A stretch of DNA of 64,000 bases, taken from assembly GCF_008365275.1 (NCBI RefSeq), contig NZ_CP043504.1:2294001-2358000 (forward strand). The letters run 5' to 3'. The notes beneath the pieces were generated by a model that saw only the letters and a program-made list of their open reading frames with translations, was not told the DNA's origin and did no database searches. The stretch is from Protaetiibacter larvae (GTDB lineage: Bacteria > Actinomycetota > Actinomycetes > Actinomycetales > Microbacteriaceae). The translations under genes were made by a program, and so were the position numbers. Positions 1-64,000 of the stretch are shown piece after piece (within the stretch, counting starts at the first letter, position 1; every line of letters starts with the position of its first letter).

Positions 1-566
<566 letters not shown>

Positions 567-648
567 GGCCTTTCGAGCCTAAGCAGGCTCACCAGACTCC
601 CCGGCTGCGACACTCCCCCTGTTCGGGATCAGCCGACCCCGTTCGGGA

Positions 649-1092
649 TCAGTCGGCGGCGCGCTCGGCGAGGCGTCGCTGCAGCTCCGCCTTCGACATT
701 CGCGAGTAGTTCGGGATACGCAGGTCGCGGGCGCGCGCCCGAAGCACGGCGTAGGTCTCGTCGGCGGGAGCCGTCGCAGCCGTCGGCTCGACGGCGGGAG
801 GGGCGGTCTCGACCACGTCGGCGACGGCTTGGGCGGCCTTCTTCGCCTGGGCCTTCACCCGGGCGGCGGCCTTCTTCTCGGCCTCCTTGGCCTTCTCCTT
901 GGCCTTCTTGGCCTTCGCCTTCGCCGCGGCGGCAGCCTTCTTCGCCTGCGCCTTGGCCTTCTCCTTGGCCTTGGCGGCCTCCTTCTTGGCCTTCTCCTTC
1001 GCCTTGGCGGCGGCCTTCTTCGCCGTGAGCGCGGCGGCTTCGCGCTCCTTCGCCTTCGCGCTCTTCTTCTTGCCGGAATCCTTCGATGCCAC
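649..1092 (-). CDS. Lys/Ala-rich, histone H1-like protein with C-terminal SAP/Rho-N-like motif
   Basis: A 147-residue basic protein. Residues about 1-95 are a nearly pure Lys-Ala(-Glu) stretch, like the tail of histone H1 or of actinobacterial HU fusions. Residues about 112-147 (YAVLRARARDLRIPNYSRMS and following KAELQRRL) look like a short SAP or Rho N-terminal helix-extended-loop-helix. Binding to DNA or RNA is inferred from composition only. The start is a GTG preceded by a strong GAGGAGG ribosome site. It is divergent from the poly-amino acid synthetase gene, and the two share an intergenic region with a perfect inverted repeat. No specific function is recognised. Confidence 0.75.
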   Translation of the reverse strand: MASKDSGKKKSAKAKEREAAALTAKKAAAKAKEKAKKEAAKAKEKAKAQAKKAAAAAKAKAKKAKEKAKEAEKKAAARVKAQAKKAAQAVADVVETAPPAVEPTAATAPADETYAVLRARARDLRIPNYSRMSKAELQRRLAERAAD

Positions 1093-1142
1093 GTTGCCTC
1101 CTCGGATGTCGAGCCCCGCTCTGGTGCGCCGATCCTAGTGAG

Positions 1143-1171
1143 GCAAAGTGAACGATGGCGGTTCACTTTGC
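1143..1171. promoter_or_regulatory. Perfect 11-bp inverted repeat between divergent genes, likely operator
   Basis: Arms GCAAAGTGAAC (1143-1153) and GTTCACTTTGC (1161-1171) are exact reverse complements separated by 7 bp. The site lies between the divergent Lys/Ala-rich gene and the synthetase gene. A candidate -10 box TATCCT (1177-1182) for the synthetase follows directly, and a TAGGAT box (complement of 1132-1137) faces the other way. Position and symmetry suggest a dimeric repressor site that could control one or both genes. The regulator is not identified. Confidence 0.6.
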
Positions 1172-1221
1172 TCGCGTATCCTGTGGCCCGCATTTTCCCG
1201 CGGCACAGACACAAGGCGGAC

Positions 1222-4200
1222 ATGGTCGACGAATCGGATGCGCGCGATGAAGCGCCAGGGCTTCTTCTCGCGGGTGGGTCGGCGCCCGAGCCGCGCACCC
1301 TGCTCGACATCCTGCGGGCGTCGACGCTCGCCTGGCCCGACGCCTCGGCGCTCGACGACGGCGAGGGCGCGCTCTCGTACCGCGAGCTCATGGCCCGGGT
1401 GGTGGCGACCTCGGCACGCCTGCGGATCGCCGGGGTGCGACCGGGCGACCGCGTCGGGGTGCGGATGCCGTCGGGATCGCGCGAGCTGTACATCTCGATC
1501 CTCGCGGTGATCGCCGCCGGCGCCGCATACGTGCCGGTCGACGCCGACGATCCCGAGGAGCGCGCGGAGCTCGTGTTCCGCGAGGCCGGGGTGCGCGGGA
1601 TCATCTCGGGCGCGGGGCGCTACGAGCCGGCGGCGGCCTCCGCCGATGGCGCCGAGCCCGCGGCGGAGGCGGCGACGCTGTTCGCGGGGGCTCCCCCGCA
1701 CCCGAGCACCTCCTCGACGCCGCTCGTCGAGCCGCCGACGACCGAGCACGACGCCTGGATCATCTTCACCTCCGGCTCCACGGGCACCCCGAAGGGCGTC
1801 GCCGTGACCCACCGCTCGGCGGCGGCGTTCGTGGATGCCGAGGCGCGCCTGTTCCTGCAGGGCGAGCCGATCGGTCCGGGTGACCGGGTGCTCGCGGGGC
1901 TCTCGGTGGCCTTCGACGCCTCGTGCGAGGAGATGTGGCTCGCCTGGCGCAACGGCGCCTGCCTCGTGCCGGCACCGCGAGCGCTCGTCCGCAGCGGCGT
2001 CGACCTCGGTCCGTGGCTCACCGCGCGTGGCATCACGGTCGTCTCGACCGTCCCGACCCTCGCCTCGCTGTGGCCGGCCGAGTCGCTCGAGAACGTGCGG
2101 CTGCTGATCTTCGGCGGCGAGGCCTGCCCGCCCGAGCTCGCGGCGCGACTCGCGGTCGACGGGCGCGAGGTGTGGAACACCTACGGTCCCACCGAGGCGA
2201 CGGTCGTCGCCTGCGCTGCGCTCCTCGACGGCAGCGATCCGGTGCGCATCGGCCTGCCGCTCGACGGCTGGGATCTCGCCGTCGTGGATGCCGAGGGCCG
2301 GCCGGTGGCCGACGGTGCGGTCGGTGAGCTCATCATCGGCGGCGTGGGGCTCGCCCGGTACCTGGACCCCGCGAAGGATGCCGAGAAGTACGCCCCCCAC
2401 GAGGGCCTCGGCTGGGCGCGCGCCTATCGCAGCGGCGACCTCGTGCGCTTCGAGCGTGCGGGACTCGTCTTCCAGGGGCGCGCCGACGACCAGGTGAAGG
2501 TGGGCGGACGCCGGATCGAGCTCGGCGAGATCGAGGCTGCCCTGCACCTGCTCCCCGGTGTCGCCGGCGCTGCGGTGGCCGTGCGCGAGACCGCGGCCGG
2601 CAACCAGGTGCTCGTCGGCTACCTCGCCGTGCCCGACCCCGCGGGCTTCGATCGGGCCGCCTCGATGACACGACTGCGCGAGGAGCTGCCCGCGGCGCTC
2701 GTCCCGCTGCTCGCGGTGCTCGACGAGCTGCCCGTGCGCACCTCGGGCAAGGTCGACCGCGCGGCGCTCCCCTGGCCGCTGCCCGAGGCCACCCCGGAGG
2801 AGTCGGACACCGACCCGGGGCTGCGGCGGCTCGCGGAGCGCTGGCAGGCGGTGCTCGGCATCCCGGTCGCCGACCCCGACGACAACTTCTTCGACCTCGG
2901 CGGCGGCTCGCTCGCGGCCGCCCAGCTCGTGACGCTCATCCGGGAAGACGATCCCGAGTTCACGGTCGCCGAGATCTACGCCCAGCCGCGACTCGGAGCG
3001 ATGGCCGACGCGCTCGCGGCGCGCTCGGAGCTTCCGGGGCACGGTCCGAAGAGCTTCCACGAGGTCGCCCCCACCCCGCGCCGGATGCAGCTGGCGCAGA
3101 CCGTCCTCGGCATCCCGCTGTACATCCTGAGCGGTGTGCGCTGGCTGCTCTACCTGTTCACGGCGAGCGCCATCCTGCAGGGCTTCGGCGGCTTCGCGGT
3201 GCTGCCGACCATCCCGCTCGGGGTGCTCATCCCGGGCCTCATCGTGTTCGGGACCCCGATCGGCCGGATGGCCATCGCCGTCGTGTGCGCACGTCTCGTG
3301 CTGTGGGGGCTGCGGCCGGGCGACTACCCGCGTGGCGGAGGCGTGCACCTGCGGCTGTGGGTGGCCGAGCAGGCGGCGCAGCTCGTGGGAGCGGTGAGCC
3401 TCGCGGGGGCTCCGTGGATCAGCTACTACGCGCGGGCACTCGGGGCGAAGATCGGTCCCGACGTCGACCTGCACACCCTGCCGCCGGTCACCGGCATGCT
3501 CACGGTCGGCGCGGGAGCGTCGATCGAGCCGGAAGTGGACCTCTCCGGGTACTGGATCGACGGCGACATCGTCCGGATCGGCGCGATCCGCATCGGCGCG
3601 GGCAGCTCGGTCGGGGCACGCAGCACCCTGGCACCCGGAACCCGCATCGGCAAGCGCGCCGAGATCGCGCCCGGCTCGGCGGTGTTCGGTCGGGTGCCCG
3701 CCGGGCAGTACTGGGCCGGCTCCCCCGCCCAGCGCGAGGGTTCCGCGCGCGCCTGGTGGCCCCCGGAGCGGCCGGCCGGCGGGCGGCGCTGGGTCGCCGC
3801 CTTCGGGGTCTCCTCGGTGCTGCTGTCGCTCATGCCCGTGCTCGCGCTCGCGGCCGGCGGCATCCTCGTGGCGCTCGCCATCCACGGTGCGCCGACGCTC
3901 GCCGATGCCGTGCTGCGGGGGTTCCTGGAGCTGTTCCGCGCCACGATCGTGGCGGGCGTGCTGTTCGCGGGCCTCGTGGTGCTGAGCGTTCGGCTGCTGT
4001 CGATCGGCGTGGGCGAGGGCACCTTCCCCGTGCGCAGCCGCGTCGGCTGGCAGGTGTGGAGCACCGAGCGCCTCCTCGACCTCTCCCGCACCCTGCTGTT
4101 CCCCCTCTATGCCAGCCTGTTCACGCCCATCTGGCTGCGGATGCTCGGCGCCACGGTGGGCCGCGACGTCGAAGCCTCGACCGTGCTGCTGCTGCCCACC

Positions 4201-5205
4201 ATGACGACCATCCGCGACGGCGCTTTCCTCGCCGACGACACCATGGTCGCCGGCTACGAGCTCGGCGGCGGGTGGTTGAGGATCGCGCGCGTCGAGGTGG
4301 GCAAGCGCGCGTTCATCGGCAACTCGGGGATGGCGGCCGCGGGCCACGTGGTGCCGAAGGACGGCCTCGTGGCGGTGCTCTCGGCGGCGCCGGTGAAATC
4401 GAAAGCCGGTTCGTCGTGGCTCGGCTCCCCGCCCGTGCGTCTGCGGCGCACGATCGCGGCTGCCGACGACAGCCGCACCTTCCATCCGCCCGCCTGGCTG
4501 CGCATCGTGCGCGGCCTGTGGGAGCTGTGCCGCATCGTGCCGGTGTTCGTCACCTGCGGCATCGGGTTGGGCGTGCTCTTCGCGCTCGCCGCGCTCGCGA
4601 ACGCCTGGGGCTCGCTCGTCGCGCTGCTGCTGAGCGGCGTGGTGCTGCTGGTGGCCGGGGCTGTGGGCGCCGGGATCAGCACGGCGGCGAAGTGGGCGTT
4701 CGTCGGACGGATCCGCGCCGCCGAGCATCCGCTCTGGTCGTCGTTCGTGTGGCGCAGCGAGGTGGCCGACACCTTCGTGGAGATGGTCGCGGCGCCCTGG
4801 TTCGCCCAGCCCGCCGCGGGAACCCCCGCCCTCGTCTGGTGGCTGCGGAGCCTCGGTGCGCGCATCGGACGCGGCGTCTGGTGCGAGAGCTACTGGCTGC
4901 CCGAGGCCGACCTCGCGCGGCTCGACGACGGCTCGACCGTCAACCGCGGGTGTGTGGTCCAGACCCATCTGTTCCATGATCGTGTCATGAGCATCGATTC
5001 GGTCACGCTCGAGCGTGGTGCCACTCTCGGGCCGCACAGCGTCATCCTCCCCGCGGCGCGGATCGGTGCGCACGGCACCGTCGGGCCCGCCTCGCTCGTG
5101 ATGCGCGGCGAGCTCGTCCCGGTGGGCAGCCGCTGGAGCGGCAACCCGATCGGGCCGTGGCGCGAGGTGACGACCGCCGACTACCACCTCGCCTCCTCGC
5201 GATGA
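1222..5205 (+). CDS. Pls/PosA-family membrane nonribosomal peptide synthetase (epsilon-poly-amino acid synthetase)
   Basis: A 1327-residue protein, close in length to epsilon-poly-L-lysine synthetase Pls of Streptomyces (about 1319). Order: adenylation domain (about 30-515) with A3 FTSGSTGTPKG (from about 182), A5 NTYGPTEAT (319-327), A7/A8 YRSGDLVRF and GRRIELGEIE, A10 lysine K510; carrier domain with DLGGGS, phosphopantetheine serine S563; then about 700 residues with several hydrophobic segments and hexapeptide-type repeats (e.g. IGAGSSVGARSTLAPGTRIG), as in the Pls C-terminal tandem domains that link monomers in place of a condensation domain. Binding-pocket residues read D232-A233-E236-S275-I296-G298-T320-V328-V329-K510, which resembles lysine-type codes from memory. 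Start is ATG 1222; the longer upstream frame is shadow. Its stop overlaps the next start (ATGA). Product identity is inferred. Confidence 0.9.
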   Translation: MVDESDARDEAPGLLLAGGSAPEPRTLLDILRASTLAWPDASALDDGEGALSYRELMARVVATSARLRIAGVRPGDRVGVRMPSGSRELYISILAVIAAGAAYVPVDADDPEERAELVFREAGVRGIISGAGRYEPAAASADGAEPAAEAATLFAGAPPHPSTSSTPLVEPPTTEHDAWIIFTSGSTGTPKGVAVTHRSAAAFVDAEARLFLQGEPIGPGDRVLAGLSVAFDASCEEMWLAWRNGACLVPAPRALVRSGVDLGPWLTARGITVVSTVPTLASLWPAESLENVRLLIFGGEACPPELAARLAVDGREVWNTYGPTEATVVACAALLDGSDPVRIGLPLDGWDLAVVDAEGRPVADGAVGELIIGGVGLARYLDPAKDAEKYAPHEGLGWARAYRSGDLVRFERAGLVFQGRADDQVKVGGRRIELGEIEAALHLLPGVAGAAVAVRETAAGNQVLVGYLAVPDPAGFDRAASMTRLREELPAALVPLLAVLDELPVRTSGKVDRAALPWPLPEATPEESDTDPGLRRLAERWQAVLGIPVADPDDNFFDLGGGSLAAAQLVTLIREDDPEFTVAEIYAQPRLGAMADALAARSELPGHGPKSFHEVAPTPRRMQLAQTVLGIPLYILSGVRWLLYLFTASAILQGFGGFAVLPTIPLGVLIPGLIVFGTPIGRMAIAVVCARLVLWGLRPGDYPRGGGVHLRLWVAEQAAQLVGAVSLAGAPWISYYARALGAKIGPDVDLHTLPPVTGMLTVGAGASIEPEVDLSGYWIDGDIVRIGAIRIGAGSSVGARSTLAPGTRIGKRAEIAPGSAVFGRVPAGQYWAGSPAQREGSARAWWPPERPAGGRRWVAAFGVSSVLLSLMPVLALAAGGILVALAIHGAPTLADAVLRGFLELFRATIVAGVLFAGLVVLSVRLLSIGVGEGTFPVRSRVGWQVWSTERLLDLSRTLLFPLYASLFTPIWLRMLGATVGRDVEASTVLLLPTMTTIRDGAFLADDTMVAGYELGGGWLRIARVEVGKRAFIGNSGMAAAGHVVPKDGLVAVLSAAPVKSKAGSSWLGSPPVRLRRTIAAADDSRTFHPPAWLRIVRGLWELCRIVPVFVTCGIGLGVLFALAALANAWGSLVALLLSGVVLLVAGAVGAGISTAAKWAFVGRIRAAEHPLWSSFVWRSEVADTFVEMVAAPWFAQPAAGTPALVWWLRSLGARIGRGVWCESYWLPEADLARLDDGSTVNRGCVVQTHLFHDRVMSIDSVTLERGATLGPHSVILPAARIGAHGTVGPASLVMRGELVPVGSRWSGNPIGPWREVTTADYHLASSR

Positions 5206-6521
5206 CCGCGAAGTCGGTGGGGGCGCCGACCGCGGGCGATGCGTACCTGCCGAACAACGGCAACGGCGGCTACCAGGTGGAGCGCTACGAGCTCGACCTG
5301 GACTACCGGGTGCCCACCAACCGGCTGCACGGCGTCGCGACGATCCGGGCGCGCAGCACGCAGCTGCTCGAGCGCTTCAGCCTGGATATCGCGAAGCTGC
5401 GGGTGAACAAGGTGCGGATCGAGGGCCAGCGCGGCACGCGATTCACCCAGACGGCGCGCAAGCTCGTCGTGTCGCCCGCCCGGCCCCTCTCGGCGGACGA
5501 GGACTTCGTGCTCGTGGTCGACTACGCGGGCTCCCCCGCCCCGATCCGCAGCCGGTGGGGTCTCGTCGGCTGGGAGGAGCTCGGCGACGGGGTGATCGTC
5601 GCCTCGCAGCCCTCCGGATCGCCCAGCTGGTTCCCCGTCAACGACCGTGTCGACGACAAGGCGCGGTACAGCATCCGGATCCGCGTCGATCAGGCCTACA
5701 CGGCGGTCGCGAACGGCGTGCTCGTGGAGCATCGGGTGGCCTCGGGGATCGGGCACTGGCACTACGAGCAGAACGAGCCGACCGCGAGCTACCTCGCGAC
5801 CATCCAACTCGGGCGCTACCAGCGCCGGGCGGTCGACTGGGCGGGCGTGCCCGGGGTGATCGCATACCCGCGCGCGATCGAGCGGCGTGTGGACGACGAC
5901 CTCCATGCCGTCGGCGGCATGATGTCGTTCTTCCAGGACCGGTTCGGCCCGTATCCCTTCGCGAGCTACGGGATCGTCGTCACGGCGGACGAGCTGGAGA
6001 TCCCCCTCGAAGCGCAGGGGCTCGCGGTGTTCGGGGCCAACCACCTCGACGGCCGGGGCGGCTCGGAACGGCTCGTCGCCCACGAGCTCGCCCACCAGTG
6101 GTTCGGCAACAGCGTGGGCCTCGCCTCCTGGAAGCACATCTGGCTCAACGAGGGCTTCGCCTGCTACGCCGAGTGGCTGTGGTCGGAGCATTCGGGCGGG
6201 ATGAGCGCCGACGGCTGGGCGCGGCATCATCGCCGGCTCGTCGCGCTCCAGCCGCGCGACCTCCTCGTGGGCGATCCCGGCCCCGACGCGATGTTCGACG
6301 ACCGGGTCTACAAGCGCGGCGCCCTCACGCTGCACGCGCTCCGCACCGCCATCGGCGACGAGCCGTTCTTCCGCCTCATCCGCACCTGGACCTCGCGCCG
6401 CCGCTTCGCCACGGCCACCACCGACGACTTCCGCGAGCTCGCGACCGAGATCAGCGGGGCGAACCTCGACCGGCTGTTCCGCAGCTGGCTGTTCGAGACC
6501 TCGCTCCCGCGGCTGCCGTAG
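5202..6521 (+). CDS. Short M1-family zinc metallopeptidase, coupled to the synthetase
   Basis: 439 residues with the gluzincin site H294-E-L-A-H298 and E317 in NEGFACY, the zinc ligands of M1 aminopeptidases. Instead of the usual GxMEN substrate motif it has E270-A-Q-G. It is about half the length of PepN and lacks the large C-terminal helical domain; no signal peptide is seen, so it is probably cytosolic. The ATG overlaps the synthetase stop as ATGA, so the two are translationally coupled. In poly-lysine producers the polymer-degrading enzyme is also a zinc aminopeptidase, so trimming or detoxifying the polymer is the likely role, by inference. Confidence 0.9.
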   Translation: MTAKSVGAPTAGDAYLPNNGNGGYQVERYELDLDYRVPTNRLHGVATIRARSTQLLERFSLDIAKLRVNKVRIEGQRGTRFTQTARKLVVSPARPLSADEDFVLVVDYAGSPAPIRSRWGLVGWEELGDGVIVASQPSGSPSWFPVNDRVDDKARYSIRIRVDQAYTAVANGVLVEHRVASGIGHWHYEQNEPTASYLATIQLGRYQRRAVDWAGVPGVIAYPRAIERRVDDDLHAVGGMMSFFQDRFGPYPFASYGIVVTADELEIPLEAQGLAVFGANHLDGRGGSERLVAHELAHQWFGNSVGLASWKHIWLNEGFACYAEWLWSEHSGGMSADGWARHHRRLVALQPRDLLVGDPGPDAMFDDRVYKRGALTLHALRTAIGDEPFFRLIRTWTSRRRFATATTDDFRELATEISGANLDRLFRSWLFETSLPRLP

Positions 6522-6533
6522 TCCGCGCCGTCG

Positions 6534-7145
6534 TCACCGGGCGATGGCGACCGACACCTGCAGCGTTGCGGCGAGGTCGGGCTCGTCGAGCAGGTAGCGC
6601 GTCGGGCGGTCGGCGATCCGGGCCTCGAGACGCCCGCCGCGCGGTGCGATCTGGACCGCGCGGGGGTCGACGCGCAGCCCGCGACCGTCGGCCTTGAGGA
6701 CGGCCTCCACGCGCGTCCAGTGCGCGAGCCCCCGTCCCCCGGCGACCTCACGGATCGCGGGGCTGCTGCGGGCGGTCGCCGCGAGCGGCTCGATGTCGAC
6801 GCCGATGTCGCGGCCCCACGCGGCCACCGCCACGACGCCGACCGCGGAATGGGCGAGACTCACCCGCAGCTCGGATCCCTCGACCACCGGCCGGCCGTGC
6901 GGGCCGCCGCAGTCGGGGCACACCGCCGCGAGCGGCACCTCGTGCGGGGCGAGCCCCAGCTGCTCGCCCGCCAGGCGCCGCAGCAGCGCGCGCCCGGCGA
7001 GGAACCGCGCACCCGGGGTGAGCGCGGACTCGTCGAATCGGCGCCGCTCGACGGCCGACAGCAACGCGAGCTCGCTCTCCCCCGCGGCCGCGGGATCCAG
7101 ATCGACCGCCCAGACGTAGGGATCCACCCGGCCAGTCTGGGACAT
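6534..7145 (-). CDS. 4'-phosphopantetheinyl transferase, Sfp-like
   Basis: 203 residues with family motifs in order: CGGPHGRP, VSLAHSAVG, GVDIEP (the Mg-binding Asp and Glu) and WTRVEAVLKADGRGL. Such enzymes move the phosphopantetheine arm from coenzyme A onto carrier-domain serines. The obvious local substrate is S563 of the synthetase at 1222-5205. In the third motif the usual W-x-x-K-E-A has V in place of K, while the Glu and the later Lys are kept. It is convergent with the M1 peptidase gene, with 12 bp between them. Confidence 0.9.
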   Translation of the reverse strand: MSQTGRVDPYVWAVDLDPAAAGESELALLSAVERRRFDESALTPGARFLAGRALLRRLAGEQLGLAPHEVPLAAVCPDCGGPHGRPVVEGSELRVSLAHSAVGVVAVAAWGRDIGVDIEPLAATARSSPAIREVAGGRGLAHWTRVEAVLKADGRGLRVDPRAVQIAPRGGRLEARIADRPTRYLLDEPDLAATLQVSVAIAR

Positions 7146-7186
7146 CGAGGGGGCGAGTGTTCACCTCGATGCGCCATGATGCGCAC

Positions 7187-7384
7187 ATGGCTACGGCATT
7201 CGACCCGGAAGAGGTCGTGGAGCAGGTCACCGGCCGGCTCATCGAGAGGTTCCCCGACGCCGATGCGGCGCAGATCCGGACCATCGTGGCGGAGGAGGTG
7301 GGTGCCCTGCAGTCGATGCCGGTCACCGACTACGTCTCGGTGCTGAGCGAGCGGGCGGCGAAGAAGCGCATCAAGGCGCTCTGA
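7187..7384 (+). CDS. Small three-helix-bundle dimerization-type protein
   Basis: 65 residues, acidic to neutral and all helical in appearance: an N-terminal EEVVEQVTGRLIERFPDAD segment, a middle QIRTIVAEEVGAL segment and a basic C-terminus AAKKRIKAL. The pattern matches the small actinobacterial 'three-helix bundle dimerization domain' proteins, whose function is unknown. The ATG at 7187 is preferred over an upstream in-frame ATG because the family begins near here. It lies between the divergent phosphopantetheinyl transferase gene and prfB. Confidence 0.6.
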   Translation: MATAFDPEEVVEQVTGRLIERFPDADAAQIRTIVAEEVGALQSMPVTDYVSVLSERAAKKRIKAL

Positions 7385-7396
7385 GCCCGACCGGCG

Positions 7397-8503
7397 CTAG
7401 TCGACGGGCTTCGACTTGCGCCAGCGGATGCCCGCGGCGATGAAGCCGTCGAGGTCGCCGTCGAACACGACGGCCGGGTTGCCGACCTCGTACCCGGTGC
7501 GCAGGTCCTTCACGAGCTGCTGACCGTAGAGGAAGTAGGAGCGCATCTGGTCGCCCCAGCTCGCGGTGATGACGCCCGCCAGCTCCTTCTTCTTGGCCGC
7601 CTCCTCCTCCTTCTTGAGCAGCAGGAGACGGGTCTGCAGCACGCGCATGGCGGCCGCGCGGTTCTGGATCTGGCTCTTCTCGTTCTGCATCGACACGACG
7701 AGGCCCGTGGGCAGGTGGGTGAGGCGCACGGCGGAGTCGGTGGTGTTGACGCTCTGGCCGCCGGGACCGGATGAGCGGAAGACGTCGACGCGGATGTCGC
7801 CCTCCGGGATCTCCACCTCGACGGCCTCCTCCATCACCGGGATCACCTCGACGGCCGCGAAGCTCGTCTGACGCTTGTCGGCAGAGCCGAAGGGGCTGAT
7901 CCGGGCGAGACGGTGGGTGCCGGCCTCGATCGAGAGGGTGCCGTAGGCGTAGGGGGCGTCGACCTCGAAGGTGGCCGACTTGATGCCGGCGCCTTCCGCA
8001 TAGGAGGTGTCCATGACCTTGACCGGGTAGTTGTGGCGCTCCGCCCAGCGCAGGTACATGCGCAGCAGCATCTCGGCGAAGTCGGTGGCGTCGTCGCCGC
8101 CCGCACCCGAGCGGATCGTCACGACCGCGCTGCGCGAGTCGTATTCGCCGTCGAGCAGGGTCTGCACCTCGAGGTCGCCGATCTGGGACTGCAGGGCCGC
8201 GTACTCCTGCTCGGCCTCGGCCGCGACATCCGCGTCCTCGGCCTCGCGCGCGAGCTCGATGAGCACCTCGAGGTCGTCGAGGCGCCGCTCGAAGCCCGTG
8301 ATGCGGGCGAGCTCCGCCTGGTGGTGGCTCAGCGCGCTCGTGACCTTCTGGGCGGCCTCCGGGTCGTCCCACAGGTCGGGCGCACCGGCCTTCTCGGTGA
8401 GGTCGGCGATCTCGGCCTGCAGTCGCTCGACGCCGACGACGGCACGGATGTCGTCGAAGGTGCTGCGAAGGGTGGCGAGCTGGGCGGGGAGGTCATCGAG
8501 CAT
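7397..8503 (-). CDS. prfB: Peptide chain release factor 2
   Basis: 368 residues, full family length. It carries G248-G249-Q250, the peptidyl-tRNA hydrolysis motif, and S203-P204-F205, the tripeptide that makes RF2 read UGA and UAA. It ends translation on the ribosome. The frame is continuous from the ATG at 8501-8503, with no programmed +1 frameshift at the N-terminus such as E. coli has. A TAGGCT box lies 8 bases before the start on this strand. ftsE is usually immediately downstream in actinobacteria; here it is displaced by the poly-amino acid block. Confidence 0.97.
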
Positions 8504-8539
8504 GTCCCGTACAGCCTAACGAGGTAGCGTGAGACAGCC

Positions 8540-9769
8540 ATGACCGCCCCCGCATCCGACGCCCGCTTCCCGTGGCGCCAGGTGGTCGTGGCGGCGTTCC
8601 TGCCCACGATCCTGTTCTCGATCGGCGAGGGCGCCATCCTGCCGATCATCCCGATCGTCGCGCACCAGCAGGGCGCGGGACTCGCCGGCGCGGGCCTCAT
8701 CGCGGCCATGATCGTGATCGGCGAGCTCATCGGCGACATCCCGGCCGGCGCGCTCGTGGCGCGGATCGGCGAGCGTTCGGCGATGATCGGCGCCTCGGCG
8801 CTGTCGATGATCGGCGTGCTCGCCGCGGTGCTCGCGCCGAACCCGTGGGTGCTGGGCATCGGGATCCTGCTCATCGGCGTCGCGACCGCCGTCTTCGCGC
8901 TCGCCCGGCACGCCTTCATGACGAGCTTCGTGCCGCCCGTCTACCGCGCCCGCGCGCTGTCGACCCTCGGCGGCACCTTCCGGCTCGGCTACCTGATCGG
9001 GCCGTTCATCACAGCCGCCGTCATCCAGGCGACCGGGGTGGCGGTGTACGCGTTCTGGATCCACCTCGTGGCCTGCCTCGCGGCGATCATCGTGCTCATC
9101 GTGCTGCACGATCCGGCGGACATCGTCAGCCAGCGTCCGCGCGCGGGCGAGCTGGAGGCGATCGAGGAGGGGCGCGGGCTGTTCCGCACGATCGTCGCGA
9201 ACCGCGGGGTGCTGTTCACCCTCGGCACCGGCTCGGCGCTCGTGGCGGCGCTGCGCTCGAGTCGCCAGGTGATCCTGCCGCTCTGGGCGGTCTCGATCGG
9301 CATCCCGGAGGCGAGGACCGCCCTCATCATCGGCGCTGCGGCGGCGCTCGACTTCGCGCTGTTCTACGCGGGCGGCTGGATCATGGACCGCTTCGGCAGG
9401 TTGTGGACCGCGGTGCCGTCGATGATCGGCCTCGGTGCCGCCCACCTCATCCTGGGGTTCACGCATGACGTGCCGAACGCCGAGACCTGGTTCATCGTCG
9501 TCGCGGGGCTGCTGTCGCTCTCGAACGGGATCGGCGCGGGCATCCTCATGACGCTCGGCGCCGACCTCGCCGACCCCGCGCATCCGGCGCAGTTCCTCGG
9601 GGCGTGGCGCTTCACGAACGACACGGGGGCGGCCGTCGCGCCGCTCATCATCGCGGGCGTCACCGCGGTCGCCGGGCTGCCGGTCGCGGCCGCCGCGATG
9701 GGGGTGCTGGGCCTCATCGGCGCGGCCGACCTGCGCATCTTCGTGCCGCGCTACTCGAAACGCCGCTGA
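8540..9769 (+). CDS. Major facilitator superfamily transporter
   Basis: 409 residues with about 12 hydrophobic segments and a loop 2-3 motif GDIPAGALVARIGER close to the MFS signature G-x-x-x-D-R-x-G-R/K. The long inner loop near residues 195-215 divides the two halves. It most resembles drug or metabolite efflux carriers; the substrate cannot be told. A TAGCGT box lies 9 bases before the ATG. Its last 19 bases overlap the end of the surface protein gene on the other strand. Confidence 0.85.
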   Translation: MTAPASDARFPWRQVVVAAFLPTILFSIGEGAILPIIPIVAHQQGAGLAGAGLIAAMIVIGELIGDIPAGALVARIGERSAMIGASALSMIGVLAAVLAPNPWVLGIGILLIGVATAVFALARHAFMTSFVPPVYRARALSTLGGTFRLGYLIGPFITAAVIQATGVAVYAFWIHLVACLAAIIVLIVLHDPADIVSQRPRAGELEAIEEGRGLFRTIVANRGVLFTLGTGSALVAALRSSRQVILPLWAVSIGIPEARTALIIGAAAALDFALFYAGGWIMDRFGRLWTAVPSMIGLGAAHLILGFTHDVPNAETWFIVVAGLLSLSNGIGAGILMTLGADLADPAHPAQFLGAWRFTNDTGAAVAPLIIAGVTAVAGLPVAAAAMGVLGLIGAADLRIFVPRYSKRR

Positions 9770-12700
9770 CGGCGGCGCCCGATCGCGAGACCGGCTGCGC
9801 CGAGCAGCAGAAGGAGCAGTCCGGCGGGGAGCAGCCAGGCGGGCGTCGAGACCCCCGTCGCCGCGATCGCGGCGCGCCCGTTGTGGGCGACACACGCCAC
9901 CTCGGCGCCCGGCAGCAGCACGAAGTCGCTGGGGTCGACCGCGACCCCGCCCGCCTCGCAGCTGAGCGAGGTGAGCAGATAGCCGGGCGCATCGGTCTCG
10001 AACAGGCGATAGTGCTGTCCGGGTACCAGGCTCTGCTCCTCGCCCGGGGCGAAGATGTGCACCGTCGCCTGCGCCTCCGGGACCAGAAGCGGCGGGATCC
10101 AGGCGGCTCCGAAGCGGAAGTCGTCCGGATCCGCGGAGCCGTCGTCCACGATCTTCGCCACCGTCATGAACGCGGTCGTGTTGCGCGCCGTGCACTCGTA
10201 GTGCATCCCGAGCGGCACGATGATCGCGCCCTCCGCCGAGAGCGAGAAGTCGCGCGAGGTGGTGCCCGCGGGGCCGCAGTCCCACGACCCGCTCGAGCTC
10301 GGATAGACGAGCGGGATGCTCCGGATGTCGTGCTGCTGATAGTGGTAGGTCTCGTGCTCGGGTGAATCGGGTGCGGCCGCGGCCGGCCGGTCTTCGCGCA
10401 GGCTGTACGGCGCGTCCGGCACCACCTCGGAGGTCACCCCCGTCAGCCCGCTGAACTGCTCGAGCGGCAGCACGCCGACCGACGGCGTCGCGATGGCGTT
10501 CAGGGTCCAGAGGTTCTCCCCCGCGGGGGTGTCGAGCACACCGTTCGTGACGTCCTTGATGAGGGTCAGCGTGCTCGCGCAACTGACGACGTTCGTGATC
10601 GTCCATTCGTTGACGCCCGCGACGAGCGGATGCACGACACCCGGGTCGACCGGGTCGGTGCCCGGCGGACCCGCGGGCCCCGGACGGATGTTCCGGTCGG
10701 TGATCGTGCATCCCGGCATGCCCTCGATCGTCGCCTGCTCGTCGATGCGGACGCTGTTCGCCGGGCTCTCGGCCGCGGGGGTCACGAGGTTGTATCCCGT
10801 GCGCTCCACGCTCCACTGCTGCGGCGTGAGGGTGTCGGCGTCGGGACCGGTGATCTCGAGCGCCGCCGACATCCCGGAGGGTTGCGCGCCGTCGGGCAAC
10901 GAGGAGACGCCGACCGCGCTGTGCAGCTCCCACATCTTGTGCACCACGACCGAAGCGGGCACGCTGCGGGGCGGCTCCTGGTTGTACACGGTGCAGCTCA
11001 CGATCTGCTGCGCCCCGATGCTCACCGAGAACGCCGTGTTCGGCTCACCCGCGTCGGGGGTCGCCGTGATCGGCACATCCGCCCCGGTCGACCGCTCGAC
11101 GCAACGGGTCTGAGCGGGGAGCGGGGTGAAGGTCGAGTGCGGTGCCGTCGCGTTCTGCTCCTCGACGCGGATCTGACCGACCAGGTCCGTCGCCTCCGAC
11201 CCGAACGACAGGTCGAACGAGAGCGCCCCGGTGCCGAGATCGGTCTGCTCGACGGGGTTCGCGATCGCGACGGGCGTGGCCCCGATCGACGAGCCCTCGA
11301 AGGTCCACGCGTCGCCGGGCAGGTAGGCGTTGGTGATGTTCCCGTCCCCGTCGAATTGGGGGCCGGTCGCAGGAACGATGCGCTTGATGACGGAGAGCGA
11401 CGGTGCGCAGCTGGCGAGCACGACATCCCGCAGCGCGTTCCCGGCGGCGACATAGTCGCTCGTCTGCAGGTAGTCCGCCTCGAGGAAGTTCGCCCCGCCG
11501 AAGGCGTCGCGACCCGACACGGTCCGAAGGTTCGCGGCCGCGCCGGTTCCCGCCACGCCGGCCCCCACACCCACCGCGAGGATCCGCGTGCCCTGCTCCT
11601 TCAGCAGATTCGCCGAACCGAGTCCCGCGCTGAGCTCCCGGAACCGGGTGTAGCCGCTCGTGGTGTCCTTGAGCGCGGAGTTCGGGTTGTTCGGGTTCAC
11701 GAGCGGCGAGCGCCCGTACACGGTGGGGTTCCCGTCGGTGAGGAACACGGCGAGATCAACGTGCGTGGGCGAGCCGGGGGGACCGTTGGCGTCGGCTGCG
11801 GCGGCGAACCCGCGATCCCAGTTGGTGTAGTTGGTGGGCCATCCGGCGGTCGTCCAACCCGCGTAGCGGTTCTTGAACGCGGTGGCCTCGCCCGTGGTCG
11901 CCACCGAGACGAGCGGGCTGTTCGCCCCGAACATGGTGCCGTATGCGGGCGAATCGGTGCCGAAGGTGTAGAGCGCCACGCGCGAGGGCGTGCCCCGGAG
12001 CGCGTCGACGAAGGCGTCCATCGCCCCCTTCAGCCGACCGACGGGGTCCGGATTGCCCGCGCTCGTCGTCGCGACCGAGCTCGAGACGTCGACGATGAAG
12101 GCCACGTCGAGCCCGCACTGGTCGATCATGTCGAGGTTGAACCGCGAGAAGGCGACCACGCCGCTCGAGGCGATGCGTCGCGTGTAGTTCGGTGCGGTGT
12201 TCTGCGGCGCCGTCTGCAGCCCGGGCGAGCTGATCCAGTCGTCGCCGGAGAGATAGCTGGTGTTGGCGACGAGGCGCGGACTCTGCCACACGTGACGCAG
12301 TTCGATGAGCGGGTCACCGCCGCTCGGACTGAGCGGACCGGTCTGCCAGAACGGGTTCGCGTAGTAGCCGTTCGGCGCCGCGAGGCTCGCCAGGTAGAGC
12401 CGCGTCCCCTCGGGAACGCCCTGGCCCTGCCCCGGGGCGAGGTTCATGTACGGCGCGGTCTGCGTCGCCCCGACGGTCGCGACGCCGCTGCGGATCGGCA
12501 CCTGGAACACGCAGTCGCCATCCAGGTCGGAGACGCACACGAAGAACAGCTGGTGGGTGGCATCCGGCGTCGCGAAGCCGTTGACCGCGTCGATCCGGGC
12601 GGAAGGCTCGACCAGGAAGAGGCCGAGAGTGACGCCCGCGAGGGGCGCCAGGGTCGTGTCGCTGTCACGGTAGTCGGCGACGCTCACCTGCAGCATCGCC

Positions 12701-12840
12701 ATCCCCGGCTCGGGCGCGGGGATGGCGGCCCGACTGGGTGCCGTCGCGGCGGGGAGCGCAGCGACGACGACTCCTGCGGCGAGGGCGGCCAGCGCGGCGA
12801 GACCACGGCGAACGACGCCCTCGCGCCGGTGAGATCTCAT
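9751..12840 (-). CDS. Large surface protein with von Willebrand A and pilin-like domains
   Basis: 1029 residues. A signal peptide (about 1-38) is followed by an N-terminal prealbumin-like region, a von Willebrand A domain with the metal-site motif D251-V-S253-S-S255 and a later FLTDGNP, then several Ig/Cna-B-like repeats (each with 'TLTPQ..', 'LTLIKDVTNG', 'MTVAKIVDDG' type strands). It ends in a membrane helix WLLPAGLLLLLLGAAGLAIG and a basic tail RRRQRR, with ATGVSTPAW in front, so it is anchored without a clear LPxTG. The ATG at 12840 is chosen over an upstream GTG because GGAGG lies 10 bases before it. It is next to Tad pilus genes and may be an adhesin tip. Confidence 0.85.
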   Translation of the reverse strand: MRSHRREGVVRRGLAALAALAAGVVVAALPAATAPSRAAIPAPEPGMAMLQVSVADYRDSDTTLAPLAGVTLGLFLVEPSARIDAVNGFATPDATHQLFFVCVSDLDGDCVFQVPIRSGVATVGATQTAPYMNLAPGQGQGVPEGTRLYLASLAAPNGYYANPFWQTGPLSPSGGDPLIELRHVWQSPRLVANTSYLSGDDWISSPGLQTAPQNTAPNYTRRIASSGVVAFSRFNLDMIDQCGLDVAFIVDVSSSVATTSAGNPDPVGRLKGAMDAFVDALRGTPSRVALYTFGTDSPAYGTMFGANSPLVSVATTGEATAFKNRYAGWTTAGWPTNYTNWDRGFAAAADANGPPGSPTHVDLAVFLTDGNPTVYGRSPLVNPNNPNSALKDTTSGYTRFRELSAGLGSANLLKEQGTRILAVGVGAGVAGTGAAANLRTVSGRDAFGGANFLEADYLQTSDYVAAGNALRDVVLASCAPSLSVIKRIVPATGPQFDGDGNITNAYLPGDAWTFEGSSIGATPVAIANPVEQTDLGTGALSFDLSFGSEATDLVGQIRVEEQNATAPHSTFTPLPAQTRCVERSTGADVPITATPDAGEPNTAFSVSIGAQQIVSCTVYNQEPPRSVPASVVVHKMWELHSAVGVSSLPDGAQPSGMSAALEITGPDADTLTPQQWSVERTGYNLVTPAAESPANSVRIDEQATIEGMPGCTITDRNIRPGPAGPPGTDPVDPGVVHPLVAGVNEWTITNVVSCASTLTLIKDVTNGVLDTPAGENLWTLNAIATPSVGVLPLEQFSGLTGVTSEVVPDAPYSLREDRPAAAAPDSPEHETYHYQQHDIRSIPLVYPSSSGSWDCGPAGTTSRDFSLSAEGAIIVPLGMHYECTARNTTAFMTVAKIVDDGSADPDDFRFGAAWIPPLLVPEAQATVHIFAPGEEQSLVPGQHYRLFETDAPGYLLTSLSCEAGGVAVDPSDFVLLPGAEVACVAHNGRAAIAATGVSTPAWLLPAGLLLLLLGAAGLAIGRRRQRRFE

Positions 12841-12893
12841 GAACGCTGCACCTCCCACGAATCCGGCAAACCACGAGACGAACTCACGACGAC

Positions 12894-12907
12894 GGGAGAA
12901 TTCTCCC
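12894..12907. promoter_or_regulatory. 14-bp perfect palindrome upstream of the surface protein gene
   Basis: GGGAGAATTCTCCC lies in the 93-bp gap between the surface protein start and the end of the TadF-like gene. It is upstream of the surface protein on the minus strand, where a TTGACG -35-like box also occurs. A dimeric regulator site is possible; no regulator can be named. Confidence 0.3.
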
Positions 12908-12933
12908 TACTGTCCCTCGAATAGGTGACGGCG

Positions 12934-13395
12934 TCAACCGAATACCGAGCGGGCGGTGGCCGTGGCGTCGATCCGGATGCCGTCCGGAACGAACACCGTC
13001 ACGACGGGGGGACGCCACGTGGACGACACGGTCACGGTCGCGCTGCGACCGTCGGGGGTGAAGGCGGCGTCGACCGCGAGCTCCTCGAACTCGGGCGTCG
13101 GGTTGCCGTCCAGGTAGGCCGCGACGGCGGCGGAGACCTCCTCGTCGGTGAGCAGCGGTCGCGGACCCGAGGGGGTGAGCGCGACCGCATCCAGCTCGAA
13201 GGCTTCGGCGCCCACGAGCGCGGCGCCGTCGGCGAGGGTGAAGAGACGCTTCTTCTCGAGGTAGAGCGAGGTCGCGGCCGTGACGACGAGCACCACGGCG
13301 AGGGCCAAGAAGCCGAAGAAGATCGTCAGCGGCAGGATCGATCCCTCGTCCCCGGCGAACGCCGCGCGCCGCCGCCGGAGCGCCTGCCCTGTCAC
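12934..13395 (-). CDS. TadF/Rv3654c-like pilus assembly protein
   Basis: 153 residues: a short basic N-terminus, one membrane helix (PLTIFFGFLALAVVLVVTA) and an extracytoplasmic domain. The GDEGSILPLT start of the helix and LADGAALVGAEAF fit the actinobacterial Rv3654c-type minor pseudopilins of Tad loci. The start is GTG 13395, forming a GTGA overlap with the preceding gene, so the two are coupled. It probably helps build a Tad/Flp pilus. Confidence 0.75.
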   Translation of the reverse strand: MTGQALRRRRAAFAGDEGSILPLTIFFGFLALAVVLVVTAATSLYLEKKRLFTLADGAALVGAEAFELDAVALTPSGPRPLLTDEEVSAAVAAYLDGNPTPEFEELAVDAAFTPDGRSATVTVSSTWRPPVVTVFVPDGIRIDATATARSVFG

Positions 13396-13877
13396 GACCC
13401 CGCCCGGAAACGCGACACCTGCTCGGTCGCGATCGCCCGCACCGGGACCCCGACGGGCACATCGAGGCCGAGCACGGGCGGGGCGAGCGGCAGGGGCACC
13501 ACCGTCACGAGCTCGACCGTGACGTACCCGCGCCGAGCCAGGCAGTCGTCGGGGACCGGGCGACAACTGATCGCGACCGTCGCCGCATCCGCGTCGATCC
13601 CGTAGTCGGCGAGCGTCACCCGGATCGCGCGCTCGGCTGCCGCCTGCGCCTCGGGGAGCGTCCCGGCCTGCACGAACACCCGGGTGGCCTGCCGTGCGGC
13701 ACCCTCGACGCCGAGTGAGGCCGCCTGCAACGCCGAGACGGTGAGCACGAGGTACACGAGCGGCACGAGCAGCAGCAGCCCGGTGGTGATGAACTCGAGC
13801 GACGCCGAACCCTCCTCGCCGCGCGCCCGCTCGGCGAGGGGGTGCAGCCGCTCAGTCCAGCGTCTCGCGCGCCGCAT
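13392..13877 (-). CDS. TadE-like minor pseudopilin
   Basis: 161 residues. After a basic stretch, EEGSASLEFITTGLLLLVPLV is a TadE-type processing site plus hydrophobic helix with the conserved Glu. The outside part contains C-R-P-V-P-D-D-C, a possible disulfide. The ATG at 13877 follows a strong GGAGGTGGAGGG ribosome site and lies inside the end of the previous gene, so translation is coupled. Role: minor subunit or assembly factor of the Tad pilus. Confidence 0.8.
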   Translation of the reverse strand: MRRARRWTERLHPLAERARGEEGSASLEFITTGLLLLVPLVYLVLTVSALQAASLGVEGAARQATRVFVQAGTLPEAQAAAERAIRVTLADYGIDADAATVAISCRPVPDDCLARRGYVTVELVTVVPLPLAPPVLGLDVPVGVPVRAIATEQVSRFRAGS

Positions 13878-14256
13878 GGCCCTCCACCTCCAGAGCACGA
13901 TCCGCGCCGAGCAGGCCGACGAGCGGCAGGGTGGTGCGCACGGTGACGATCACGGCGGGCGCCCCCATCCACGAGCCCGCGCGCACCTCGATCTCGCGCG
14001 CGTAGTCGGGGCCGATCGCGGTGCTGATGAGTTCGGCCGTGCGCGGCCCCGCGTCCGCGGGGGTGTTGTCGGCGAGCGCCCCGAACCGCGCACCCTCGGC
14101 CGCCGCGTCGAGCACGGTGTTGCGGATGTGCAGCGCGAGGGCGAGCTGCAGCACCGCGAGGGTGAGGAAGGTGAGCAGCACCCCCACGAGCACGAACTCG
14201 ACGGGGGCGGATCCGGTGTCGTCCCGGAGCGCGGCCCGGAGGCGCCCGGCGACCAT
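13852..14256 (-). CDS. TadE-like minor pseudopilin
   Basis: 134 residues with the TadE signature DDTGSAPVEFVLVGVLLTFL: short basic leader, Glu at +5-like position and a single membrane helix, then NTVLDAAAEGARFGAL as in TadE proteins. It starts 3 bp after the stop of the pilin gene and overlaps the next TadE gene by 26 bp, giving a tight pilus operon. Confidence 0.82.
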   Translation of the reverse strand: MVAGRLRAALRDDTGSAPVEFVLVGVLLTFLTLAVLQLALALHIRNTVLDAAAEGARFGALADNTPADAGPRTAELISTAIGPDYAREIEVRAGSWMGAPAVIVTVRTTLPLVGLLGADRALEVEGHAARETLD

Positions 14257-14259
14257 CGC

Positions 14260-14427
14260 TCAGATCCCCGAGACCTTGTCGATCGCGTTCTCGAAGATCT
14301 CGCTGAGCGCGGGGCCGGCGAGCGCCCAGATGAGGATCACCAACGCGCACGTCATCAAGGTGATGAGCACCCAGCCGGGCACATCTCCGGCCTCGTCGCG
14401 GTGCAGCCGGTTCAGGAGTCGACGCAT
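14260..14427 (-). CDS. Short Flp-like pilin / DUF4244-like protein
   Basis: 55 residues: basic leader MRRLLNRLHRDEAGD, then a hydrophobic helix (VPGWVLITLMTCALVILIWA) and a short tail ending SGI. Size, position directly before two TadE genes, and leader-plus-helix layout fit the major Flp/Tad pilin or the related DUF4244 protein of actinobacteria. A leader cleavage site is not clear. It was read directly from the sequence. Confidence 0.65.
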   Translation of the reverse strand: MRRLLNRLHRDEAGDVPGWVLITLMTCALVILIWALAGPALSEIFENAIDKVSGI

Positions 14428-14484
14428 GCCGCCAGTTTGCGGCGGGCGCGTCTCGGGCGTCGCCGGTTGTCCACAGGCGCGGGT

Positions 14485-15348
14485 TCAGCCGATCGCGGCG
14501 GCCCGCCCGAGCAGGGAGTCGCCGAACTCGCTCACGAACGCGGCGGGCGCCGCGGGGGCGCGGAACGACACGAGCGACACCCCGAGCGCCGCCCAGACCT
14601 CGAGGCGCCGGAGGAAGGCGTCGGGGTCCGCCGTCTCCTCTGCACCGGCGAGCACCGTGATCCGGATGTCGGAGAGCGCCCGGCCTTCACGCACGCAGTG
14701 CTCGCGCAGCACGTCGATCTTGTGGGCGAGCTCCTCGTCGTTCGGGGCGAAGAGGTTGCAGGCGTCCGCATACTTCGCGACGAGCCGCAGCGTCTTGCGC
14801 TCGCCGCCGCCACCGATGAGGATCGGCGGACGACGGATCGGCTGCGGCGAGTTGAGGGTTTCCTCGAGCTGGAAATGCTTCCCGTGGTAGGGAGCCACCT
14901 CGTCGCCCCACATCTGCAGGCAGAGCTGCAGTGCCTCCTCGAGCCGCTCGAAGCGCTCCGAGATCGCCGGATACGGCACGCCGAGCCCCAGGTGCTCGCG
15001 CTCGTACCAGGCGGCGCCGATGCCGAGCCAGGCGCGCCCGCCCGAGAGCACGTCGAGAGTCGTGACCGTCTTCGCGAGCAGCGCCGGGTAGCGGTAGGTG
15101 ACGCCCGTCACGAGGGTCGCGAGCTGAATGCGCTCCGTGAGCGCGGCGACGTAGCCGAGCGTCGTGTACGCCTCGAGCATGGGCTCCTCGGCGGGCTTCA
15201 CGCGATCCATCTGGAACCAGTGGTCCATCACGGTGAACAGCTCGAACCCGGCCTGATCAGCCGCACGAGCGGTCGCGGCGAGTTCGGGCTGAATGGTGGG
15301 GGTGCCGCCCGGGAAGGTGTAGTTCCAGAAGTGGATGCCGAACTTCAC
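14485..15348 (-). CDS. LLM-class (luciferase-like) F420-dependent oxidoreductase
   Basis: 287 residues, a complete luciferase-like TIM barrel: N-terminal KFGIHFWNYTFPGG, FTVMDHWFQM, then LGYVAALTERIQLATLV and GGRAWLGIGAAW, which are hallmark positions of the F420-dependent branch. Substrate unknown. The GTG at 15348 is chosen because GGAGGGAGC precedes it; the longer frame upstream is shadow. Together with the next methyltransferase gene it interrupts the Tad gene order. Confidence 0.88.
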   Translation of the reverse strand: MKFGIHFWNYTFPGGTPTIQPELAATARAADQAGFELFTVMDHWFQMDRVKPAEEPMLEAYTTLGYVAALTERIQLATLVTGVTYRYPALLAKTVTTLDVLSGGRAWLGIGAAWYEREHLGLGVPYPAISERFERLEEALQLCLQMWGDEVAPYHGKHFQLEETLNSPQPIRRPPILIGGGGERKTLRLVAKYADACNLFAPNDEELAHKIDVLREHCVREGRALSDIRITVLAGAEETADPDAFLRRLEVWAALGVSLVSFRAPAAPAAFVSEFGDSLLGRAAAIG

Positions 15349-15424
15349 GAGTGCTCCCTCCGCGGCGCACGCGCGCCCCTCGTCAGTATGCGCCCGCTCG
15401 CGGCGCCGGCGCCGGGCGTCGACG

Positions 15425-16039
15425 TCATCTCGCCTGCTCGATCTCGGGGCGGTGCCAGGTGAGGGCGTAGCGCCACAGCGCGAACCGTTGCCACCGCGCC
15501 CCCGGCAGGAGCGCCGCCGCGGTCTGGCGCACCTCCGAATAGGAGTGCGGCGGGGGCCACGAGGTGGGAGCGGTGTGCTCCCAGTAGTTGCGCGTGCGTG
15601 AGTACCACTGGTGCTGGACGACGCCGAGAAGCGACCGGGCGCGGTCGCCGGCTGTCGAGTCCCGGGCGAGGCCGACGATGACGAGCACGCCACCGGGCGA
15701 CGTGAGCTCGGCGAGTCGCCGAAGCGCCGCTTCCAGCTCCGGGAGGTGGTGCAGGGTCGCGACCGATGCCACGACATCGAAGGTGCGGCCGAAGTCGTGT
15801 GTCATGACGTCGTCCAGAATCCATGCGATGCCCGTGTGTTCGGCAGCAGCCGAGTCGAGTACGTCTGCATCGACGTCGATCCCGGTGACATCGGCGAGGG
15901 TGCCGCGCAGCCCAGCCGCGAGCATGCCGTTGCCGGTACCCACGTCGAGTGCCGAACGGGCGTCTCGCGGGATCGCCTGGAGGACCACACGGTGGTAGTG
16001 GAGGTTGTGATTCCACCGCGGCGCGCTGCGTCGTTCCAT
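15425..16039 (-). CDS. Class I SAM-dependent methyltransferase
   Basis: 204 residues with motif I LDVGTGNGMLA, motif II-like GIDVDADVL, and FDVVASVATLHHLPELE typical of small-molecule methyltransferases. The substrate cannot be told. The ATG at 16039 gives the N-terminus MERRSAPRWNHNLHYHRVVL found in related proteins. It is transcribed with the oxidoreductase and lies between tadC and the pilin genes. Confidence 0.85.
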   Translation of the reverse strand: MERRSAPRWNHNLHYHRVVLQAIPRDARSALDVGTGNGMLAAGLRGTLADVTGIDVDADVLDSAAAEHTGIAWILDDVMTHDFGRTFDVVASVATLHHLPELEAALRRLAELTSPGGVLVIVGLARDSTAGDRARSLLGVVQHQWYSRTRNYWEHTAPTSWPPPHSYSEVRQTAAALLPGARWQRFALWRYALTWHRPEIEQAR

Positions 16040-16086
16040 TCGACGATTCTGGCGGGCACCAGGCCTCGACCCGGCACGCAGAGCCG

Positions 16087-17025
16087 TCAAAAGCCCAGCT
16101 CGAGCACCAGGGTCGCGGGGAACAGGGCGAAGACGATCGTCACGGGGAGGATCAGCATGACCAGCGGCACCAGCATCGCCACCTCCTTGCGACCGGCCGA
16201 CTCGAGCAGGGTGCGCTTCGCGTCCTCGCGGGCATCCTGCGCCTGGGCGCGCAGCACCTCGACGAGCGGGCTGCCGCGATCGAGCGCGGCGATCAGCTGC
16301 TCCGCGGTCCGGGTGAAGGGGGGCAGCCCGAGGGCCGCGGAACAGCGCCCGAGCGCCTCACCGAGCGGCACCCCCACCTCGACGTCGGCGACAACGCTCC
16401 GCAGCTCTCCGGCCAGCTCGCCCGTACCGACGCGCGCAACGCGGCGCAGGGCGTCGCGCACCGTCTCGCCGGCCGAGAGCGCGAGGCTCAGGAACTCGAG
16501 CGTCGTGGGCAGCTCTGCCGCGATGCGCGCCACCCGGGCGCGAGCGCGCCGCGCGAGCAGCTGTTCCGGGAGCAGCAACCCGGATGCCGTCGACACGACG
16601 GCCAGCAGCACGCCGACGACCGGCGACACCGCGACGGAGTGCGCGAGCAGGATAGCCGCGGCGATCCCCGCAGCGGCGGCACCTGCGGCCCACAGCAGCT
16701 GTCGCGAGCGGAACCCGGCGACCGTCGTGGCGGAGCCCGCCTGTCGTAGGCGGCGTGCGATCGCCGCATCTCCGCCCAGCAGGTTCGCGAGCGAGCGCCG
16801 CCCGCGTTCGAGGAGCGGCTCGACGATCCCCCACAGCACGGATGCCGGCTCTCCCGTCGCGCGGGAACGCACCGCGCGCGCCTCGGCCGACACGTCGAAC
16901 AGGTAGGGCGCCACTCGGTCCGCGAGCCGACCCGCGCCGAGCCGCGGCAGCAGCGCCACGAGCGACCACAACCCGAGCCCCAGGGCGAGCCCGAGCACGA
17001 TCGCCCACGACAGCGTCGAGTTCAC
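16087..17025 (-). CDS. tadC: Tad pilus platform protein TadC (type II secretion F family)
   Basis: 312 residues with the T2SF domain (about 150-300): LPTTLEFLSLALSAGETVRDAL, SALGLPPFTRTAEQLI and C-terminal membrane helices. TadB and TadC form the inner-membrane platform on which the TadA ATPase acts. Start is GTG 17025, overlapping the tadB stop as GTGA. Confidence 0.88.
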   Translation of the reverse strand: MNSTLSWAIVLGLALGLGLWSLVALLPRLGAGRLADRVAPYLFDVSAEARAVRSRATGEPASVLWGIVEPLLERGRRSLANLLGGDAAIARRLRQAGSATTVAGFRSRQLLWAAGAAAAGIAAAILLAHSVAVSPVVGVLLAVVSTASGLLLPEQLLARRARARVARIAAELPTTLEFLSLALSAGETVRDALRRVARVGTGELAGELRSVVADVEVGVPLGEALGRCSAALGLPPFTRTAEQLIAALDRGSPLVEVLRAQAQDAREDAKRTLLESAGRKEVAMLVPLVMLILPVTIVFALFPATLVLELGF

Positions 17026-17891
17026 GCGAACCACCGCCGCTCCTCGGGCAACCGCCCCAGCGCGAGCATCACCCGGTAGGCGACGACGGTCACCACGAGC
17101 CCGACCGCGAGCACGGCGACCCCGAGCGGCGAGTTGTAGGCGCGCACCGCCTCAGGTCGCGCCGCGAGCAGAACGAGCACGATCCACGGGGCCGCAACAC
17201 CCAGGCGGGCGGCGCTCACCACCCAGGTCTGCCGCGCCTCGACCTCGGAGCGGATGGCGGCATCCGCCCGCAGATGCGCGGCGAGGGCGCGCAGCACGGC
17301 CGGGAGTTCGGTGCCGCCCACCTCGCGGGCCACGCGCACCGTCTCGATGACCCGGTCGGCGACCGGATCCGCGAGGTGCTCCTTGAGGTCGTCGAGCGCG
17401 TAGCCGAGCTGACCGGTGACCCGGTAGTCGTCGGCGAGTTGGACGAACGCGGGTCGGAGCAGCACGGGTCCGGTCTCCCCGAGCGCCGCGAGCGCTTCTC
17501 CGAGGGGAAGCCCGGAGCGCAATCCCGCCACGAGGTGATCGAGCGCGTCGGGCCAGACGGCGCGCGTCGCACGACGACGCGATCTGGCCCGCGCCGAGAC
17601 GACCAGCAGCGGAATCGCGGCCGCGGCGAGCCCCGCCGCGACGGCGAGCGCGACCACGGGAAGCAACCCCAGCACGAGCACCGCGGCAGCCGCCCCGAGC
17701 ACGAGACTCACGGCGATGAGGGCGCCCGGCGTGGTGCGCACGAGTCCCGCCTGCACGAGCAGCTCGCGAAGCCGCGCCCCGCCGTTGCGGCGGCGCGGCT
17801 GCCGCGACGGCTCCACCGTCGGCCACAGCCACGGCGACGCCACGAGCAGCAACCCGACCCCGAGTGCGAGTCCCCAGACGATGCCGGTCAC
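17022..17891 (-). CDS. tadB: Tad pilus platform protein TadB (type II secretion F family)
   Basis: 289 residues: N-terminal helices, then a T2SF domain with WPDALDHLVAGLRSGLPLGEAL and a later DRVIETVRVAREVGGTELPAVL, and two C-terminal helices. Start is GTG 17891 in a GTGA overlap with tadA, so tadA-tadB-tadC are translationally coupled. Confidence 0.88.
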   Translation of the reverse strand: MTGIVWGLALGVGLLLVASPWLWPTVEPSRQPRRRNGGARLRELLVQAGLVRTTPGALIAVSLVLGAAAAVLVLGLLPVVALAVAAGLAAAAIPLLVVSARARSRRRATRAVWPDALDHLVAGLRSGLPLGEALAALGETGPVLLRPAFVQLADDYRVTGQLGYALDDLKEHLADPVADRVIETVRVAREVGGTELPAVLRALAAHLRADAAIRSEVEARQTWVVSAARLGVAAPWIVLVLLAARPEAVRAYNSPLGVAVLAVGLVVTVVAYRVMLALGRLPEERRWFA

Positions 17892-19135
17892 GCCAGAGCC
17901 TCGCCGAACTCGGGTGCCGTGAGGATCGCGACGGGGTCGATGCCCGCGCGTTGGAACCCCGCGAGCCGCGGCGGCGGTGCGCCGGTCGCACGCAGACGAC
18001 CGTCGCGTCGCTCGAAGAGGGTCACCGCCGCCACCTCGCCCGCCTCGACCCGACCGGTCGGAGCGACGATCTCGGTGATGTGCCGCCGGCCGTCGCGCTG
18101 CAGTTCGGCGTGCACCACGAGGTCGATCGATCCGGAGACCGTCGGCGCGACGAACCCGACGTCGATGTTGCGCCCTGCGAGCAGCGGCAGCGTGCACAGC
18201 TTCACGAGCGCCTCGCGTGCGCTGTTCGCGTGCAGGCTCGACATCCCCGGGATGCCGGAGTTCAGCGCGATGAGCAGGTCGAGCGCCTCCGCTTCGCGCA
18301 CCTCCCCCACGACGAGCCGGTCGGGCCGCATCCGCAGTGCCTCCTTGATGAGTCGGCGGAGAGTGATCTCGCCCGTTCCCTCCAAGCTTGGCTGCCGACA
18401 CTGCATGGCGACGTGGTCGACGCCGGCGACGGAGAGTTCGAAGGTCTCCTCGACCGTCACGACCCGCTCCTCGGGCCGACACGACGCCAGCAGCGCCCCG
18501 AGCAGTGTCGTCTTGCCGCTGTGCGTCGCGCCCGTGACGAGGATGCTGTGGCCGCTGCGCACCGCGACGTGCAGGAACCCCGCCGCCTGGCTCGTCAGTG
18601 TGCCGAGTCGAACGAGGTCGACGAGGCTGCGCATGCCGCTGCGGAAGCGGCGGATGTTGATCGAGACGTGCTGACGGGTGACGTCCGGGATCACCGCGTG
18701 CAGCCGGGATCCGTCGGACAGCGAGGCGTCGACGAATGGCGACGACAGGTCGACGCGGCGGCCGGTCTGGTGCAGCATCCGCTCGAGCAGCTCGCGCACC
18801 TCGACCGCCGTCAGCTCGATCGGCAGCCGTTCCGAGATGCCGTTGCGTGCCGCGAAGATCAGGTGAGGGGCGTCGATCCAGAGTTCCTCGACCTCGGGGT
18901 CGTCGAGGTACGGCTGCAGCGGGCCGAGACCGGTAAGCGCCGCGACCACCTGCCGGGTGACCGCCGCCTCGTCGGCGAGGAGCGGAACCGACCCGCCGAG
19001 CGCCAGCTCCGCGTAGCGCTGCACCTCGTCGCGCACGAGCCGGTCGGCGAGCGCCCGATCGCCGCGCAGATCGACGCCCTCACGCCGCACGCGCTCGCGC
19101 ACCTGCTCGGCGATGACTCCGACCGCGCTCGTCAT
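17888..19135 (-). CDS. tadA: Tad pilus assembly ATPase TadA/CpaF
   Basis: 415 residues, a PulE/VirB11-type secretion ATPase. Walker A is GATHSGKTT (about 202-210), followed by VTVEETFEL (Asp box), Walker B RPDRLVVGEVR and a His box SSLHANS. It powers pilus assembly. The ATG at 19135 is the first of the tad operon here. No TadZ/CpaE gene, prepilin peptidase or secretin is seen; the last fits a Gram-positive envelope. Confidence 0.93.
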   Translation of the reverse strand: MTSAVGVIAEQVRERVRREGVDLRGDRALADRLVRDEVQRYAELALGGSVPLLADEAAVTRQVVAALTGLGPLQPYLDDPEVEELWIDAPHLIFAARNGISERLPIELTAVEVRELLERMLHQTGRRVDLSSPFVDASLSDGSRLHAVIPDVTRQHVSINIRRFRSGMRSLVDLVRLGTLTSQAAGFLHVAVRSGHSILVTGATHSGKTTLLGALLASCRPEERVVTVEETFELSVAGVDHVAMQCRQPSLEGTGEITLRRLIKEALRMRPDRLVVGEVREAEALDLLIALNSGIPGMSSLHANSAREALVKLCTLPLLAGRNIDVGFVAPTVSGSIDLVVHAELQRDGRRHITEIVAPTGRVEAGEVAAVTLFERRDGRLRATGAPPPRLAGFQRAGIDPVAILTAPEFGEALA

Positions 19136-19205
19136 CCGGTCATGATGCCTGGACGCCCGCGGCGCCCGCCGTCGTTGTCCACAGCCGCCATAGACTGATT
19201 CGGCC

Positions 19206-19286
19206 GCGGGAGTGGTGAAACGGTAGACACGCAGGATTTAGGTTCCTGTGCCTTCGGGCATGCGGGTTCGAGCCCCGCCTCCCGCA
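19206..19286 (+). tRNA. tRNA-Leu (anticodon TAG)
   Basis: An 81-nt tRNA. The acceptor stem GCGGGAG pairs with CTCCCGC, the anticodon stem CAGGA/TCCTG encloses loop TTTAGGT with anticodon TAG (reads CUA and other CUN codons), the variable arm TGCCTTCGGGCA is the long arm of class II leucine tRNAs, and the T arm is GCGGG-TTCGAGC-CCCGC. CCA is not encoded. TAGACT at 19191-19196 is a likely -10 box. Confidence 0.96.
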
Positions 19287-19387
19287 CGGATCCGGGGGTC
19301 AACCCACAGGTTCCGGGGCGGCGGCTGCCGGTACGCTGAACCAAACCCCGCCGATCGCTGCGCGACCGACGTACAGGAGAACCCCGC

Positions 19388-20155
19388 GTGCCCTTCTCGC
19401 TTGCCGCCCTCACGCTGATCGCCGCCGCGCCGACCGGCCTCATCCCGTGGCTCGACCCGCACGCGATCATCGTGAGCGCCGGCCCCTGGGCGCTGCTCGT
19501 GGTGTGCCTCATCGTGTTCGCCGAGACCGGGCTGCTCGTGGGCTTCATCCTCCCCGGCGACACCCTGCTCATCATCACGGGCCTGCTGACGTTCACCGGC
19601 ACCATGACGGCGAGCGGCACCGGCATCCAGATCCCCATCTGGTGGGTGTGCCTCGCGATCGCGTTGGCCGCGTTCCTCGGCGGCGAGGCGGGCTACCTGA
19701 TCGGCCACAAGGCGGGACCGCGCATCTTCGAGCGCAAAGACAGCGGCCTGTTCTCGAAGGAGAACGTGCTGCGCACCAACAAGTTCCTGGAGCGCTGGGG
19801 CGCGATCGCGATCGTCCTCGCCCGCTTCGTGCCCATCGTGCGCACCTTCGCGCCGGTCGCCGCCGGCGTCGGACACATGAACTACCGCAAGTACTCGCTC
19901 TACAACGCCGTCGGCGCGTTCATCTGGGGCGCCGGGCTCACCTTCGCGGGCTTCCTGCTGGGCTACTTCGAGCCGATCGCGGACTTCGTGGTCGAGTACA
20001 TCGACATCATCCTGCTGGCGGCGATCGCGCTCGCGGTGATCCCCACCGTCTTCCATTACGTGCAGTCGGTGCTCAAGGCGCGGAAGGCACGGCGCCTCGG
20101 CGAGGCCCCGCTCACCGACGAGCAGATCGTGCTCGACCCCGAGGTGCTCGACTGA
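19388..20155 (+). CDS. DedA family membrane protein
   Basis: 255 residues with the DedA motifs ETGLLVGFILPGDTLL and GGEAGYLIGHKAGPRIF, then RFVPIVRTFAPVAAGVGHM, plus several membrane segments. DedA proteins are thought to flip undecaprenyl phosphate or other lipids across the membrane. The GTG at 19388 follows CAGGAGAAC. It stands alone after tRNA-Leu. Confidence 0.9.
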   Translation: MPFSLAALTLIAAAPTGLIPWLDPHAIIVSAGPWALLVVCLIVFAETGLLVGFILPGDTLLIITGLLTFTGTMTASGTGIQIPIWWVCLAIALAAFLGGEAGYLIGHKAGPRIFERKDSGLFSKENVLRTNKFLERWGAIAIVLARFVPIVRTFAPVAAGVGHMNYRKYSLYNAVGAFIWGAGLTFAGFLLGYFEPIADFVVEYIDIILLAAIALAVIPTVFHYVQSVLKARKARRLGEAPLTDEQIVLDPEVLD

Positions 20156-20157
20156 TC

Positions 20158-20175
20158 CGGAGCCTCACGGTTCCG
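20158..20175. terminator. Possible short hairpin between convergent genes
   Basis: CGGAGCC and GGTTCCG form a 7-bp stem with one G-T pair and a TCAC loop in the 27-bp gap between dedA and mntH, which converge here. It lacks a U-tract, so it is a weak candidate bidirectional terminator. Confidence 0.3.
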
Positions 20176-20182
20176 AAGCGAC

Positions 20183-21433
20183 TCAGACACCCGTCGCGAC
20201 GAGCACGAGCAGCGTCACGTTCAGGGCGATGAGCAGCGCCGCCGCGAGCGAGGCGAGCACCGTCGTCGCAGGCCGGTTGACGGCATCCCCCATGAGATCG
20301 CGCCGCGTCGTGAGCCGCACGAGGGGCACGAGCGCGAACGGGATGCCGAACGACAGCACCACCTGGCTCAGCACGAGCGCGAGGGTCGGCGGCGCACCCG
20401 CGAACAGGATGGCGAGCGCCGGCACGAGCGTCACCAGCCGTCGCGCAATGAGCGGGATGCGCACCCACAGCAGGCCCTGCATGATCTCGGCGCCCGCGTA
20501 GGCGCCCACCGAGGTGGAGGCGAGCCCGGAGGCGAGCAGCCCGACCGCGAAGAGCGTGGCGACCACCGATCCGAGCGCTGCACCGATGGCCGCATGGGCG
20601 CCCTCGAGCGTGTCGGTGCCGGCGACGCCCGCGAGGGTCGCCGCCGCGAGCAGCAGGATCACCAGATTGACGGTGCCCGCGATGGCGAGCGCGATCGTCA
20701 CATCGATGCGGGTCGCGCGCAGCACGAGCCGGCGCTCGGGGCCCTCCGCGACCCGCCCGAAACGGTCGCGGGTGAGCGCCGAATGCGCGTAGATCGCGTG
20801 CGGCATGACCGTGGCGCCGAGAATGGATGCCGCGAGCAGCACCGAGCCGGCATCCGTGAATCGCGGCACGAGTCCGCCCACCGCGCCCGCAGCATCCACC
20901 GGCGCGACGACGAGTCCCGCGCAGAAGCCGATCGCGATGACCGCGACGAGCCCGACCACCACGCGTTCGAAGCTGCGCGGACCCCGGCGGCTGTGCAGGG
21001 CGAGCAGGCCCAGCGACACGGCGCCCGTGATCACCCCGCCGAGCGGCAGCGGCAGCCCGAACAGCAGCTGGAGGGCGATCGCGCCGCCGATCACCTCGGC
21101 GATGTCGGTCGCCATCGCCACGAGCTCGGCCTGCACCCAGTAGGCGTAGCGGGCCGGGCGGCTCCGGATGCGGATGCCGAGCAGCGCGGGAAGGCTCTGC
21201 CCGGTGGCGATGCCGAGCTTCGCCGAAAGGTACTGGATGAGCCACGCCATCGCGTTGGCGAGCACGACCACCCACACCAGCAGGTAGCCGTAGGCGGCGC
21301 CCGCGCTCGCGTTGCTCGCCACGTTGCCGGGGTCGAGGTAGGCGACCCCCGCGACCATCGCGGGGCCGAGAGCACCCCAGACGCCTCGCGTGGTCGGGCG
21401 GGACGGGGGTGCCGGCAGCGGCGGATGCAGCAT
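20183..21433 (-). CDS. mntH: NRAMP-family Mn2+/Fe2+ transporter
   Basis: 416 residues, about 11 membrane segments. The metal-site motifs D34-P-G-N37 in helix 1 and VAMATDIAEVIGG (MATD in helix 6) are intact. NRAMP carriers import Mn2+ with protons. It follows the DtxR-type repressor gene on the same strand, and a palindromic operator lies between them, so import is very likely repressed when manganese is plentiful. Confidence 0.92.
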   Translation of the reverse strand: MLHPPLPAPPSRPTTRGVWGALGPAMVAGVAYLDPGNVASNASAGAAYGYLLVWVVVLANAMAWLIQYLSAKLGIATGQSLPALLGIRIRSRPARYAYWVQAELVAMATDIAEVIGGAIALQLLFGLPLPLGGVITGAVSLGLLALHSRRGPRSFERVVVGLVAVIAIGFCAGLVVAPVDAAGAVGGLVPRFTDAGSVLLAASILGATVMPHAIYAHSALTRDRFGRVAEGPERRLVLRATRIDVTIALAIAGTVNLVILLLAAATLAGVAGTDTLEGAHAAIGAALGSVVATLFAVGLLASGLASTSVGAYAGAEIMQGLLWVRIPLIARRLVTLVPALAILFAGAPPTLALVLSQVVLSFGIPFALVPLVRLTTRRDLMGDAVNRPATTVLASLAAALLIALNVTLLVLVATGV

Positions 21434-21472
21434 GGACGAACTCGCAGGATCGGGACTCGGCCGGATCCGCCG

Positions 21473-21494
21473 AGATTTCGGTTACCCGAAATCT
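21473..21494 (-). promoter_or_regulatory. Operator-like inverted repeat upstream of mntH (likely MntR box)
   Basis: Arms AGATTTCGG (21473-21481) and CCGAAATCT (21486-21494) are perfect inverse repeats around TTAC. The site is in the 67-bp gap between the DtxR-type gene stop and the mntH start. Symmetry and AT-rich arms in GC-rich DNA fit a DtxR/MntR dimer site. It sits where an mntH promoter would be. Confidence 0.7.
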
Positions 21495-21500
21495 ACCCTG

Positions 21501-22127
21501 CTACTCGGTCGCGAGCCACACCGACGCGGCCGCACCCTCCGGAAGGCCGGCCGCCGTCACCCGGGCGTCGAGCCCGATCCCGGCATCCTGGAGCCGCCGC
21601 AGCACCTCGGGGTCGCGATCGCTGATGCGCACCACGCGGCCCGGAGCATCCGGCGCCAACTCCGACGCCAGCGTGGCCTCGGGGCGATATACGGCTCCTG
21701 TGGCGTCCGGGATCGGATCTCCGTGCGGATCGCGCGTCGGATGACCGAGCTGGGTGTCGATCGCGGCGAGCAGCCGGTCGCTGAGAGCGTGCTCGAGCAC
21801 CTCCGCCTCATCGTGCACCTCGTCCCAGTCGTAGCCGAAGACCTCGACGAGCCAGGTCTCGACCAGCCGATGGCGGCGCACCATCCGCAGCGCCTCGGCG
21901 AGACCGGCGTCCGTGAGCGTGATGGCGCCGTACGGCGCGTGACGCACCAGCTCGTGGCTGACGAGCTTCTTCACCATCTCGGTGACGGATGAGGGCACGA
22001 GCCCGAGCCGGGCCGCCAGCTGGGACCCCGTGATGGGGGTCGGCTGCCACTCGGTGTGGCCGTAGATGGCCTTCAGGTAGTCCTCGATGGTCGACGACGC
22101 GGACCTAGCGATGGGCGTGCTCCTCAT
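21501..22127 (-). CDS. mntR: DtxR/MntR-family metal-dependent repressor
   Basis: 208 residues. N-terminal winged helix STIEDYLKAIYGHTEW, SQLAARLGLVPSSVTEMVKKL, then the metal/dimer domain RHRLVETWLVEVFGYDWDEVHDEAEVLEHALSD with His/Glu ligands, and a C-terminal FeoA/SH3-like domain. It should bind Mn2+ or Fe2+ and repress mntH through the adjacent palindrome. The ATG at 22127 overlaps the end of the cation diffusion facilitator gene by 23 bp, so the two are cotranscribed. Mn rather than Fe is inferred from mntH. Confidence 0.88.
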   Translation of the reverse strand: MRSTPIARSASSTIEDYLKAIYGHTEWQPTPITGSQLAARLGLVPSSVTEMVKKLVSHELVRHAPYGAITLTDAGLAEALRMVRRHRLVETWLVEVFGYDWDEVHDEAEVLEHALSDRLLAAIDTQLGHPTRDPHGDPIPDATGAVYRPEATLASELAPDAPGRVVRISDRDPEVLRRLQDAGIGLDARVTAAGLPEGAAASVWLATE

Positions 22128-23019
22128 GGTCGGCGTGCCCGGAGGGCTCCAGCTGGAAGGTCGAGTGGGCGACGTCGAAGTGCGCCGTGAGGCACGAACC
22201 CAGCCGGTCGAGCAGATCATCCGTCTCGCCGCGCTCGAACACGCCCGACTCGACGACGACGTGCGCGGTGAACACCGGCGCACCCGAGGTGATGTTCCAG
22301 ATGTGCACGTCGTGCACCGCGACGACGCCGTCGGTGCCCTGCAGGTGCTCGCGGATCTGCGCCACATCGCGGTCGCGCGGGGCGGACTCGGTGAGCACGC
22401 GCACCACATCGCGCAGCAGCAGGACGGCGCGCGGCGCGATGAGCGCGGCGATGACGAGCGAGGCGATCGCGTCGGCGGGAGCGAACCCGGTGACGAGAAT
22501 GACGGCACCGGCCGCGATCGCGGCGATCGATCCGAGCATGTCGCCGAACACCTCGAGCAGGGCGCCCCGCAGGTTGAGCGCGCGTCGGTCCCCCCCGCGC
22601 AGCACGAGGAAGGCGACGACGTTCGCCGCGAGCCCGACGACCGCGACGACGAGCATGGGGGCTGCATTGACGTGGCCGGGGTCGCTCGTGAGGCGGCGGA
22701 TCGCCTCCCACGCCACCACGCTGGCGACCACCACGAGGATCAGGCCGTTGACGAGCGCCGCGAGCACCTCCATCCGCCGGAACCCGAAGGTGTGCCGGTC
22801 GGTGGCGGGCCGGGCCGCCACGAGGGATGCCGCGAGCGCGACCGCGAGGCCGATCGTGTCGCTCGCCATGTGGCCCGCATCGCCGAGCAGCGCGAGCGAT
22901 CCCGAGACGAACGCTCCCCCCACCTCGACGATGAGCACCACGAGGGTGATGCCGAGCGCGATCGCGAGACGCGCGCGGTTGCCACCGGCTGCGCGCGCGT
23001 GATCGTGGTCGTGCCCCAT
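22105..23019 (-). CDS. Cation diffusion facilitator (metal efflux, CzcD/ZitB-like)
   Basis: 304 residues with a His-rich N-terminus (MGHDHDH), helix 2 site GDAGHMASD, helix 5 motif in LEVFGDMLGS, a cytoplasmic C-terminal domain VVAVHDVHIW and a His-rich tail HADHEEHAHR. These antiporters export Zn2+, Co2+ or Mn2+. TAGCCT lies 6 bases before the ATG, so the message may be leaderless. Pairing with mntR and mntH suggests an efflux-repressor-uptake unit. Confidence 0.9.
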   Translation of the reverse strand: MGHDHDHARAAGGNRARLAIALGITLVVLIVEVGGAFVSGSLALLGDAGHMASDTIGLAVALAASLVAARPATDRHTFGFRRMEVLAALVNGLILVVVASVVAWEAIRRLTSDPGHVNAAPMLVVAVVGLAANVVAFLVLRGGDRRALNLRGALLEVFGDMLGSIAAIAAGAVILVTGFAPADAIASLVIAALIAPRAVLLLRDVVRVLTESAPRDRDVAQIREHLQGTDGVVAVHDVHIWNITSGAPVFTAHVVVESGVFERGETDDLLDRLGSCLTAHFDVAHSTFQLEPSGHADHEEHAHR

Positions 23020-23123
23020 GCCTCCAGGCTAGGGCCGGGATGGCGCGCCCTCCAGGCGCGCAGCCTTCTCGGGAACGCTGTTCACAACGGTTCTCAGCTG
23101 GTCGTCCGGATGCCGTGCTTCCC

Positions 23124-23204
23124 CAGAAATGCAGGAGAATCCGCCGCCGCGCGGGGCGGTTCCCCGGTGTGGCGGGCCGGCCCCGCAGAGACTCCTGCAT
23201 TTCT
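23124..23204. repeat. Long-loop inverted repeat, copy A
   Basis: AGAAATGCAGGAG (23125-23137) and its exact complement CTCCTGCATTTCT (23192-23204) flank a 54-nt GC-rich loop. This is one of two tandem copies filling the 395-bp gap (23020-23414) between the cation diffusion facilitator gene and rdgB; apart from the two copies and a promoter box at 23026-23031, nothing else is seen in that gap. Confidence 0.85.
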
Positions 23205-23287
23205 CGGCCTCACGCTCGGCGAGGTGTCGGCGAAGGTCGCCTCCGTCGGACGGCAGCCGCATCCGTCCGCGGCCTGCCTTGCGAGTC

Positions 23288-23369
23288 CAGAAATGCAGGA
23301 GATCGTGTGAGGCGTGGCGGCAAGTTGTGGCGGATGCGGGGTCCGTCACAAGGATCTCCTGCATTTCTG
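23288..23369. repeat. Long-loop inverted repeat, copy B
   Basis: CAGAAATGCAGGAGATC (23288-23304) and GATCTCCTGCATTTCTG (23353-23369) are perfect 17-bp inverse repeats around a 48-nt loop. The arms are those of copy A extended by GATC, while the loop differs, so arms but not loops are conserved between the two copies. Confidence 0.85.
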
Positions 23370-23414
23370 CAGCGGGGTTGGAGCGAGCGGCCGGGTCGCG
23401 CGGCCGGGCGGGGC

Positions 23415-23989
23415 TCAGCCGTAGAGGGCGCGCAGCTGGGCGACCAGGGCGCCGAAGGCGCGGGCGCGATGGCTCACCGCGTTCTTCTCGTCGGGCGTGA
23501 GCTCGGCCGAAGAGGTGGGGATGCCGTCGGGACGGAACAACGGGTCGTAGCCGAAGCCGTGGGTGCCCGCCGGCGCCTCGAGCACGACGCCCGGCCAGAC
23601 GCCGCGCACCACGAGCTCGCGCTCGCCGTCCACGAGGGCGGCGGCGCAGACGAACTCGGCGGAGCGATCCGCCGCACCCGCGAGGTTCGCGAGCAGCATC
23701 GCGTTGTTGTCGGCGTCACTGCGCGTGCCCGCGTACCGCGCAGAATGGATGCCGGGGGCACCGCCGAGCGCCGCGACCGCGATCCCGGAGTCGTCGGCGA
23801 TCGCCGGCAACCCGGTGTGCCGGTTCGCGGCGCGCGCCTTGATGAGCGCGTTCGCCTCGAAGGTGTCGCCGTCCTCCACCGGCTCCGGCCCGTCGTAGCC
23901 GACCAGTTCGTGCGTGCCGAGGCGCTCCCCCAGGATGCGACGCAGTTCCTCGACCTTGTGCGCATTGTGGGTGGCGAGCACGAAGACCG

Positions 23990-23993
<4 letters not shown>
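23415..23993 (-). CDS. rdgB: Non-canonical purine NTP pyrophosphatase (RdgB/HAM1)
   Basis: 192 residues. [15 protein letters not shown] (the T/SxNxxK motif), [11 protein letters not shown], and [25 protein letters not shown] are family hallmarks, and SHRARAF near the C-terminus completes the site. It hydrolyses dITP, ITP and XTP to keep them out of nucleic acids. Its ATG overlaps the rph stop (ATGA). Confidence 0.95.
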
Positions 23994-24721
<728 letters not shown>

Positions 24722-24748
24722 GCGGACTCCTGGGGTGGGCGGTGCGGT

Positions 24749-25597
24749 TCAGACTCCCGGCACGGTGATCGTGCCGGTCGGGAAGGCTTCGACGTGGCGC
24801 ACCTCGGGCCCGAGGAAGCGGGCGGCGAGGGCGCGGAAGGCGCGCTCGTCGTCGCCGGTCGACTCGAAGCGGTGGGTGGGCGGGGTCTGCGCGGTGCGCT
24901 GGATGCCGTGCGAGACGAGGGTGCGGTACACATCCGCCGCGGTCTCCTCGGCGCTCGACACGAGCCGCACGCCCGGGCCCATGACGTATTGGATGGCTGC
25001 CGACATGAGCGGGTAGTGGGTGCAGCCGAGCACAAGGGTGTCGACGTCGGCGGCGATGAGGGGGCTGAGGTACCCCTGGGCGGCCTCGAAGAGCTCGGGC
25101 CCGCTCGTGACGCCGGCCTCGACGAACTCGACGAAGCGGGGGCAGGCCGCACTGAACAGCTCGAGACCGTCGGCGGCGGCGAAGGCGTCGTCGTAGGCGC
25201 GCGACTGGATGGTGCCGACGGTGCCGATCACACCCACGCGCCCGTTGCGCGTGGACCGCACGGCGGCACGCACGGCGGGCTGGATCACCTCGACGACCGG
25301 GATGCCGGCCGCCGCCGTGTAGCGCTCGCGGGCATCCCGCAGCACGGCGGCGGACGCGGTGTTGCAGGCGATGACGAGGGTTTTCACTCCCTGCGCGACG
25401 AGATCGTCCATGACCGCGAGCGCGTAGGCGCGCACCTCGGCGATCGGCTTCGGACCGTACGGCGAGTGGGCGGTGTCGCCCACGTACAGGATCGACTCGT
25501 GGGGCAGCTGGTCGAGGATCGCCCGCGCCACCGTGAGCCCGCCGACCCCCGAGTCGAACACCCCGATGGGAGCGTCGGTGGGCACGGCGTGGGTCAC
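24749..25597 (-). CDS. murI: Glutamate racemase
   Basis: 282 residues. [11 protein letters not shown]78 in VIACNTASA and C192 in LGCTHYPLM are the two catalytic cysteine motifs; DTAHSPYG is also typical. It makes D-glutamate for peptidoglycan. The GTG at 25597 is preferred: the upstream in-frame extension is low-complexity and runs into intergenic sequence, and a TACGCT box lies 8 bases before the GTG. Confidence 0.95.
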
Positions 25598-25726
25598 GGT
25601 GTTCCAGCGTACCCGGGGCCCGACCCCGATCCGCGGATGCCCGCCGCCACCCCCCTCCCCGCCTGCCGAGTTGGCGGGCGCGGCCCCCCGCATCGCGGAC
25701 TCCCCCCATCTCAACGATGGGAACCC

Positions 25727-25852
25727 CCCAAATCAAGGATGGCTGCCTCCCAAATCAAGGAGTCGGTGTGACTCCTGAGCGCTCCTGTGGCGGGTGTCGC
25801 GCATTTCCGTCCTCGACTCCTTGATTTGGGTTGCGGCACTCCTTGATTTGGG
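25727..25852. repeat. Nested double long-loop inverted repeat, copy C
   Basis: Inner arms CCCAAATCAAGGAGTC (25749-25764) and GACTCCTTGATTTGGG (25815-25830) are perfect over 16 bp around a 50-nt loop. Outer arms CCCAAATCAAGGA (25727-25739) and TCCTTGATTTGGG (25840-25852) repeat the same sequence, giving a stem within a stem. It fills most of the 344-bp gap (25598-25941) between murI and the divergent lipoprotein gene; besides the two promoter boxes nothing else is seen there. Confidence 0.85.
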
Positions 25853-25941
25853 ATGGGGATGCTGGGCTCGGTTGGAGGTTCGGGCGACGGGGTTGTGGAT
25901 GAGACTCCCGGCGGATGGGGCGGGTGCCCTAGCGTGTCGGC

Positions 25942-26478
25942 ATGTCTCGACGAATCCTCCGCGCCGTGCCGGTGGTGCTCATCGCGACCCTGACGCTCAC
26001 CGGCTGCCTGCCGGGCGACCCGCCCGTGACGCCGCCCGCCACACCCTCGGCCGAGCCGGTTTTCGCCTCCGATGAGGAAGCGCTCGCCGCGGCGGAGGAG
26101 GCGTACGGGAAGTACCTGGCGGTGGTTGACGCGGTCTTTGCGGATGGCGGAGCGAACCCAGAGCGGTTGCTTGAGGTCGCATCAGAGAGTGTGTACGAGA
26201 TCGATCGACTTGGCTTTGAGGAGATGGCGCAGCAGCATCTGCGCGGAACGGGCGCAGCGACGTTTGTCCTGAAACTCCAGTCGTTCGAATCAGTCGACGG
26301 CGAAGTCGTCGCATACTCATGTGACGACATCAGCGCAACCGACATCCTTGACGCCGACGGTCGGTCGATTGTCGCTGGCTCGCGCCCAACCCGTATCCCC
26401 TATGAGGTTCGGTTCGACGGCGACCCTCTCACGGTCGTCGAACGAACCCTCTGGCAAGGGCAGGGCGTATGCGACTGA
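25942..26478 (+). CDS. Hypothetical lipoprotein
   Basis: 178 residues with a lipoprotein signal ending LTLTG-C22, then a Pro-rich linker and a small mixed domain containing two cysteines (CDD and the C-terminal GVCD). No family recognised. TAGCGT lies 6 bases before the ATG. From about 26100 on, codon use is less GC-rich than in neighbours (more T and A at third positions), a sign of foreign or young sequence. It overlaps the next gene and the pair interrupts the usual murI-pncB neighbourhood. Confidence 0.75.
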   Translation: MSRRILRAVPVVLIATLTLTGCLPGDPPVTPPATPSAEPVFASDEEALAAAEEAYGKYLAVVDAVFADGGANPERLLEVASESVYEIDRLGFEEMAQQHLRGTGAATFVLKLQSFESVDGEVVAYSCDDISATDILDADGRSIVAGSRPTRIPYEVRFDGDPLTVVERTLWQGQGVCD

Positions 26479-27248
26479 TGGCAATCGCGGCGGCCGCAGC
26501 AATCGTGCCCGTCGCGTGGTCGTTGCCCCTTGCCGATCCAGCATGTGGCAACTTCGAGATTCGGACTGGCGCATGCACCGTCTCCGGTGAAGTCACCGGC
26601 GACGAGGCGGTCCTCACCGGAAGCACCGGCACCGGCACCGGCTCGGGAACCGGCCAGCCCGGCGGCGGGTCGGGTGGGAACCCCGGCGCGAGCACGTCCG
26701 AGCCGAGCTGCTATTACGGGGTCGCCGCGCCGGGGTGCGAGGGGCGTGACGAGTTCCGTATCGACGTGGTGACTCTCGACGACATCGCGCGGTTCCGGCC
26801 GGCGCCGGGCATCCAGCGGATGGAGCCGGATGGCTGGGTGGTGGTGGGGCTGCCCGCCAACATCTACGCGATCGCGAACGCGGAGCTCGTTCCGGGCACC
26901 CTGCTCGAGCTGCCGGCGGAGGTGCGGTTCACCCCGGTCGGCTTCCGCTGGGATTACGGCGACGGCTCGACCGCCACCCTCACGACGAAGGGCGGCACCT
27001 GGCGCGCCCTCGGGCTGAGCGAGTTCGACCCCACCCCGACGAGTCACATCTACCGCGCCCCGGGGAGCTACACGATCCGGCTGAGCATCGTGTACCGCGC
27101 CGAGTACCGACTCGAAGACGGCCCGTTCGCGCCCATCGCGGGCACCATCACCCTGCCCGCCAACGAGCTGCACATCACGGCGGGCGGCGCGAAGACCGTG
27201 CTCGTCGACCGGGACTGCACGGTCGCGCCCGCAGGGCCGGGGTGCTGA
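26469..27248 (+). CDS. Secreted PKD-like domain protein
   Basis: 259 residues: signal peptide (about 1-20), a Thr/Gly/Ser-rich low-complexity linker around residues 45-80, then a domain with FRWDYGDGSTATL and HIYRAPGSYTIRLSIVY, the two hallmark strands of PKD domains. Cysteines occur in pairs, including the extreme C-terminus. The first ATG (26469) overlaps the lipoprotein by 10 bp; the ATG at 26478 (TGATG overlap) is equally possible. Role unknown; probably acts outside the membrane with the upstream lipoprotein. Confidence 0.75.
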   Translation: MRLMAIAAAAAIVPVAWSLPLADPACGNFEIRTGACTVSGEVTGDEAVLTGSTGTGTGSGTGQPGGGSGGNPGASTSEPSCYYGVAAPGCEGRDEFRIDVVTLDDIARFRPAPGIQRMEPDGWVVVGLPANIYAIANAELVPGTLLELPAEVRFTPVGFRWDYGDGSTATLTTKGGTWRALGLSEFDPTPTSHIYRAPGSYTIRLSIVYRAEYRLEDGPFAPIAGTITLPANELHITAGGAKTVLVDRDCTVAPAGPGC

Positions 27249-27259
27249 GGGCGCGGATC

Positions 27260-27339
27260 GTGTTCGAAAAGCAGGCTCGATCGCGCGCGGGAGGCTCGCG
27301 GAGGGTCGGTTTGGTCGTTCCAGCCTGCTTTTCCGACAC
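27260..27339. repeat. Long-loop inverted repeat, copy D
   Basis: GTGTTCGAAAAGCAGGCT (27260-27277) pairs with AGCCTGCTTTTCCGACAC (27322-27339) with two adjacent mismatches in 18 bp, around a 44-nt loop. It lies between the PKD protein stop and the promoter box of pncB. Confidence 0.8.
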
Positions 27340-27385
27340 CGCTCGCGCGGGTGAGGTCCGGGGCGGCCGGTTCTAGGGTGGGCGC

Positions 27386-28690
27386 ATGACGTCGACGGCG
27401 CTCCGCACCGACCGCTACGAACTCACGATGATCGACGCCGCCCTGCGCGCCGGGGCGCACGAGCGTCCCAGCGTGTTCGAGCTGTTCGCCCGCCGACTTC
27501 CGGACGGGCGCCGCTTCGGGGTCGTCGCGGGCACGGGCCGCCTGCTCGAGGCGATCGAGGCGTTCCGTTTCGGGGAGGACGAGCTGGCGTGGCTCGACCG
27601 GGAACGGGTCGTCTCGCCCGAGACGCTCGACTGGCTCGCGGCGTACCGTTTCCGCGGCACCATCCGCGGGTATCGCGAGGGTGAGCTGTACTTCCCCGGC
27701 TCCCCGTTGCTCGTCGTGGAGGCGGGGTTCGCGGAGGGTGTCGTGCTCGAGACGATCGCCCTCTCGATCCTCAACTACGACTCCGCGGTGGCGAGCGCCG
27801 CCGCACGCATGGTGTCGGCGGCCGGGGGGCGTCCGCTCGCCGAGATGGGCTCGCGGCGCACCGGCGAGCATTCGGCCGTCGCCGCCGCGCGGGCGGCCTA
27901 CATCGCGGGCTTCGGCGCCACGTCCAACCTGGAGGCGGGGCGCCGGTGGGGCGTGCCCACGATGGGCACCGCCGCGCACGCCTTCACCCTGCTATTCCCC
28001 ACCGAAGGGGAGGCGTTCGCGGCGCAGCTCGCCGCGCTCGGGCCCGGCACCACGCTGCTGGTCGACACCTACGACATCCGCCGCGGCGTCGAGAACGCTG
28101 TGCGTGCCGCCGGCACCGGTCTCGGGGCGGTGCGCATCGACTCCGGCGACCTGGATGTGGTGGTGCGCGAGGTGCGCGCACAGCTGGACGCGCTGGGCGC
28201 GACGGGCACGCGCATCACCGTCACGAACGACCTCGACGAGTACGCGATCGCCGCCCTCGCGGCGGCCCCTGTCGACTCCTACGGCGTGGGCACCGCTCTC
28301 GTCACCGGTTCCGGCTCCCCCGCCTCCGGGATGGTCTACAAGCTTGTCGCGCACCAGGATGCCGGCGGCGCCTGGCTGTCGGTCGGGAAGACCTCCGAAG
28401 GCAAGGCGACGGTCGGCGGCCGCAAGCAGCCGGTGCGGGCGCTCCGCGACGGGGTCGCCGTGTCGGAGGACATCCACGTGGAGGATCCGCCGGTGGATGC
28501 CCTCGCCGCGGATGCGGGACGGCTGCTGCATGTGCCGCTCGTCACCGACGGCGAGGTCCACACCGCCGCGCTCGGCCCGGACGGGGTGGCCGCAGCACGG
28601 GCGCACCACGCCGCGGCGATCGCGGAGCTGTCGGCGGATGGTCGGCGCCTCTCGCGCGGGGATGCGGCGATCCCGACGCGCTACCTGTGA
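27386..28690 (+). CDS. pncB: Nicotinate phosphoribosyltransferase
   Basis: 434 residues. The N-terminal RTDRYELTMIDAAL, FELFARRLPDGRRF, EMGSRRTGEHSAV, GTAAHAFTL and VRIDSGDL are diagnostic. It converts nicotinate to nicotinate mononucleotide in NAD salvage. TAGGGT lies 6 bases before the ATG, so the message may be leaderless. Confidence 0.95.
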   Translation: MTSTALRTDRYELTMIDAALRAGAHERPSVFELFARRLPDGRRFGVVAGTGRLLEAIEAFRFGEDELAWLDRERVVSPETLDWLAAYRFRGTIRGYREGELYFPGSPLLVVEAGFAEGVVLETIALSILNYDSAVASAAARMVSAAGGRPLAEMGSRRTGEHSAVAAARAAYIAGFGATSNLEAGRRWGVPTMGTAAHAFTLLFPTEGEAFAAQLAALGPGTTLLVDTYDIRRGVENAVRAAGTGLGAVRIDSGDLDVVVREVRAQLDALGATGTRITVTNDLDEYAIAALAAAPVDSYGVGTALVTGSGSPASGMVYKLVAHQDAGGAWLSVGKTSEGKATVGGRKQPVRALRDGVAVSEDIHVEDPPVDALAADAGRLLHVPLVTDGEVHTAALGPDGVAAARAHHAAAIAELSADGRRLSRGDAAIPTRYL

Positions 28691-28763
28691 GTCGCGGCAT
28701 CGCGGCGAGTCGCGGCTTCGCGGCGCGGCGCGTCCGGCGACGCTCCTCGAGCACCCGGGTGGC

Positions 28764-29027
28764 CTACTTCAGGCGGTCGTAGATCTTCTGGCAGTCGGGG
28801 CACACCGGGAACTTGGAGGGGTCGCGCCCCGGAACCCACTTCTTGCCGCACAGCGCGCGCACCGGCTTGCCCGTGACCGCCGATTCGACGATCTTGTCCT
28901 TCTGCACGTAGTGGGCGAAACGGTCGTGGTCGCCGTCCTCGGTGAGCTCGCCCTCGAGGAGCTTCTCGAGCTCCCGGTCGAGCACGTCGGTGCCCCCGCC
29001 GATCCGATCCCCATCCAGCTCGCTCAT
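28764..29027 (-). CDS. DUF3039 domain protein
   Basis: 87 residues. FAHYVQKDKIVESAVTGKPV, LCGKKWVPGRDPSKFPVC and PDCQKIYDRL mark this small actinobacterial family; C-x-x-C-type cysteines (LCGK and VCPDC) suggest a zinc site. Function unknown. The ATG at 29027 has TACCCT 6 bases before it. It is convergent with pncB, as is common. Confidence 0.88.
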   Translation of the reverse strand: MSELDGDRIGGGTDVLDRELEKLLEGELTEDGDHDRFAHYVQKDKIVESAVTGKPVRALCGKKWVPGRDPSKFPVCPDCQKIYDRLK

Positions 29028-29050
29028 CCGCCCAGGGTACGTCAGCCGCG

Positions 29051-30652
29051 TCAGTTGCGCAGCGTGAAGGCCAGCAGTTCGGGCCCCCGCCGTTCGAACG
29101 CCGCACCCCCGCCGCGCACGCCGATCGCGTAGACGGCGATCCCCACGAGGAGGCCGAGGCCGAGCGCCACCCAGCCCCAGGCGCCCCGCGAGAACCACCA
29201 CAGCGCGGCCGCAGCGAACGCGGGGGCGGCGGTCGCGAGCACGAGCACGATCGAGATCGCCTGGGCGACGCCCCCCTGGCTCCCGGGCACCTGCGGCGCC
29301 TGCCAGGCCGCGTCACCCGGCCGAGGGGCCGCGTAGGGGAACCGCGCCGAGTAGAGGTTCCCGATCCCGATGCCACCGAGCAGCAGCGCGATGCACACCC
29401 CGAGCAAGGGCGGAGCGACCGCGAGGTCGCCGTGCCCCCACACGGCGAGCGGCACGCCCACGAGCAGCAGCACCGCCCCCCAGATGAGCACGGGGATGGC
29501 ACGCCCGCGCCGATCGTCCACTCCGCGGGTCTGCGCCGCGACGTGCTGCCAGATCGCCGTGTTGTCGTAGGCGACATCGTTGTGGATCGTCGACCAGGCG
29601 ATGAGGAGCGTCATGAGCGGCAGCGGCACGAGCACGGCGACCGGGAAGGGCACCCCGCCGACCCGCAGCGCCACGAGGACTACGACGGGGACGAGCGGGA
29701 GCACCGCGAACACCGCCCGGTAGCGGGGATCCCGCAGCCAGTAGCTCACCGAGCGTGCGGCGATCGCGCCGGTCGGCGTCGTCGGGAAGCGGGCGAACCA
29801 GCCGGGCACGCGCGTGCGGCGCGGCCCCGGCAGGCGTCGTGTGGCGCGCAGCGGCAGCCCGATCGCCACGAACCAGCACACGAAGAGCACCACCACGAGC
29901 AGCGCCGCCATCCCCAGCGACCGCCAGGCGGTCTCCGGCTCGTCGATGAGCGGGGTGGCCCAGCCCGGGGCGGCCCACAGCACGCCGAGCGGGGTCGTCG
30001 CGAGCCAGTCCGGCAGCCAATGCAGGAAGCCCTGGAAGGGGCGGACGGCATCGGCGAGCCAGCGGAGCTCGTGGATGCGGGGGGCGAGCGTCACGACGGA
30101 GAGCGCCGCGCCGACCACGAGGGTGAACACCCCGATGAAGTCGACCCACGCGGCCAGCCGACGGTGTCGCCGCACGGCCACCCCCAGCTGCCTGCCGAGC
30201 TTCACCGAGATGAGGCCTTGGAGGAACAGCAGCGGCGCCGCCGCCCACGCCAGGTGCACGGACGCGGTGTTCGTCCAGGCGGCGACGGGGGCTGCCGCGA
30301 TCGGTGCGAGCAGGATGCCGGGGCCGAGGATGGCGTACGCGAACAGGGTGAGGCAGACGGCGATCGGCGGGATCCCGTAGCCGAGGAACGCCCGCGAGGA
30401 GAGCGCACTGCGTCGCACGGCGACGGCGGGCACGAGGAAGCAGGCGAGCACGAGCCAGGATCCGACCACGGTGATCCCGCGCGTGACGAAGGCGTCGTCG
30501 AAGCGGCTGATCCATTGGGCTCCCCACCACGCCGCGACGATGCCGCCGAACGCCACGACGAGACCCAGCACGAGCGCGAAGAGCTGTGCGGGCGGACGGC
30601 GGAAGCCGTTCGCCAGGATCCGCAGCCTCAGTCGGAGAAGTTCTGCAACCAC
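29051..30652 (-). CDS. ABC exporter membrane subunit
   Basis: 533 residues with roughly 12 hydrophobic segments and no soluble enzymatic domain. It follows an ABC ATPase gene and overlaps it by 25 bp, starting at GTG 30652 behind a GGAGGG ribosome site located inside the ATPase gene. This makes a two-component exporter. Substrate unknown. Confidence 0.8.
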   Translation of the reverse strand: MVAELLRLRLRILANGFRRPPAQLFALVLGLVVAFGGIVAAWWGAQWISRFDDAFVTRGITVVGSWLVLACFLVPAVAVRRSALSSRAFLGYGIPPIAVCLTLFAYAILGPGILLAPIAAAPVAAWTNTASVHLAWAAAPLLFLQGLISVKLGRQLGVAVRRHRRLAAWVDFIGVFTLVVGAALSVVTLAPRIHELRWLADAVRPFQGFLHWLPDWLATTPLGVLWAAPGWATPLIDEPETAWRSLGMAALLVVVLFVCWFVAIGLPLRATRRLPGPRRTRVPGWFARFPTTPTGAIAARSVSYWLRDPRYRAVFAVLPLVPVVVLVALRVGGVPFPVAVLVPLPLMTLLIAWSTIHNDVAYDNTAIWQHVAAQTRGVDDRRGRAIPVLIWGAVLLLVGVPLAVWGHGDLAVAPPLLGVCIALLLGGIGIGNLYSARFPYAAPRPGDAAWQAPQVPGSQGGVAQAISIVLVLATAAPAFAAAALWWFSRGAWGWVALGLGLLVGIAVYAIGVRGGGAAFERRGPELLAFTLRN

Positions 30653-31752
30653 TCCATGCCCTCCACCGCTGCGGCGCCGCCCGCGAGCTCGACGAAGCGC
30701 TCCTCCAGGCTGCGCCCGTCGAGCACCTCGGCGAGCGGACCCGCGGCGAGCACCGCGCCGTCGGCGATGATCGCGATCGCGTCGCAGATGCGCTCGGTCA
30801 GCTCCATGCTGTGGCTCGAGAGGATGACGGTGCCGCCGGCGTGCGTGAACCGCGTGAGCACGTCGAGCACGATCGAGGTGGACACCGGGTCGACGGACTC
30901 GAAGGGTTCGTCGAGCACGAGCAGCCGAGGTGCGTGGATCATGGCCGCCGCGATCGCGATCTTCTTGGTCATTCCCGCGGAGAAGTCCGCGACGAGCCGA
31001 TGCATCGAATGCTCGAGGCCGAACGCCGCCGCGAGGTCGGCGGAGCGCTGGGCGATCGTCGCCCGGTCGAGCCCGCGGAGCGCGCCCGCGTGGTGGAGCA
31101 GCTCGGCTCCCGTGAGCCGGTCGAACAGCCGCAGCCGGTCGGGGAGCACCCCGATCTGCTTCTTGGCGAGTGCCGCGTTGCCCCACACATCGAGCCCGTA
31201 GACCCGCACGACGCCGCCGTCGGGGCGCAGCAGCCCGGTGATCATGGAGAGGGTCGTCGTCTTGCCCGCCCCGTTGGGCCCCACGATGCCGAAGAACGAG
31301 CCGGGATGCACCTGCAGCTCGATGCCGTCGACGGCGGTGCGTCCGCCGAAGCGCTTGGTGAGCCCCTGCACCGAGAGGGCGATGTCGATGGATGCGGGCG
31401 CCGCCGCCGGGGAGTCGGGCGCCGTGTGCCGCAGCGGATGCGGCTTCGCGGGCGCACGGCGCTGGACGGGTGCGGGCACCTCGGCCGCGGTCTCCTCGGG
31501 GACCGCGGGAGCCTCCACTTGGGCGAGGACCGCTGCGTCGGCGGCCGCCTCAGCGGGCTGCTCGATCAGCTCAACCACCTCGGAGGCCGCCGGCGCCTCG
31601 CGCGCGACGATCTCGACACCGGCGGGACGCGGCGGGTCGACACGCGGTTTGCCGCTGCGCGCGCGGGATGCGGCCGATGCCGAACCGCGCCGGGCCGCGG
31701 AGCCGGACGGTCGTCGGCTCGACGTGGTGGGGGTGGTGGGGTCGGTCTCCAC
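30628..31752 (-). CDS. ABC exporter ATP-binding protein with long disordered N-terminus
   Basis: 374 residues. Residues 1 to about 125 are Pro/Ala/Arg-rich and look disordered; then LTKRFGGRTAVDGI, Walker A GPNGAGKTT, signature DFSAGMTKKIAIA and Walker B LLVLDEPFE. The usual LSGG is replaced by FSAG. The start is GTG 31752 with TACGGT 6 bases before it. The N-terminal extension is unusual for such ATPases and might bind a partner or the membrane. Confidence 0.88.
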   Translation of the reverse strand: METDPTTPTTSSRRPSGSAARRGSASAASRARSGKPRVDPPRPAGVEIVAREAPAASEVVELIEQPAEAAADAAVLAQVEAPAVPEETAAEVPAPVQRRAPAKPHPLRHTAPDSPAAAPASIDIALSVQGLTKRFGGRTAVDGIELQVHPGSFFGIVGPNGAGKTTTLSMITGLLRPDGGVVRVYGLDVWGNAALAKKQIGVLPDRLRLFDRLTGAELLHHAGALRGLDRATIAQRSADLAAAFGLEHSMHRLVADFSAGMTKKIAIAAAMIHAPRLLVLDEPFESVDPVSTSIVLDVLTRFTHAGGTVILSSHSMELTERICDAIAIIADGAVLAAGPLAEVLDGRSLEERFVELAGGAAAVEGMEWLQNFSD

Positions 31753-31802
31753 CGCCTCACCGTATCAAGCCGCGAGCGCTGCTCAGCAGGGGGTCGGGGA
31801 GA

Positions 31803-31882
31803 TCATCCTCGAGGATGACTCGCGCCCGAGGGACGCGCGTCGCCCCCAGATCACGAATCGAGAACAACCGGTGAACTCACCG
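31803..31882. promoter_or_regulatory. Two palindromes in the gap before the nucleotidyltransferase gene
   Basis: TCATCCTCGAGGATGA (31803-31818) is a perfect 16-bp palindrome and CGGTGA/TCACCG (31869-31882) a 6-2-6 inverted repeat. Both lie in the 258-bp divergent gap between the ABC ATPase and nucleotidyltransferase genes, where operators are expected. No regulator can be assigned. Confidence 0.35.
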
Positions 31883-32010
31883 TGACTTCTCACCCTCGCT
31901 CGGTAAACTCGCGGAAGCACAACGGCGTGTCTTGACCATGGCTCCTGGGTGAACAACCGATGAATGCATCATCGCGCCCGAGCCGCGAAGACCACCGAGG
32001 AGACCTCACC

Positions 32011-32703
32011 GTGACCACCCAGATCGTGATCCTTGCTGCCGGCATGGGCAGCCGACTGGGCCGTTCGCTTCCCAAGCCGCTCACCGAGTTGAGCGACGGC
32101 CGCACCATCATGCGCCAGCAGTTCGACAACATCCACCAGGCCTTCGGACGCGACGTCAAGGTGACCATCGTCGTCGGCTACAAGCTCGAGCACATCATCG
32201 AGGCGTTCCCGCACGCCGACTTCGTCTACAACGAGGCGTACGACCAGACCAACACCTCCAAGAGCCTGCTGCGCGCCCTCAAGGCCAGCAAGGACGGCGG
32301 CGTGCTCTGGATGAACGGCGACGTCGTCTTCGACCCCGAGGCGCTCGTGCGCGCGGGCGACCTAGTCGCGCGCGACCAGAGCTTCGTGTCGGTCAACACC
32401 GCGAAGGTCTCCGACGAGGAGGTCAAGTACACGACCGACGAGACGGGCCACATCCGCGAGCTCTCGAAGTCGGTGCGCGGCGGCCTCGGCGAGGCGGTCG
32501 GCATCAACTTCGTCTCCAGCCGCGACAAGGCCGCCCTCGTGCGCCAGCTGCAGCGCGTCGACGCCCAGGACTACTTCGAGCGCGGCATCGAGCTCGCGAT
32601 CGAGCAGGACGGCGTGCGTTTCGTGCCGGTCGACATCAGCGACCTGTACGCGGTCGAGATCGACTTCGCGGAAGACCTGGAGCGCGCGAACCTCTTCGTG
32701 TGA
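32011..32703 (+). CDS. Sugar/phosphocholine-type nucleotidyltransferase (LicC-like)
   Basis: 230 residues. ILAAGMGSRLGRSLPKPLTE is the NTP-binding loop of nucleotidyltransferases, and WMNGDVVFD provides the metal-binding Asp. The short length fits the phosphocholine cytidylyltransferase-like or glycerol-phosphate-type enzymes rather than long hexose-1-P enzymes. The GTG at 32011 follows GAGGAG. It starts the surface-polymer locus and may supply a CDP- or other NDP-activated unit. Confidence 0.8.
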   Translation: MTTQIVILAAGMGSRLGRSLPKPLTELSDGRTIMRQQFDNIHQAFGRDVKVTIVVGYKLEHIIEAFPHADFVYNEAYDQTNTSKSLLRALKASKDGGVLWMNGDVVFDPEALVRAGDLVARDQSFVSVNTAKVSDEEVKYTTDETGHIRELSKSVRGGLGEAVGINFVSSRDKAALVRQLQRVDAQDYFERGIELAIEQDGVRFVPVDISDLYAVEIDFAEDLERANLFV

Positions 32704-32715
32704 GGCTCACCCGCT

Positions 32716-32748
32716 GATCGAGTCGCCGCGGCGCGGCGTCTCGAGATC
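32716..32748. repeat. GATCGAG palindromic repeat
   Basis: An imperfect palindrome beginning GATCGAGTCGCCGCG and ending GCGGCGTCTCGAGATC, 12 bp after the nucleotidyltransferase stop. The same family occurs at 39771-39870, 42168-42207 and 52169-52204. Confidence 0.75.
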
Positions 32749-32772
32749 GCGCGACGCCGGTAGATTGTTCCG

Positions 32773-33594
32773 GTGAGCACTGCCGCGCTGTCCCGACGCG
32801 ACTGGTCGCCGTTCACCCGGTACCGCCGCTCGCTGTGGCTGCTGACGACGCGCGACCTCAAGGTGCGCTACTCGACCTCGTTCCTCGGCTACCTGTGGTC
32901 GATCCTCGACCCGCTCGCGATGAGCGCGATCTACTGGTTCGTGTTCACCCAGGTGTTCCACCGCGGGGTCGGGCACGAGCCGTACATCGTGTTCCTGCTG
33001 TCGGCGCTCCTGCCGTGGATGTGGTTCACGGGCGCGATCTCCGACTGCACCCGCGCGTTCACCCGCGAGGCGAAGCTCATCCGATCGACCACCATCCCGC
33101 CCACCATCTGGGTGGCGCGCCTGGTGCTCGCGAAGGGGATCGAGTTCGTGGCGAGCATCCCGGTGATCGCGGTGTTCGCGGTGCTGACGCTGTGGACGGC
33201 GAACCCCGCCCAGCTGCACCTCGATGCACTGTGGAGCCTGCTCGCGATCGTGCTGCAGTTGGGGCTGACGCTCGGCATCGGCCTCATCGTGGCACCGCTC
33301 GTGGTCTTCTTCCGGGACCTGGAGCGCGCCGTGAAGCTCGTGCTGCGGTTCGCGTTCTACGCCTCCCCGATCATCTACGGGCTCCGCGACCTGCCGACGG
33401 CCCCCATCGACTTCCACTTCTGGGGGGCGTTCAACCCGCTCGCCGGCATCTTCTCGCTCTACCGTGCGGCGTTCTTCCCCGCCGAGCTCGACTGGTTCGC
33501 GGTCGGCATCTCGGCGGTCGTCACGGTGCTCGTGCTCGCCCTCGGGTTCTGGGTGTTCCGCCGCACCATCCGCACCGTGCTGAAGGAGATCTGA
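32773..33594 (+). CDS. Polysaccharide/teichoic acid ABC exporter permease (Wzm/TagG-like)
   Basis: 273 residues, six membrane segments of the ABC-2 type; TTRDLKVRYSTSFLGYLWSI at the N-terminus is the classic polymer-exporter start. The GTG at 32773 has TAGATT 6 bases upstream, so the message may be leaderless. Its stop overlaps the ATPase start (TGATG). It exports undecaprenyl-linked polymer. Confidence 0.92.
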   Translation: MSTAALSRRDWSPFTRYRRSLWLLTTRDLKVRYSTSFLGYLWSILDPLAMSAIYWFVFTQVFHRGVGHEPYIVFLLSALLPWMWFTGAISDCTRAFTREAKLIRSTTIPPTIWVARLVLAKGIEFVASIPVIAVFAVLTLWTANPAQLHLDALWSLLAIVLQLGLTLGIGLIVAPLVVFFRDLERAVKLVLRFAFYASPIIYGLRDLPTAPIDFHFWGAFNPLAGIFSLYRAAFFPAELDWFAVGISAVVTVLVLALGFWVFRRTIRTVLKEI

Positions 33595-34349
33595 TGGCGG
33601 CCACGAGCGACGCCGCCCGGGTCGTCATCGCGGTGCGCGACGCCGGAATCCGGTTCAAGCGCAACCGCTCCTCGCGCCGCAGTTTCAAGGACCTGTTCGC
33701 CGGGCGCGGGCGCCGCACTCGGCCGGGTGAGTTCTGGGCGCTGCGGAACGTGAGCTTCGAGGTGCGCGCGGGCGAGGCGATCGGTGTCGTGGGCCGCAAC
33801 GGCCAGGGCAAGTCGACGCTGCTCAAGCTCGTGGCACAGGTGGTCTATCCGGACGAGGGCGCCGTGGCCGTCCATGAGGGCGTCGCGCCGCTCATCGAGA
33901 TCACGGGCGGCTTCGTCAACGACCTCTCGGTGCGCGACAACGTCTACCTGACGGCGGGGCTGCACGGGATGACGAAACGCGAGATCGACCAGCGCTTCGA
34001 CGAGATCATCGAGTTCGCCGAGATCGCCGACTTCGTCGACACCCCCTACAAGCACCTGTCGAGCGGGATGAAGGTGCGCATCGCGTTCGCGGTGATCTCG
34101 CGGCTCGAGGAGCCGATCATCCTCGTGGACGAGGTGCTCGCGGTGGGTGACAAGGCGTTCCGCGACAAGTGCTACACGCGCATCGAGGAGCTGCTCGCGG
34201 GCGGACGCACCCTGTTCTTCGTGTCGCACAGCGAGCGCGATCTGCTGCGGTTCTGCACCCGCGGGCTGTACCTCGACAAGGGCGCGCTCGTGCTCGACGC
34301 CCCCATCCAGGAGGTCGTCGACCGCTACAACGCGGACTACGGCGTCTGA
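33594..34349 (+). CDS. Polysaccharide/teichoic acid ABC exporter ATPase (Wzt/TagH-like)
   Basis: 251 residues. Walker A GRNGQGKST, signature HLSSGMKVRIAF, Walker B IILVDEVLAVGD, with the long-gap features of Wzt/TagH such as ITGGFVNDLSVRDNVYL. There is no C-terminal carbohydrate-binding domain, so export is probably not capped-chain dependent. Coupled to the permease. Confidence 0.93.
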   Translation: MAATSDAARVVIAVRDAGIRFKRNRSSRRSFKDLFAGRGRRTRPGEFWALRNVSFEVRAGEAIGVVGRNGQGKSTLLKLVAQVVYPDEGAVAVHEGVAPLIEITGGFVNDLSVRDNVYLTAGLHGMTKREIDQRFDEIIEFAEIADFVDTPYKHLSSGMKVRIAFAVISRLEEPIILVDEVLAVGDKAFRDKCYTRIEELLAGGRTLFFVSHSERDLLRFCTRGLYLDKGALVLDAPIQEVVDRYNADYGV

Positions 34350-34379
34350 CGGCGCACCCTGGAGCACGGCGCCTCCCGC

Positions 34380-34441
34380 AACTCAGGAGCGCGGAGCCGT
34401 GTCGCGGCGAGTCGGCACGCGCGAGCGCGATCTCCTGAGTT
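34380..34441. repeat. Long-loop inverted repeat, copy E
   Basis: AACTCAGGAG (34380-34389) and CTCCTGAGTT (34432-34441) are perfect inverse repeats around a 42-nt loop, in the gap between the convergent exporter ATPase and glycosyltransferase genes. The right arm overlaps the TAA stop of the minus-strand gene. Confidence 0.75.
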
Positions 34442-35657
34442 ACGAAGTACGGGCACCGGATGCGGCGCGTCGGAGTCGGTGCCCGGCGAGCACCAGGGCA
34501 CGGAGCGGCACTCCGACCACGAGCGCCGCCCGCCCGCTGAGGGACGGATCCGCCGCTCCCAAGGCGCGCTTGCGATCCCAGGCAGCGCGAGACGCTCCAC
34601 CCCGCATCCGAAGCCCGGAGCGAGCGGGCAGTCGCCCGGCGCGTCGAGCCGCCACGAGCTCCTCGAGCGAGGCGGCCCAGTCCGACTCGGCGGCGTCGTG
34701 GAAGTAGTTGTCGGCCAGCCATGCGACATCCGGATCGCGGAACTCGCGAGCCACGACCGCATCCCGTCCGCCGAACAGTCCACTGCCCTCGAACACCGGG
34801 TTGATGAGCGCGGCCGTCACGCCGAAGGTGTCGATCGCGATGACCGGGATGCCCCGTGCGACGGCCTCGATGAGCGCCGTCGAGCTCACCGTGACGAGAC
34901 CGGCGGCCGTGTCGAGCGCCCGGCTCATCGGCCCGTCGGAGAACACGAGGTTGTCAGGGATCGGCCCGAGCGCCGCGAGCAGCTCGGGATAGGCGTCGTC
35001 CTCGGGATGCGTGGACCGCTCCCCCGCCAGCGCACGCAGTTTCACCACCACACGATGCGCCAGATCGGCGAGCGCCGCATCGCGCAGCATCCGCGCCACC
35101 TCGACGCGATCCTCGCGTGCGCGGGGCACGACCGCCTGCGGGGCGAAGACCAGGTCGGTGCCCGACACCGGATGCTCGGTCGTGAAGGGGAGCCGTGCGA
35201 GTGCGAGCCGGTGATCCCACCCGTGCTCACGGGAAAGGGCCGTGAACTCGCGAACCTCACGATGCGAGTGCACGACCATGAGGTCGGACTGCAGGCGGAA
35301 CCGCAACGCCTTCACGGTGGCCGGGATCGAGATGCCGGGGAGCCCTGAGACGATCACCGGGCACGGTCGAAGCCCCGCGACGAGACGGATGAGCACACGC
35401 GCCACCGGACCGGGCGCCGCCACGAGCACCGCATCCGGAGCGATCCCCGTGAGCAGTTCGCCCAGCTCGCGGTAGCGGACGCGCGTGCCCTGCTCGATGC
35501 CGCTGTCGCGGAGCGCGGAGCGCAACTGGGTGTCGTTGACCGTGAACTTCGACTCGATGACGAGCAACTCGCGCTGCCAGCCATCCGGAAGCGACCCGGC
35601 GAGCGCCGCGCCCCACTTCACATAGGAGTCGGAGTCCGCGACGACGACGAGCCTCAC
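34440..35657 (-). CDS. Putative glycosyltransferase (DUF6716-type)
   Basis: 405 residues. RLVVVADSDSYVKWGAAL at the N-terminus and a GT-B-like C-terminal half (LVTVSSTALIEAVARGIPVIAIDTFG) resemble the putative glycosyltransferases found beside nonulosonic acid genes in Microbacteriaceae. The start is GTG 35657, in a GTGA overlap with neuB, so it is the last gene of the coupled operon. It probably transfers a sugar within the surface polymer; donor and acceptor unknown. Confidence 0.7.
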   Translation of the reverse strand: MRLVVVADSDSYVKWGAALAGSLPDGWQRELLVIESKFTVNDTQLRSALRDSGIEQGTRVRYRELGELLTGIAPDAVLVAAPGPVARVLIRLVAGLRPCPVIVSGLPGISIPATVKALRFRLQSDLMVVHSHREVREFTALSREHGWDHRLALARLPFTTEHPVSGTDLVFAPQAVVPRAREDRVEVARMLRDAALADLAHRVVVKLRALAGERSTHPEDDAYPELLAALGPIPDNLVFSDGPMSRALDTAAGLVTVSSTALIEAVARGIPVIAIDTFGVTAALINPVFEGSGLFGGRDAVVAREFRDPDVAWLADNYFHDAAESDWAASLEELVAARRAGRLPARSGLRMRGGASRAAWDRKRALGAADPSLSGRAALVVGVPLRALVLAGHRLRRAASGARTS

Positions 35658-36529
35658 GTGGAGGTGACCCGGCGCAGCTTCGCCTGCGGCGCCAGCTCGC
35701 CGGGGAAGACGCGCTTCATGCCGTCGCCGAGGGCCTGCTCGATGATGCGGATGTCGCGCACGAGGTGCTCGAGGCCGGTGGGCTCGAGCGAGGCCGCGTG
35801 GTCGGAGCCCCACATGGTGCGGTCGAGGGTGATGTGGCGCTCCACCGCGACGGCACCGAGGGCGACCGCGGCGAGCGAGATCTGCAGGCCCCGCTCGTGG
35901 CCCGAGTAGCCGACCGGCACGCCCGGGTAGCGCGCCCGGAGCGTCGCGATGGTGCGGAGGTTGGCCTCCTCGGGCGGCAGCGGGTAGGTGGAGGTGGCGT
36001 GGAGGATCACGAGGTGGTCGCTGCCCAGGATGTCGACGGCGGCATCGATTTGCTCCAGGGTCGACATCCCGGTCGACAGGATGATCGGCTTGCCGGTCGC
36101 GGCGAGCGCGCGCAGCAGCTCGTGGTCGGTGACGCTCGCCGAGGCCACCTTGTGGGCGACCACGTTGAGGTCTTCGAGGAACGCGACCGAGGGCACATCC
36201 CACGGCGAGGCGAACCAGTCGAGCCCGCGCAGGGTGGCGTGGTCGCCGATCTCGATGTACTGCTCGCGGTCGAACTCGACCCGGTAGCGGTACTCGAGGT
36301 AGCTCATCTCGCCCCACGGCGTCTCGCGCCGCACCTCGCGCATGTGCTCGGGGGTGGAGATCTCGGGGGTGCGCTTCTGGAACTTCACGGCCTGCGCGCC
36401 GGCGTCGGCGGCCACGTCGATGAGGGCCTTCGCGATGCCGACGTCGCCGTTGTGGTTGAGGCCGATCTCGGCGATCACGTAGGCGGGGGCGTCGGGGGCG
36501 ATGCGGTGCGAGCCGATGGTGACGGTCAT
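35654..36529 (-). CDS. neuB: Nonulosonic acid synthase (NeuB family), lacking the SAF domain
   Basis: 291 residues. VIAEIGLNHNGDVGIAKALI, AVKFQKR, KVASASVTDHELL, ILSTGMSTLEQI, HATSTYPLP and YSGHERGLQISLAAVALGA are NeuB barrel hallmarks. It condenses phosphoenolpyruvate with a hexose or hexose phosphate to a nine-carbon sugar acid. The family is usually about 340 residues with a C-terminal antifreeze-like SAF domain; this one stops after LAPQAKLRRV, so SAF is absent. ATGA overlap with the upstream gene. Confidence 0.92.
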   Translation of the reverse strand: MTVTIGSHRIAPDAPAYVIAEIGLNHNGDVGIAKALIDVAADAGAQAVKFQKRTPEISTPEHMREVRRETPWGEMSYLEYRYRVEFDREQYIEIGDHATLRGLDWFASPWDVPSVAFLEDLNVVAHKVASASVTDHELLRALAATGKPIILSTGMSTLEQIDAAVDILGSDHLVILHATSTYPLPPEEANLRTIATLRARYPGVPVGYSGHERGLQISLAAVALGAVAVERHITLDRTMWGSDHAASLEPTGLEHLVRDIRIIEQALGDGMKRVFPGELAPQAKLRRVTST

Positions 36530-37749
36530 GCGCGGGTGTCCTCTCGGGGTGGTGCGGGTCGGGATGCTGCGGGGACGCGGGTGGGCGGCTCGAGGCTCGC
36601 GAGCACGCGGTCGGCGAGCTCGCGGACCGCCCCGTCCCCGCCGGCGCGGCCGAGCACGGTGCGTGCGGCGGCGAGCACGAGCGGGTGCGCGCCGGGCGTC
36701 GCGACGGGCCAGCCGACGAGGTCGAGGCAGGCGAGATCGTTGACGTCGTTGCCGAGGTAGGCGATGCGCTCGAGCGGGATGCCGGCATCCTTCGCCCATT
36801 CGACGAGCGCCGCCGCCTTGTCGTCGAGACCGTGCCGCACCTCGACGCCGAGCTTGCGGGCGCGCGCCGCGACGACGCGGTTGCGTTCGGTCGAGAGGAT
36901 CAGCAGCGGCACCCCGGCGCGGGTGAGGGCGGCGACGCCCATCCCGTCGGAGCGGTTGACGGTGACGTACTCGGTGCCGTCCTCCGACACCAGCACACGG
37001 TCGTCGGTGTGCACGCCGTCGAAGTCGGTGACGACCGCATCCACGTCGATCGGGGCGATCGGGTCGACGAGCGCGGCGAGGGCGTCGGCGTGCCGCAGCT
37101 GCTCCTCGGTGTCGATCTCGATCGCCGCGTGCTCGGCGACGATGCCCGCGGCGACCGCGCCGAAGAAACGATGCCGGGCTGCCCGGTAGCCGTCGCCGTC
37201 GAGCACGTAGAAGGCGCCCGTCTCGAGGTATTCCGGTTCGCGATCCTGGCGGCGCGGGCGATGCGCCGGGTCGTGGTTGACCCCCGAGACGCCCACGCCA
37301 TCCGGCGCCTGACGCCACAGGAATCCCCACGACGGCACCGCGGAGAACACCACGTCGGCGGCGCGCGAGCGCACCCGCGCGACCGCGTCGTCGAGGTCGT
37401 CGGGGTCGATGAAGGGCGAGGTGGCTTGGATGAACACCACGACGGATGCGTCGACGCCCGCCGCGCCCAGCACCTCGAGGGCGTGATCGAGTGCCGATTC
37501 CGAGCTGGCGGTGTCGCCCGCGAGCTCGGCGGGCCGGGCGATGACCTCGGCACCGTGCGCGCGCGACAGGGCGGCGATCTCGTCGTCATCCGTCGTCACG
37601 ACCACGCGGTCGATACCGTGGGCGGCACGCGCCGAGCTGACCGCCCGCACGATCAGCGGCACGCCGCCGACCGGGCGCACGTTCTTACGGGGCACCCCAC
37701 GGGACCCGCCGCGCGCCGGGATGATCGCGATCACCTCGCCGCCGCTCAT
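36526..37749 (-). CDS. neuA: Fused CMP-nonulosonate synthetase and HAD (KdsC-like) phosphatase
   Basis: 407 residues. N-terminal domain (1 to about 230): IIPARGGSRGVPRKNV nucleotide loop and IQATSPF, the acylneuraminate cytidylyltransferase signature. C-terminal domain (about 235-385): HAD motif D242-F-D244-GVHTDD, ILSTERN and GNDVNDLACL, as in KdsC-type phosphatases. It would dephosphorylate a sugar-acid phosphate and activate the product with CTP. ATGA overlaps couple it to genes on both sides. Confidence 0.92.
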   Translation of the reverse strand: MSGGEVIAIIPARGGSRGVPRKNVRPVGGVPLIVRAVSSARAAHGIDRVVVTTDDDEIAALSRAHGAEVIARPAELAGDTASSESALDHALEVLGAAGVDASVVVFIQATSPFIDPDDLDDAVARVRSRAADVVFSAVPSWGFLWRQAPDGVGVSGVNHDPAHRPRRQDREPEYLETGAFYVLDGDGYRAARHRFFGAVAAGIVAEHAAIEIDTEEQLRHADALAALVDPIAPIDVDAVVTDFDGVHTDDRVLVSEDGTEYVTVNRSDGMGVAALTRAGVPLLILSTERNRVVAARARKLGVEVRHGLDDKAAALVEWAKDAGIPLERIAYLGNDVNDLACLDLVGWPVATPGAHPLVLAAARTVLGRAGGDGAVRELADRVLASLEPPTRVPAASRPAPPREDTRA

Positions 37750-38711
37750 GCGACCCCCCGCGATCGGGGTGCCGAGAGCGCGGAGGGCGCCGTCTCGCGG
37801 ATGACGCTGCCGGTGCCCGCGAGCACCAGTCGCAGGGTAGTGGCGGCGCTCGAGGCGAGGGTGTGCAGTTCGAGGGGCTCGCGGGCGCTCGCCAGCACGA
37901 GCTCGATCGGAAGCCCCGTGCGCACCACGGTGACGCCCGGGAGCGCACCCACCGCGTCGAGCAGGGCCGGGGTCTCGCGGCGGTGCGGCAGGTAGCTGAG
38001 CGGCGCGTCTTCCGCGAGCTCGCGCACCCAGCGCAGGTAGCGTTCCGCCGGAAGCAGGGCGTCGATGACGCGCGCCGAGCCCAGCGCGATGCGTGGGTGC
38101 GGCAGGCGCACGGCGGGCAGCTGCTCGCGCCGAGCGGCCTCGCGCAACCAGGTGAACTCGTCACGCACGACCGTGATCCCGGCGCGAGAGGCGGGCGCAT
38201 CCGCGCCGGGGAACGAGGTGAACAGCTCGACCCGACCGTCGTGGGCGAGCCCGCGAAGGCGGTCGGCGACCAGGCCGCCCAGCAGGGTCTTGCTGCGCGA
38301 TTCGAACTGGTCGGGCCGCGCGTAGGCGACCTCGCCCGCGAGGGCGAGCATGGCGTGCACCACCATCGCCCCGTCGTCGACGATCGTCACGCGACGCGGA
38401 CGCGGCAGCACCGCGGCGGCCGCCCGGAACTGGCCGGAGAAGGCATCCCCGATCGCCCAATGCCTGCTGGTGGTCAGGCGCGCCCACGGGATGCCGAGGT
38501 ACGGCTCGAAGCGCACGAACGGCGCCGCCATCCGGTGCAGCGCCTCGGCGGTGGCGACCACCTGCGGGTCGAGGATGCGGTAGACCACGGCGGTGCTGCG
38601 CCCGGTGCGCTGGCGGTGCCGGTGAGCCCACTCCGCCGCGGTGAGCAGTTGGAGCGGCGACTCCACCCAGGCGAGTGCGTCGAGGGCGGTGTCCGCAGCG
38701 TGGTGCGTCAT
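37746..38711 (-). CDS. Putative sialyltransferase-like glycosyltransferase
   Basis: 321 residues, no membrane segment. WVESPLQLLTAAEW at the start, VTIVDDGAMV mid-way and, toward the end, LSYLPHRRETP, VVRTGLPIELVL and TLASSAATTLRLVL follow the layout of GT52/polysialyltransferase-type enzymes (an H-x-R-E-like motif, then G-L-P-I-E, then S-S-A). Use of a CMP-nonulosonate donor is inferred from this and from the coupled neuA and neuB genes. GAGGAGAGGC precedes the ATG at 38711, the first gene of the operon. Confidence 0.7.
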   Translation of the reverse strand: MTHHAADTALDALAWVESPLQLLTAAEWAHRHRQRTGRSTAVVYRILDPQVVATAEALHRMAAPFVRFEPYLGIPWARLTTSRHWAIGDAFSGQFRAAAAVLPRPRRVTIVDDGAMVVHAMLALAGEVAYARPDQFESRSKTLLGGLVADRLRGLAHDGRVELFTSFPGADAPASRAGITVVRDEFTWLREAARREQLPAVRLPHPRIALGSARVIDALLPAERYLRWVRELAEDAPLSYLPHRRETPALLDAVGALPGVTVVRTGLPIELVLASAREPLELHTLASSAATTLRLVLAGTGSVIRETAPSALSAPRSRGVA

Positions 38712-38917
38712 GCCTCTCCTCGTCTCACCTGTGGCCGGCAATGCCGTCGCCGATCGCGACCCCCGGTGGTCGGAAGCTGGCGGCGGCACCACTCCCGGTG
38801 TCGCCGAATCGAGTGTGCGACGCGGGGGTGTTGCCTCGGGGGCCGACGGGTGAACGCGGGGCGGAGCACGGGTGAACAGCGGGGAGGATTCACGGGACGG
38901 TCGCGTAGCGTGGACGG

Positions 38918-39781
38918 ATGCAGAACCCTCCCGATGCGACGCCGGAGCCGGGCACGGCCATCCTTCCGGGCGACCTGAGCGGGCCGCTGCCGACCGAGCC
39001 GGGCACCTCGAGCGCGACGGGTGCGCGCATCGACGCGATCCTCGACCGCATCATGTCGGTGCACCGGCCCGCGGTGCTCGCGCACCTGCGCGGCATCCGT
39101 TCACGGCATCCGGATGCCTCACCGCCCGAGGTGCTGCGCATCCTGGAGCGGCGCTACCTGACCGCCGTGACGACGAGCGGGGCCGGGGTGGGGGTGGCCG
39201 CCGCGGTGCCGGCGGTGGGAACCGGGGCGGCACTCGCGCTGTCGGGCGCCGAGACGGTGGTGTTCCTCGAGGCGACGGCGCTCTTCGCGCAGTCGGTGGC
39301 GGAGCTGCACGGGATCCCGGTGGACGACCCGGAGCGCGGGCGAGCGCTCGTGCTCGCGATGGTGATCGGGGGGCCGGCGCAGGAGCTGCTCACCCAGTTC
39401 GCCGGACAGGCCAGCGGACGCGGTCCGGTGAAGACCGAGTTCTGGGGCACCCTCATCGCCAAGAACCTGCCGCGCACAGTCGTGGCGCAGTTCATGGACC
39501 GGGTGCGCAAGGTGTACCTGCCGCGGATGATGGCGCAGGCCGGCGGCACCGTCGTCGGTCGGGTGCTGCCGTTCGGGGTGGGTGCGGTGGTCGGTGGCGC
39601 GGCGAACCAGCTGCTGGGGCGCCGCGTGGTGAAGACCGCGCGCACGGCGTTCGGTCCGCCGCCGTACGTGTTCCCCGCCTCGACGACGCCGAAGGTGGTG
39701 GCGCCGGGGCCGCGCCCGAGTCGCCGCGCCATCCGCGCGATCACGCGCGCCGAGCAGCAGCAACCCCCGCTGATCGAGTAG
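38918..39781 (+). CDS. Conserved hypothetical membrane-associated protein
   Basis: 287 residues. A Pro-rich disordered N-terminus (1-30), a helical region, then small-residue-rich hydrophobic stretches GAGVGVAAAVPAVGTGAALAL and GTVVGRVLPFGVGAVVGGAANQLL that could cross or lie on the membrane, and a basic C-terminus. Similar proteins occur in many actinobacteria; function unknown. TAGCGT lies 6 bases before the ATG. The TAG stop belongs to the repeat starting at 39771, so the C-terminal LIE is repeat-derived. Confidence 0.65.
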   Translation: MQNPPDATPEPGTAILPGDLSGPLPTEPGTSSATGARIDAILDRIMSVHRPAVLAHLRGIRSRHPDASPPEVLRILERRYLTAVTTSGAGVGVAAAVPAVGTGAALALSGAETVVFLEATALFAQSVAELHGIPVDDPERGRALVLAMVIGGPAQELLTQFAGQASGRGPVKTEFWGTLIAKNLPRTVVAQFMDRVRKVYLPRMMAQAGGTVVGRVLPFGVGAVVGGAANQLLGRRVVKTARTAFGPPPYVFPASTTPKVVAPGPRPSRRAIRAITRAEQQQPPLIE

Positions 39782-39870
39782 CCGCGCAGCCAACCACCCC
39801 CGGTGATCGAGTAGCCGCGCAGCGAACAACCCCCGCTGATCGAGTAGCCGCGCAGCGGCGTATCGAGATC
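39771..39870. repeat. Three GATCGAGTAGCCGCGCAG repeats in tandem
   Basis: TGATCGAGTAGCCGCGCAGC occurs from 39771, from 39804 and from 39837, spaced exactly 33 bp. Only the last unit continues into the full palindrome (GGCGTATCGAGATC to 39870); the first two are half units followed by CAACCACCCCCGG or GAACAACCCCCGC. The first unit supplies the stop codon of the upstream gene. Confidence 0.85.
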
Positions 39871-39954
39871 CCCCCTCTCCTCCCCAAGCCCCGCATCCGT
39901 CCCCTCTCCCCCGAACCCGCGTTCGCGTCACCGGCTCCGCCTAGCGTCCGCAGC

Positions 39955-40221
39955 ATGGAGCCGTACCGCGTCCCGTTCACCTTCGACCGCAGTCGCGCGC
40001 CCCGCTACCTCCTCGTCAACCGAGGTGCGGAGCCGCTGCGCGGCGTGAGCGCCACCCTGCACGGCGGCGGCCTCATGCCCGCCGGCCCGCCGCGTCCGCT
40101 GCGCCCCGGCGAGCACCTCGAGCTGCTCATCCGCGGAGACGATCTGGCCCGCGAGACGACCCTCGTGATCCGCTGGCTGCGCCCGAACGGCGAGGAGTAC
40201 CTGTGGCGTCTCGCGTTCTGA
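39955..40221 (+). CDS. Small hypothetical protein
   Basis: 88 residues, beta-rich in appearance (YLLVNRGAEPLRGVSATLHG, LELLIRGDDLARETTLVIRW). It looks like a single Ig-like or beta-sandwich unit. No family recognised. TAGCGT lies 7 bases before the ATG. It precedes the decayed patch. Confidence 0.6.
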   Translation: MEPYRVPFTFDRSRAPRYLLVNRGAEPLRGVSATLHGGGLMPAGPPRPLRPGEHLELLIRGDDLARETTLVIRWLRPNGEEYLWRLAF

Positions 40222-40231
40222 GCGCTCGCGG

Positions 40232-40462
40232 CTACCGGCTCGCCCGCTCCTTCTCGCGCAGGAACTCCTGCACCGTGTAGCTCGACTTGATCGGCGGCAG
40301 ATCCCCGAGCCCGAGCCCCGTCAGCAGCGCACCCGCGTCGAGCCCCATCACCCCCGCGAGCCGCACGAGCGTGTCGAGGGTGGGGTTGCCGATGCCACGC
40401 TCGATCTTGCCGTAGTTGGCGACGTTCATCCCCGCGAGGTAGGCGAGTTCCATCTGCGACAC
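40232..40462 (-). pseudogene. 5'-truncated XRE-family helix-turn-helix regulator
   Basis: The remaining 76 residues hold most of an XRE domain: SQMELAYLAGMNVANYGKIE and RGIGNPTLDTLVRLAGVMG, then a tail. Residues normally before SQMELA (helix 1) are missing: in this frame there is no ATG and a stop follows upstream near 40518, while the adjacent sequence belongs to the DUF262-type remnant on the other strand. A GTG at 40460-40462 could start a shortened protein, but the DNA-binding domain would be incomplete. Confidence 0.65.
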
Positions 40463-40494
40463 GCCGGTTTGCGACGCGCAATGCCAACTCGCGC

Positions 40495-41545
40495 GACTGG
40501 AAAGGGGCGACCTCGATCAAGCTGGCATTTCCCCGAGCGCGCTACGTGCACTCGTCCGGCCGTCTCAGGGGTGAGGGTCCGGACGACACGTCGAGTGCGG
40601 ACGCGGTGTACGACGAGCTCTTCAACGATGTGAGCGACTACGTCGAGACCCTCCGGAAGTGCTCGACGTACTTCCGTGATCTCTTCGATCCTGCCGCTCC
40701 CTTCAGATTCGATGAGCCGTTCGCTACCCGAGCTCGCGCGCTCTCGAATGCGCTCGTCGCGTCCGGCGCCACGGCCAACTTCTGGCCCCTCATCTTTGCG
40801 ACGCGACTCGAATACCCGGCGAACGGTGAGTTGTACTGCAGGGTTGTCGACCTGTGCGAACGCTTCTCCGCTCGCGTGTACGCGATCTGCGCGAATCGCC
40901 CGAACGCGGCTCGTTCCTCCCTCGGCTACCTCGCCCGCGAGCTGCACGCGGGCAAGGATCCCGACGATGTCGTGCGAGCGATCGCCGCCAAGCTCTGGCA
41001 GTTCGCGCCCGACGACCAGGTTCGCGCCAACTTCGCTCCGGGAATCAAGTGGTACATGCGGCGCAGCCACAAGTACATCCTCTTCGAGTACGAACTCGCC
41101 GCCGTCCGTGAGCCGGGGTGACCTGCCGACCTTCAGCGATTTCGCTTCAATCGGTTCGCGATCGACCGAACACATTCTTCCTCAAGACCCCGCTGAGGCG
41201 AGCCGCTGGAGGAAGGACTTCTCGGATGAGCAGCACAGGGACCTCGTTCACGGGATCGGCAACCTCGTGCTCACCCGAGACAACTCCGCGTATGGCAGGA
41301 AGGACTATGCCGACAAGCGAGGGGTCACGGGACAGGATCAACCGCGCTGCTACCTGAGTCCGACCGCACTCATCCGCGAGCGAGAGATCGGTGAGACATA
41401 CGCGGAATGGACGCCCGCGAGTGTGGAGGCTCGTCGGCAGGCCATCGAGCGGTGGGCACTGAGGCGCTGGTACGTCGAGCCGCCGACGGACCAGGAGCTG
41501 GGCACGGCTGAAGGCGGCGAGGACGAAGACGCCGACGACGACTAG
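40495..41545 (+). pseudogene. Remnant of a DUF262/DUF1524 (GmrSD-like) HNH restriction-type protein
   Basis: Only the C-terminal part survives. Frame 1 (to 41121) reads DELFNDVSDYVETLRKCSTYF and on to KYILFEYELAAVREPG, then a stop; the family continues in another frame with GDLPTFSDF, TEHILPQDP (the DUF1524 HNH-type motif), GIGNLVLTRDNSAYGRKD and IERWALRRWYV to 41545. So a frameshift lies near 41100-41118, and the N-terminal DUF262 domain is gone. Intact relatives restrict modified phage DNA. Base composition is less GC-rich than neighbours, suggesting transfer. The left boundary is approximate. Confidence 0.75.
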
Positions 41546-41548
41546 GCC

Positions 41549-41914
41549 TCACAACCCGAGATGCAGCCTCAACGCCTCGTCGACCGCGGCCATCGTCTCG
41601 CCGCGGAGCACGTTGAACGATCGCACGACGCGCGTCACATCGACGGCGCGCACCTGCTCGGGCTGCGCTTTCGACTCGATCGGCAACCCGGTGTCAGCAC
41701 GCGGCAGCAGCACGTGAATCGGAAGGATCCGCTCGACGTTCGAGGTGACCGGCACCACCGTGACGACGCCGCGCTGGTGAAACAGCGCCGCGGCATTTGC
41801 GGCATCCGTGCTGACCACGACCGCGGGACGCGTCTTGCCCTGCTCCGACCCCACGGCGGGGTCGAGCAAGACAAGTACCACTGCGCCGCGGCGGACAACG
41901 AGTCCATCCGTCAC
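41549..41914 (-). CDS. MazF/PemK-family toxin
   Basis: 121 residues. RRGAVVLVLLDPAVGSEQGKTRPAVVVS is the PemK/MazF barrel start (G-x-G/E-Q-x-K-x-R-P), followed by VVPVTSNVERILPIHVLL and VRSFNVLRGETM. These toxins are mRNA endoribonucleases. The GTG at 41914 overlaps the antitoxin stop as GTGA, giving a classic coupled pair. Confidence 0.9.
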   Translation of the reverse strand: MTDGLVVRRGAVVLVLLDPAVGSEQGKTRPAVVVSTDAANAAALFHQRGVVTVVPVTSNVERILPIHVLLPRADTGLPIESKAQPEQVRAVDVTRVVRSFNVLRGETMAAVDEALRLHLGL

Positions 41915-42129
41915 GCGACACCGTCTCGGAGGACCGCGCCCCAGGCGTCTGCTTCTTCGGTGTCGCTCCACTCGAGAAAGGCATCGGCGTAGACGGCGAC
42001 CAGGTCGCGATTGCGCAGCGCACGAATCGCCGCAGCGACGGCCGCGGATCGCGACGGGAACGCGCCGGATGCCGTCTCGGCGTCGAGGAACGCCAGGTCG
42101 TCGTCGCTCAGGCTGATGCTCACCTTCAT
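41911..42129 (-). CDS. Ribbon-helix-helix antitoxin partner of the MazF toxin
   Basis: 72 residues. MKVSISLSDDDLAFLDAETA is a ribbon-helix-helix strand and helix, then FPSRSAAVAAAIRALRN; the acidic C-terminus EWSDTEEADAWG should block the toxin. TAGCAT lies 6 bases before the ATG, so it may be leaderless and self-repressed. Coupled to the toxin by a GTGA overlap. Confidence 0.88.
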   Translation of the reverse strand: MKVSISLSDDDLAFLDAETASGAFPSRSAAVAAAIRALRNRDLVAVYADAFLEWSDTEEADAWGAVLRDGVA

Positions 42130-42167
42130 ACTCTGATGCTACCCCGGTACGACTTCCGTGGGACGGT

Positions 42168-42207
42168 GATCTCGAGACGCGTCGCCTGCGGCGGCGCTCC
42201 TCGATCA
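42168..42207. repeat. GATCGAG palindromic repeat, reverse copy
   Basis: GATCTCGAGACGCGTCGCC to GGCGGCGCTCCTCGATCA is the reverse-orientation form of the repeats at 32716 and 39771. It marks the right side of the accessory patch. Confidence 0.7.
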
Positions 42208-42324
42208 CCGACACGAACAGCGGGCGCGTCTCGACACCCGCACGAGGCCGGTCAGGATCGGAGAAGACTCCCGGCCGCCCCCGCCCCTAGTCTCGACACG
42301 AGCACCCAGACGAAGGAGCACACG

Positions 42325-42783
42325 ATGGCCGAGAAGACCCAGCGCGGCGGCGACACCTGGACCGAGGACGAGCTCGCCGCGATGAAGGAGCACGCCGCGG
42401 AGCAGAAGGCGGCGCGGAGTCGAAAGGGCACCAAGGAGGAGAAGGCGGCGGCCGAGGCGCAGGGCGTGCTCGACAAGATCGCCGAGCTCAGCGGCGACGA
42501 CAAGGTGCTCGCCGAGCAGGTGCACGCCATCGTCACCGCCGCCGCCCCCGAGCTCGCACCGAAGACCTGGTACGGGATGCCCGCGTACTACAAGGACGGC
42601 AAGGTGCTGTGCTTCTTCCAGCCCGGCTCGAAGTTCAAGGCGCGCTACTCCACGCTCGGCTTCGACGAGAGCGCGCAGCTCGACGACGGCAGGCTGTGGC
42701 CGACCTCGTTCGCGCTCACCACGATCGGGCCCGAGGAGGAGGCCACGATCACGACCCTCGTGACGCGCGCCCTGGGACGGTGA
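42325..42783 (+). CDS. DUF1801-type protein
   Basis: 152 residues. A charged helical N-terminus (to about residue 65) precedes a DUF1801 (YdhG-like) fold with WYGMPAYYKDGKVLCFFQPG and LWPTSFALTTI. These proteins are of unknown function, sometimes called iron-chaperone-like. GAAGGAG precedes the ATG by 5-6 bases and TAGTCT (42288-42293) is a likely -10 box. Confidence 0.8.
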   Translation: MAEKTQRGGDTWTEDELAAMKEHAAEQKAARSRKGTKEEKAAAEAQGVLDKIAELSGDDKVLAEQVHAIVTAAAPELAPKTWYGMPAYYKDGKVLCFFQPGSKFKARYSTLGFDESAQLDDGRLWPTSFALTTIGPEEEATITTLVTRALGR

Positions 42784-42784
42784 A

Positions 42785-44086
42785 CTAGTCGCCCGACTCG
42801 GGGATCGCCTCGTCGTCCTCGTCCTCGTCGAAGGGGTCCGACTCGGAGGAGCGCCGATCGAGCGCGTGCAGTTCGGCGTGCCGATCCCACTCGGCGATGA
42901 GCTGCTCGACCGCCCCGTGGAACCGCGCGGTGGCGGCGCCGGGACTCGTGTCGCCGAAGTGGTGCTCGGACCAGTACGCGAGCGCCGATCGCGCCTCCGG
43001 GTCGTTGAGTACGCGGTCGACCGCGGTCAGCACCTCGGGGGCGTCTTCCGCGAGCAGCCACTCGGCGGACCCCAGGAAGCCCGCCTCGTCGACCTCCGCG
43101 TCGGGGGATGCGGGACGCGCCACCAGGATGGGTTTGCCCACCGCGAGCCGGTCGTAGACCATCGCCGAGATGTCGGTGATGGCGACATCGGCGTCGGCGA
43201 GCTGCCAGCCGAGCTGCGGACCGTTGTCGTAGACGTGGTGCGCACTCGGGTCGGCCGTGTTCGCCGCCCCGATGGCCTCGATGATCTGCCGGTTCGCCTG
43301 GCGATACCGGCTGTCGATGACCCCCGATCGCGGATGCGGCCGGTACACGAGCCGATGATCCGGCGAGGCGAGCACGGCATCCGCGATGGCGACCCCGTGC
43401 GAGGCGATCGAGCCGTACGCCGCGGCCGGGCGGTCGCCCTCCCAGGTGGGCGCGTACAGCACGACCGTCCGGCCGTCCTTCGGGTAGGGCACCTCGCCCG
43501 CGAAATGGTCGGCCTGCGGTCGCCCGATGGGGAGCGTCTTCGCGGCGACGTCGTACGCCCACAGCTTCTTGGCGAGCCGATCCCGTGCCGCCTGCCCGGC
43601 CACCAGGGCGTAGTCGTACGCCTTGAACTGGTTGGTGGTCATGTACATCTTGTCGGACTCGCCGTGGTTGATGAACACGTGCCACATCCGGCCGTAGCGG
43701 AACATCTGGAAGTTCTTGGTGTTCTGGTTGACGTAGAACACGAGTCGCACATCGTGGCGGCCGACGAAGGCCTCGAGGTCGGTGATGCGGCGGCAGTAGA
43801 CCACCGGGACGGGCGCTTCATCCATGAGGGTCATCGTGGCGCCGGGGCTGCGGGTGAGGATCACCACGGGATGCGTCGCCGCCAGCTCGGCGAGCGGCGC
43901 GTACCACTGGCGGATCTGGTACAGGTTCACCCGGGTGTCGGCGAAGTAGACCGCGATGTGCACGCCGCTCGGCTCGCCCTCGGGGTGCGAGGCCAGTCGC
44001 TCCGCGAGCTCGCGGCGGGTGGTGCGCGAGCGGAGCGCGTTGCGCAGCACCTTGCGCGCCGCCTTCAGATCGCTGACGATCCCCAT
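42785..44086 (-). CDS. CDP-glycerol glycerophosphotransferase-family protein
   Basis: 433 residues, a TagF/TagB-like GT-B enzyme: WHVFINHGESDKM, YDYALVAGQAARDRL, VLYAPTWEGDR (the hallmark APTW), YRPHPRSG and DVAITDISAMVYDRLAVGKPI. It would add glycerol phosphate (or a related phosphopolyol) to a wall polymer. The C-terminus is very acidic. GGGGAGGA precedes the ATG. It is divergent from the larger paralogue. Confidence 0.88.
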   Translation of the reverse strand: MGIVSDLKAARKVLRNALRSRTTRRELAERLASHPEGEPSGVHIAVYFADTRVNLYQIRQWYAPLAELAATHPVVILTRSPGATMTLMDEAPVPVVYCRRITDLEAFVGRHDVRLVFYVNQNTKNFQMFRYGRMWHVFINHGESDKMYMTTNQFKAYDYALVAGQAARDRLAKKLWAYDVAAKTLPIGRPQADHFAGEVPYPKDGRTVVLYAPTWEGDRPAAAYGSIASHGVAIADAVLASPDHRLVYRPHPRSGVIDSRYRQANRQIIEAIGAANTADPSAHHVYDNGPQLGWQLADADVAITDISAMVYDRLAVGKPILVARPASPDAEVDEAGFLGSAEWLLAEDAPEVLTAVDRVLNDPEARSALAYWSEHHFGDTSPGAATARFHGAVEQLIAEWDRHAELHALDRRSSESDPFDEDEDDEAIPESGD

Positions 44087-44142
44087 CCGTGCGTCCTCCC
44101 CGTTGCGCCGCGCGCCCTCCCCATCGTGACAGAATCTGGAGC

Positions 44143-46938
44143 GTGGCGGCGACCTTCACCTTCGGCGCCGGCAACGCCCGCAAGCTGCTCCGCCTGCCGC
44201 TGTACGCGCTGGGCGGGCTGGCGACCCTGCTCGTGCCGCGATCGTCGCGGCAGTGGGCGTTCGGCTCGGGAATCGGTCTCGGCGAGGGGGCTCTGCCGCT
44301 CTACCGTCTGGCGCGCGAACGCCTGCCCGAGCGCACCCGGCTGGTGTGGCTCGCGACGACGGATGCGGAGCTCGGCGCCGCGACGGCGCTCGGGCTGGAT
44401 GCGGTCGCCAAGCACAGCGCCCGCGGTTTCTGGCTGACCCTGCGCTCCCGCGTGCTCGTCGTGACGCACGGCTTCGGGGACGTGAACCGCTACGCGACGC
44501 GCGGCGCCTTCTTCGTGCAGCTGTGGCACGGCATCCCGCTCAAGAAGCTGCACCTCGACTCCCCCGCGACGCTGCGCATCCGCGGCGTGCCCGACCACCG
44601 CCTCGTCCGTGCGGTGCTGCGCCGCGCGTACCGCTTCGCCGGCCGCGGGATCGATCTGTTCCCGGTCGCATCCGAGCTCGTCGCGCCGCGCATCGCGTCG
44701 GCGTTCGGGGTGCATCCGGAGCGGATCGTGCCCCTCGGCGACATCCGCGACGATGTGCTGCTCGCGCCCCCGGCCTCGGAGGCGCGGAGCGCGGGGCGCC
44801 GGCTGCTCGCTGCCGCGTCGGGCGCGGTCGACGACGGCACCCGCGTGATCCTTTACGCGCCCACCTGGCGCGACGGCGCGACCGACCCGGGCGTCCCGAC
44901 CGTCGAGGAGTGGGCGATGCTGGCCCGCTGGCTGGAGGCGCGCGATGCGGTGCTGCTCGTGCGGGCGCACCCGCTCGGGCTGGGCGACTACGCGGCGGGA
45001 CCCGCCGTCTCCGACCGCATCCGGATGCTCGGCAGCGACCGGCTCGTGGACGTCACCCCGGTGCTCGCGGGCGTCGACGCCCTCGTCACCGACTACTCGT
45101 CGATCGCCTACGACTACGCGCTCACCGGCGGCCCCATCGTCTTCCTCGCCCCCGATGTGGAGCTGTACGCGCGCAAACGCGGTCTGTACGAGAACTACCG
45201 CGTGTTCAGCGACGACCGGCACGTGACCACCTGGCAGCACGTGCTCGAGCACCTCGACGAGGTCGGCACCGGCAGCGAACTGGGGGCACGGATCGCACGG
45301 CACACCGTGTGGCTGCGCGAGGAGCATTTCGACACCCTGGACGGTCGCGCGGCCGAGCGCGTGCTGCGCGAGATCCTCGCCCGAACCGGCGGCGGCGATG
45401 CGACCGCCCCGACGCCGGGGGCCGACCCGGGTGCGCCCGACGGGATCCGGCGTGCCCGGGTCACGCAGCTCGCCTTCGCGGAGGTCGACGGCGTTCCCGC
45501 GCTGCAGGTGACCGTCGAGGCGCCGGGCCGCGAGACGACGACCGTTCGACTCGAGGGCGCCCGGGCGCGCGTCGAGGCCCCCGCCGCGCCGAACGGTGTC
45601 CGGGATGCCCGACTGCCGCTGCTCGTGGAGCGCTGGGGAGCTGCCGGGCTCGCGCTGCCGTCCGGCGCATACCGGCTGACCCTCGGCGGCGCGGTTGCCA
45701 CCAGCCGTCTCGTCGTGGATGCCGCGCTGCCTCCGCGGTTCACGCATCCGCTCTTCCACGCGCAGCTGCGCGCGGTCGGCGGCGGGCTCGAACTCACCGT
45801 GTCGGCGCCGCTCGCCGACGACGAACGGGGTCGGACGGCGCAGCGTCGCCTCGAGCGCGCCTACCGCCGCGAGCGCCCGCAGCCCGAGAACGCGGTGTTC
45901 CTGGAGAGCTTCTACGGGCAGAGCGCCTCCTGCAACCCGGCCGGCATCGCCGAGGTGCTGCGGCGCTCACGGCCCGAGGTGACCCGGTACTGGAGCGTCG
46001 TCGACGGCTCGGTGGCGATCCCCGACGGCGACCGCCGCCTCATCGAGGGCAGCCGCGAGTGGTGGCGGGTCCGCGGTTCGGCGCGCGTGCTCGTCGTCAA
46101 CGACTGGCTGCGCAAGCGCTACCGCAAGCGCCCCCACCAGCACGTGCTGCAGACCTGGCACGGCACGATGCTCAAACGCCTCGCGCTCGACCGCGTCTCC
46201 CCCGGGCTGCGCACGCGCCTCGCGGTGCGTCGCGAGAGCGGGCGCTGGGATGCGCTCCTGGCGCAGAACGCCTACTCGGCGAAGGTGTTCCGCTCGGCCT
46301 ACGCCTTCACGCGCGGCACCTGGGACGAGGGCTACCCGCGCAACGATCGACTCGCCATGGGCGCCGACACCGAACGAATCCGCGCCGCGGTCGGCATCCC
46401 GGCGGGTGCGCGCGTCGTCCTCTACGCCCCCACCTGGCGCGACGACCGCACCGAGATGGTCGACTACCTCGATCTGACGAGCTTCGCCCAGAGCCTCGGC
46501 CCCGACCATGTGCTGCTCGTGCGGGGGCATTCGCGCACCCTCCGCTACGGTCGCGATCTCGAGGCGGAGCGCCTCGTCGACGTCACCGGCTACCCCGACG
46601 TGTCCGACCTCCTGCAGCTCGCCGACGTGCTCGTCACCGACTACTCCTCGGTCATGTTCGACTTCGCGTCCACCGGGCGGCCGGTGATCTTCTTCACCCC
46701 CGACCTCGCCCACTACAGCTCGGACCTGCGCGGGTTCTACTTCGATCTGCTCGCCGAGGCACCCGGCCCGGTGGTCCGCACGCGCGAGGAGCTGCTCGAC
46801 GCCATCGCCGACATCGAGGTAACGCGCGAGCGCTACCGGCAGCAGGCGTCGCGCTGGCGGGAGCGCTTCACGCCGCTCGACGACGGGCACGCGGGCGAGC
46901 GCGTCGTGCAGCGGATGGTGGACGCCGGCTGGCTGTGA
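44143..46938 (+). CDS. Tandem two-domain CDP-glycerol glycerophosphotransferase-family protein
   Basis: 931 residues holding two complete copies of the transferase domain. Copy 1 (about 95-420): FFVQLWHGIPLKKL, ILYAPTWRDG, VRAHPLG, DALVTDYSSIAYDY. Copy 2 (about 585-930): FLESFYGQSASCNPAGIAEV, LQTWHGTMLKRL, VLYAPTWRDDRTE, VRGHSR, DVLVTDYSSVMFDF. A beta-rich linker (about 430-575) joins them. The GTG at 44143 follows TGGAGC. It could catalyse two successive additions, for example priming and polymerisation of a teichoic acid-like chain. Confidence 0.9.
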   Translation: MAATFTFGAGNARKLLRLPLYALGGLATLLVPRSSRQWAFGSGIGLGEGALPLYRLARERLPERTRLVWLATTDAELGAATALGLDAVAKHSARGFWLTLRSRVLVVTHGFGDVNRYATRGAFFVQLWHGIPLKKLHLDSPATLRIRGVPDHRLVRAVLRRAYRFAGRGIDLFPVASELVAPRIASAFGVHPERIVPLGDIRDDVLLAPPASEARSAGRRLLAAASGAVDDGTRVILYAPTWRDGATDPGVPTVEEWAMLARWLEARDAVLLVRAHPLGLGDYAAGPAVSDRIRMLGSDRLVDVTPVLAGVDALVTDYSSIAYDYALTGGPIVFLAPDVELYARKRGLYENYRVFSDDRHVTTWQHVLEHLDEVGTGSELGARIARHTVWLREEHFDTLDGRAAERVLREILARTGGGDATAPTPGADPGAPDGIRRARVTQLAFAEVDGVPALQVTVEAPGRETTTVRLEGARARVEAPAAPNGVRDARLPLLVERWGAAGLALPSGAYRLTLGGAVATSRLVVDAALPPRFTHPLFHAQLRAVGGGLELTVSAPLADDERGRTAQRRLERAYRRERPQPENAVFLESFYGQSASCNPAGIAEVLRRSRPEVTRYWSVVDGSVAIPDGDRRLIEGSREWWRVRGSARVLVVNDWLRKRYRKRPHQHVLQTWHGTMLKRLALDRVSPGLRTRLAVRRESGRWDALLAQNAYSAKVFRSAYAFTRGTWDEGYPRNDRLAMGADTERIRAAVGIPAGARVVLYAPTWRDDRTEMVDYLDLTSFAQSLGPDHVLLVRGHSRTLRYGRDLEAERLVDVTGYPDVSDLLQLADVLVTDYSSVMFDFASTGRPVIFFTPDLAHYSSDLRGFYFDLLAEAPGPVVRTREELLDAIADIEVTRERYRQQASRWRERFTPLDDGHAGERVVQRMVDAGWL

Positions 46939-46959
46939 CGCCGACCGCGGGGAGGCCGC

Positions 46960-48006
46960 TCAGGACTCGGTGCGCGAGGTGTCGACCGCGTCCCGCGCCC
47001 CGCGCGTCGCACCGACGAGGAAGCCGAGCCCCCAGCTCAGGTGCATGACGGCGAGCACGAGCGCGAAACGGATGCGGTCGGCAAGCGACCCCGTCGAGGT
47101 CGCGGCGGCGACCACGAGCAGCGCCAGGTAGGCGATCGGACCGAGGTAGGCGAGAGCGAGCACCCACGCGATCCAGCCGCCGATGAGTCCCGTCGCGAGC
47201 AACGGCGTCAGCACGGCGCACAGCGCGAGATCGACCACGAGCGCGGGGGGCGCGAAGTACCTCAAGGAGTTGCGCGCCCCCAGGCGTCGCACGAGCTCCC
47301 CGCGCCACACCCCGGTCGCCCAGAACTGGCGGCCGAGCGCACCCCAGCTCGACCGCGGCCAGTACTTCACCCGCAGCGCGGGATCGAGCCACACCACGTG
47401 GCCCGCCTGGCGCAGGCGGAAGTTGAGCTCCCAGTCCTCCCCGCGGCGCAGTGTCTCGTCGTAGCCGCCGATCGAGCGCAGCAGCGCCGTGTCCATGACC
47501 CCGAGATAGGCGGACTCGGCCGGCCCCTCTTTGGCCTGCTCGCTGTGGTAGCTGCCGCCGCCCAGCCCGAACCGGCTGTTGTAGGCGTGGGCGACCGCCG
47601 CCTGCACGCCAGGGCGTCCCGCCGCCGCCATGACCCCGCCGACGCTCGCCGCCCCGGTGCGCGCAAGGGTCTCGACGGCGCGCGCGGTGTACCCCTCGCC
47701 GAGCTCGGTGTGCGCGTCGACCCGCACGATCACGGGGTGGCTCGCGGCGGCGATCGCGAGGTTCAGCCCGATCGGGATGTCCATCCCCGGATTGTCGATC
47801 ACCCGGATGCGCGGGTCGCGGGCGACGAGTCCCGCGACGACCTCGGGGGTGCCGTCCGTCGAGGGGCCGAGCGCGAGCAGCACCTCGACGGGTCCGTCGT
47901 AGCGCTGGGCGAAGATCGAGGCGACGGCGGCCTCGATGTAGGCCACCTCGTTGAGCACCGGCATCACATAGGAGACGCCCGGATGGTGCTCCGGCGTCTG
48001 CGCCAC
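46960..48006 (-). CDS. Family 2 glycosyltransferase
   Basis: 348 residues. GT-A start YVMPVLNEVAYIEAAVASIF, the D-x-D-like VRVDAHTE, and GGYDETLRRGEDWELNFRLR; three C-terminal membrane segments. This is the ExoA-like membrane-bound group that adds sugars to lipid-linked chains. The start is GTG 48006 behind GGGAGGG. Convergent with the tandem transferase gene. Confidence 0.88.
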   Translation of the reverse strand: MAQTPEHHPGVSYVMPVLNEVAYIEAAVASIFAQRYDGPVEVLLALGPSTDGTPEVVAGLVARDPRIRVIDNPGMDIPIGLNLAIAAASHPVIVRVDAHTELGEGYTARAVETLARTGAASVGGVMAAAGRPGVQAAVAHAYNSRFGLGGGSYHSEQAKEGPAESAYLGVMDTALLRSIGGYDETLRRGEDWELNFRLRQAGHVVWLDPALRVKYWPRSSWGALGRQFWATGVWRGELVRRLGARNSLRYFAPPALVVDLALCAVLTPLLATGLIGGWIAWVLALAYLGPIAYLALLVVAAATSTGSLADRIRFALVLAVMHLSWGLGFLVGATRGARDAVDTSRTES

Positions 48007-48113
48007 TGTGCCCTCCCGATCCGCTCGCTGAGCGTCCGGACGAGCCTAGCAACGCGGGACGGAAGGTGGCGGCGACACCGCGAGGGCGCCGCCGCCACCC
48101 GGAGGTGCTGCGC

Positions 48114-49496
48114 TCAGAGCGTCAGTTCGCCGAGGGTCACCTTCACGGTCGCGCTGTCGCCGCCGCGCTGGTAGACGAGCTCGGTGCTGGATCCCGCAGC
48201 GAGCGCGCGCACCTGCGCGGTGATGTCGGTGCTGCTCGTGATCGGCACGCCGCCCAGCTCGGTGATGACGTCGCCCTTCTTGAGGCCCGCCTTCTCGGCC
48301 GCGCCCCCCGAGACGATCTCCTCGATGAGCGCGCCCACCACATCCGAGTCGGCCGAGGTCGCGGTGCTGACGCTCGCGCCGAGCAGACCGTGGGTGGCTT
48401 CGCCGTTGTCGATGATCTCCTGCGAGACCCGCTTCGCGAGGGTGGACGGGATCGAGAATCCGACCCCGATCGAGCCGCTCTGGCCTTGCCCGGTGGAGCC
48501 CGTCGAGGCGATCGCGACGTTGATGCCGACCAGTCGCCCCTCGGAGTCGAGCAGGGCGCCGCCCGAGTTTCCGGGGTTGATCGCCGCATCGGTCTGGATG
48601 ACGGGGAGCGAGATGGTCGCGCTCGCGGGGTTCGACTGCTGCCGGCTCTCGCCCTGCCCCTGGTCGAAGTTCCAGAAGTCGAAGGGGCCCTGGCCGCCGT
48701 TCTGCTCCTGGTCCGGGGTCTGGTCGTCGTCGCCGTGGTCGGGGACGGCGGAGGAGGCGATCTGGATGCTGCGGTTGAGGGCGCTCACGATGCCGTCGGT
48801 GACGGTGTTGGAGAGCCCGAGCGGCGCACCGATGGCGATGACCTGGTCGCCCACGTCGAGCTTCGAAGAGTCGCCCCACTCGATGGGCGTGAGGCCGGAG
48901 GCATCCTTCAGCTTGAGCACCGCGAGGTCGACGATGGGGTCGAGGCCCACGACGGTGGCCGAATAGATGTGGCCGTCGGCGGTCGTGACCTCGATGGTGC
49001 CCTCGTCCGAGGCGCCGTCGAGGGTGGCGACGTGGGTGTTGGTGAGCACGTAGCCGTCCTCGCTCAGGATGACCCCGGAACCGGTTCCGCCCTCCTGGCC
49101 GGCGTTCACCGAGATGGTGACGACCGAACGGGATGCCTTCGCCGCGACGGCGGTCACGACGTCGACCTTGTCGGGGTTGTTGACCGTGATCGTCTGCGGC
49201 GAGGGGGCGGCGCTCTCCGAGGAGGACGGCGTCTGGCTCGCGAGAGCCCACGCGGTGACTCCCGCGCCGGCCCCTCCCCCGAGGAGGGCCGCCACGACCG
49301 CGGCCGCGATGACCGGCACGGCGAGCGAGCGCTGGCGGGGCGCGGTGGAGACCGGCTGGGGGGCTGCCGCGAAGCTCGGCGGGATCGGCTCGGTCTGCGC
49401 GAAGGGCGACGCGGCCGGGGGCGGAGGCACGGGCGGCAGCGCCGCGGTCTCGGGCTCTGGGGGGGTGATGTTGGCTGACGACTCGTTCTCGGACAT
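48114..49496 (-). CDS. HtrA/DegP-like membrane-anchored serine protease with PDZ domain
   Basis: 460 residues. A Pro-rich cytosolic N-terminus, one membrane helix (about 59-86), a trypsin-like domain with H155 (TNTHV), D190 (IVDLAVLKL) and S311 (INPGNSGGALL), and a C-terminal PDZ domain (about 365-455, GLLGASV, GLKKGDVITELGG). It degrades damaged proteins outside the membrane. The ATG at 49496 follows AAAGGAGCACC. The Asp/Gln-rich insertion around 253-290 is unusual. Confidence 0.93.
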   Translation of the reverse strand: MSENESSANITPPEPETAALPPVPPPPAASPFAQTEPIPPSFAAAPQPVSTAPRQRSLAVPVIAAAVVAALLGGGAGAGVTAWALASQTPSSSESAAPSPQTITVNNPDKVDVVTAVAAKASRSVVTISVNAGQEGGTGSGVILSEDGYVLTNTHVATLDGASDEGTIEVTTADGHIYSATVVGLDPIVDLAVLKLKDASGLTPIEWGDSSKLDVGDQVIAIGAPLGLSNTVTDGIVSALNRSIQIASSAVPDHGDDDQTPDQEQNGGQGPFDFWNFDQGQGESRQQSNPASATISLPVIQTDAAINPGNSGGALLDSEGRLVGINVAIASTGSTGQGQSGSIGVGFSIPSTLAKRVSQEIIDNGEATHGLLGASVSTATSADSDVVGALIEEIVSGGAAEKAGLKKGDVITELGGVPITSSTDITAQVRALAAGSSTELVYQRGGDSATVKVTLGELTL

Positions 49497-49609
49497 CGGT
49501 GGTGCTCCTTTCACGCGACGCCAGAGTCCACCGTGAAGCTGGACGATCCATAGGTCGGCCCTGGGAGCCTACTTGGCCCCGTTTGTGTTCTGGCCGATAG
49601 CGTAAGCGG

Positions 49610-50803
49610 GTGACCGAAGCTCCCTGGATGCGCGCCGCCCGCGGGGCGCTGCTGCTGGATGCGCAGGGGGCTCCGCGTCCCACGATCTTCGCCGAGATGT
49701 CGGCGCTCGCCACCGCCACGGGGGCGATCAACCTGGGCCAGGGCTTCCCCGACGAGGACGGCCCGGCCGCGGTGCTGGAGGCCGCCCGTGCGGCCATCGC
49801 GGACGGCGTCAACCAGTATCCGCCCGGGCTCGGGATGCCGGTGCTGCGCGAGGCGATCGCGCGCCACCAGAAGCGCTTCTTCGGGCTCGAGGTGGACCCG
49901 GATCGCGAGGTGCTCGTCACGGCCGGCGCCACGGAGGCGCTCGCCGCCGCCCTGCTCGCCTTCGTGGGGCCCGGCGACGAGGTGGTGACCCTCGAGCCCG
50001 TCTACGACTCCTACGCCGCGATCATCGCCCTCGCCGGGGCGCGTCATGTGACCGTGCCGTTGAGCGCCCCCGACTTCCTGCCCGACCCGGAGGCGCTGCG
50101 TGCGGCCGTCACCGACCGCACCCGGGTGATCCTGCTCAACAGCCCCCACAATCCGACGGGCGTCGTGCTCGACGCCGCCTTCCTCGACCTGGCGATCGAG
50201 CTCGCCCACCGGCACGATGCGCTCGTGGTGACCGATGAGGTCTACGAGCACCTCGTGTTCGACGGCGTGCAGCATGTGCCCGCCGCGAGCCGGCCGGGTG
50301 CCCGCGGACGCGTCGTGTCGATCTCGAGCGCCGGGAAGACCTTCTCGACCACCGGTTGGAAGATCGGCTGGCTCACCGCGACCCCCGAGCTGCGGGATGC
50401 GGTGCTCGCCGTGAAGCAGTTCCTCACCTATGTCAACGGCGCCCCGTTCCAGCCCGCGATCGCCGTCGGCCTCGATCTCCCCGACAGCTACTTCGCGGGC
50501 GCGGCCGCCGCGCTGCAGGCCAAGCGCGACCTGCTGAGCGAGGGGCTCCGGGCGGCTGGCCTCACGGTGAGCCGGCCGAGCGGCTCGTACTTCGTGATCG
50601 CGGACGCGGCGTCCCTCGGCGTCGACGACGCGGACGCCTTCTGCCGCAGCCTGCCGGAGCGCGCCGGCGTCGTGGGCATTCCCCTCACGGCATTCGTGCA
50701 TCCCGACCGCCGCGCGCCGTACCGGTCTCTCGTGCGCTTCGCCTTCTGCAAACGCACCGAGGTGCTCACCGAGGCGGCCGAGCGGCTCGCCGCCCTGCGC
50801 TGA
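49610..50803 (+). CDS. Class I/II PLP-dependent aminotransferase
   Basis: 397 residues. INLGQGFPDEDGP, NQYPPGLGMPVLREAI, NSPHNPTGVV, VVTDEVYEHLVF and the PLP-lysine motif SSAGKTFSTTGWKIGW place it near YbdL / kynurenine-oxoglutarate-type transaminases. Exact substrate not clear. The GTG at 49610 has TAGCGT 6 bases before it. Confidence 0.92.
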   Translation: MTEAPWMRAARGALLLDAQGAPRPTIFAEMSALATATGAINLGQGFPDEDGPAAVLEAARAAIADGVNQYPPGLGMPVLREAIARHQKRFFGLEVDPDREVLVTAGATEALAAALLAFVGPGDEVVTLEPVYDSYAAIIALAGARHVTVPLSAPDFLPDPEALRAAVTDRTRVILLNSPHNPTGVVLDAAFLDLAIELAHRHDALVVTDEVYEHLVFDGVQHVPAASRPGARGRVVSISSAGKTFSTTGWKIGWLTATPELRDAVLAVKQFLTYVNGAPFQPAIAVGLDLPDSYFAGAAAALQAKRDLLSEGLRAAGLTVSRPSGSYFVIADAASLGVDDADAFCRSLPERAGVVGIPLTAFVHPDRRAPYRSLVRFAFCKRTEVLTEAAERLAALR

Positions 50804-50885
50804 CCGCTGATCCCCCGAAAAGGGTGCACAGACCGGTATGCGGTGAGCACTACGCTGTGCGAAGACCACCTCTCAGATCGGCACC

Positions 50886-51527
50886 ATGGAACCCACCCCC
50901 ATCGCCGAGCAGATCCTGGACACCTCCGCCGAGATCGTCATCGGCGATGGCGTGGAAGCGCTCGGATTCGGCAGCATCGCCGAGCGCCTGGGCATCAGCC
51001 CGCGCGACGTCTCCGACGTATTCCCCGTGTTCGAGGAGCTGTTCGCCACCCTCCTCACCCGTGAGACCGGCGAGCTCGCCCGCATCATCGCCGACAACGT
51101 CGAGCGCGATCCGCGCGGCGGTCTGCCCTCGCGCATCTTCGGCTACGCGCTCGCCGCCGTCTACGAGCACCCGCTCGCCCGGGCGCTCTACCTGAGCGAC
51201 CCGGCGGGACTCAACCGCATCATGCGGGCGATCGACGGGGTGAGCGCGGTGCCCGACCTCACCATCCATCCGGGACTGCTCCCGGCGTTGCAGGAAGCGG
51301 GGATGGTGCGGGCCGACGTCGACCCGACGGCGATCGCCGCGGTCATCTCGACGCTCGGCTCCGGGATCTCGATGACGGCCCCCGGACAGCTGCTCGACGC
51401 GGTCTCGAGCGGACTCGTGCTCATGCTCGAACGCGGCGTCGACGCCGAGGTCGAGGACACCACGCCCGGCAAGACGGTGTTCTTCGCGTTCGCGGAGTCT
51501 CTGGCCGTCGACCCGCTGCCTCGCTAG
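50886..51527 (+). CDS. TetR-family transcriptional regulator
   Basis: 213 residues. N-terminal ILDTSAEIVIGDGVEALGFG and SIAERLGISPRDVSDVFPVFEEL form the helix-turn-helix; the rest is a ligand-binding helical domain. TACGCT (50850-50855) is a likely -10 box, and ACCG-GTATG-CGGT just upstream (50832-50844) could be its own operator. Ligand unknown. Confidence 0.8.
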   Translation: MEPTPIAEQILDTSAEIVIGDGVEALGFGSIAERLGISPRDVSDVFPVFEELFATLLTRETGELARIIADNVERDPRGGLPSRIFGYALAAVYEHPLARALYLSDPAGLNRIMRAIDGVSAVPDLTIHPGLLPALQEAGMVRADVDPTAIAAVISTLGSGISMTAPGQLLDAVSSGLVLMLERGVDAEVEDTTPGKTVFFAFAESLAVDPLPR

Positions 51528-51574
51528 GCTCGGCCCCGACGGGGGAAACCTCGCCGGAACCGAGGGGATGCACC

Positions 51575-52171
51575 ATGTCGAACGACGCCGTCGCCGTGAG
51601 CAGTTTCATCAAGTCGATCTGGTGGCTCGTGCTGCTGCGCGGGGTGCTGCTGGTCGTTCTCGGCATCCTCGCCTTCATCTGGCCGGTCGCCACCGCGGGA
51701 GCCGTGTTCTGGGTGTTCGGCATCTACGCGATCGCCGACGGCATCACCGAGATCGTGCACGCCTTCGCCACCCGCAAGACGGATCGGCGATGGGGATGGC
51801 TGCTCGTCATCGGCATCCTGGGCGTGCTCGCCGGCATCGCCCTGCTCGTGTTCCCCTTCGCGATCGGGGCGCTCACGCTGCTCATCCTGCTGTGGTTCGT
51901 CGTGTTCTGGGCCATCGTGAACGGCATCATGGGCATCCCGGCCGCCGCCGCGCTCGCCGGTGGCGCGGCCAAGACGATGGCGATCGTGTTCTCGCTGCTG
52001 TCGATCGTGTTCGGCGTGCTGCTGGCGATCCTGCTGTGGACGACGCCCGGCAATGCGCTCGTGTGGCTCATCTACGTTCTGGGCGCCTACGCGGTGCTCG
52101 CGGGCATCGTGCTGGTGGTGCTCGCCTTCCAGGCGCGCTCCGCCGCGAACGCGGTGCTCGCTACTCGCTGA
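51575..52171 (+). CDS. HdeD/DUF308-family membrane protein
   Basis: 198 residues, six membrane helices in pairs with the repeated pattern GILAFIWPVATAG / GIALLVFPFAIGA / LLWTTPGNAL. HdeD proteins are linked to acid stress in E. coli; function here unknown. GAGGGGATGCACC precedes the ATG; TAGGCT upstream is a likely -10 box. Its TGA stop is the first three bases of a palindromic repeat. Confidence 0.85.
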   Translation: MSNDAVAVSSFIKSIWWLVLLRGVLLVVLGILAFIWPVATAGAVFWVFGIYAIADGITEIVHAFATRKTDRRWGWLLVIGILGVLAGIALLVFPFAIGALTLLILLWFVVFWAIVNGIMGIPAAAALAGGAAKTMAIVFSLLSIVFGVLLAILLWTTPGNALVWLIYVLGAYAVLAGIVLVVLAFQARSAANAVLATR

Positions 52172-52204
52172 TCGAGTGCCGCCGAAGGCGGTGTATCGAG
52201 ATCA
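52169..52204. repeat. GATCGAG palindromic repeat that provides both flanking stop codons
   Basis: The element begins TGATCGAGTGCCGCCG and ends GGCGGTGTATCGAGATCA. Its first TGA (52169-52171) is the stop of the plus-strand HdeD gene and its last TCA (52202-52204) is the stop of the minus-strand nitrilase gene. The whole convergent gap is this one palindrome, which could also act as a two-way terminator hairpin. Confidence 0.8.
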
Positions 52205-53020
52205 CCGCGCCTCCACCCGGAACCGCCGCAGTTCGAGCGCGGGGTTCACCCGCCGCACCTGGCGCAGGCGCGCGGGCGAGATCCAGGCGACAGCGGCATC
52301 CGTCGCCTCGCCGATCGTGACGAGTTCGACGCCCATCGGGTCGACGATCATGCTGTTGCCCGCCCCGACGGGGGGCGCCTGGTCGGCTGCCGCCACGAAG
52401 ACGGTGTTCTCGATGGCACGCGCGGTGACGAGCGTGCGCCACGCCGACTCCTTGAGCGGCCCGCGCACCCACTCGCTCGGCAGCAGCACGAGCTCCACGC
52501 CCGCGTCCACGAGCCGGCGGGTGACCTCGGGGAAGCGCACGTCGTAACAGGTCTGGATGCCGATCGTGAAGCCGCCCGCGGCGAAGGTGTGCGGGGCCTC
52601 GATCGCGCCGCCGACGATCCAGTCCGACTCCCGCTGCCCGAAGGCGTCGTAGAGGTGGATCTTGCGGTAGTGGGCGACGAGCTCGCCGTCGGGGGCGAGG
52701 GCGACGATCGTGTTGGCGGCGCGCTCCGGCTCCCCCGGCACGATCTCGAGCATCCCGGCCACGAGGTGGATGCCGAGCTCGACGGCGATCTCGGCGAGAC
52801 CGCGCACGAAGGGACCGTGCAGCGTCTGGGCGGCTTCCACCCAGTCGGGGCCCATCGTGGGCGTGAAGTACGACGAGTACTCGGGGAACACCACGAGCAT
52901 GGCGCCGCGGGAGGCCGCGTCGACGGCCAGGCGGGAGATCTCTTCCAGATTGGCCGTGGTGTCGTCGCTCGGGGCGAACTGAGCGACCGCCACGGCGAAC
53001 GGGGCGTCCTCGCTGTTCAT
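52202..53020 (-). CDS. Nitrilase-superfamily carbon-nitrogen hydrolase
   Basis: 272 residues with the Glu-Lys-Cys triad: E47 (VVFPEYSS), K120 (HYRKIHLYD) and C158 (GIQTCYDVRFPE). The layout fits the omega-amidase or amidohydrolase branch that hydrolyses small amides such as alpha-ketoglutaramate. TAGGCT lies 6 bases before the ATG. Its stop is shared with the repeat. Confidence 0.92.
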   Translation of the reverse strand: MNSEDAPFAVAVAQFAPSDDTTANLEEISRLAVDAASRGAMLVVFPEYSSYFTPTMGPDWVEAAQTLHGPFVRGLAEIAVELGIHLVAGMLEIVPGEPERAANTIVALAPDGELVAHYRKIHLYDAFGQRESDWIVGGAIEAPHTFAAGGFTIGIQTCYDVRFPEVTRRLVDAGVELVLLPSEWVRGPLKESAWRTLVTARAIENTVFVAAADQAPPVGAGNSMIVDPMGVELVTIGEATDAAVAWISPARLRQVRRVNPALELRRFRVEAR

Positions 53021-53099
53021 AACCGAAGCCTAAACGTGACCTCGCTCGGCTACCATCGTGAAGACCTCTCACCCCCGCCCCGAGAGATCGAGGTGCACC

Positions 53100-53675
53100 G
53101 TGTCCCCCCTGCCCACGTCTCGCCGGCCGATCATCCGCCGTGCCGGAGCCGCGCTGCTCGTCGTCGCCCTCGGCACGACGCTCGCCGCCTGCGGCCTCGC
53201 GCAGCAGGAGTCGCCCCCCGAGCTCGACCCGACGGTGAGCCAGGAGCCGCGCGATCTTCCCTCGGCGTCGCCGAGCGCATCGCCGTCGGAGGATCCGGCC
53301 GCCGATTCCTTGACGGACGACGACATCACCAACATCGAGGAGGCCATCTCGAGCGGCAACACGGCCGCGATCGAGGGCTACCTCGCCGACCCTACGCGCG
53401 TGCTGATCGCGGCGAGCGAAGCCGACGACCTCTTCTCCCCCGTGGATGCGGTGCTTTCACTCGACTACGTGCAACCGGGGCTCGGCACCTGGGATTTCGC
53501 CCTGCCGCCCGACACGGTCGACCGCTACCGGACGAGCCAGTACTACGGCGAGTTCTTCCCCGACGACGTCATCGTCGGCCGCTCGGACGACAACGCGATC
53601 GTCGCGTTCTCGCCCGAGGGCGGCACGATCGACACGATCTTCATGTCGGCGAACGAGGAGTTCCTGTTCTACTGA
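53100..53675 (+). CDS. Hypothetical lipoprotein
   Basis: 191 residues: basic N-terminus, hydrophobic helix, lipobox TTLAA-C31, a Ser/Pro-rich linker, then a small domain with no family recognised. The GTG at 53100 is chosen: GAGGTG precedes it, and the -10 box TACCAT (53051-53056) puts the transcript start after the alternative upstream GTG at 53058. Confidence 0.75.
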   Translation: MSPLPTSRRPIIRRAGAALLVVALGTTLAACGLAQQESPPELDPTVSQEPRDLPSASPSASPSEDPAADSLTDDDITNIEEAISSGNTAAIEGYLADPTRVLIAASEADDLFSPVDAVLSLDYVQPGLGTWDFALPPDTVDRYRTSQYYGEFFPDDVIVGRSDDNAIVAFSPEGGTIDTIFMSANEEFLFY

Positions 53676-53781
53676 GCCGTCCCGCGAGCCGCATCCGCTC
53701 GATCGGGGATGAGGCGCTTCCCCCCTGTCGATCAGCTCGCGCTCGGCGTCCTCGCGGCAGAGTGCTCGCCCGGGAATGCAG

Positions 53782-53807
53782 AAGGGCCGCCCTTCCGGGC
53801 GGCCCTT
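53782..53807 (+). terminator. Strong Rho-independent-type hairpin
   Basis: AAGGGCCGCCC pairs over 11 bp with GGGCGGCCCTT around a TTCC loop, followed by CGTTTCGTT. It lies between the lipoprotein gene and the convergent tRNA-Met gene and may stop transcription in both directions. Confidence 0.8.
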
Positions 53808-53814
53808 CGTTTCG

Positions 53815-53888
53815 TTGCGGGGACAGGATTTGAACCTGCGACCTCTGGGTTATGAGCCCAGCGAGCTACCGAGCTGCTCCACCCCGCG
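53815..53888 (-). tRNA. Initiator tRNA-Met (anticodon CAT)
   Basis: A 74-nt tRNA on the minus strand. The acceptor CGCGGGG faces CCCCGCA, leaving the C1-A72 mismatch unique to bacterial initiators, and the anticodon stem ends in three G-C pairs (GGG-CTCATAA-CCC). The T arm has GGTTCAAATCC. CCA is not encoded. Confidence 0.96.
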
Positions 53889-53936
53889 GCACAAGGAGTA
53901 AGCCTAGCACGGGATCGGAGCGCACGCCGACACGGG

Positions 53937-54812
53937 TTACTCGGGGAGCCGCAGCAGGGCGCCGGGATGCGCGATCGTCGCGGCGGCGATCGCCATGCAG
54001 CGCTCGAGGACGGCAGGCCAGTTCATCCCGTCGATTCCCGCGACCGCGATCGCGGCGAGGGCCGTCGCGAAAACCGAGTCGCCCGCCCCCATCGTGTCGA
54101 CGACCGCGGATGCCGCGGTCGGCCGCGACCACGAGGAGTCGCCGTCGACGAGCACGACCCCGTGCTCGCCGCGCGTCACGAGCAGCCGCGGGAACACTCC
54201 CCCGAGGCGGGGCATCGTCTGCACGGCATCCGTGCCGTAGAGCAGCCGGGTGTCGTCGTCGCCGACCTTGAGGAGGGCGGTGGCGGCGCCGAAACGTTCG
54301 AGACCCCCGCGGTACGCCTCGCGATCGTGCAGCAGTCCGGGGCGCGGGTTCGGGTCGACCGCGACCACCGCGGACGAGGCGCCGACGGCGTCCTCCAGCA
54401 GCCCCAGCTGCTCGGGCACGTCGAAGGGGAAGCCGCTCACCGCCACGAGCGCGGCGTCCGCGATGGCGGCCCGCTGCGCCTCATCGAAGGCGAGTGAACG
54501 CGCCACCATCGACTCGCTGAACGCGTAGCGCGGCTCGCCACCGACCCGCTCGGAGCGGGCGATCCCGGTTCCGGCGGCCGTGATCGTGGGGACGATCAGC
54601 ACCCCGTGCGCGGCGAGGTGCTCCCGGATGAGCGCGCCGTCGGCGTCGTCACCCACCATCGCCACGAGCGTCGCGGGAACCCCGAGCACCGAGAGCCCGA
54701 CCGCCACGTTGAGCGCCGAACCCCCGACGATCCGCGTCGTGCCGGAGGGGTCGACGAGCTCGTCGATGAGGGCGTCGCCGATGACGACGACGCGCGCCGG
54801 TGCGTCGTTCAC
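53937..54812 (-). CDS. PfkB-family sugar kinase
   Basis: 291 residues. VVVIGDALIDELV at the start, GGSALNVAVGLSVLGVPATLV and the C-terminal VVDTMGAGDSVFATAL (catalytic Asp and anion hole GAGD) are PfkB signatures. It phosphorylates a sugar such as fructose; substrate unknown. The GTG at 54812 overlaps the methyltransferase stop as GTGA. Confidence 0.9.
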   Translation of the reverse strand: MNDAPARVVVIGDALIDELVDPSGTTRIVGGSALNVAVGLSVLGVPATLVAMVGDDADGALIREHLAAHGVLIVPTITAAGTGIARSERVGGEPRYAFSESMVARSLAFDEAQRAAIADAALVAVSGFPFDVPEQLGLLEDAVGASSAVVAVDPNPRPGLLHDREAYRGGLERFGAATALLKVGDDDTRLLYGTDAVQTMPRLGGVFPRLLVTRGEHGVVLVDGDSSWSRPTAASAVVDTMGAGDSVFATALAAIAVAGIDGMNWPAVLERCMAIAAATIAHPGALLRLPE

Positions 54813-55687
54813 GACGCCGTGCGGGTCGCCCCGAGCGAGAAGCCGAGCGGCATCCACCGCTGTGCGGGCCAGCCCCAGAGGCCCGGCTCGACTTCGACGA
54901 GCGCCTGGAACATGCGCCACGGGGTGCGGTCGTGCTCGTGGAAGAAGTCGAGGCGCAGGCCGGCGTCGAGCAGCGCGGTGAGCACCTCCGAGGTGGGGTG
55001 CGCCCACTCCCAGGTGACCGTGTTCTCGAGCACCGCGTCGCCATCCGCGTAGTCGCCCTGCTCGTCGAGCACCTCCGGGCGCCCGTCGGAGAAGTACGGG
55101 TAGCGCAGCTGGGGCAGCCCCTCCCCCGACTCCGGGTCGTCGAGCGACCAGGCGGCCGGATGGCTGTCGGCGAAGTACAGTCGACCGCCGGGCTTCAGGA
55201 ACCAGGCGATGATGCGCGCCCACTCGGCAACATCCGGCAACCAGGTGATGGTGCCCCACGTCGTGTAGACGATGTCGAAGCCCTCCGGGTCGGGCAGCGC
55301 GTGGCGGGCGTCGTAGAGGTTCGCGTGCACGAAGCGGGCCCGCCCGGTGAGCCCGAGCTCGGCGGCCTCCGCCCGGGCCTGCTCGATCGCCGGCCAGGAG
55401 AAGTCGAGCCCGACCACCTCGGCACCGCGCTGGGCGAGCACGAGGGTGTCACCCCCGAAGTGGCACTGCAGGTGCAGCACCCGCAGTCCCGACCAGCCGT
55501 CCGGCGCGTAGTCGGCGAGCTCGGCTTCCTCGGCCGGGGTCGACAGTCGGCCACGGCCGTCGCGGAGGGCCGTGTGGTCGTACATCGGGCTCGCCACGTG
55601 AAGCGGCACGACCTCGTCCCAGCGGGCGCGATTGCGCTCGAGCCATTCCCCCTCGCGGAGGCTCACCGGTTCGGGCGCGTCGACCAT
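54809..55687 (-). CDS. Class I SAM-dependent methyltransferase
   Basis: 292 residues. LRVLHLQCHFGGDTLVLAQRG is motif I (C-H-F-G-G variant), then VVGLDFSWPAIEQARAEA and FDIVYTTWGTITWLPDV. The N-terminus NRARWDEVVPLH is common in this group. Substrate unknown. The ATG comes one base after the UPF0182 stop (TGAGATG), so the three genes UPF0182, methyltransferase and kinase are linked. Confidence 0.87.
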   Translation of the reverse strand: MVDAPEPVSLREGEWLERNRARWDEVVPLHVASPMYDHTALRDGRGRLSTPAEEAELADYAPDGWSGLRVLHLQCHFGGDTLVLAQRGAEVVGLDFSWPAIEQARAEAAELGLTGRARFVHANLYDARHALPDPEGFDIVYTTWGTITWLPDVAEWARIIAWFLKPGGRLYFADSHPAAWSLDDPESGEGLPQLRYPYFSDGRPEVLDEQGDYADGDAVLENTVTWEWAHPTSEVLTALLDAGLRLDFFHEHDRTPWRMFQALVEVEPGLWGWPAQRWMPLGFSLGATRTAS

Positions 55688-55688
55688 C

Positions 55689-58574
55689 TCAGCCGGTGAT
55701 GTCGATCGCGCGCTCGATGGCGTCCTGCATGCGCTGGTCGGCCTGCGCCGCCGCGACGAGGTCGCCGTCCTGGTAGGCCTTGGTGCGGTCGGCGAGCGCC
55801 TTCTGGTAGTCGGCGAGCGCCTTCGCGAGCGCGACCTCGTCGAGGCTCGACCCCTCGGTGCCGCCGTCGCCCGGCGCCGTGCCGGGGTCGACACCCGGAT
55901 CGCTGCCGTCGCCCTCCGCATCGGTGTCGCCGGCGTCGGCACCCGAGTCGCCGCCGAACAGCACGTCGAGCGCCTCGTCGAGGGTGTCCTCGAAGGCCAC
56001 CTGGTCGCCGAACGCCACGAGCACCTTGCGCAGCAGCGGGTAGCTGGTCTCACCCGTGGACTGCACGTACACGGGCTGCACGTAGAGCAGGCCGCCGCCG
56101 ACCGGCAGGGTCAGCAGGTTGCCGCGCTTGACCTGGGTCGACCCGCGTTCGAGCAGCGCGATCTGGTTCGCCACCTCGGTGTCGGTGTTGAAGGAGTTCT
56201 GCACCTGTCCGGGTCCGGGGACGGTGTCCTGCTTCGGCAGCGTCAGCAGCGTCAGCTTTCCGTAGTCCTTGCCCGGGTCGGCGTTCGCCGTGAGGTAGCC
56301 GGTGAGCACGCTCTGGTTGTCGGAGCTGGTCTGCGACTTCGGGATGTAGGTCGAGTAGATCGTGAACGCGGGCTTGTCCGATCCCGGCACCTGCATCGTC
56401 AGGTAATACGGCGGCTGCGCCTTCGCCGAGCCGGAGGCCTGGGTCGGGTCGAGCGGGGTCGCCCACGCGTCGTCGCCCGAGTAGAACGAGCCCGCCTCGG
56501 TCACGTGGTAGGTCTGCAGGATCGCGCGCTGCAGCTTGAACAGGTCGGCCGGGTAGCGCACGTGGGCGGTGAGCTCGGGGCTCATCGCGGAGGCCGGCTC
56601 GATCGTCGACGGGAAGATCTTCTGCCAGGTCTTGAGGATCGGGTCTTCGGTGTCCCACGCGTAAAGGTGCACCGATCCGTCGTAGGCGTCGACCGTGGCC
56701 TTCACCGAGTTGCGGATGTAGTTGACGTCGTCGAGCGGGTAGTCCGGCGTCGGAGTGTAGGTGTCGGCGATCGTCGACGACAGCTGCTGCACGCTCGAGT
56801 ACGGGTAGTCGGCGGTCGTCGTGTAGCCGTCGACGATCCACACCACGCGCCCGTCGACGACGGCCGGGTAGGTGTCGGAGTCGAGGGTGAGGTACGGCGC
56901 GACCTTCTTGACGCGGTCGAGCGGTTTGCGGTCGTAGAGGATCTGCGAGTGGTCGGTGACGGCGTCCGACAGCAACAGGTCGGCCGACTGGAACTTGATC
57001 GCGTAGGCGAGCTTCTTGACGACGTTGTCGAGCACCGGCCCGCCGTCGCCGTCGAAGGTGAAGTCGGCGTTCGCCTCGCTGTCCTCGCCGCCCTGCGGGT
57101 AGTCGAACTCGATGGGGGCGGAGCCTTCTGCGGCGCCCACGATCGAGTACGCGGGCGAGTTCTCGCCGAAGTACACGCGCGGCTGGAAGTCGCCGAGCTC
57201 ACCCGTCGACGGGATCCCGGACTCGAGGAACTCGGGCTGCCCGTCGACGGTGCGCTTGTTGCCGTAGGCGGCCACCACGCCGAAGCCGTGCGTGTAGACG
57301 AGCGTGTTGTTGTACCAGCTCTGGTTGCTCTGGCCCGACTGCTTGAGCTCGCGCACCGCGATCACGGTGTCCTGGGTGGTGTCGCCGATCCTGTACCGGT
57401 CGACGTCGAGGTGGGTCTGGAATTGGTAGTACTGCTTCACCCGCTCGAGCTGCGAGAAGGTCTGGCTGACGAGCGCGGGGTCGAGGATGCGGATGTTGGC
57501 GGTCGTCTGCGCATCTTCGCGCAACGCGCCCGGCGACGCGGTCGTCACGGCGTCGTAGGGCCGCACGTCGATGTCGTCGAGACCGTAGGCCGTGCGCGTG
57601 GCGTCGATGCCGCGCTCGATGTACTGCGCCTCGACGCTCTTGGCGTTCGGAACCACCGTGAGGCGCTGCACGATCGCCGGGTAGACGGTGCCGATGATGA
57701 GGCTCGACACGATGAGCAGGCCGGTGCCGATGAGCGGCAGGCGCCAGCGGCCGACGGCGGCCGTCACGATGAAGAGCACCGCGACGAGCACCGCGATACC
57801 GGCGAGGATCGCGCGGCCCGGGATCCCGGCGTTGACATCCGTGTAGGCGGCGCCCGTGAAGATCCCGTTGTCGTCGACGAGGGTTGCGAACTGGTCGAGC
57901 CAGATGCTGACCGCCTGCAGCGCGATGTAGACCGCCGCCGTGACGGCGATCTGGATGCGCGCGGCGCGCGAGATCCGCACCTCGCGGCCGTTGATGCGGA
58001 TGCCGCCGTACAGGTAGTGGGTGGCGACCGCGGCGAGGAAGGAGATGAGCACGATCGCCGAGGCGTAGGCGACGATGCCGCGGTAGAACGGCAGCTCGTA
58101 CACGTAGAACGACACGTCGAGGCCGAACTGCGGGTCGACCTGGCCGAAGGAGGTGCGGTTGAAGAACTGGACGGCGACCGACCAGCGCGCGGCCGTCGAC
58201 ACGCCCACGAAGATGCCGATGAGCACCGGCAGCCCGATCATGGCGAGGCGGCGCAGCGGTTCGATGACCTGCTGGTAGCGGTCGAGCTGCGAGTTGAGCT
58301 TCTGGTAGAGCGGCCGCGAGCGGAAGGCGAGGAAGATGCTCAGCCACAGCACGAGCCCGGTGGCGACGAAGCCCACGAGGAACATCGCGACGACCGCGTA
58401 CCACTGCGTCGTGAGCACCGGCAGGAAGCCGAGCTGGTCATACCAGAGCACGTCGGTGAACAGGTTGCTGAACACGAGGAAGCCGATCACGAGGACGGCG
58501 AGGATCGCGATGACGATCGCGACGGTGCTGCGGCCTCGAGAACGGACGTCGGGGCTGGCGCTGGCGGATGACAC
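55689..58574 (-). CDS. UPF0182 family membrane protein
   Basis: 961 residues: seven or so membrane segments in the first 330 residues, then a large extracytoplasmic domain (e.g. QYYQFQTHLDVDRYRIGD, YSIVGAAEGSAPIEFDYPQGG) and an Asp/Gly-rich acidic region near the C-terminus. Function unknown; nearly universal in actinobacteria. GTG 58574 is preferred over GTG 58583 because the AGGAG site is 10 bases before it rather than 1. Confidence 0.92.
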   Translation of the reverse strand: MSSASASPDVRSRGRSTVAIVIAILAVLVIGFLVFSNLFTDVLWYDQLGFLPVLTTQWYAVVAMFLVGFVATGLVLWLSIFLAFRSRPLYQKLNSQLDRYQQVIEPLRRLAMIGLPVLIGIFVGVSTAARWSVAVQFFNRTSFGQVDPQFGLDVSFYVYELPFYRGIVAYASAIVLISFLAAVATHYLYGGIRINGREVRISRAARIQIAVTAAVYIALQAVSIWLDQFATLVDDNGIFTGAAYTDVNAGIPGRAILAGIAVLVAVLFIVTAAVGRWRLPLIGTGLLIVSSLIIGTVYPAIVQRLTVVPNAKSVEAQYIERGIDATRTAYGLDDIDVRPYDAVTTASPGALREDAQTTANIRILDPALVSQTFSQLERVKQYYQFQTHLDVDRYRIGDTTQDTVIAVRELKQSGQSNQSWYNNTLVYTHGFGVVAAYGNKRTVDGQPEFLESGIPSTGELGDFQPRVYFGENSPAYSIVGAAEGSAPIEFDYPQGGEDSEANADFTFDGDGGPVLDNVVKKLAYAIKFQSADLLLSDAVTDHSQILYDRKPLDRVKKVAPYLTLDSDTYPAVVDGRVVWIVDGYTTTADYPYSSVQQLSSTIADTYTPTPDYPLDDVNYIRNSVKATVDAYDGSVHLYAWDTEDPILKTWQKIFPSTIEPASAMSPELTAHVRYPADLFKLQRAILQTYHVTEAGSFYSGDDAWATPLDPTQASGSAKAQPPYYLTMQVPGSDKPAFTIYSTYIPKSQTSSDNQSVLTGYLTANADPGKDYGKLTLLTLPKQDTVPGPGQVQNSFNTDTEVANQIALLERGSTQVKRGNLLTLPVGGGLLYVQPVYVQSTGETSYPLLRKVLVAFGDQVAFEDTLDEALDVLFGGDSGADAGDTDAEGDGSDPGVDPGTAPGDGGTEGSSLDEVALAKALADYQKALADRTKAYQDGDLVAAAQADQRMQDAIERAIDITG

Positions 58575-58679
58575 GGGTTGCACTCCTGCGGGTCAGCGGG
58601 GGCAAGGGCGACCCCGGCGGCTCCCCATCATCCTAGGGGCGGGCTCCTGAGCAGGCTCTGGGAGCGGGCTGGGCGGAGC

Positions 58680-59801
58680 TCAGGAGTCGCAGCTCGGGAA
58701 TGCGCTCGTCGATGCGCCCGAGCCGATCGCGGACACGACGTCGATCGCCTCGGCGAGGGTCGACACGGCGAACACCGTCAGCCCGTCCGGCACGTGTCCC
58801 GCGACCGCGTCGCAGTTCGCCTCCGGCGCGAGGAACCACTCCGCCCCCGCCGCACGGGCGCCGAACATCTTCTGCCGGATTCCGCCGATCGCGCCGACCG
58901 CGCCCGCCGAGTCGATCGTCCCGGTGCCGGCGATGTGCGCGCCGCCCGGCAGGGCGCCGGGGGTGAGCTTGTCGTAGATGCCGAGGGCGAACATCATGCC
59001 GGCGCTCGGACCGCCGACATCCTGCAGCTGGATGTCGACCCGGAACGGGAACTCGAAGCTCAGGCCGGGGACGATGCCGACGACCGGGGTCGGGTCGGTG
59101 GCGCTGCGCGCCTCGGGGGTCACGGTCACGGTGCGGGCGTCACCCGCCCGGCGGATGCCGAACTCGAGCGGGTTGCCGATGCCGGCCTTCTGGATGGCGG
59201 CCCGCAGCTGCGTGTCGTTCCCGACCTGGGCGCCGCCGACGGTGAGCACCTCGTCGCCCGCCTCGAGCACGCCGTCGGCCGGCGAGCCGGCCGAGACCGA
59301 GTCGATGGTCACCGTCTGCTCGAAGTCGATCCCGAGCTCGCCGAGGGCGGCCGCGACGGCCGACTGCTGGGAGAGCTGCATGTCGTGCGTGCTCTGCTCG
59401 TCGGCCTCCTCCTGGGTCTGCCCGTCGGGGAACACGGCGTCGACCGGCAGCAGCGCGCGCTGCGGGTTGAACCAGGCGGCGATCACGTCGAACCAGTCGA
59501 GCGGCCGCTCCCGCGATCCGTCGAGGAACACCGTGAGCAGGTCGAGCCGACCCTCGGTCGGGAAGGTGTCGGCTCCGTCGATCGAGATCACGGGCACCTC
59601 GTCGCCGTCCACCTGGGTCGTGCCGAGGGTGTCGTAGACGGGACCCGGACGTTCGACGACGTACGGCGTCGGCGAGATCGCGAGGAGAAGCGCGGCGAGC
59701 ACGGCGAGGAAGACGAGCGCCTGGCCGATGAGCTGCGTGCGCGCGCCGCGCTGCGGCTCGTCGCGCTGCGGCTCGTCGCCGTCGGCAGGGAACAACGTCA
59801 C
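58680..59801 (-). CDS. YlbL-like membrane protease with PDZ and Lon-type (S16) domains
   Basis: 373 residues. One N-terminal membrane helix (about 26-44), a PDZ domain (about 165-230, AGSPADGVLEAGDEVLTVGG), and a Lon-type proteolytic domain with the Ser-Lys pair S266 (GGPSAGMM) and K311 (GIRQKMFGA). The start is GTG 59801 behind GGAGGAG. It lies between UPF0182 and the divergent DUF2342 gene, as is usual. Confidence 0.92.
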   Translation of the reverse strand: MTLFPADGDEPQRDEPQRGARTQLIGQALVFLAVLAALLLAISPTPYVVERPGPVYDTLGTTQVDGDEVPVISIDGADTFPTEGRLDLLTVFLDGSRERPLDWFDVIAAWFNPQRALLPVDAVFPDGQTQEEADEQSTHDMQLSQQSAVAAALGELGIDFEQTVTIDSVSAGSPADGVLEAGDEVLTVGGAQVGNDTQLRAAIQKAGIGNPLEFGIRRAGDARTVTVTPEARSATDPTPVVGIVPGLSFEFPFRVDIQLQDVGGPSAGMMFALGIYDKLTPGALPGGAHIAGTGTIDSAGAVGAIGGIRQKMFGARAAGAEWFLAPEANCDAVAGHVPDGLTVFAVSTLAEAIDVVSAIGSGASTSAFPSCDS

Positions 59802-59897
59802 GAGCTCCTCCGTGTTCGCTGCGGGCGCAGCCTGGACGGGGCCAGCCTAGGCGAAAACCCGGGTGGCTCCCGGGGAGCGGGGACTAGCGTGGATCGC

Positions 59898-61262
59898 ATG
59901 GCTGACGACCCGCGCGACCCGGCGCGTGATGGATCCGGCGACGACCCGGGCGAGGAGTTCCGCGACATGCTGCGCGATTTCCTCTCCGGCAACGCCGACC
60001 TCGACCCCGCCCAGCTCGCGAGCGCGGCGGGGCTCCCCAACGACCCGGAGCTCGTGTCGCGCCTCATCGGCCAACTGCAGCAGGCCTTGCAGTACTCGGG
60101 CGACGGCATCAACTGGGGTCTCGCGCGCGAGCAGGCCGCCGCCCTCGCCGCGCGGTCCGCGGTCGCCTCCACGCCGGCCGAGGTGTCGGCGCTCGAGCAG
60201 GCGTTGCATGTGGCGGCGCTGTGGCTCGACGAGGCCACCGGCATCGCGGCGCTCACCGCGGAGCCCGCCCTGCTCACCCGCGCCGGGTGGGCCGAGGCGA
60301 CGATGCCCGTGTGGACGCAGCTCGCCGAGCCGGTCGCCACCTCGATCGCGACCGCGCTCACGCGCGTGCTCGAAGAGCAGGCGCCCGAGGAGCTCACGAG
60401 CATGATCGGAGATGCGGGGCGCCTCATGCGCAACGTGGGCGGCACCCTGTTCGCGATGCAGCTCGGCCAGGTGGTGGGGCAGCTCGCGCAGGAGGTCGTC
60501 TCGGGCGGTGACGTCGGCATCCCGCTGCTGGACGGCGAGAACCGCCAGGCGGCGCTCGTGCCGCAGAACGTGGACGGCTTCGCGAAGGGCCTCGAGATCC
60601 CGATCGAGGAGGTGCGGCTGTACCTCGCGGTGCGCGAGCTCGCGCATGCCCGGCTGTTCCGGCACGCGAAGTGGCTGCGGCTGCACCTGCTCACCCAGAT
60701 CACCGACTACGCGCGCGGCATCCGCATCGACACCGGCCCCCTCGAGGAGCTCGCGGCCGACTTCGACCCGCAGAACCCCGAGGCCCTGCGTGAGGCGATG
60801 ACGAGCGGCAAGCTCATCCCCCCGAAGACCGAGGAGCAGCTGGCCGCGCTCGGGCGACTCGAGACCATGCTCGCGCTCGTCGAGGGCTGGGTCGATGTCG
60901 TCACCGCACAGGCGACCACGCGCCTGCCGAAGTCGGCGGCGATCGCCGAGACCGTGAAGCGCCGTCGCGCAGCGGGCGGTCCCGCCGAGTCGGCGTTCGC
61001 GAGCCTCGTGGGCCTCGAGCTGCGCCCCCGGAGGCTGCGCGAGGCGGCCGCGATGTGGCAGGCCGTGAGCGATGCCGTGGGCGCCGAGCAGCGTGACGCG
61101 CTCTGGGCGCATCCCGACATCGTGCCCGGTGACGTCGACATCGCCGACCCGGCCGCGCTCATCGCGCGGCTCACGGCGGGCGAGCCGGAGCCCGACGACG
61201 TCGACCGGGCGCTGCAGGAGCTGCTCGACGACGAGTCCGGGGAGCGCCCGCACGAGGCGTAG
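59898..61262 (+). CDS. DUF2342 (zinc-dependent metalloprotease-like) protein
   Basis: 454 residues. LEQALHVAALWLDEATGI, GTLFAMQLGQVVGQLAQEV, YLAVRELAHARLFRHAKWL and ALVEGWVDVVTAQA are family features. The family is named a metalloprotease, but the motif here is R-E-L-A-H rather than H-E-x-x-H, so activity is uncertain. TAGCGT lies 7 bases before the ATG. The longer upstream frame is shadow of the protease gene. Confidence 0.88.
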   Translation: MADDPRDPARDGSGDDPGEEFRDMLRDFLSGNADLDPAQLASAAGLPNDPELVSRLIGQLQQALQYSGDGINWGLAREQAAALAARSAVASTPAEVSALEQALHVAALWLDEATGIAALTAEPALLTRAGWAEATMPVWTQLAEPVATSIATALTRVLEEQAPEELTSMIGDAGRLMRNVGGTLFAMQLGQVVGQLAQEVVSGGDVGIPLLDGENRQAALVPQNVDGFAKGLEIPIEEVRLYLAVRELAHARLFRHAKWLRLHLLTQITDYARGIRIDTGPLEELAADFDPQNPEALREAMTSGKLIPPKTEEQLAALGRLETMLALVEGWVDVVTAQATTRLPKSAAIAETVKRRRAAGGPAESAFASLVGLELRPRRLREAAAMWQAVSDAVGAEQRDALWAHPDIVPGDVDIADPAALIARLTAGEPEPDDVDRALQELLDDESGERPHEA

Positions 61263-61265
61263 CGG

Positions 61266-61760
61266 CTACACCTCGGCGGCGAGCAACGCCACCACGAAGG
61301 CGCCGCCCTTGGTCGACTGCCGGCCCAGCTCCCGGAAGCCGAGCGTCGCGTGGAAGGCGAGGGATCCCGGGTTCGGCGGCTGCACGTTGACCTCGCAGGT
61401 CACCTCCGACGCACCGCGCGCCCGCGCCGCCTCGAAGACGTGTGCGTACAGTGCGCGGCCGACCCCCGTGCCCCGGGCGCCTTCGGCGAGCACGATGCGA
61501 TCGATGTAGAGGAAGTCCTCGGAGCGGTCGCTGAAGTAGCGGTAGTTCTCGCTCGCGTAGTCCCGCCCCGGCGCCATCGCGAGCAGGAAGCCGATCGGCT
61601 CGCCGCCCCGCTCGGCCACGAGCGCGAGCTCGCTGTGGTCCACCAGCTCGGCGAACTCCGCGATCGGCGTGATCGGCACGGCGGGGTAGGCGGCGTCGTT
61701 GATCGCGACGAGCGCCGGGATCTCGGAACGCTCGAGCGGACGGATCACGACGGCGGGCAC
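61266..61760 (-). CDS. GNAT-family N-acetyltransferase
   Basis: 164 residues with the acetyl-CoA loop VLAEGARGTGVGRALYAHVF (R/Q-x-x-G-x-G/A) and GSLAFHATLGFRELGR typical of the fold. Acceptor unknown. Two consecutive GTG codons occur; the second (61760) is preferred because TAGCCT is 6 bases before it. Confidence 0.87.
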   Translation of the reverse strand: MPAVVIRPLERSEIPALVAINDAAYPAVPITPIAEFAELVDHSELALVAERGGEPIGFLLAMAPGRDYASENYRYFSDRSEDFLYIDRIVLAEGARGTGVGRALYAHVFEAARARGASEVTCEVNVQPPNPGSLAFHATLGFRELGRQSTKGGAFVVALLAAEV

Positions 61761-61777
61761 CACGTCAGGCTAGCGGC

Positions 61778-62488
61778 TCACTCACCCCAGGCCTGGGTCA
61801 CGTGGGCACGCATCCAGGCGAGCGGGTCGATGGGCGAGCCCCCCGAGAGGATCGCGAAGTGCAGGTGCGGGCCCGAGGTGGGTCCCGTGTTGCCGGCGAG
61901 ACCGATGGTCTGCCCGCGGACCACCTGGGTGCCGACCGGGAGGCCCGATCGCGCCACGAGGTGCCCGTAGACGCTGTCGATCGTCACCCCGTCGACGACG
62001 TGGCGGACGACGACGTAGCTGCCGAGCTCCGACAGCGGCAGCGCGACGACGACGCCATCCGCGATGGCGGCGACCGGCGCACCGTAGCCGGGCGTGAAGT
62101 CCATGCCCGCGTGGAAGGTGGAGCAGCCCGCACACGGCGCGGCGCGCCTGCCGAAGTAGCTCGAGATGTGCGTCGACGGGTCGACGGGCCACTGCACAGG
62201 CGTGAACAGGCTCACGCTGAAGTCGTCGCGCGCGGTTGTGAACGGCTCGGTGAAGGGCGAGGCCACCAGTCGGGAGTCGATCGCGAGCGCCTGGCTGCCG
62301 ATCGGGGATGCGGGGGCCGCGGCGGGTGCGGCGGCGGCGGGCAGATCGTGCACGACGACGAGCATCATGCTCAGCGCGACGGTCGCGATGACGAGCGCGC
62401 GACGACTGATCCGTCGGAAGCCGACGAGCGCGATGGCATGCAGCTGGTGGTCGCGCGCGGAGGAGGGCGCAGACGAGGTGTGGGGCAC
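61778..62488 (-). CDS. M23-family peptidase-like secreted protein
   Basis: 236 residues. A membrane or signal segment (ALVIATVALSMMLVVVH), then a LytM/M23 domain: STFHAGMDFTPGYGAPVAAIADG, VYGHLVARSGL and GPHLHFAIL, which give the HxxxD and HxH zinc ligands. It likely cuts or binds peptidoglycan. GTG 62488 is the most reasonable start, but not firmly supported. Confidence 0.85.
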   Translation of the reverse strand: MPHTSSAPSSARDHQLHAIALVGFRRISRRALVIATVALSMMLVVVHDLPAAAAPAAAPASPIGSQALAIDSRLVASPFTEPFTTARDDFSVSLFTPVQWPVDPSTHISSYFGRRAAPCAGCSTFHAGMDFTPGYGAPVAAIADGVVVALPLSELGSYVVVRHVVDGVTIDSVYGHLVARSGLPVGTQVVRGQTIGLAGNTGPTSGPHLHFAILSGGSPIDPLAWMRAHVTQAWGE

Positions 62489-62646
62489 GAGAACGGGGCT
62501 TTCGGATGAGGTCCCGCTGTGGTCCGGGCTTCCTCCACGGTGCCCGACGGCCCTGGGAGAAGCCTGGCATCCGCCTCCGCAACCCGTGGGAGCGCTCCCG
62601 CAGACGTCGGGCCGCGTCACATTCGGCGAACTCCCGACTTCCTCCC

Positions 62647-62675
62647 TTGCCGTGCGCAGACTGACGTCGTGTAAT
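62647..62675 (+). promoter_or_regulatory. Sigma-A-like promoter of the small gene at 62723
   Basis: TTGCCG (62647-62652) and TGTAAT (62670-62675) are spaced 17 bp, the standard layout. The transcript would carry a short leader with GAGAAGGGA in front of the ATG. Confidence 0.55.
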
Positions 62676-62722
62676 GGGAGTTGTCCCCCGAACGCGGGAG
62701 AATTCGAGAAGGGACGAAACGC

Positions 62723-62944
62723 ATGCACCTCACGATCGAATCGCCGACGACGATCGCCGTGCTGGACGTCGAACGAGTGCTCGACGACGTGCACCGGGTG
62801 CGTACCGGGAAGCGGGTGCTCGGGTACGTGCTCGAGACCGGGGCGGTCTACGTGACGCTCCGGGGCGACATCTTCAACACCTCCGTCGAGATCGCGCAGT
62901 CGCAGGATCTCGACTCGGCCGTCCGCATCCTCGCCGCCGACTGA
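62723..62944 (+). CDS. Small hypothetical protein
   Basis: 73 residues, beta-strand-rich (TIAVLDVERVLDDVHRV, VLGYVLETGAVYVTLRGDIF) with a helical tail. No family recognised. It has its own promoter and ribosome site (AGAAGGGA, 8-9 bases before the ATG), which supports that it is expressed. Confidence 0.65.
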   Translation: MHLTIESPTTIAVLDVERVLDDVHRVRTGKRVLGYVLETGAVYVTLRGDIFNTSVEIAQSQDLDSAVRILAAD

Positions 62945-63009
62945 GCACCGCCCCGGGCGCCGCGCGCGTCCGGGGCATGCTCATGTCGGGGCGCCGTTAC
63001 AGTGTGCAG

Positions 63010-64000
63010 GTGACGACGGCGCACCCAGGCGATCAGGCGACTCCCTGCGTCGACCTCGCACGCCGCGACCTGACCCTCGACCTCGCACGGGTGTTCTGCG
63101 TGCTGCTCGTGGTGCTCGTCCACCTGCTGTTCGTGGGGGTCGGTCCGGATGGTGCGGGCGGCATCGCGATCGCGCGGCCGCTCGAAGAGCAGCCGTGGTT
63201 CGCGGCGGCCACCTGGGCGGGTCAGATCATGCCGCTGTTCTTCGTGGTGGGCGGCTTCGCCACCCTCACGGCCCTCCGCAGCAGGCGACGGCGCTACGCG
63301 GATGCCACCGCCGCGGCGCGGGCCTTCGCCCAGGAGCGCGTGCTGCGGCTCGCCCGGCCGGCGGTCGCCCTCTTCGCAGTGCTCGCCACCGCGTTGCTGG
63401 GAGCGACGGCGCTGGGGATCGACGCGGGGCTGCTCGACGCCGTCGCGGTGGGCATCGGCAGTCCGCTGTGGTTCCTGTGCGCATACCTCATCTGCCAGCT
63501 GCTCGCCCCGGCCCTCGTCGCACTGCACGAGCGCGCACCCCGCAGCACCCTCGTCGCGCTCGTCGCGGGCGCCATCGCGGTGGACGTGGTGCAGTTCGGC
63601 ACGGGCATCGAACTGCTCGGCTACCTCAACCTGCTGTTCGTGTGGCCTCTCGTGCAGCAATTCGGCTTCTGGTACGCCGACGGCTGGTTCGCGCGGCGCC
63701 GCTGGTGGCAGCTCCTCGCGATCGCGGCGGTGTGCTGGGCGAGTCTCGTGCCGCTGACGGTGTGGGGACCGTACTCCGACGACATGCTCACCAACCTCAA
63801 CCCGCCGACGCTCCCCCTCGTGGCCCTCGGACTCGGGCAGGCCGCCGTGCTGCAGCTGCTGAAGCGGCCGCTCGACGCGCTCATGCGCACACGCGCCGCC
63901 CGCGGGGTGGTCGTCACGATCGGATCGCGATTGATGACCGTGTACCTCTGGCATCTGCCGATCATCGTCGCGCTCGGCGGCCTCGGGCTGCTCGTCCCGG
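63010..64000 (+). CDS. Acyltransferase 3-family membrane protein (3' part outside window)
   Basis: The first 330 residues show LDLARVFCVLLVVLVHLLF with the conserved His, WAGQIMPLFFVVGGFATLTAL, a basic segment ending ERVLRLARP, and about nine membrane helices, typical of OafB/acyltransferase 3 proteins that acylate surface sugars or lipids. TACAGT (62998-63003) lies 6 bases before GTG 63010; ATGs at 62977 and 62983 are in frame alternatives. Read directly from the sequence; the gene continues beyond the window. Confidence 0.85.
   Translation, partial: MTTAHPGDQATPCVDLARRDLTLDLARVFCVLLVVLVHLLFVGVGPDGAGGIAIARPLEEQPWFAAATWAGQIMPLFFVVGGFATLTALRSRRRRYADATAAARAFAQERVLRLARPAVALFAVLATALLGATALGIDAGLLDAVAVGIGSPLWFLCAYLICQLLAPALVALHERAPRSTLVALVAGAIAVDVVQFGTGIELLGYLNLLFVWPLVQQFGFWYADGWFARRRWWQLLAIAAVCWASLVPLTVWGPYSDDMLTNLNPPTLPLVALGLGQAAVLQLLKRPLDALMRTRAARGVVVTIGSRLMTVYLWHLPIIVALGGLGLLVP

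Follow-up and report, generated by a model that had tools for sequence, protein, structure and literature searches.

The window analysed here, a stretch of 64,000 nucleotides from Protaetiibacter larvae, carries a pls gene followed by an M1 peptidase gene and a convergent phosphopantetheinyl transferase (PPTase) gene, with a lysine-rich gene upstream. This cassette sits between the core genes prfB and ftsE and is an intact member of an already published system (PMC8117764, PMC4361855, PMC9223678). The features are as follows.

1..566, minus strand: ftsE, left flank, cut by the window edge; assigned by eye and from the gene order in relatives
649..1092, minus strand: probable cassette gene for a lysine/alanine-rich protein with a SAP-like tail, 147 aa; upstream of and divergent from pls
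1222..5205, plus strand: pls, epsilon-poly-L-lysine synthetase of the Pls/PosA type, 1327 aa; assigned from the open reading frame, profiles and pocket
1330..2751, plus strand: A domain of Pls, residues about 37-510, pocket DAESIGTVVK
2827..3015, plus strand: carrier (T) domain of Pls, residues 536-598, PF00550 at 48.8 bits
3094..5151, plus strand: membrane C-terminal polymerising region of Pls, residues 625-1310; assigned from TIGR02353, hydrophobic regions and a threefold repeat
5202..6521, plus strand: M1 metallopeptidase of 439 aa, likened to PldII for its position; its start overlaps the pls stop as ATGA
6534..7145, minus strand: Sfp-like PPTase, 203 aa; convergent with the M1 gene
7397..8503, minus strand: prfB, right flank; assigned by eye, with 88% identity or more in nine of nine genus genomes

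Architecture of the synthetase

The Pls frame (1222-5205, plus strand) runs uninterrupted for 1327 aa with zero internal stops, and its product combines an A domain, a carrier domain and the entire TIGR02353 membrane region that define the Pls class. The NCBIfam profile TIGR02353 ('Pls/PosA family') matches at 705.3 bits against a cut-off of 423.1, covering profile positions 2-695 of 695, and the amino acid adenylation domain profile scores 348.4 bits; in Pfam, AMP-binding, PP-binding and Hexapep are all over cut-off. Three strongly hydrophobic regions in the C-terminal part (residues about 628-697, 856-932 and 1101-1158), together with a short DNA repeat in three copies (3432, 4137 and 4845; spacings of 705 and 708 nt), fit the tandem C1-C3 domains that form the C-terminal layout of Pls (PMC8117764, PMC10522769). 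These results bear out an earlier note on this DNA, which had proposed a Pls/PosA-type synthetase with an A domain, a carrier domain and a long membrane C-terminal part, and which had named loss of the TIGR02353-type region as the outcome that would speak against it; the profile matched at full length. Its description of the locus as complete stands in that synthetase, M1 peptidase and PPTase are all present, but it left out the lysine-rich gene at 649-1092 (minus strand), which seemingly belongs to the cassette.

Two other readings of the gene were discarded. An ordinary NRPS module was rejected on the full-length TIGR02353 match and on the Pfam scan, which found neither a condensation nor a thioesterase domain in Pls, and a decayed pls on the lack of internal stops and the intact motifs.

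Substrate and relation to characterised enzymes

Among solved structures, the A domain is closest to 7wew, the 'Epsilon-poly-L-lysine synthase' of S. albulus (635.4 bits; 318 of 473 aligned residues identical, 67.2%), whereas the ornithine enzyme PosA (8g95) gives 203.7 bits. All ten pocket residues were located in Pls (D232, A233, E236, S275, I296, G298, T320, V328, V329 and K510). The code D-A-E-S-I-G-T-V-V-K had thus been read correctly at the outset; S. albulus Pls has the same residue at 10/10 positions, and 98 of the 99 aligned enzymes share the code. The codes reported for other substrates differ: the ornithine enzyme has DMEHNGTVSK, whose second residue is Met, beta-lysine goes with DGESISVVNK, and the PDAP/PDAB enzymes carry Phe at position 2 (PMC10522769). 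Because of the pocket identity with S. albulus Pls and these differing codes, a poly-lysine product is much better supported than an ornithine or diaminobutyrate polymer, and L-lysine is the well-supported predicted substrate of the window's Pls. Poly-lysine, the first guess of the earlier note, therefore gains from both the bit scores and the pocket; the grouping with enzymes of unrelated substrates that would have counted against it did not arise, 7wew being the top solved match.

That Pls instead polymerises ornithine, diaminobutyrate, diaminopropionate or beta-lysine is very unlikely. The wider enzyme family does make such polymers (PMC10522769), and one related genome encodes an enzyme with a differing pocket; however, the 10/10 match, the gap between 635.4 and 203.7 bits and the distinct ornithine and beta-lysine codes all argue against it, and these substrates were set aside on the pocket evidence. 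The enzyme with the differing pocket, L019 (genome G046), is the single exception among the aligned enzymes: it is of the Pls/PosA type, carries the pocket DFEYNGTVTK and is 38% identical to the window's Pls. Its Phe at pocket position 2 suggests a shorter diamino acid as substrate.

The pls-pldII pair of S. albulus shares with the window the architecture, the pocket, an adjoining peptidase gene and a 4-bp overlap of the two genes (PMC4361855), and differs in that the A domain is 67% identical; this comparison is confined to the pair, which in the window is flanked by the PPTase and lysine-rich genes. The C. variabile Pls locus, compared by description, resembles the window's in belonging to a non-filamentous actinobacterium. 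Its Pls produced epsilon-PL upon heterologous expression in S. coelicolor, and the same report notes a pls-peptidase operon, lists Pls homologues in Microbacterium and, in the searched part of its text, makes no mention of a PPTase beside C. variabile pls (PMC8117764). A. baumannii PosA, a delta-poly-L-ornithine synthetase, has the Pls/PosA architecture but differs in its pocket DMEHNGTVSK, its single-gene operon without co-transcribed neighbours (PMC10522769) and its far weaker A-domain match (203.7 bits). For this actinobacterium with its small genome, the comparison with a solved enzyme thus supports a lysine polymer as the probable product.

Genes adjoining pls

Conservation was assessed over 95 pls loci, namely the window's own, 14 found in relatives and, among named genomes, the best 80 of 590 confirmed relatives. 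All counts out of 95, and out of the 94 other loci, refer to this set including the best 80 of 590; it leans to close relatives and holds one genome twice, as L044 and L078, with identical Pls.

The M1 gene begins with an ATG at 5202 that overlaps the pls stop as ATGA, a 4-base stop/start overlap, and the product of 5202-6521 matches Peptidase_M1 in Pfam at 101.2 bits, in agreement with the translationally coupled M1 peptidase described earlier. All 95 loci have an M1 ORF behind pls on the same strand, each with the HEXXH-x18-E zinc site; this ORF begins no more than about 2.1 kb beyond the end of pls, and in 71 of the 95 a start codon overlaps or touches the pls stop. Beyond this set, an M1 gene is annotated in the same place in two of three plasmid regions (Kitasatospora and Streptomyces), and none is annotated beside the R. 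opacus plasmid pls, where the gene table is incomplete. For pldII, translational coupling is described, and its product is named as the main degrading enzyme, with a place outside the cell membrane (PMC9223678). By a crude hydropathy measure, none of the 95 M1 ORFs has a strongly hydrophobic stretch at its N-terminus (the highest mean over 15 residues was 1.17), which makes either the location or the homology uncertain; the window's enzyme is called PldII-like for its gene place and the 4-bp overlap. The role of the peptidase in chain length is disputed, because inactivating Pld and PldII altered neither output nor chain length (PMC8506220), whereas repression of the peptidase gave longer chains (PMC9223678). 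We favour a role in recycling or protection.

The PPTase retains GVDIE and WTRVEAVLK and thereby satisfies G-V-D-x-E and W-x3-E-A-x2-K, which we take to be the Sfp-type motifs. The G-D-E and W-E-K columns are invariant in a 16-row PPTase alignment. PF01648 scores 21.5 bits, below its Pfam cut-off of 25, and no PDB entry matches to E 0.01; for these two reasons we call the protein only 'Sfp-like'. Among five relatives scanned, L042, L085 and L113 pass the PF01648 cut-off and L071 and L094 do not. The phosphopantetheinyl transferase that had been recognised beside the synthetase is thus upheld by its motifs, though not by the Pfam threshold.

A PPTase homologue lies in 49 of the 95 pls loci. Nearly all of these are convergent and downstream (46 of 49); L144 has its PPTase downstream on the same strand, and the two upstream cases, L044 and L078, come from one and the same genome. 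Within the stretch examined, none of the 34 Mycobacteriales pls loci has one. Across 60 genomes, the window's own included, a PPTase is found somewhere in 15 of 15 pls genomes and in 7 of 45 without pls (Fisher p 3e-9, uncorrected for shared ancestry; G046, with its Pls-like enzyme of another pocket, was counted as pls-negative). It lies inside the pls locus in 11 of the 15 and elsewhere in G015, G041, G042 and G049. PP-binding matches in the window's genome number two, one being the T domain of Pls and the other an 86-aa frame taken for the fatty-acid ACP; the genome also has one other ACPS-family match. Given the co-occurrence across genomes and only two PP-binding matches in this one, the neighbouring PPTase is probably dedicated to Pls, which suggests that it is worth including in heterologous expression.

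The product of 649-1092 has zero Pfam matches over cut-off. A profile of its SAP-like tail, iterated over 106 loci that include the 95 pls loci (E below 0.01), retrieved 16 ORFs, every one directly 5' of pls (16 of the 95 pls loci) and within about 0.3 kb of the approximate pls start. The E-values of such an iterated search are inflated, and it is the constant position that serves as evidence. Fourteen of the ORFs share the strand of pls and two, in the window and L094, are divergent. In the Pls tree the 16 belong to a single Microbacteriaceae clade of 28 rows and are therefore not independent. SAP-like tails are present in 30 of 60 relatives' genomes, and G012 is one example of a genome in which lysine-rich ORFs with such a tail lie apart from pls; six of eight same-genus genomes have a SAP-tail match, where the protein differs in type and is much poorer in lysine. 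The gene is a probable fourth member of the cassette.

An unlikely alternative is that Pls and the M1 peptidase form the working unit, with the PPTase and lysine-rich genes as mere neighbours and Pls activated by another PPTase. It would account for the 46 of 95 loci without a nearby PPTase, all 34 Mycobacteriales among them, for the four of 15 pls genomes with the PPTase elsewhere and for the other ACPS-family gene in this genome. The confinement of the lysine-rich gene to 16 of 95 loci in a single clade also agrees with it, as the linkage may be a single inherited event. However, the distribution of the PPTase (present in all 15 pls genomes, in 7 of the 45 others and in none of the 8 pls-negative sisters), its convergent downstream position in 46 of 49 loci and the place of all 16 lysine-rich ORFs directly 5' of pls argue against mere adjacency. 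With considerable doubt, we propose that in Microbacteriaceae the four genes form a transferable cassette with an activator of its own, and that the lysine-rich protein is a working part of it which may act as a histone-like DNA/RNA coat, or as a polycation decoy or sensor, against the polycation made at the membrane. Shielding of nucleic acids by this protein is speculation, yet the gene offers a testable lead on how a producer tolerates its own polycation. A keyword literature search, which is no proof of novelty, found no description of a convergent PPTase and lysine-rich neighbour of pls. Within the limited coverage of such searches, no paper joined poly-l-lysine synthase with phosphopantetheinyl transferase, or poly-l-lysine with Microbacteriaceae and nonribosomal peptide synthetase; among the matches listed, none joined histone-like with poly-l-lysine synthetase.

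Proposed working and genomic setting

Taken together, the locus is very probably a cassette for the antimicrobial polymer epsilon-poly-L-lysine, with its own activator. Gene content, intact motifs, pocket identity, gene order and the absence from sister genomes are direct observations; characterised relatives lead us to predict the product, its length and export, and the targets of the peptidase and PPTase. The PPTase would attach the phosphopantetheine arm to the Pls carrier domain, and the A domain would activate L-lysine and then load the carrier. The membrane C1-C3 region would link lysines via their epsilon-amino groups, probably into chains of some tens of residues, and export the polymer, which the PldII-like M1 peptidase may cut for self-protection or recycling.

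A possible but less probable reading is that the locus is intact and silent, or that its polymer serves a purpose other than antibiosis, such as surface charge. In cultures of C. variabile neither epsilon-PL nor the Pls protein was detected (PMC8117764), so the window's locus may be silent too. Against this, all motifs are intact and pls is kept in a large share of the family: TIGR02353 is over cut-off in 164 of 398 sampled Microbacteriaceae genomes, a retention that indicates some selection on pls.

In the eight other genus genomes, prfB and ftsE are adjacent with no pls between them; none has a TIGR02353 match over cut-off genome-wide or a PPTase. Six of them have a gap of 77-187 nt; in G007 it widens to 0.6 kb and in G002 to 1.6 kb. 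The prfB-ftsE junction is thus a clear site, with the cassette in one lineage and missing in relatives. Unrelated open frames occupy this same-genus gap in L068 (9720-11333, 1.6 kb) and L069 (7976-8598, 0.6 kb), and the junction therefore seems to accept insertions repeatedly. Neither prfB, ftsX nor smpB lies near pls in any of the 94 other pls loci, whose flanks mostly span 5-8 kb, and the 21 ftsE matches among them are weak (26-39% identity).

Host families mostly hold together in a quick Pls tree, in which the window's Pls groups with a Rhodoglobus MAG and an actinomycete MAG; L019, L158, L052 and L050 were flagged as long branches, and only the family-level grouping and the 28-row clade were used. 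Both within-family transfer and sister loss are therefore possible, and the pattern at the prfB-ftsE junction may reflect either a gain of the cassette in this lineage or its loss from the sampled sisters. Composition was considered as a sign of recent import and is uninformative, because third-position GC is like that of neighbouring genes (cassette GC 0.737, window 0.714).

Pls relatives also occur on plasmids: at E 1e-100, 19 of the 72,556 records searched have one. Five Mycobacterium avium/intracellulare plasmids bear near-full-length relatives with 58% identity, and on a Rhodococcus opacus plasmid (L157, NZ_CP095404.2) a response regulator and a MarR regulator are annotated upstream of pls.

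A simple scan found no promoter-like or terminator-like sites in 560-7450, and Rfam at gathering thresholds returned two tRNAs only for the whole window. Further along, at 9751-14256 (minus strand), a possible pilus or surface locus was noted by eye, in which small TadE-like proteins come after a large secreted protein that has a von Willebrand-like region and, at its C-terminus, a hydrophobic anchor.
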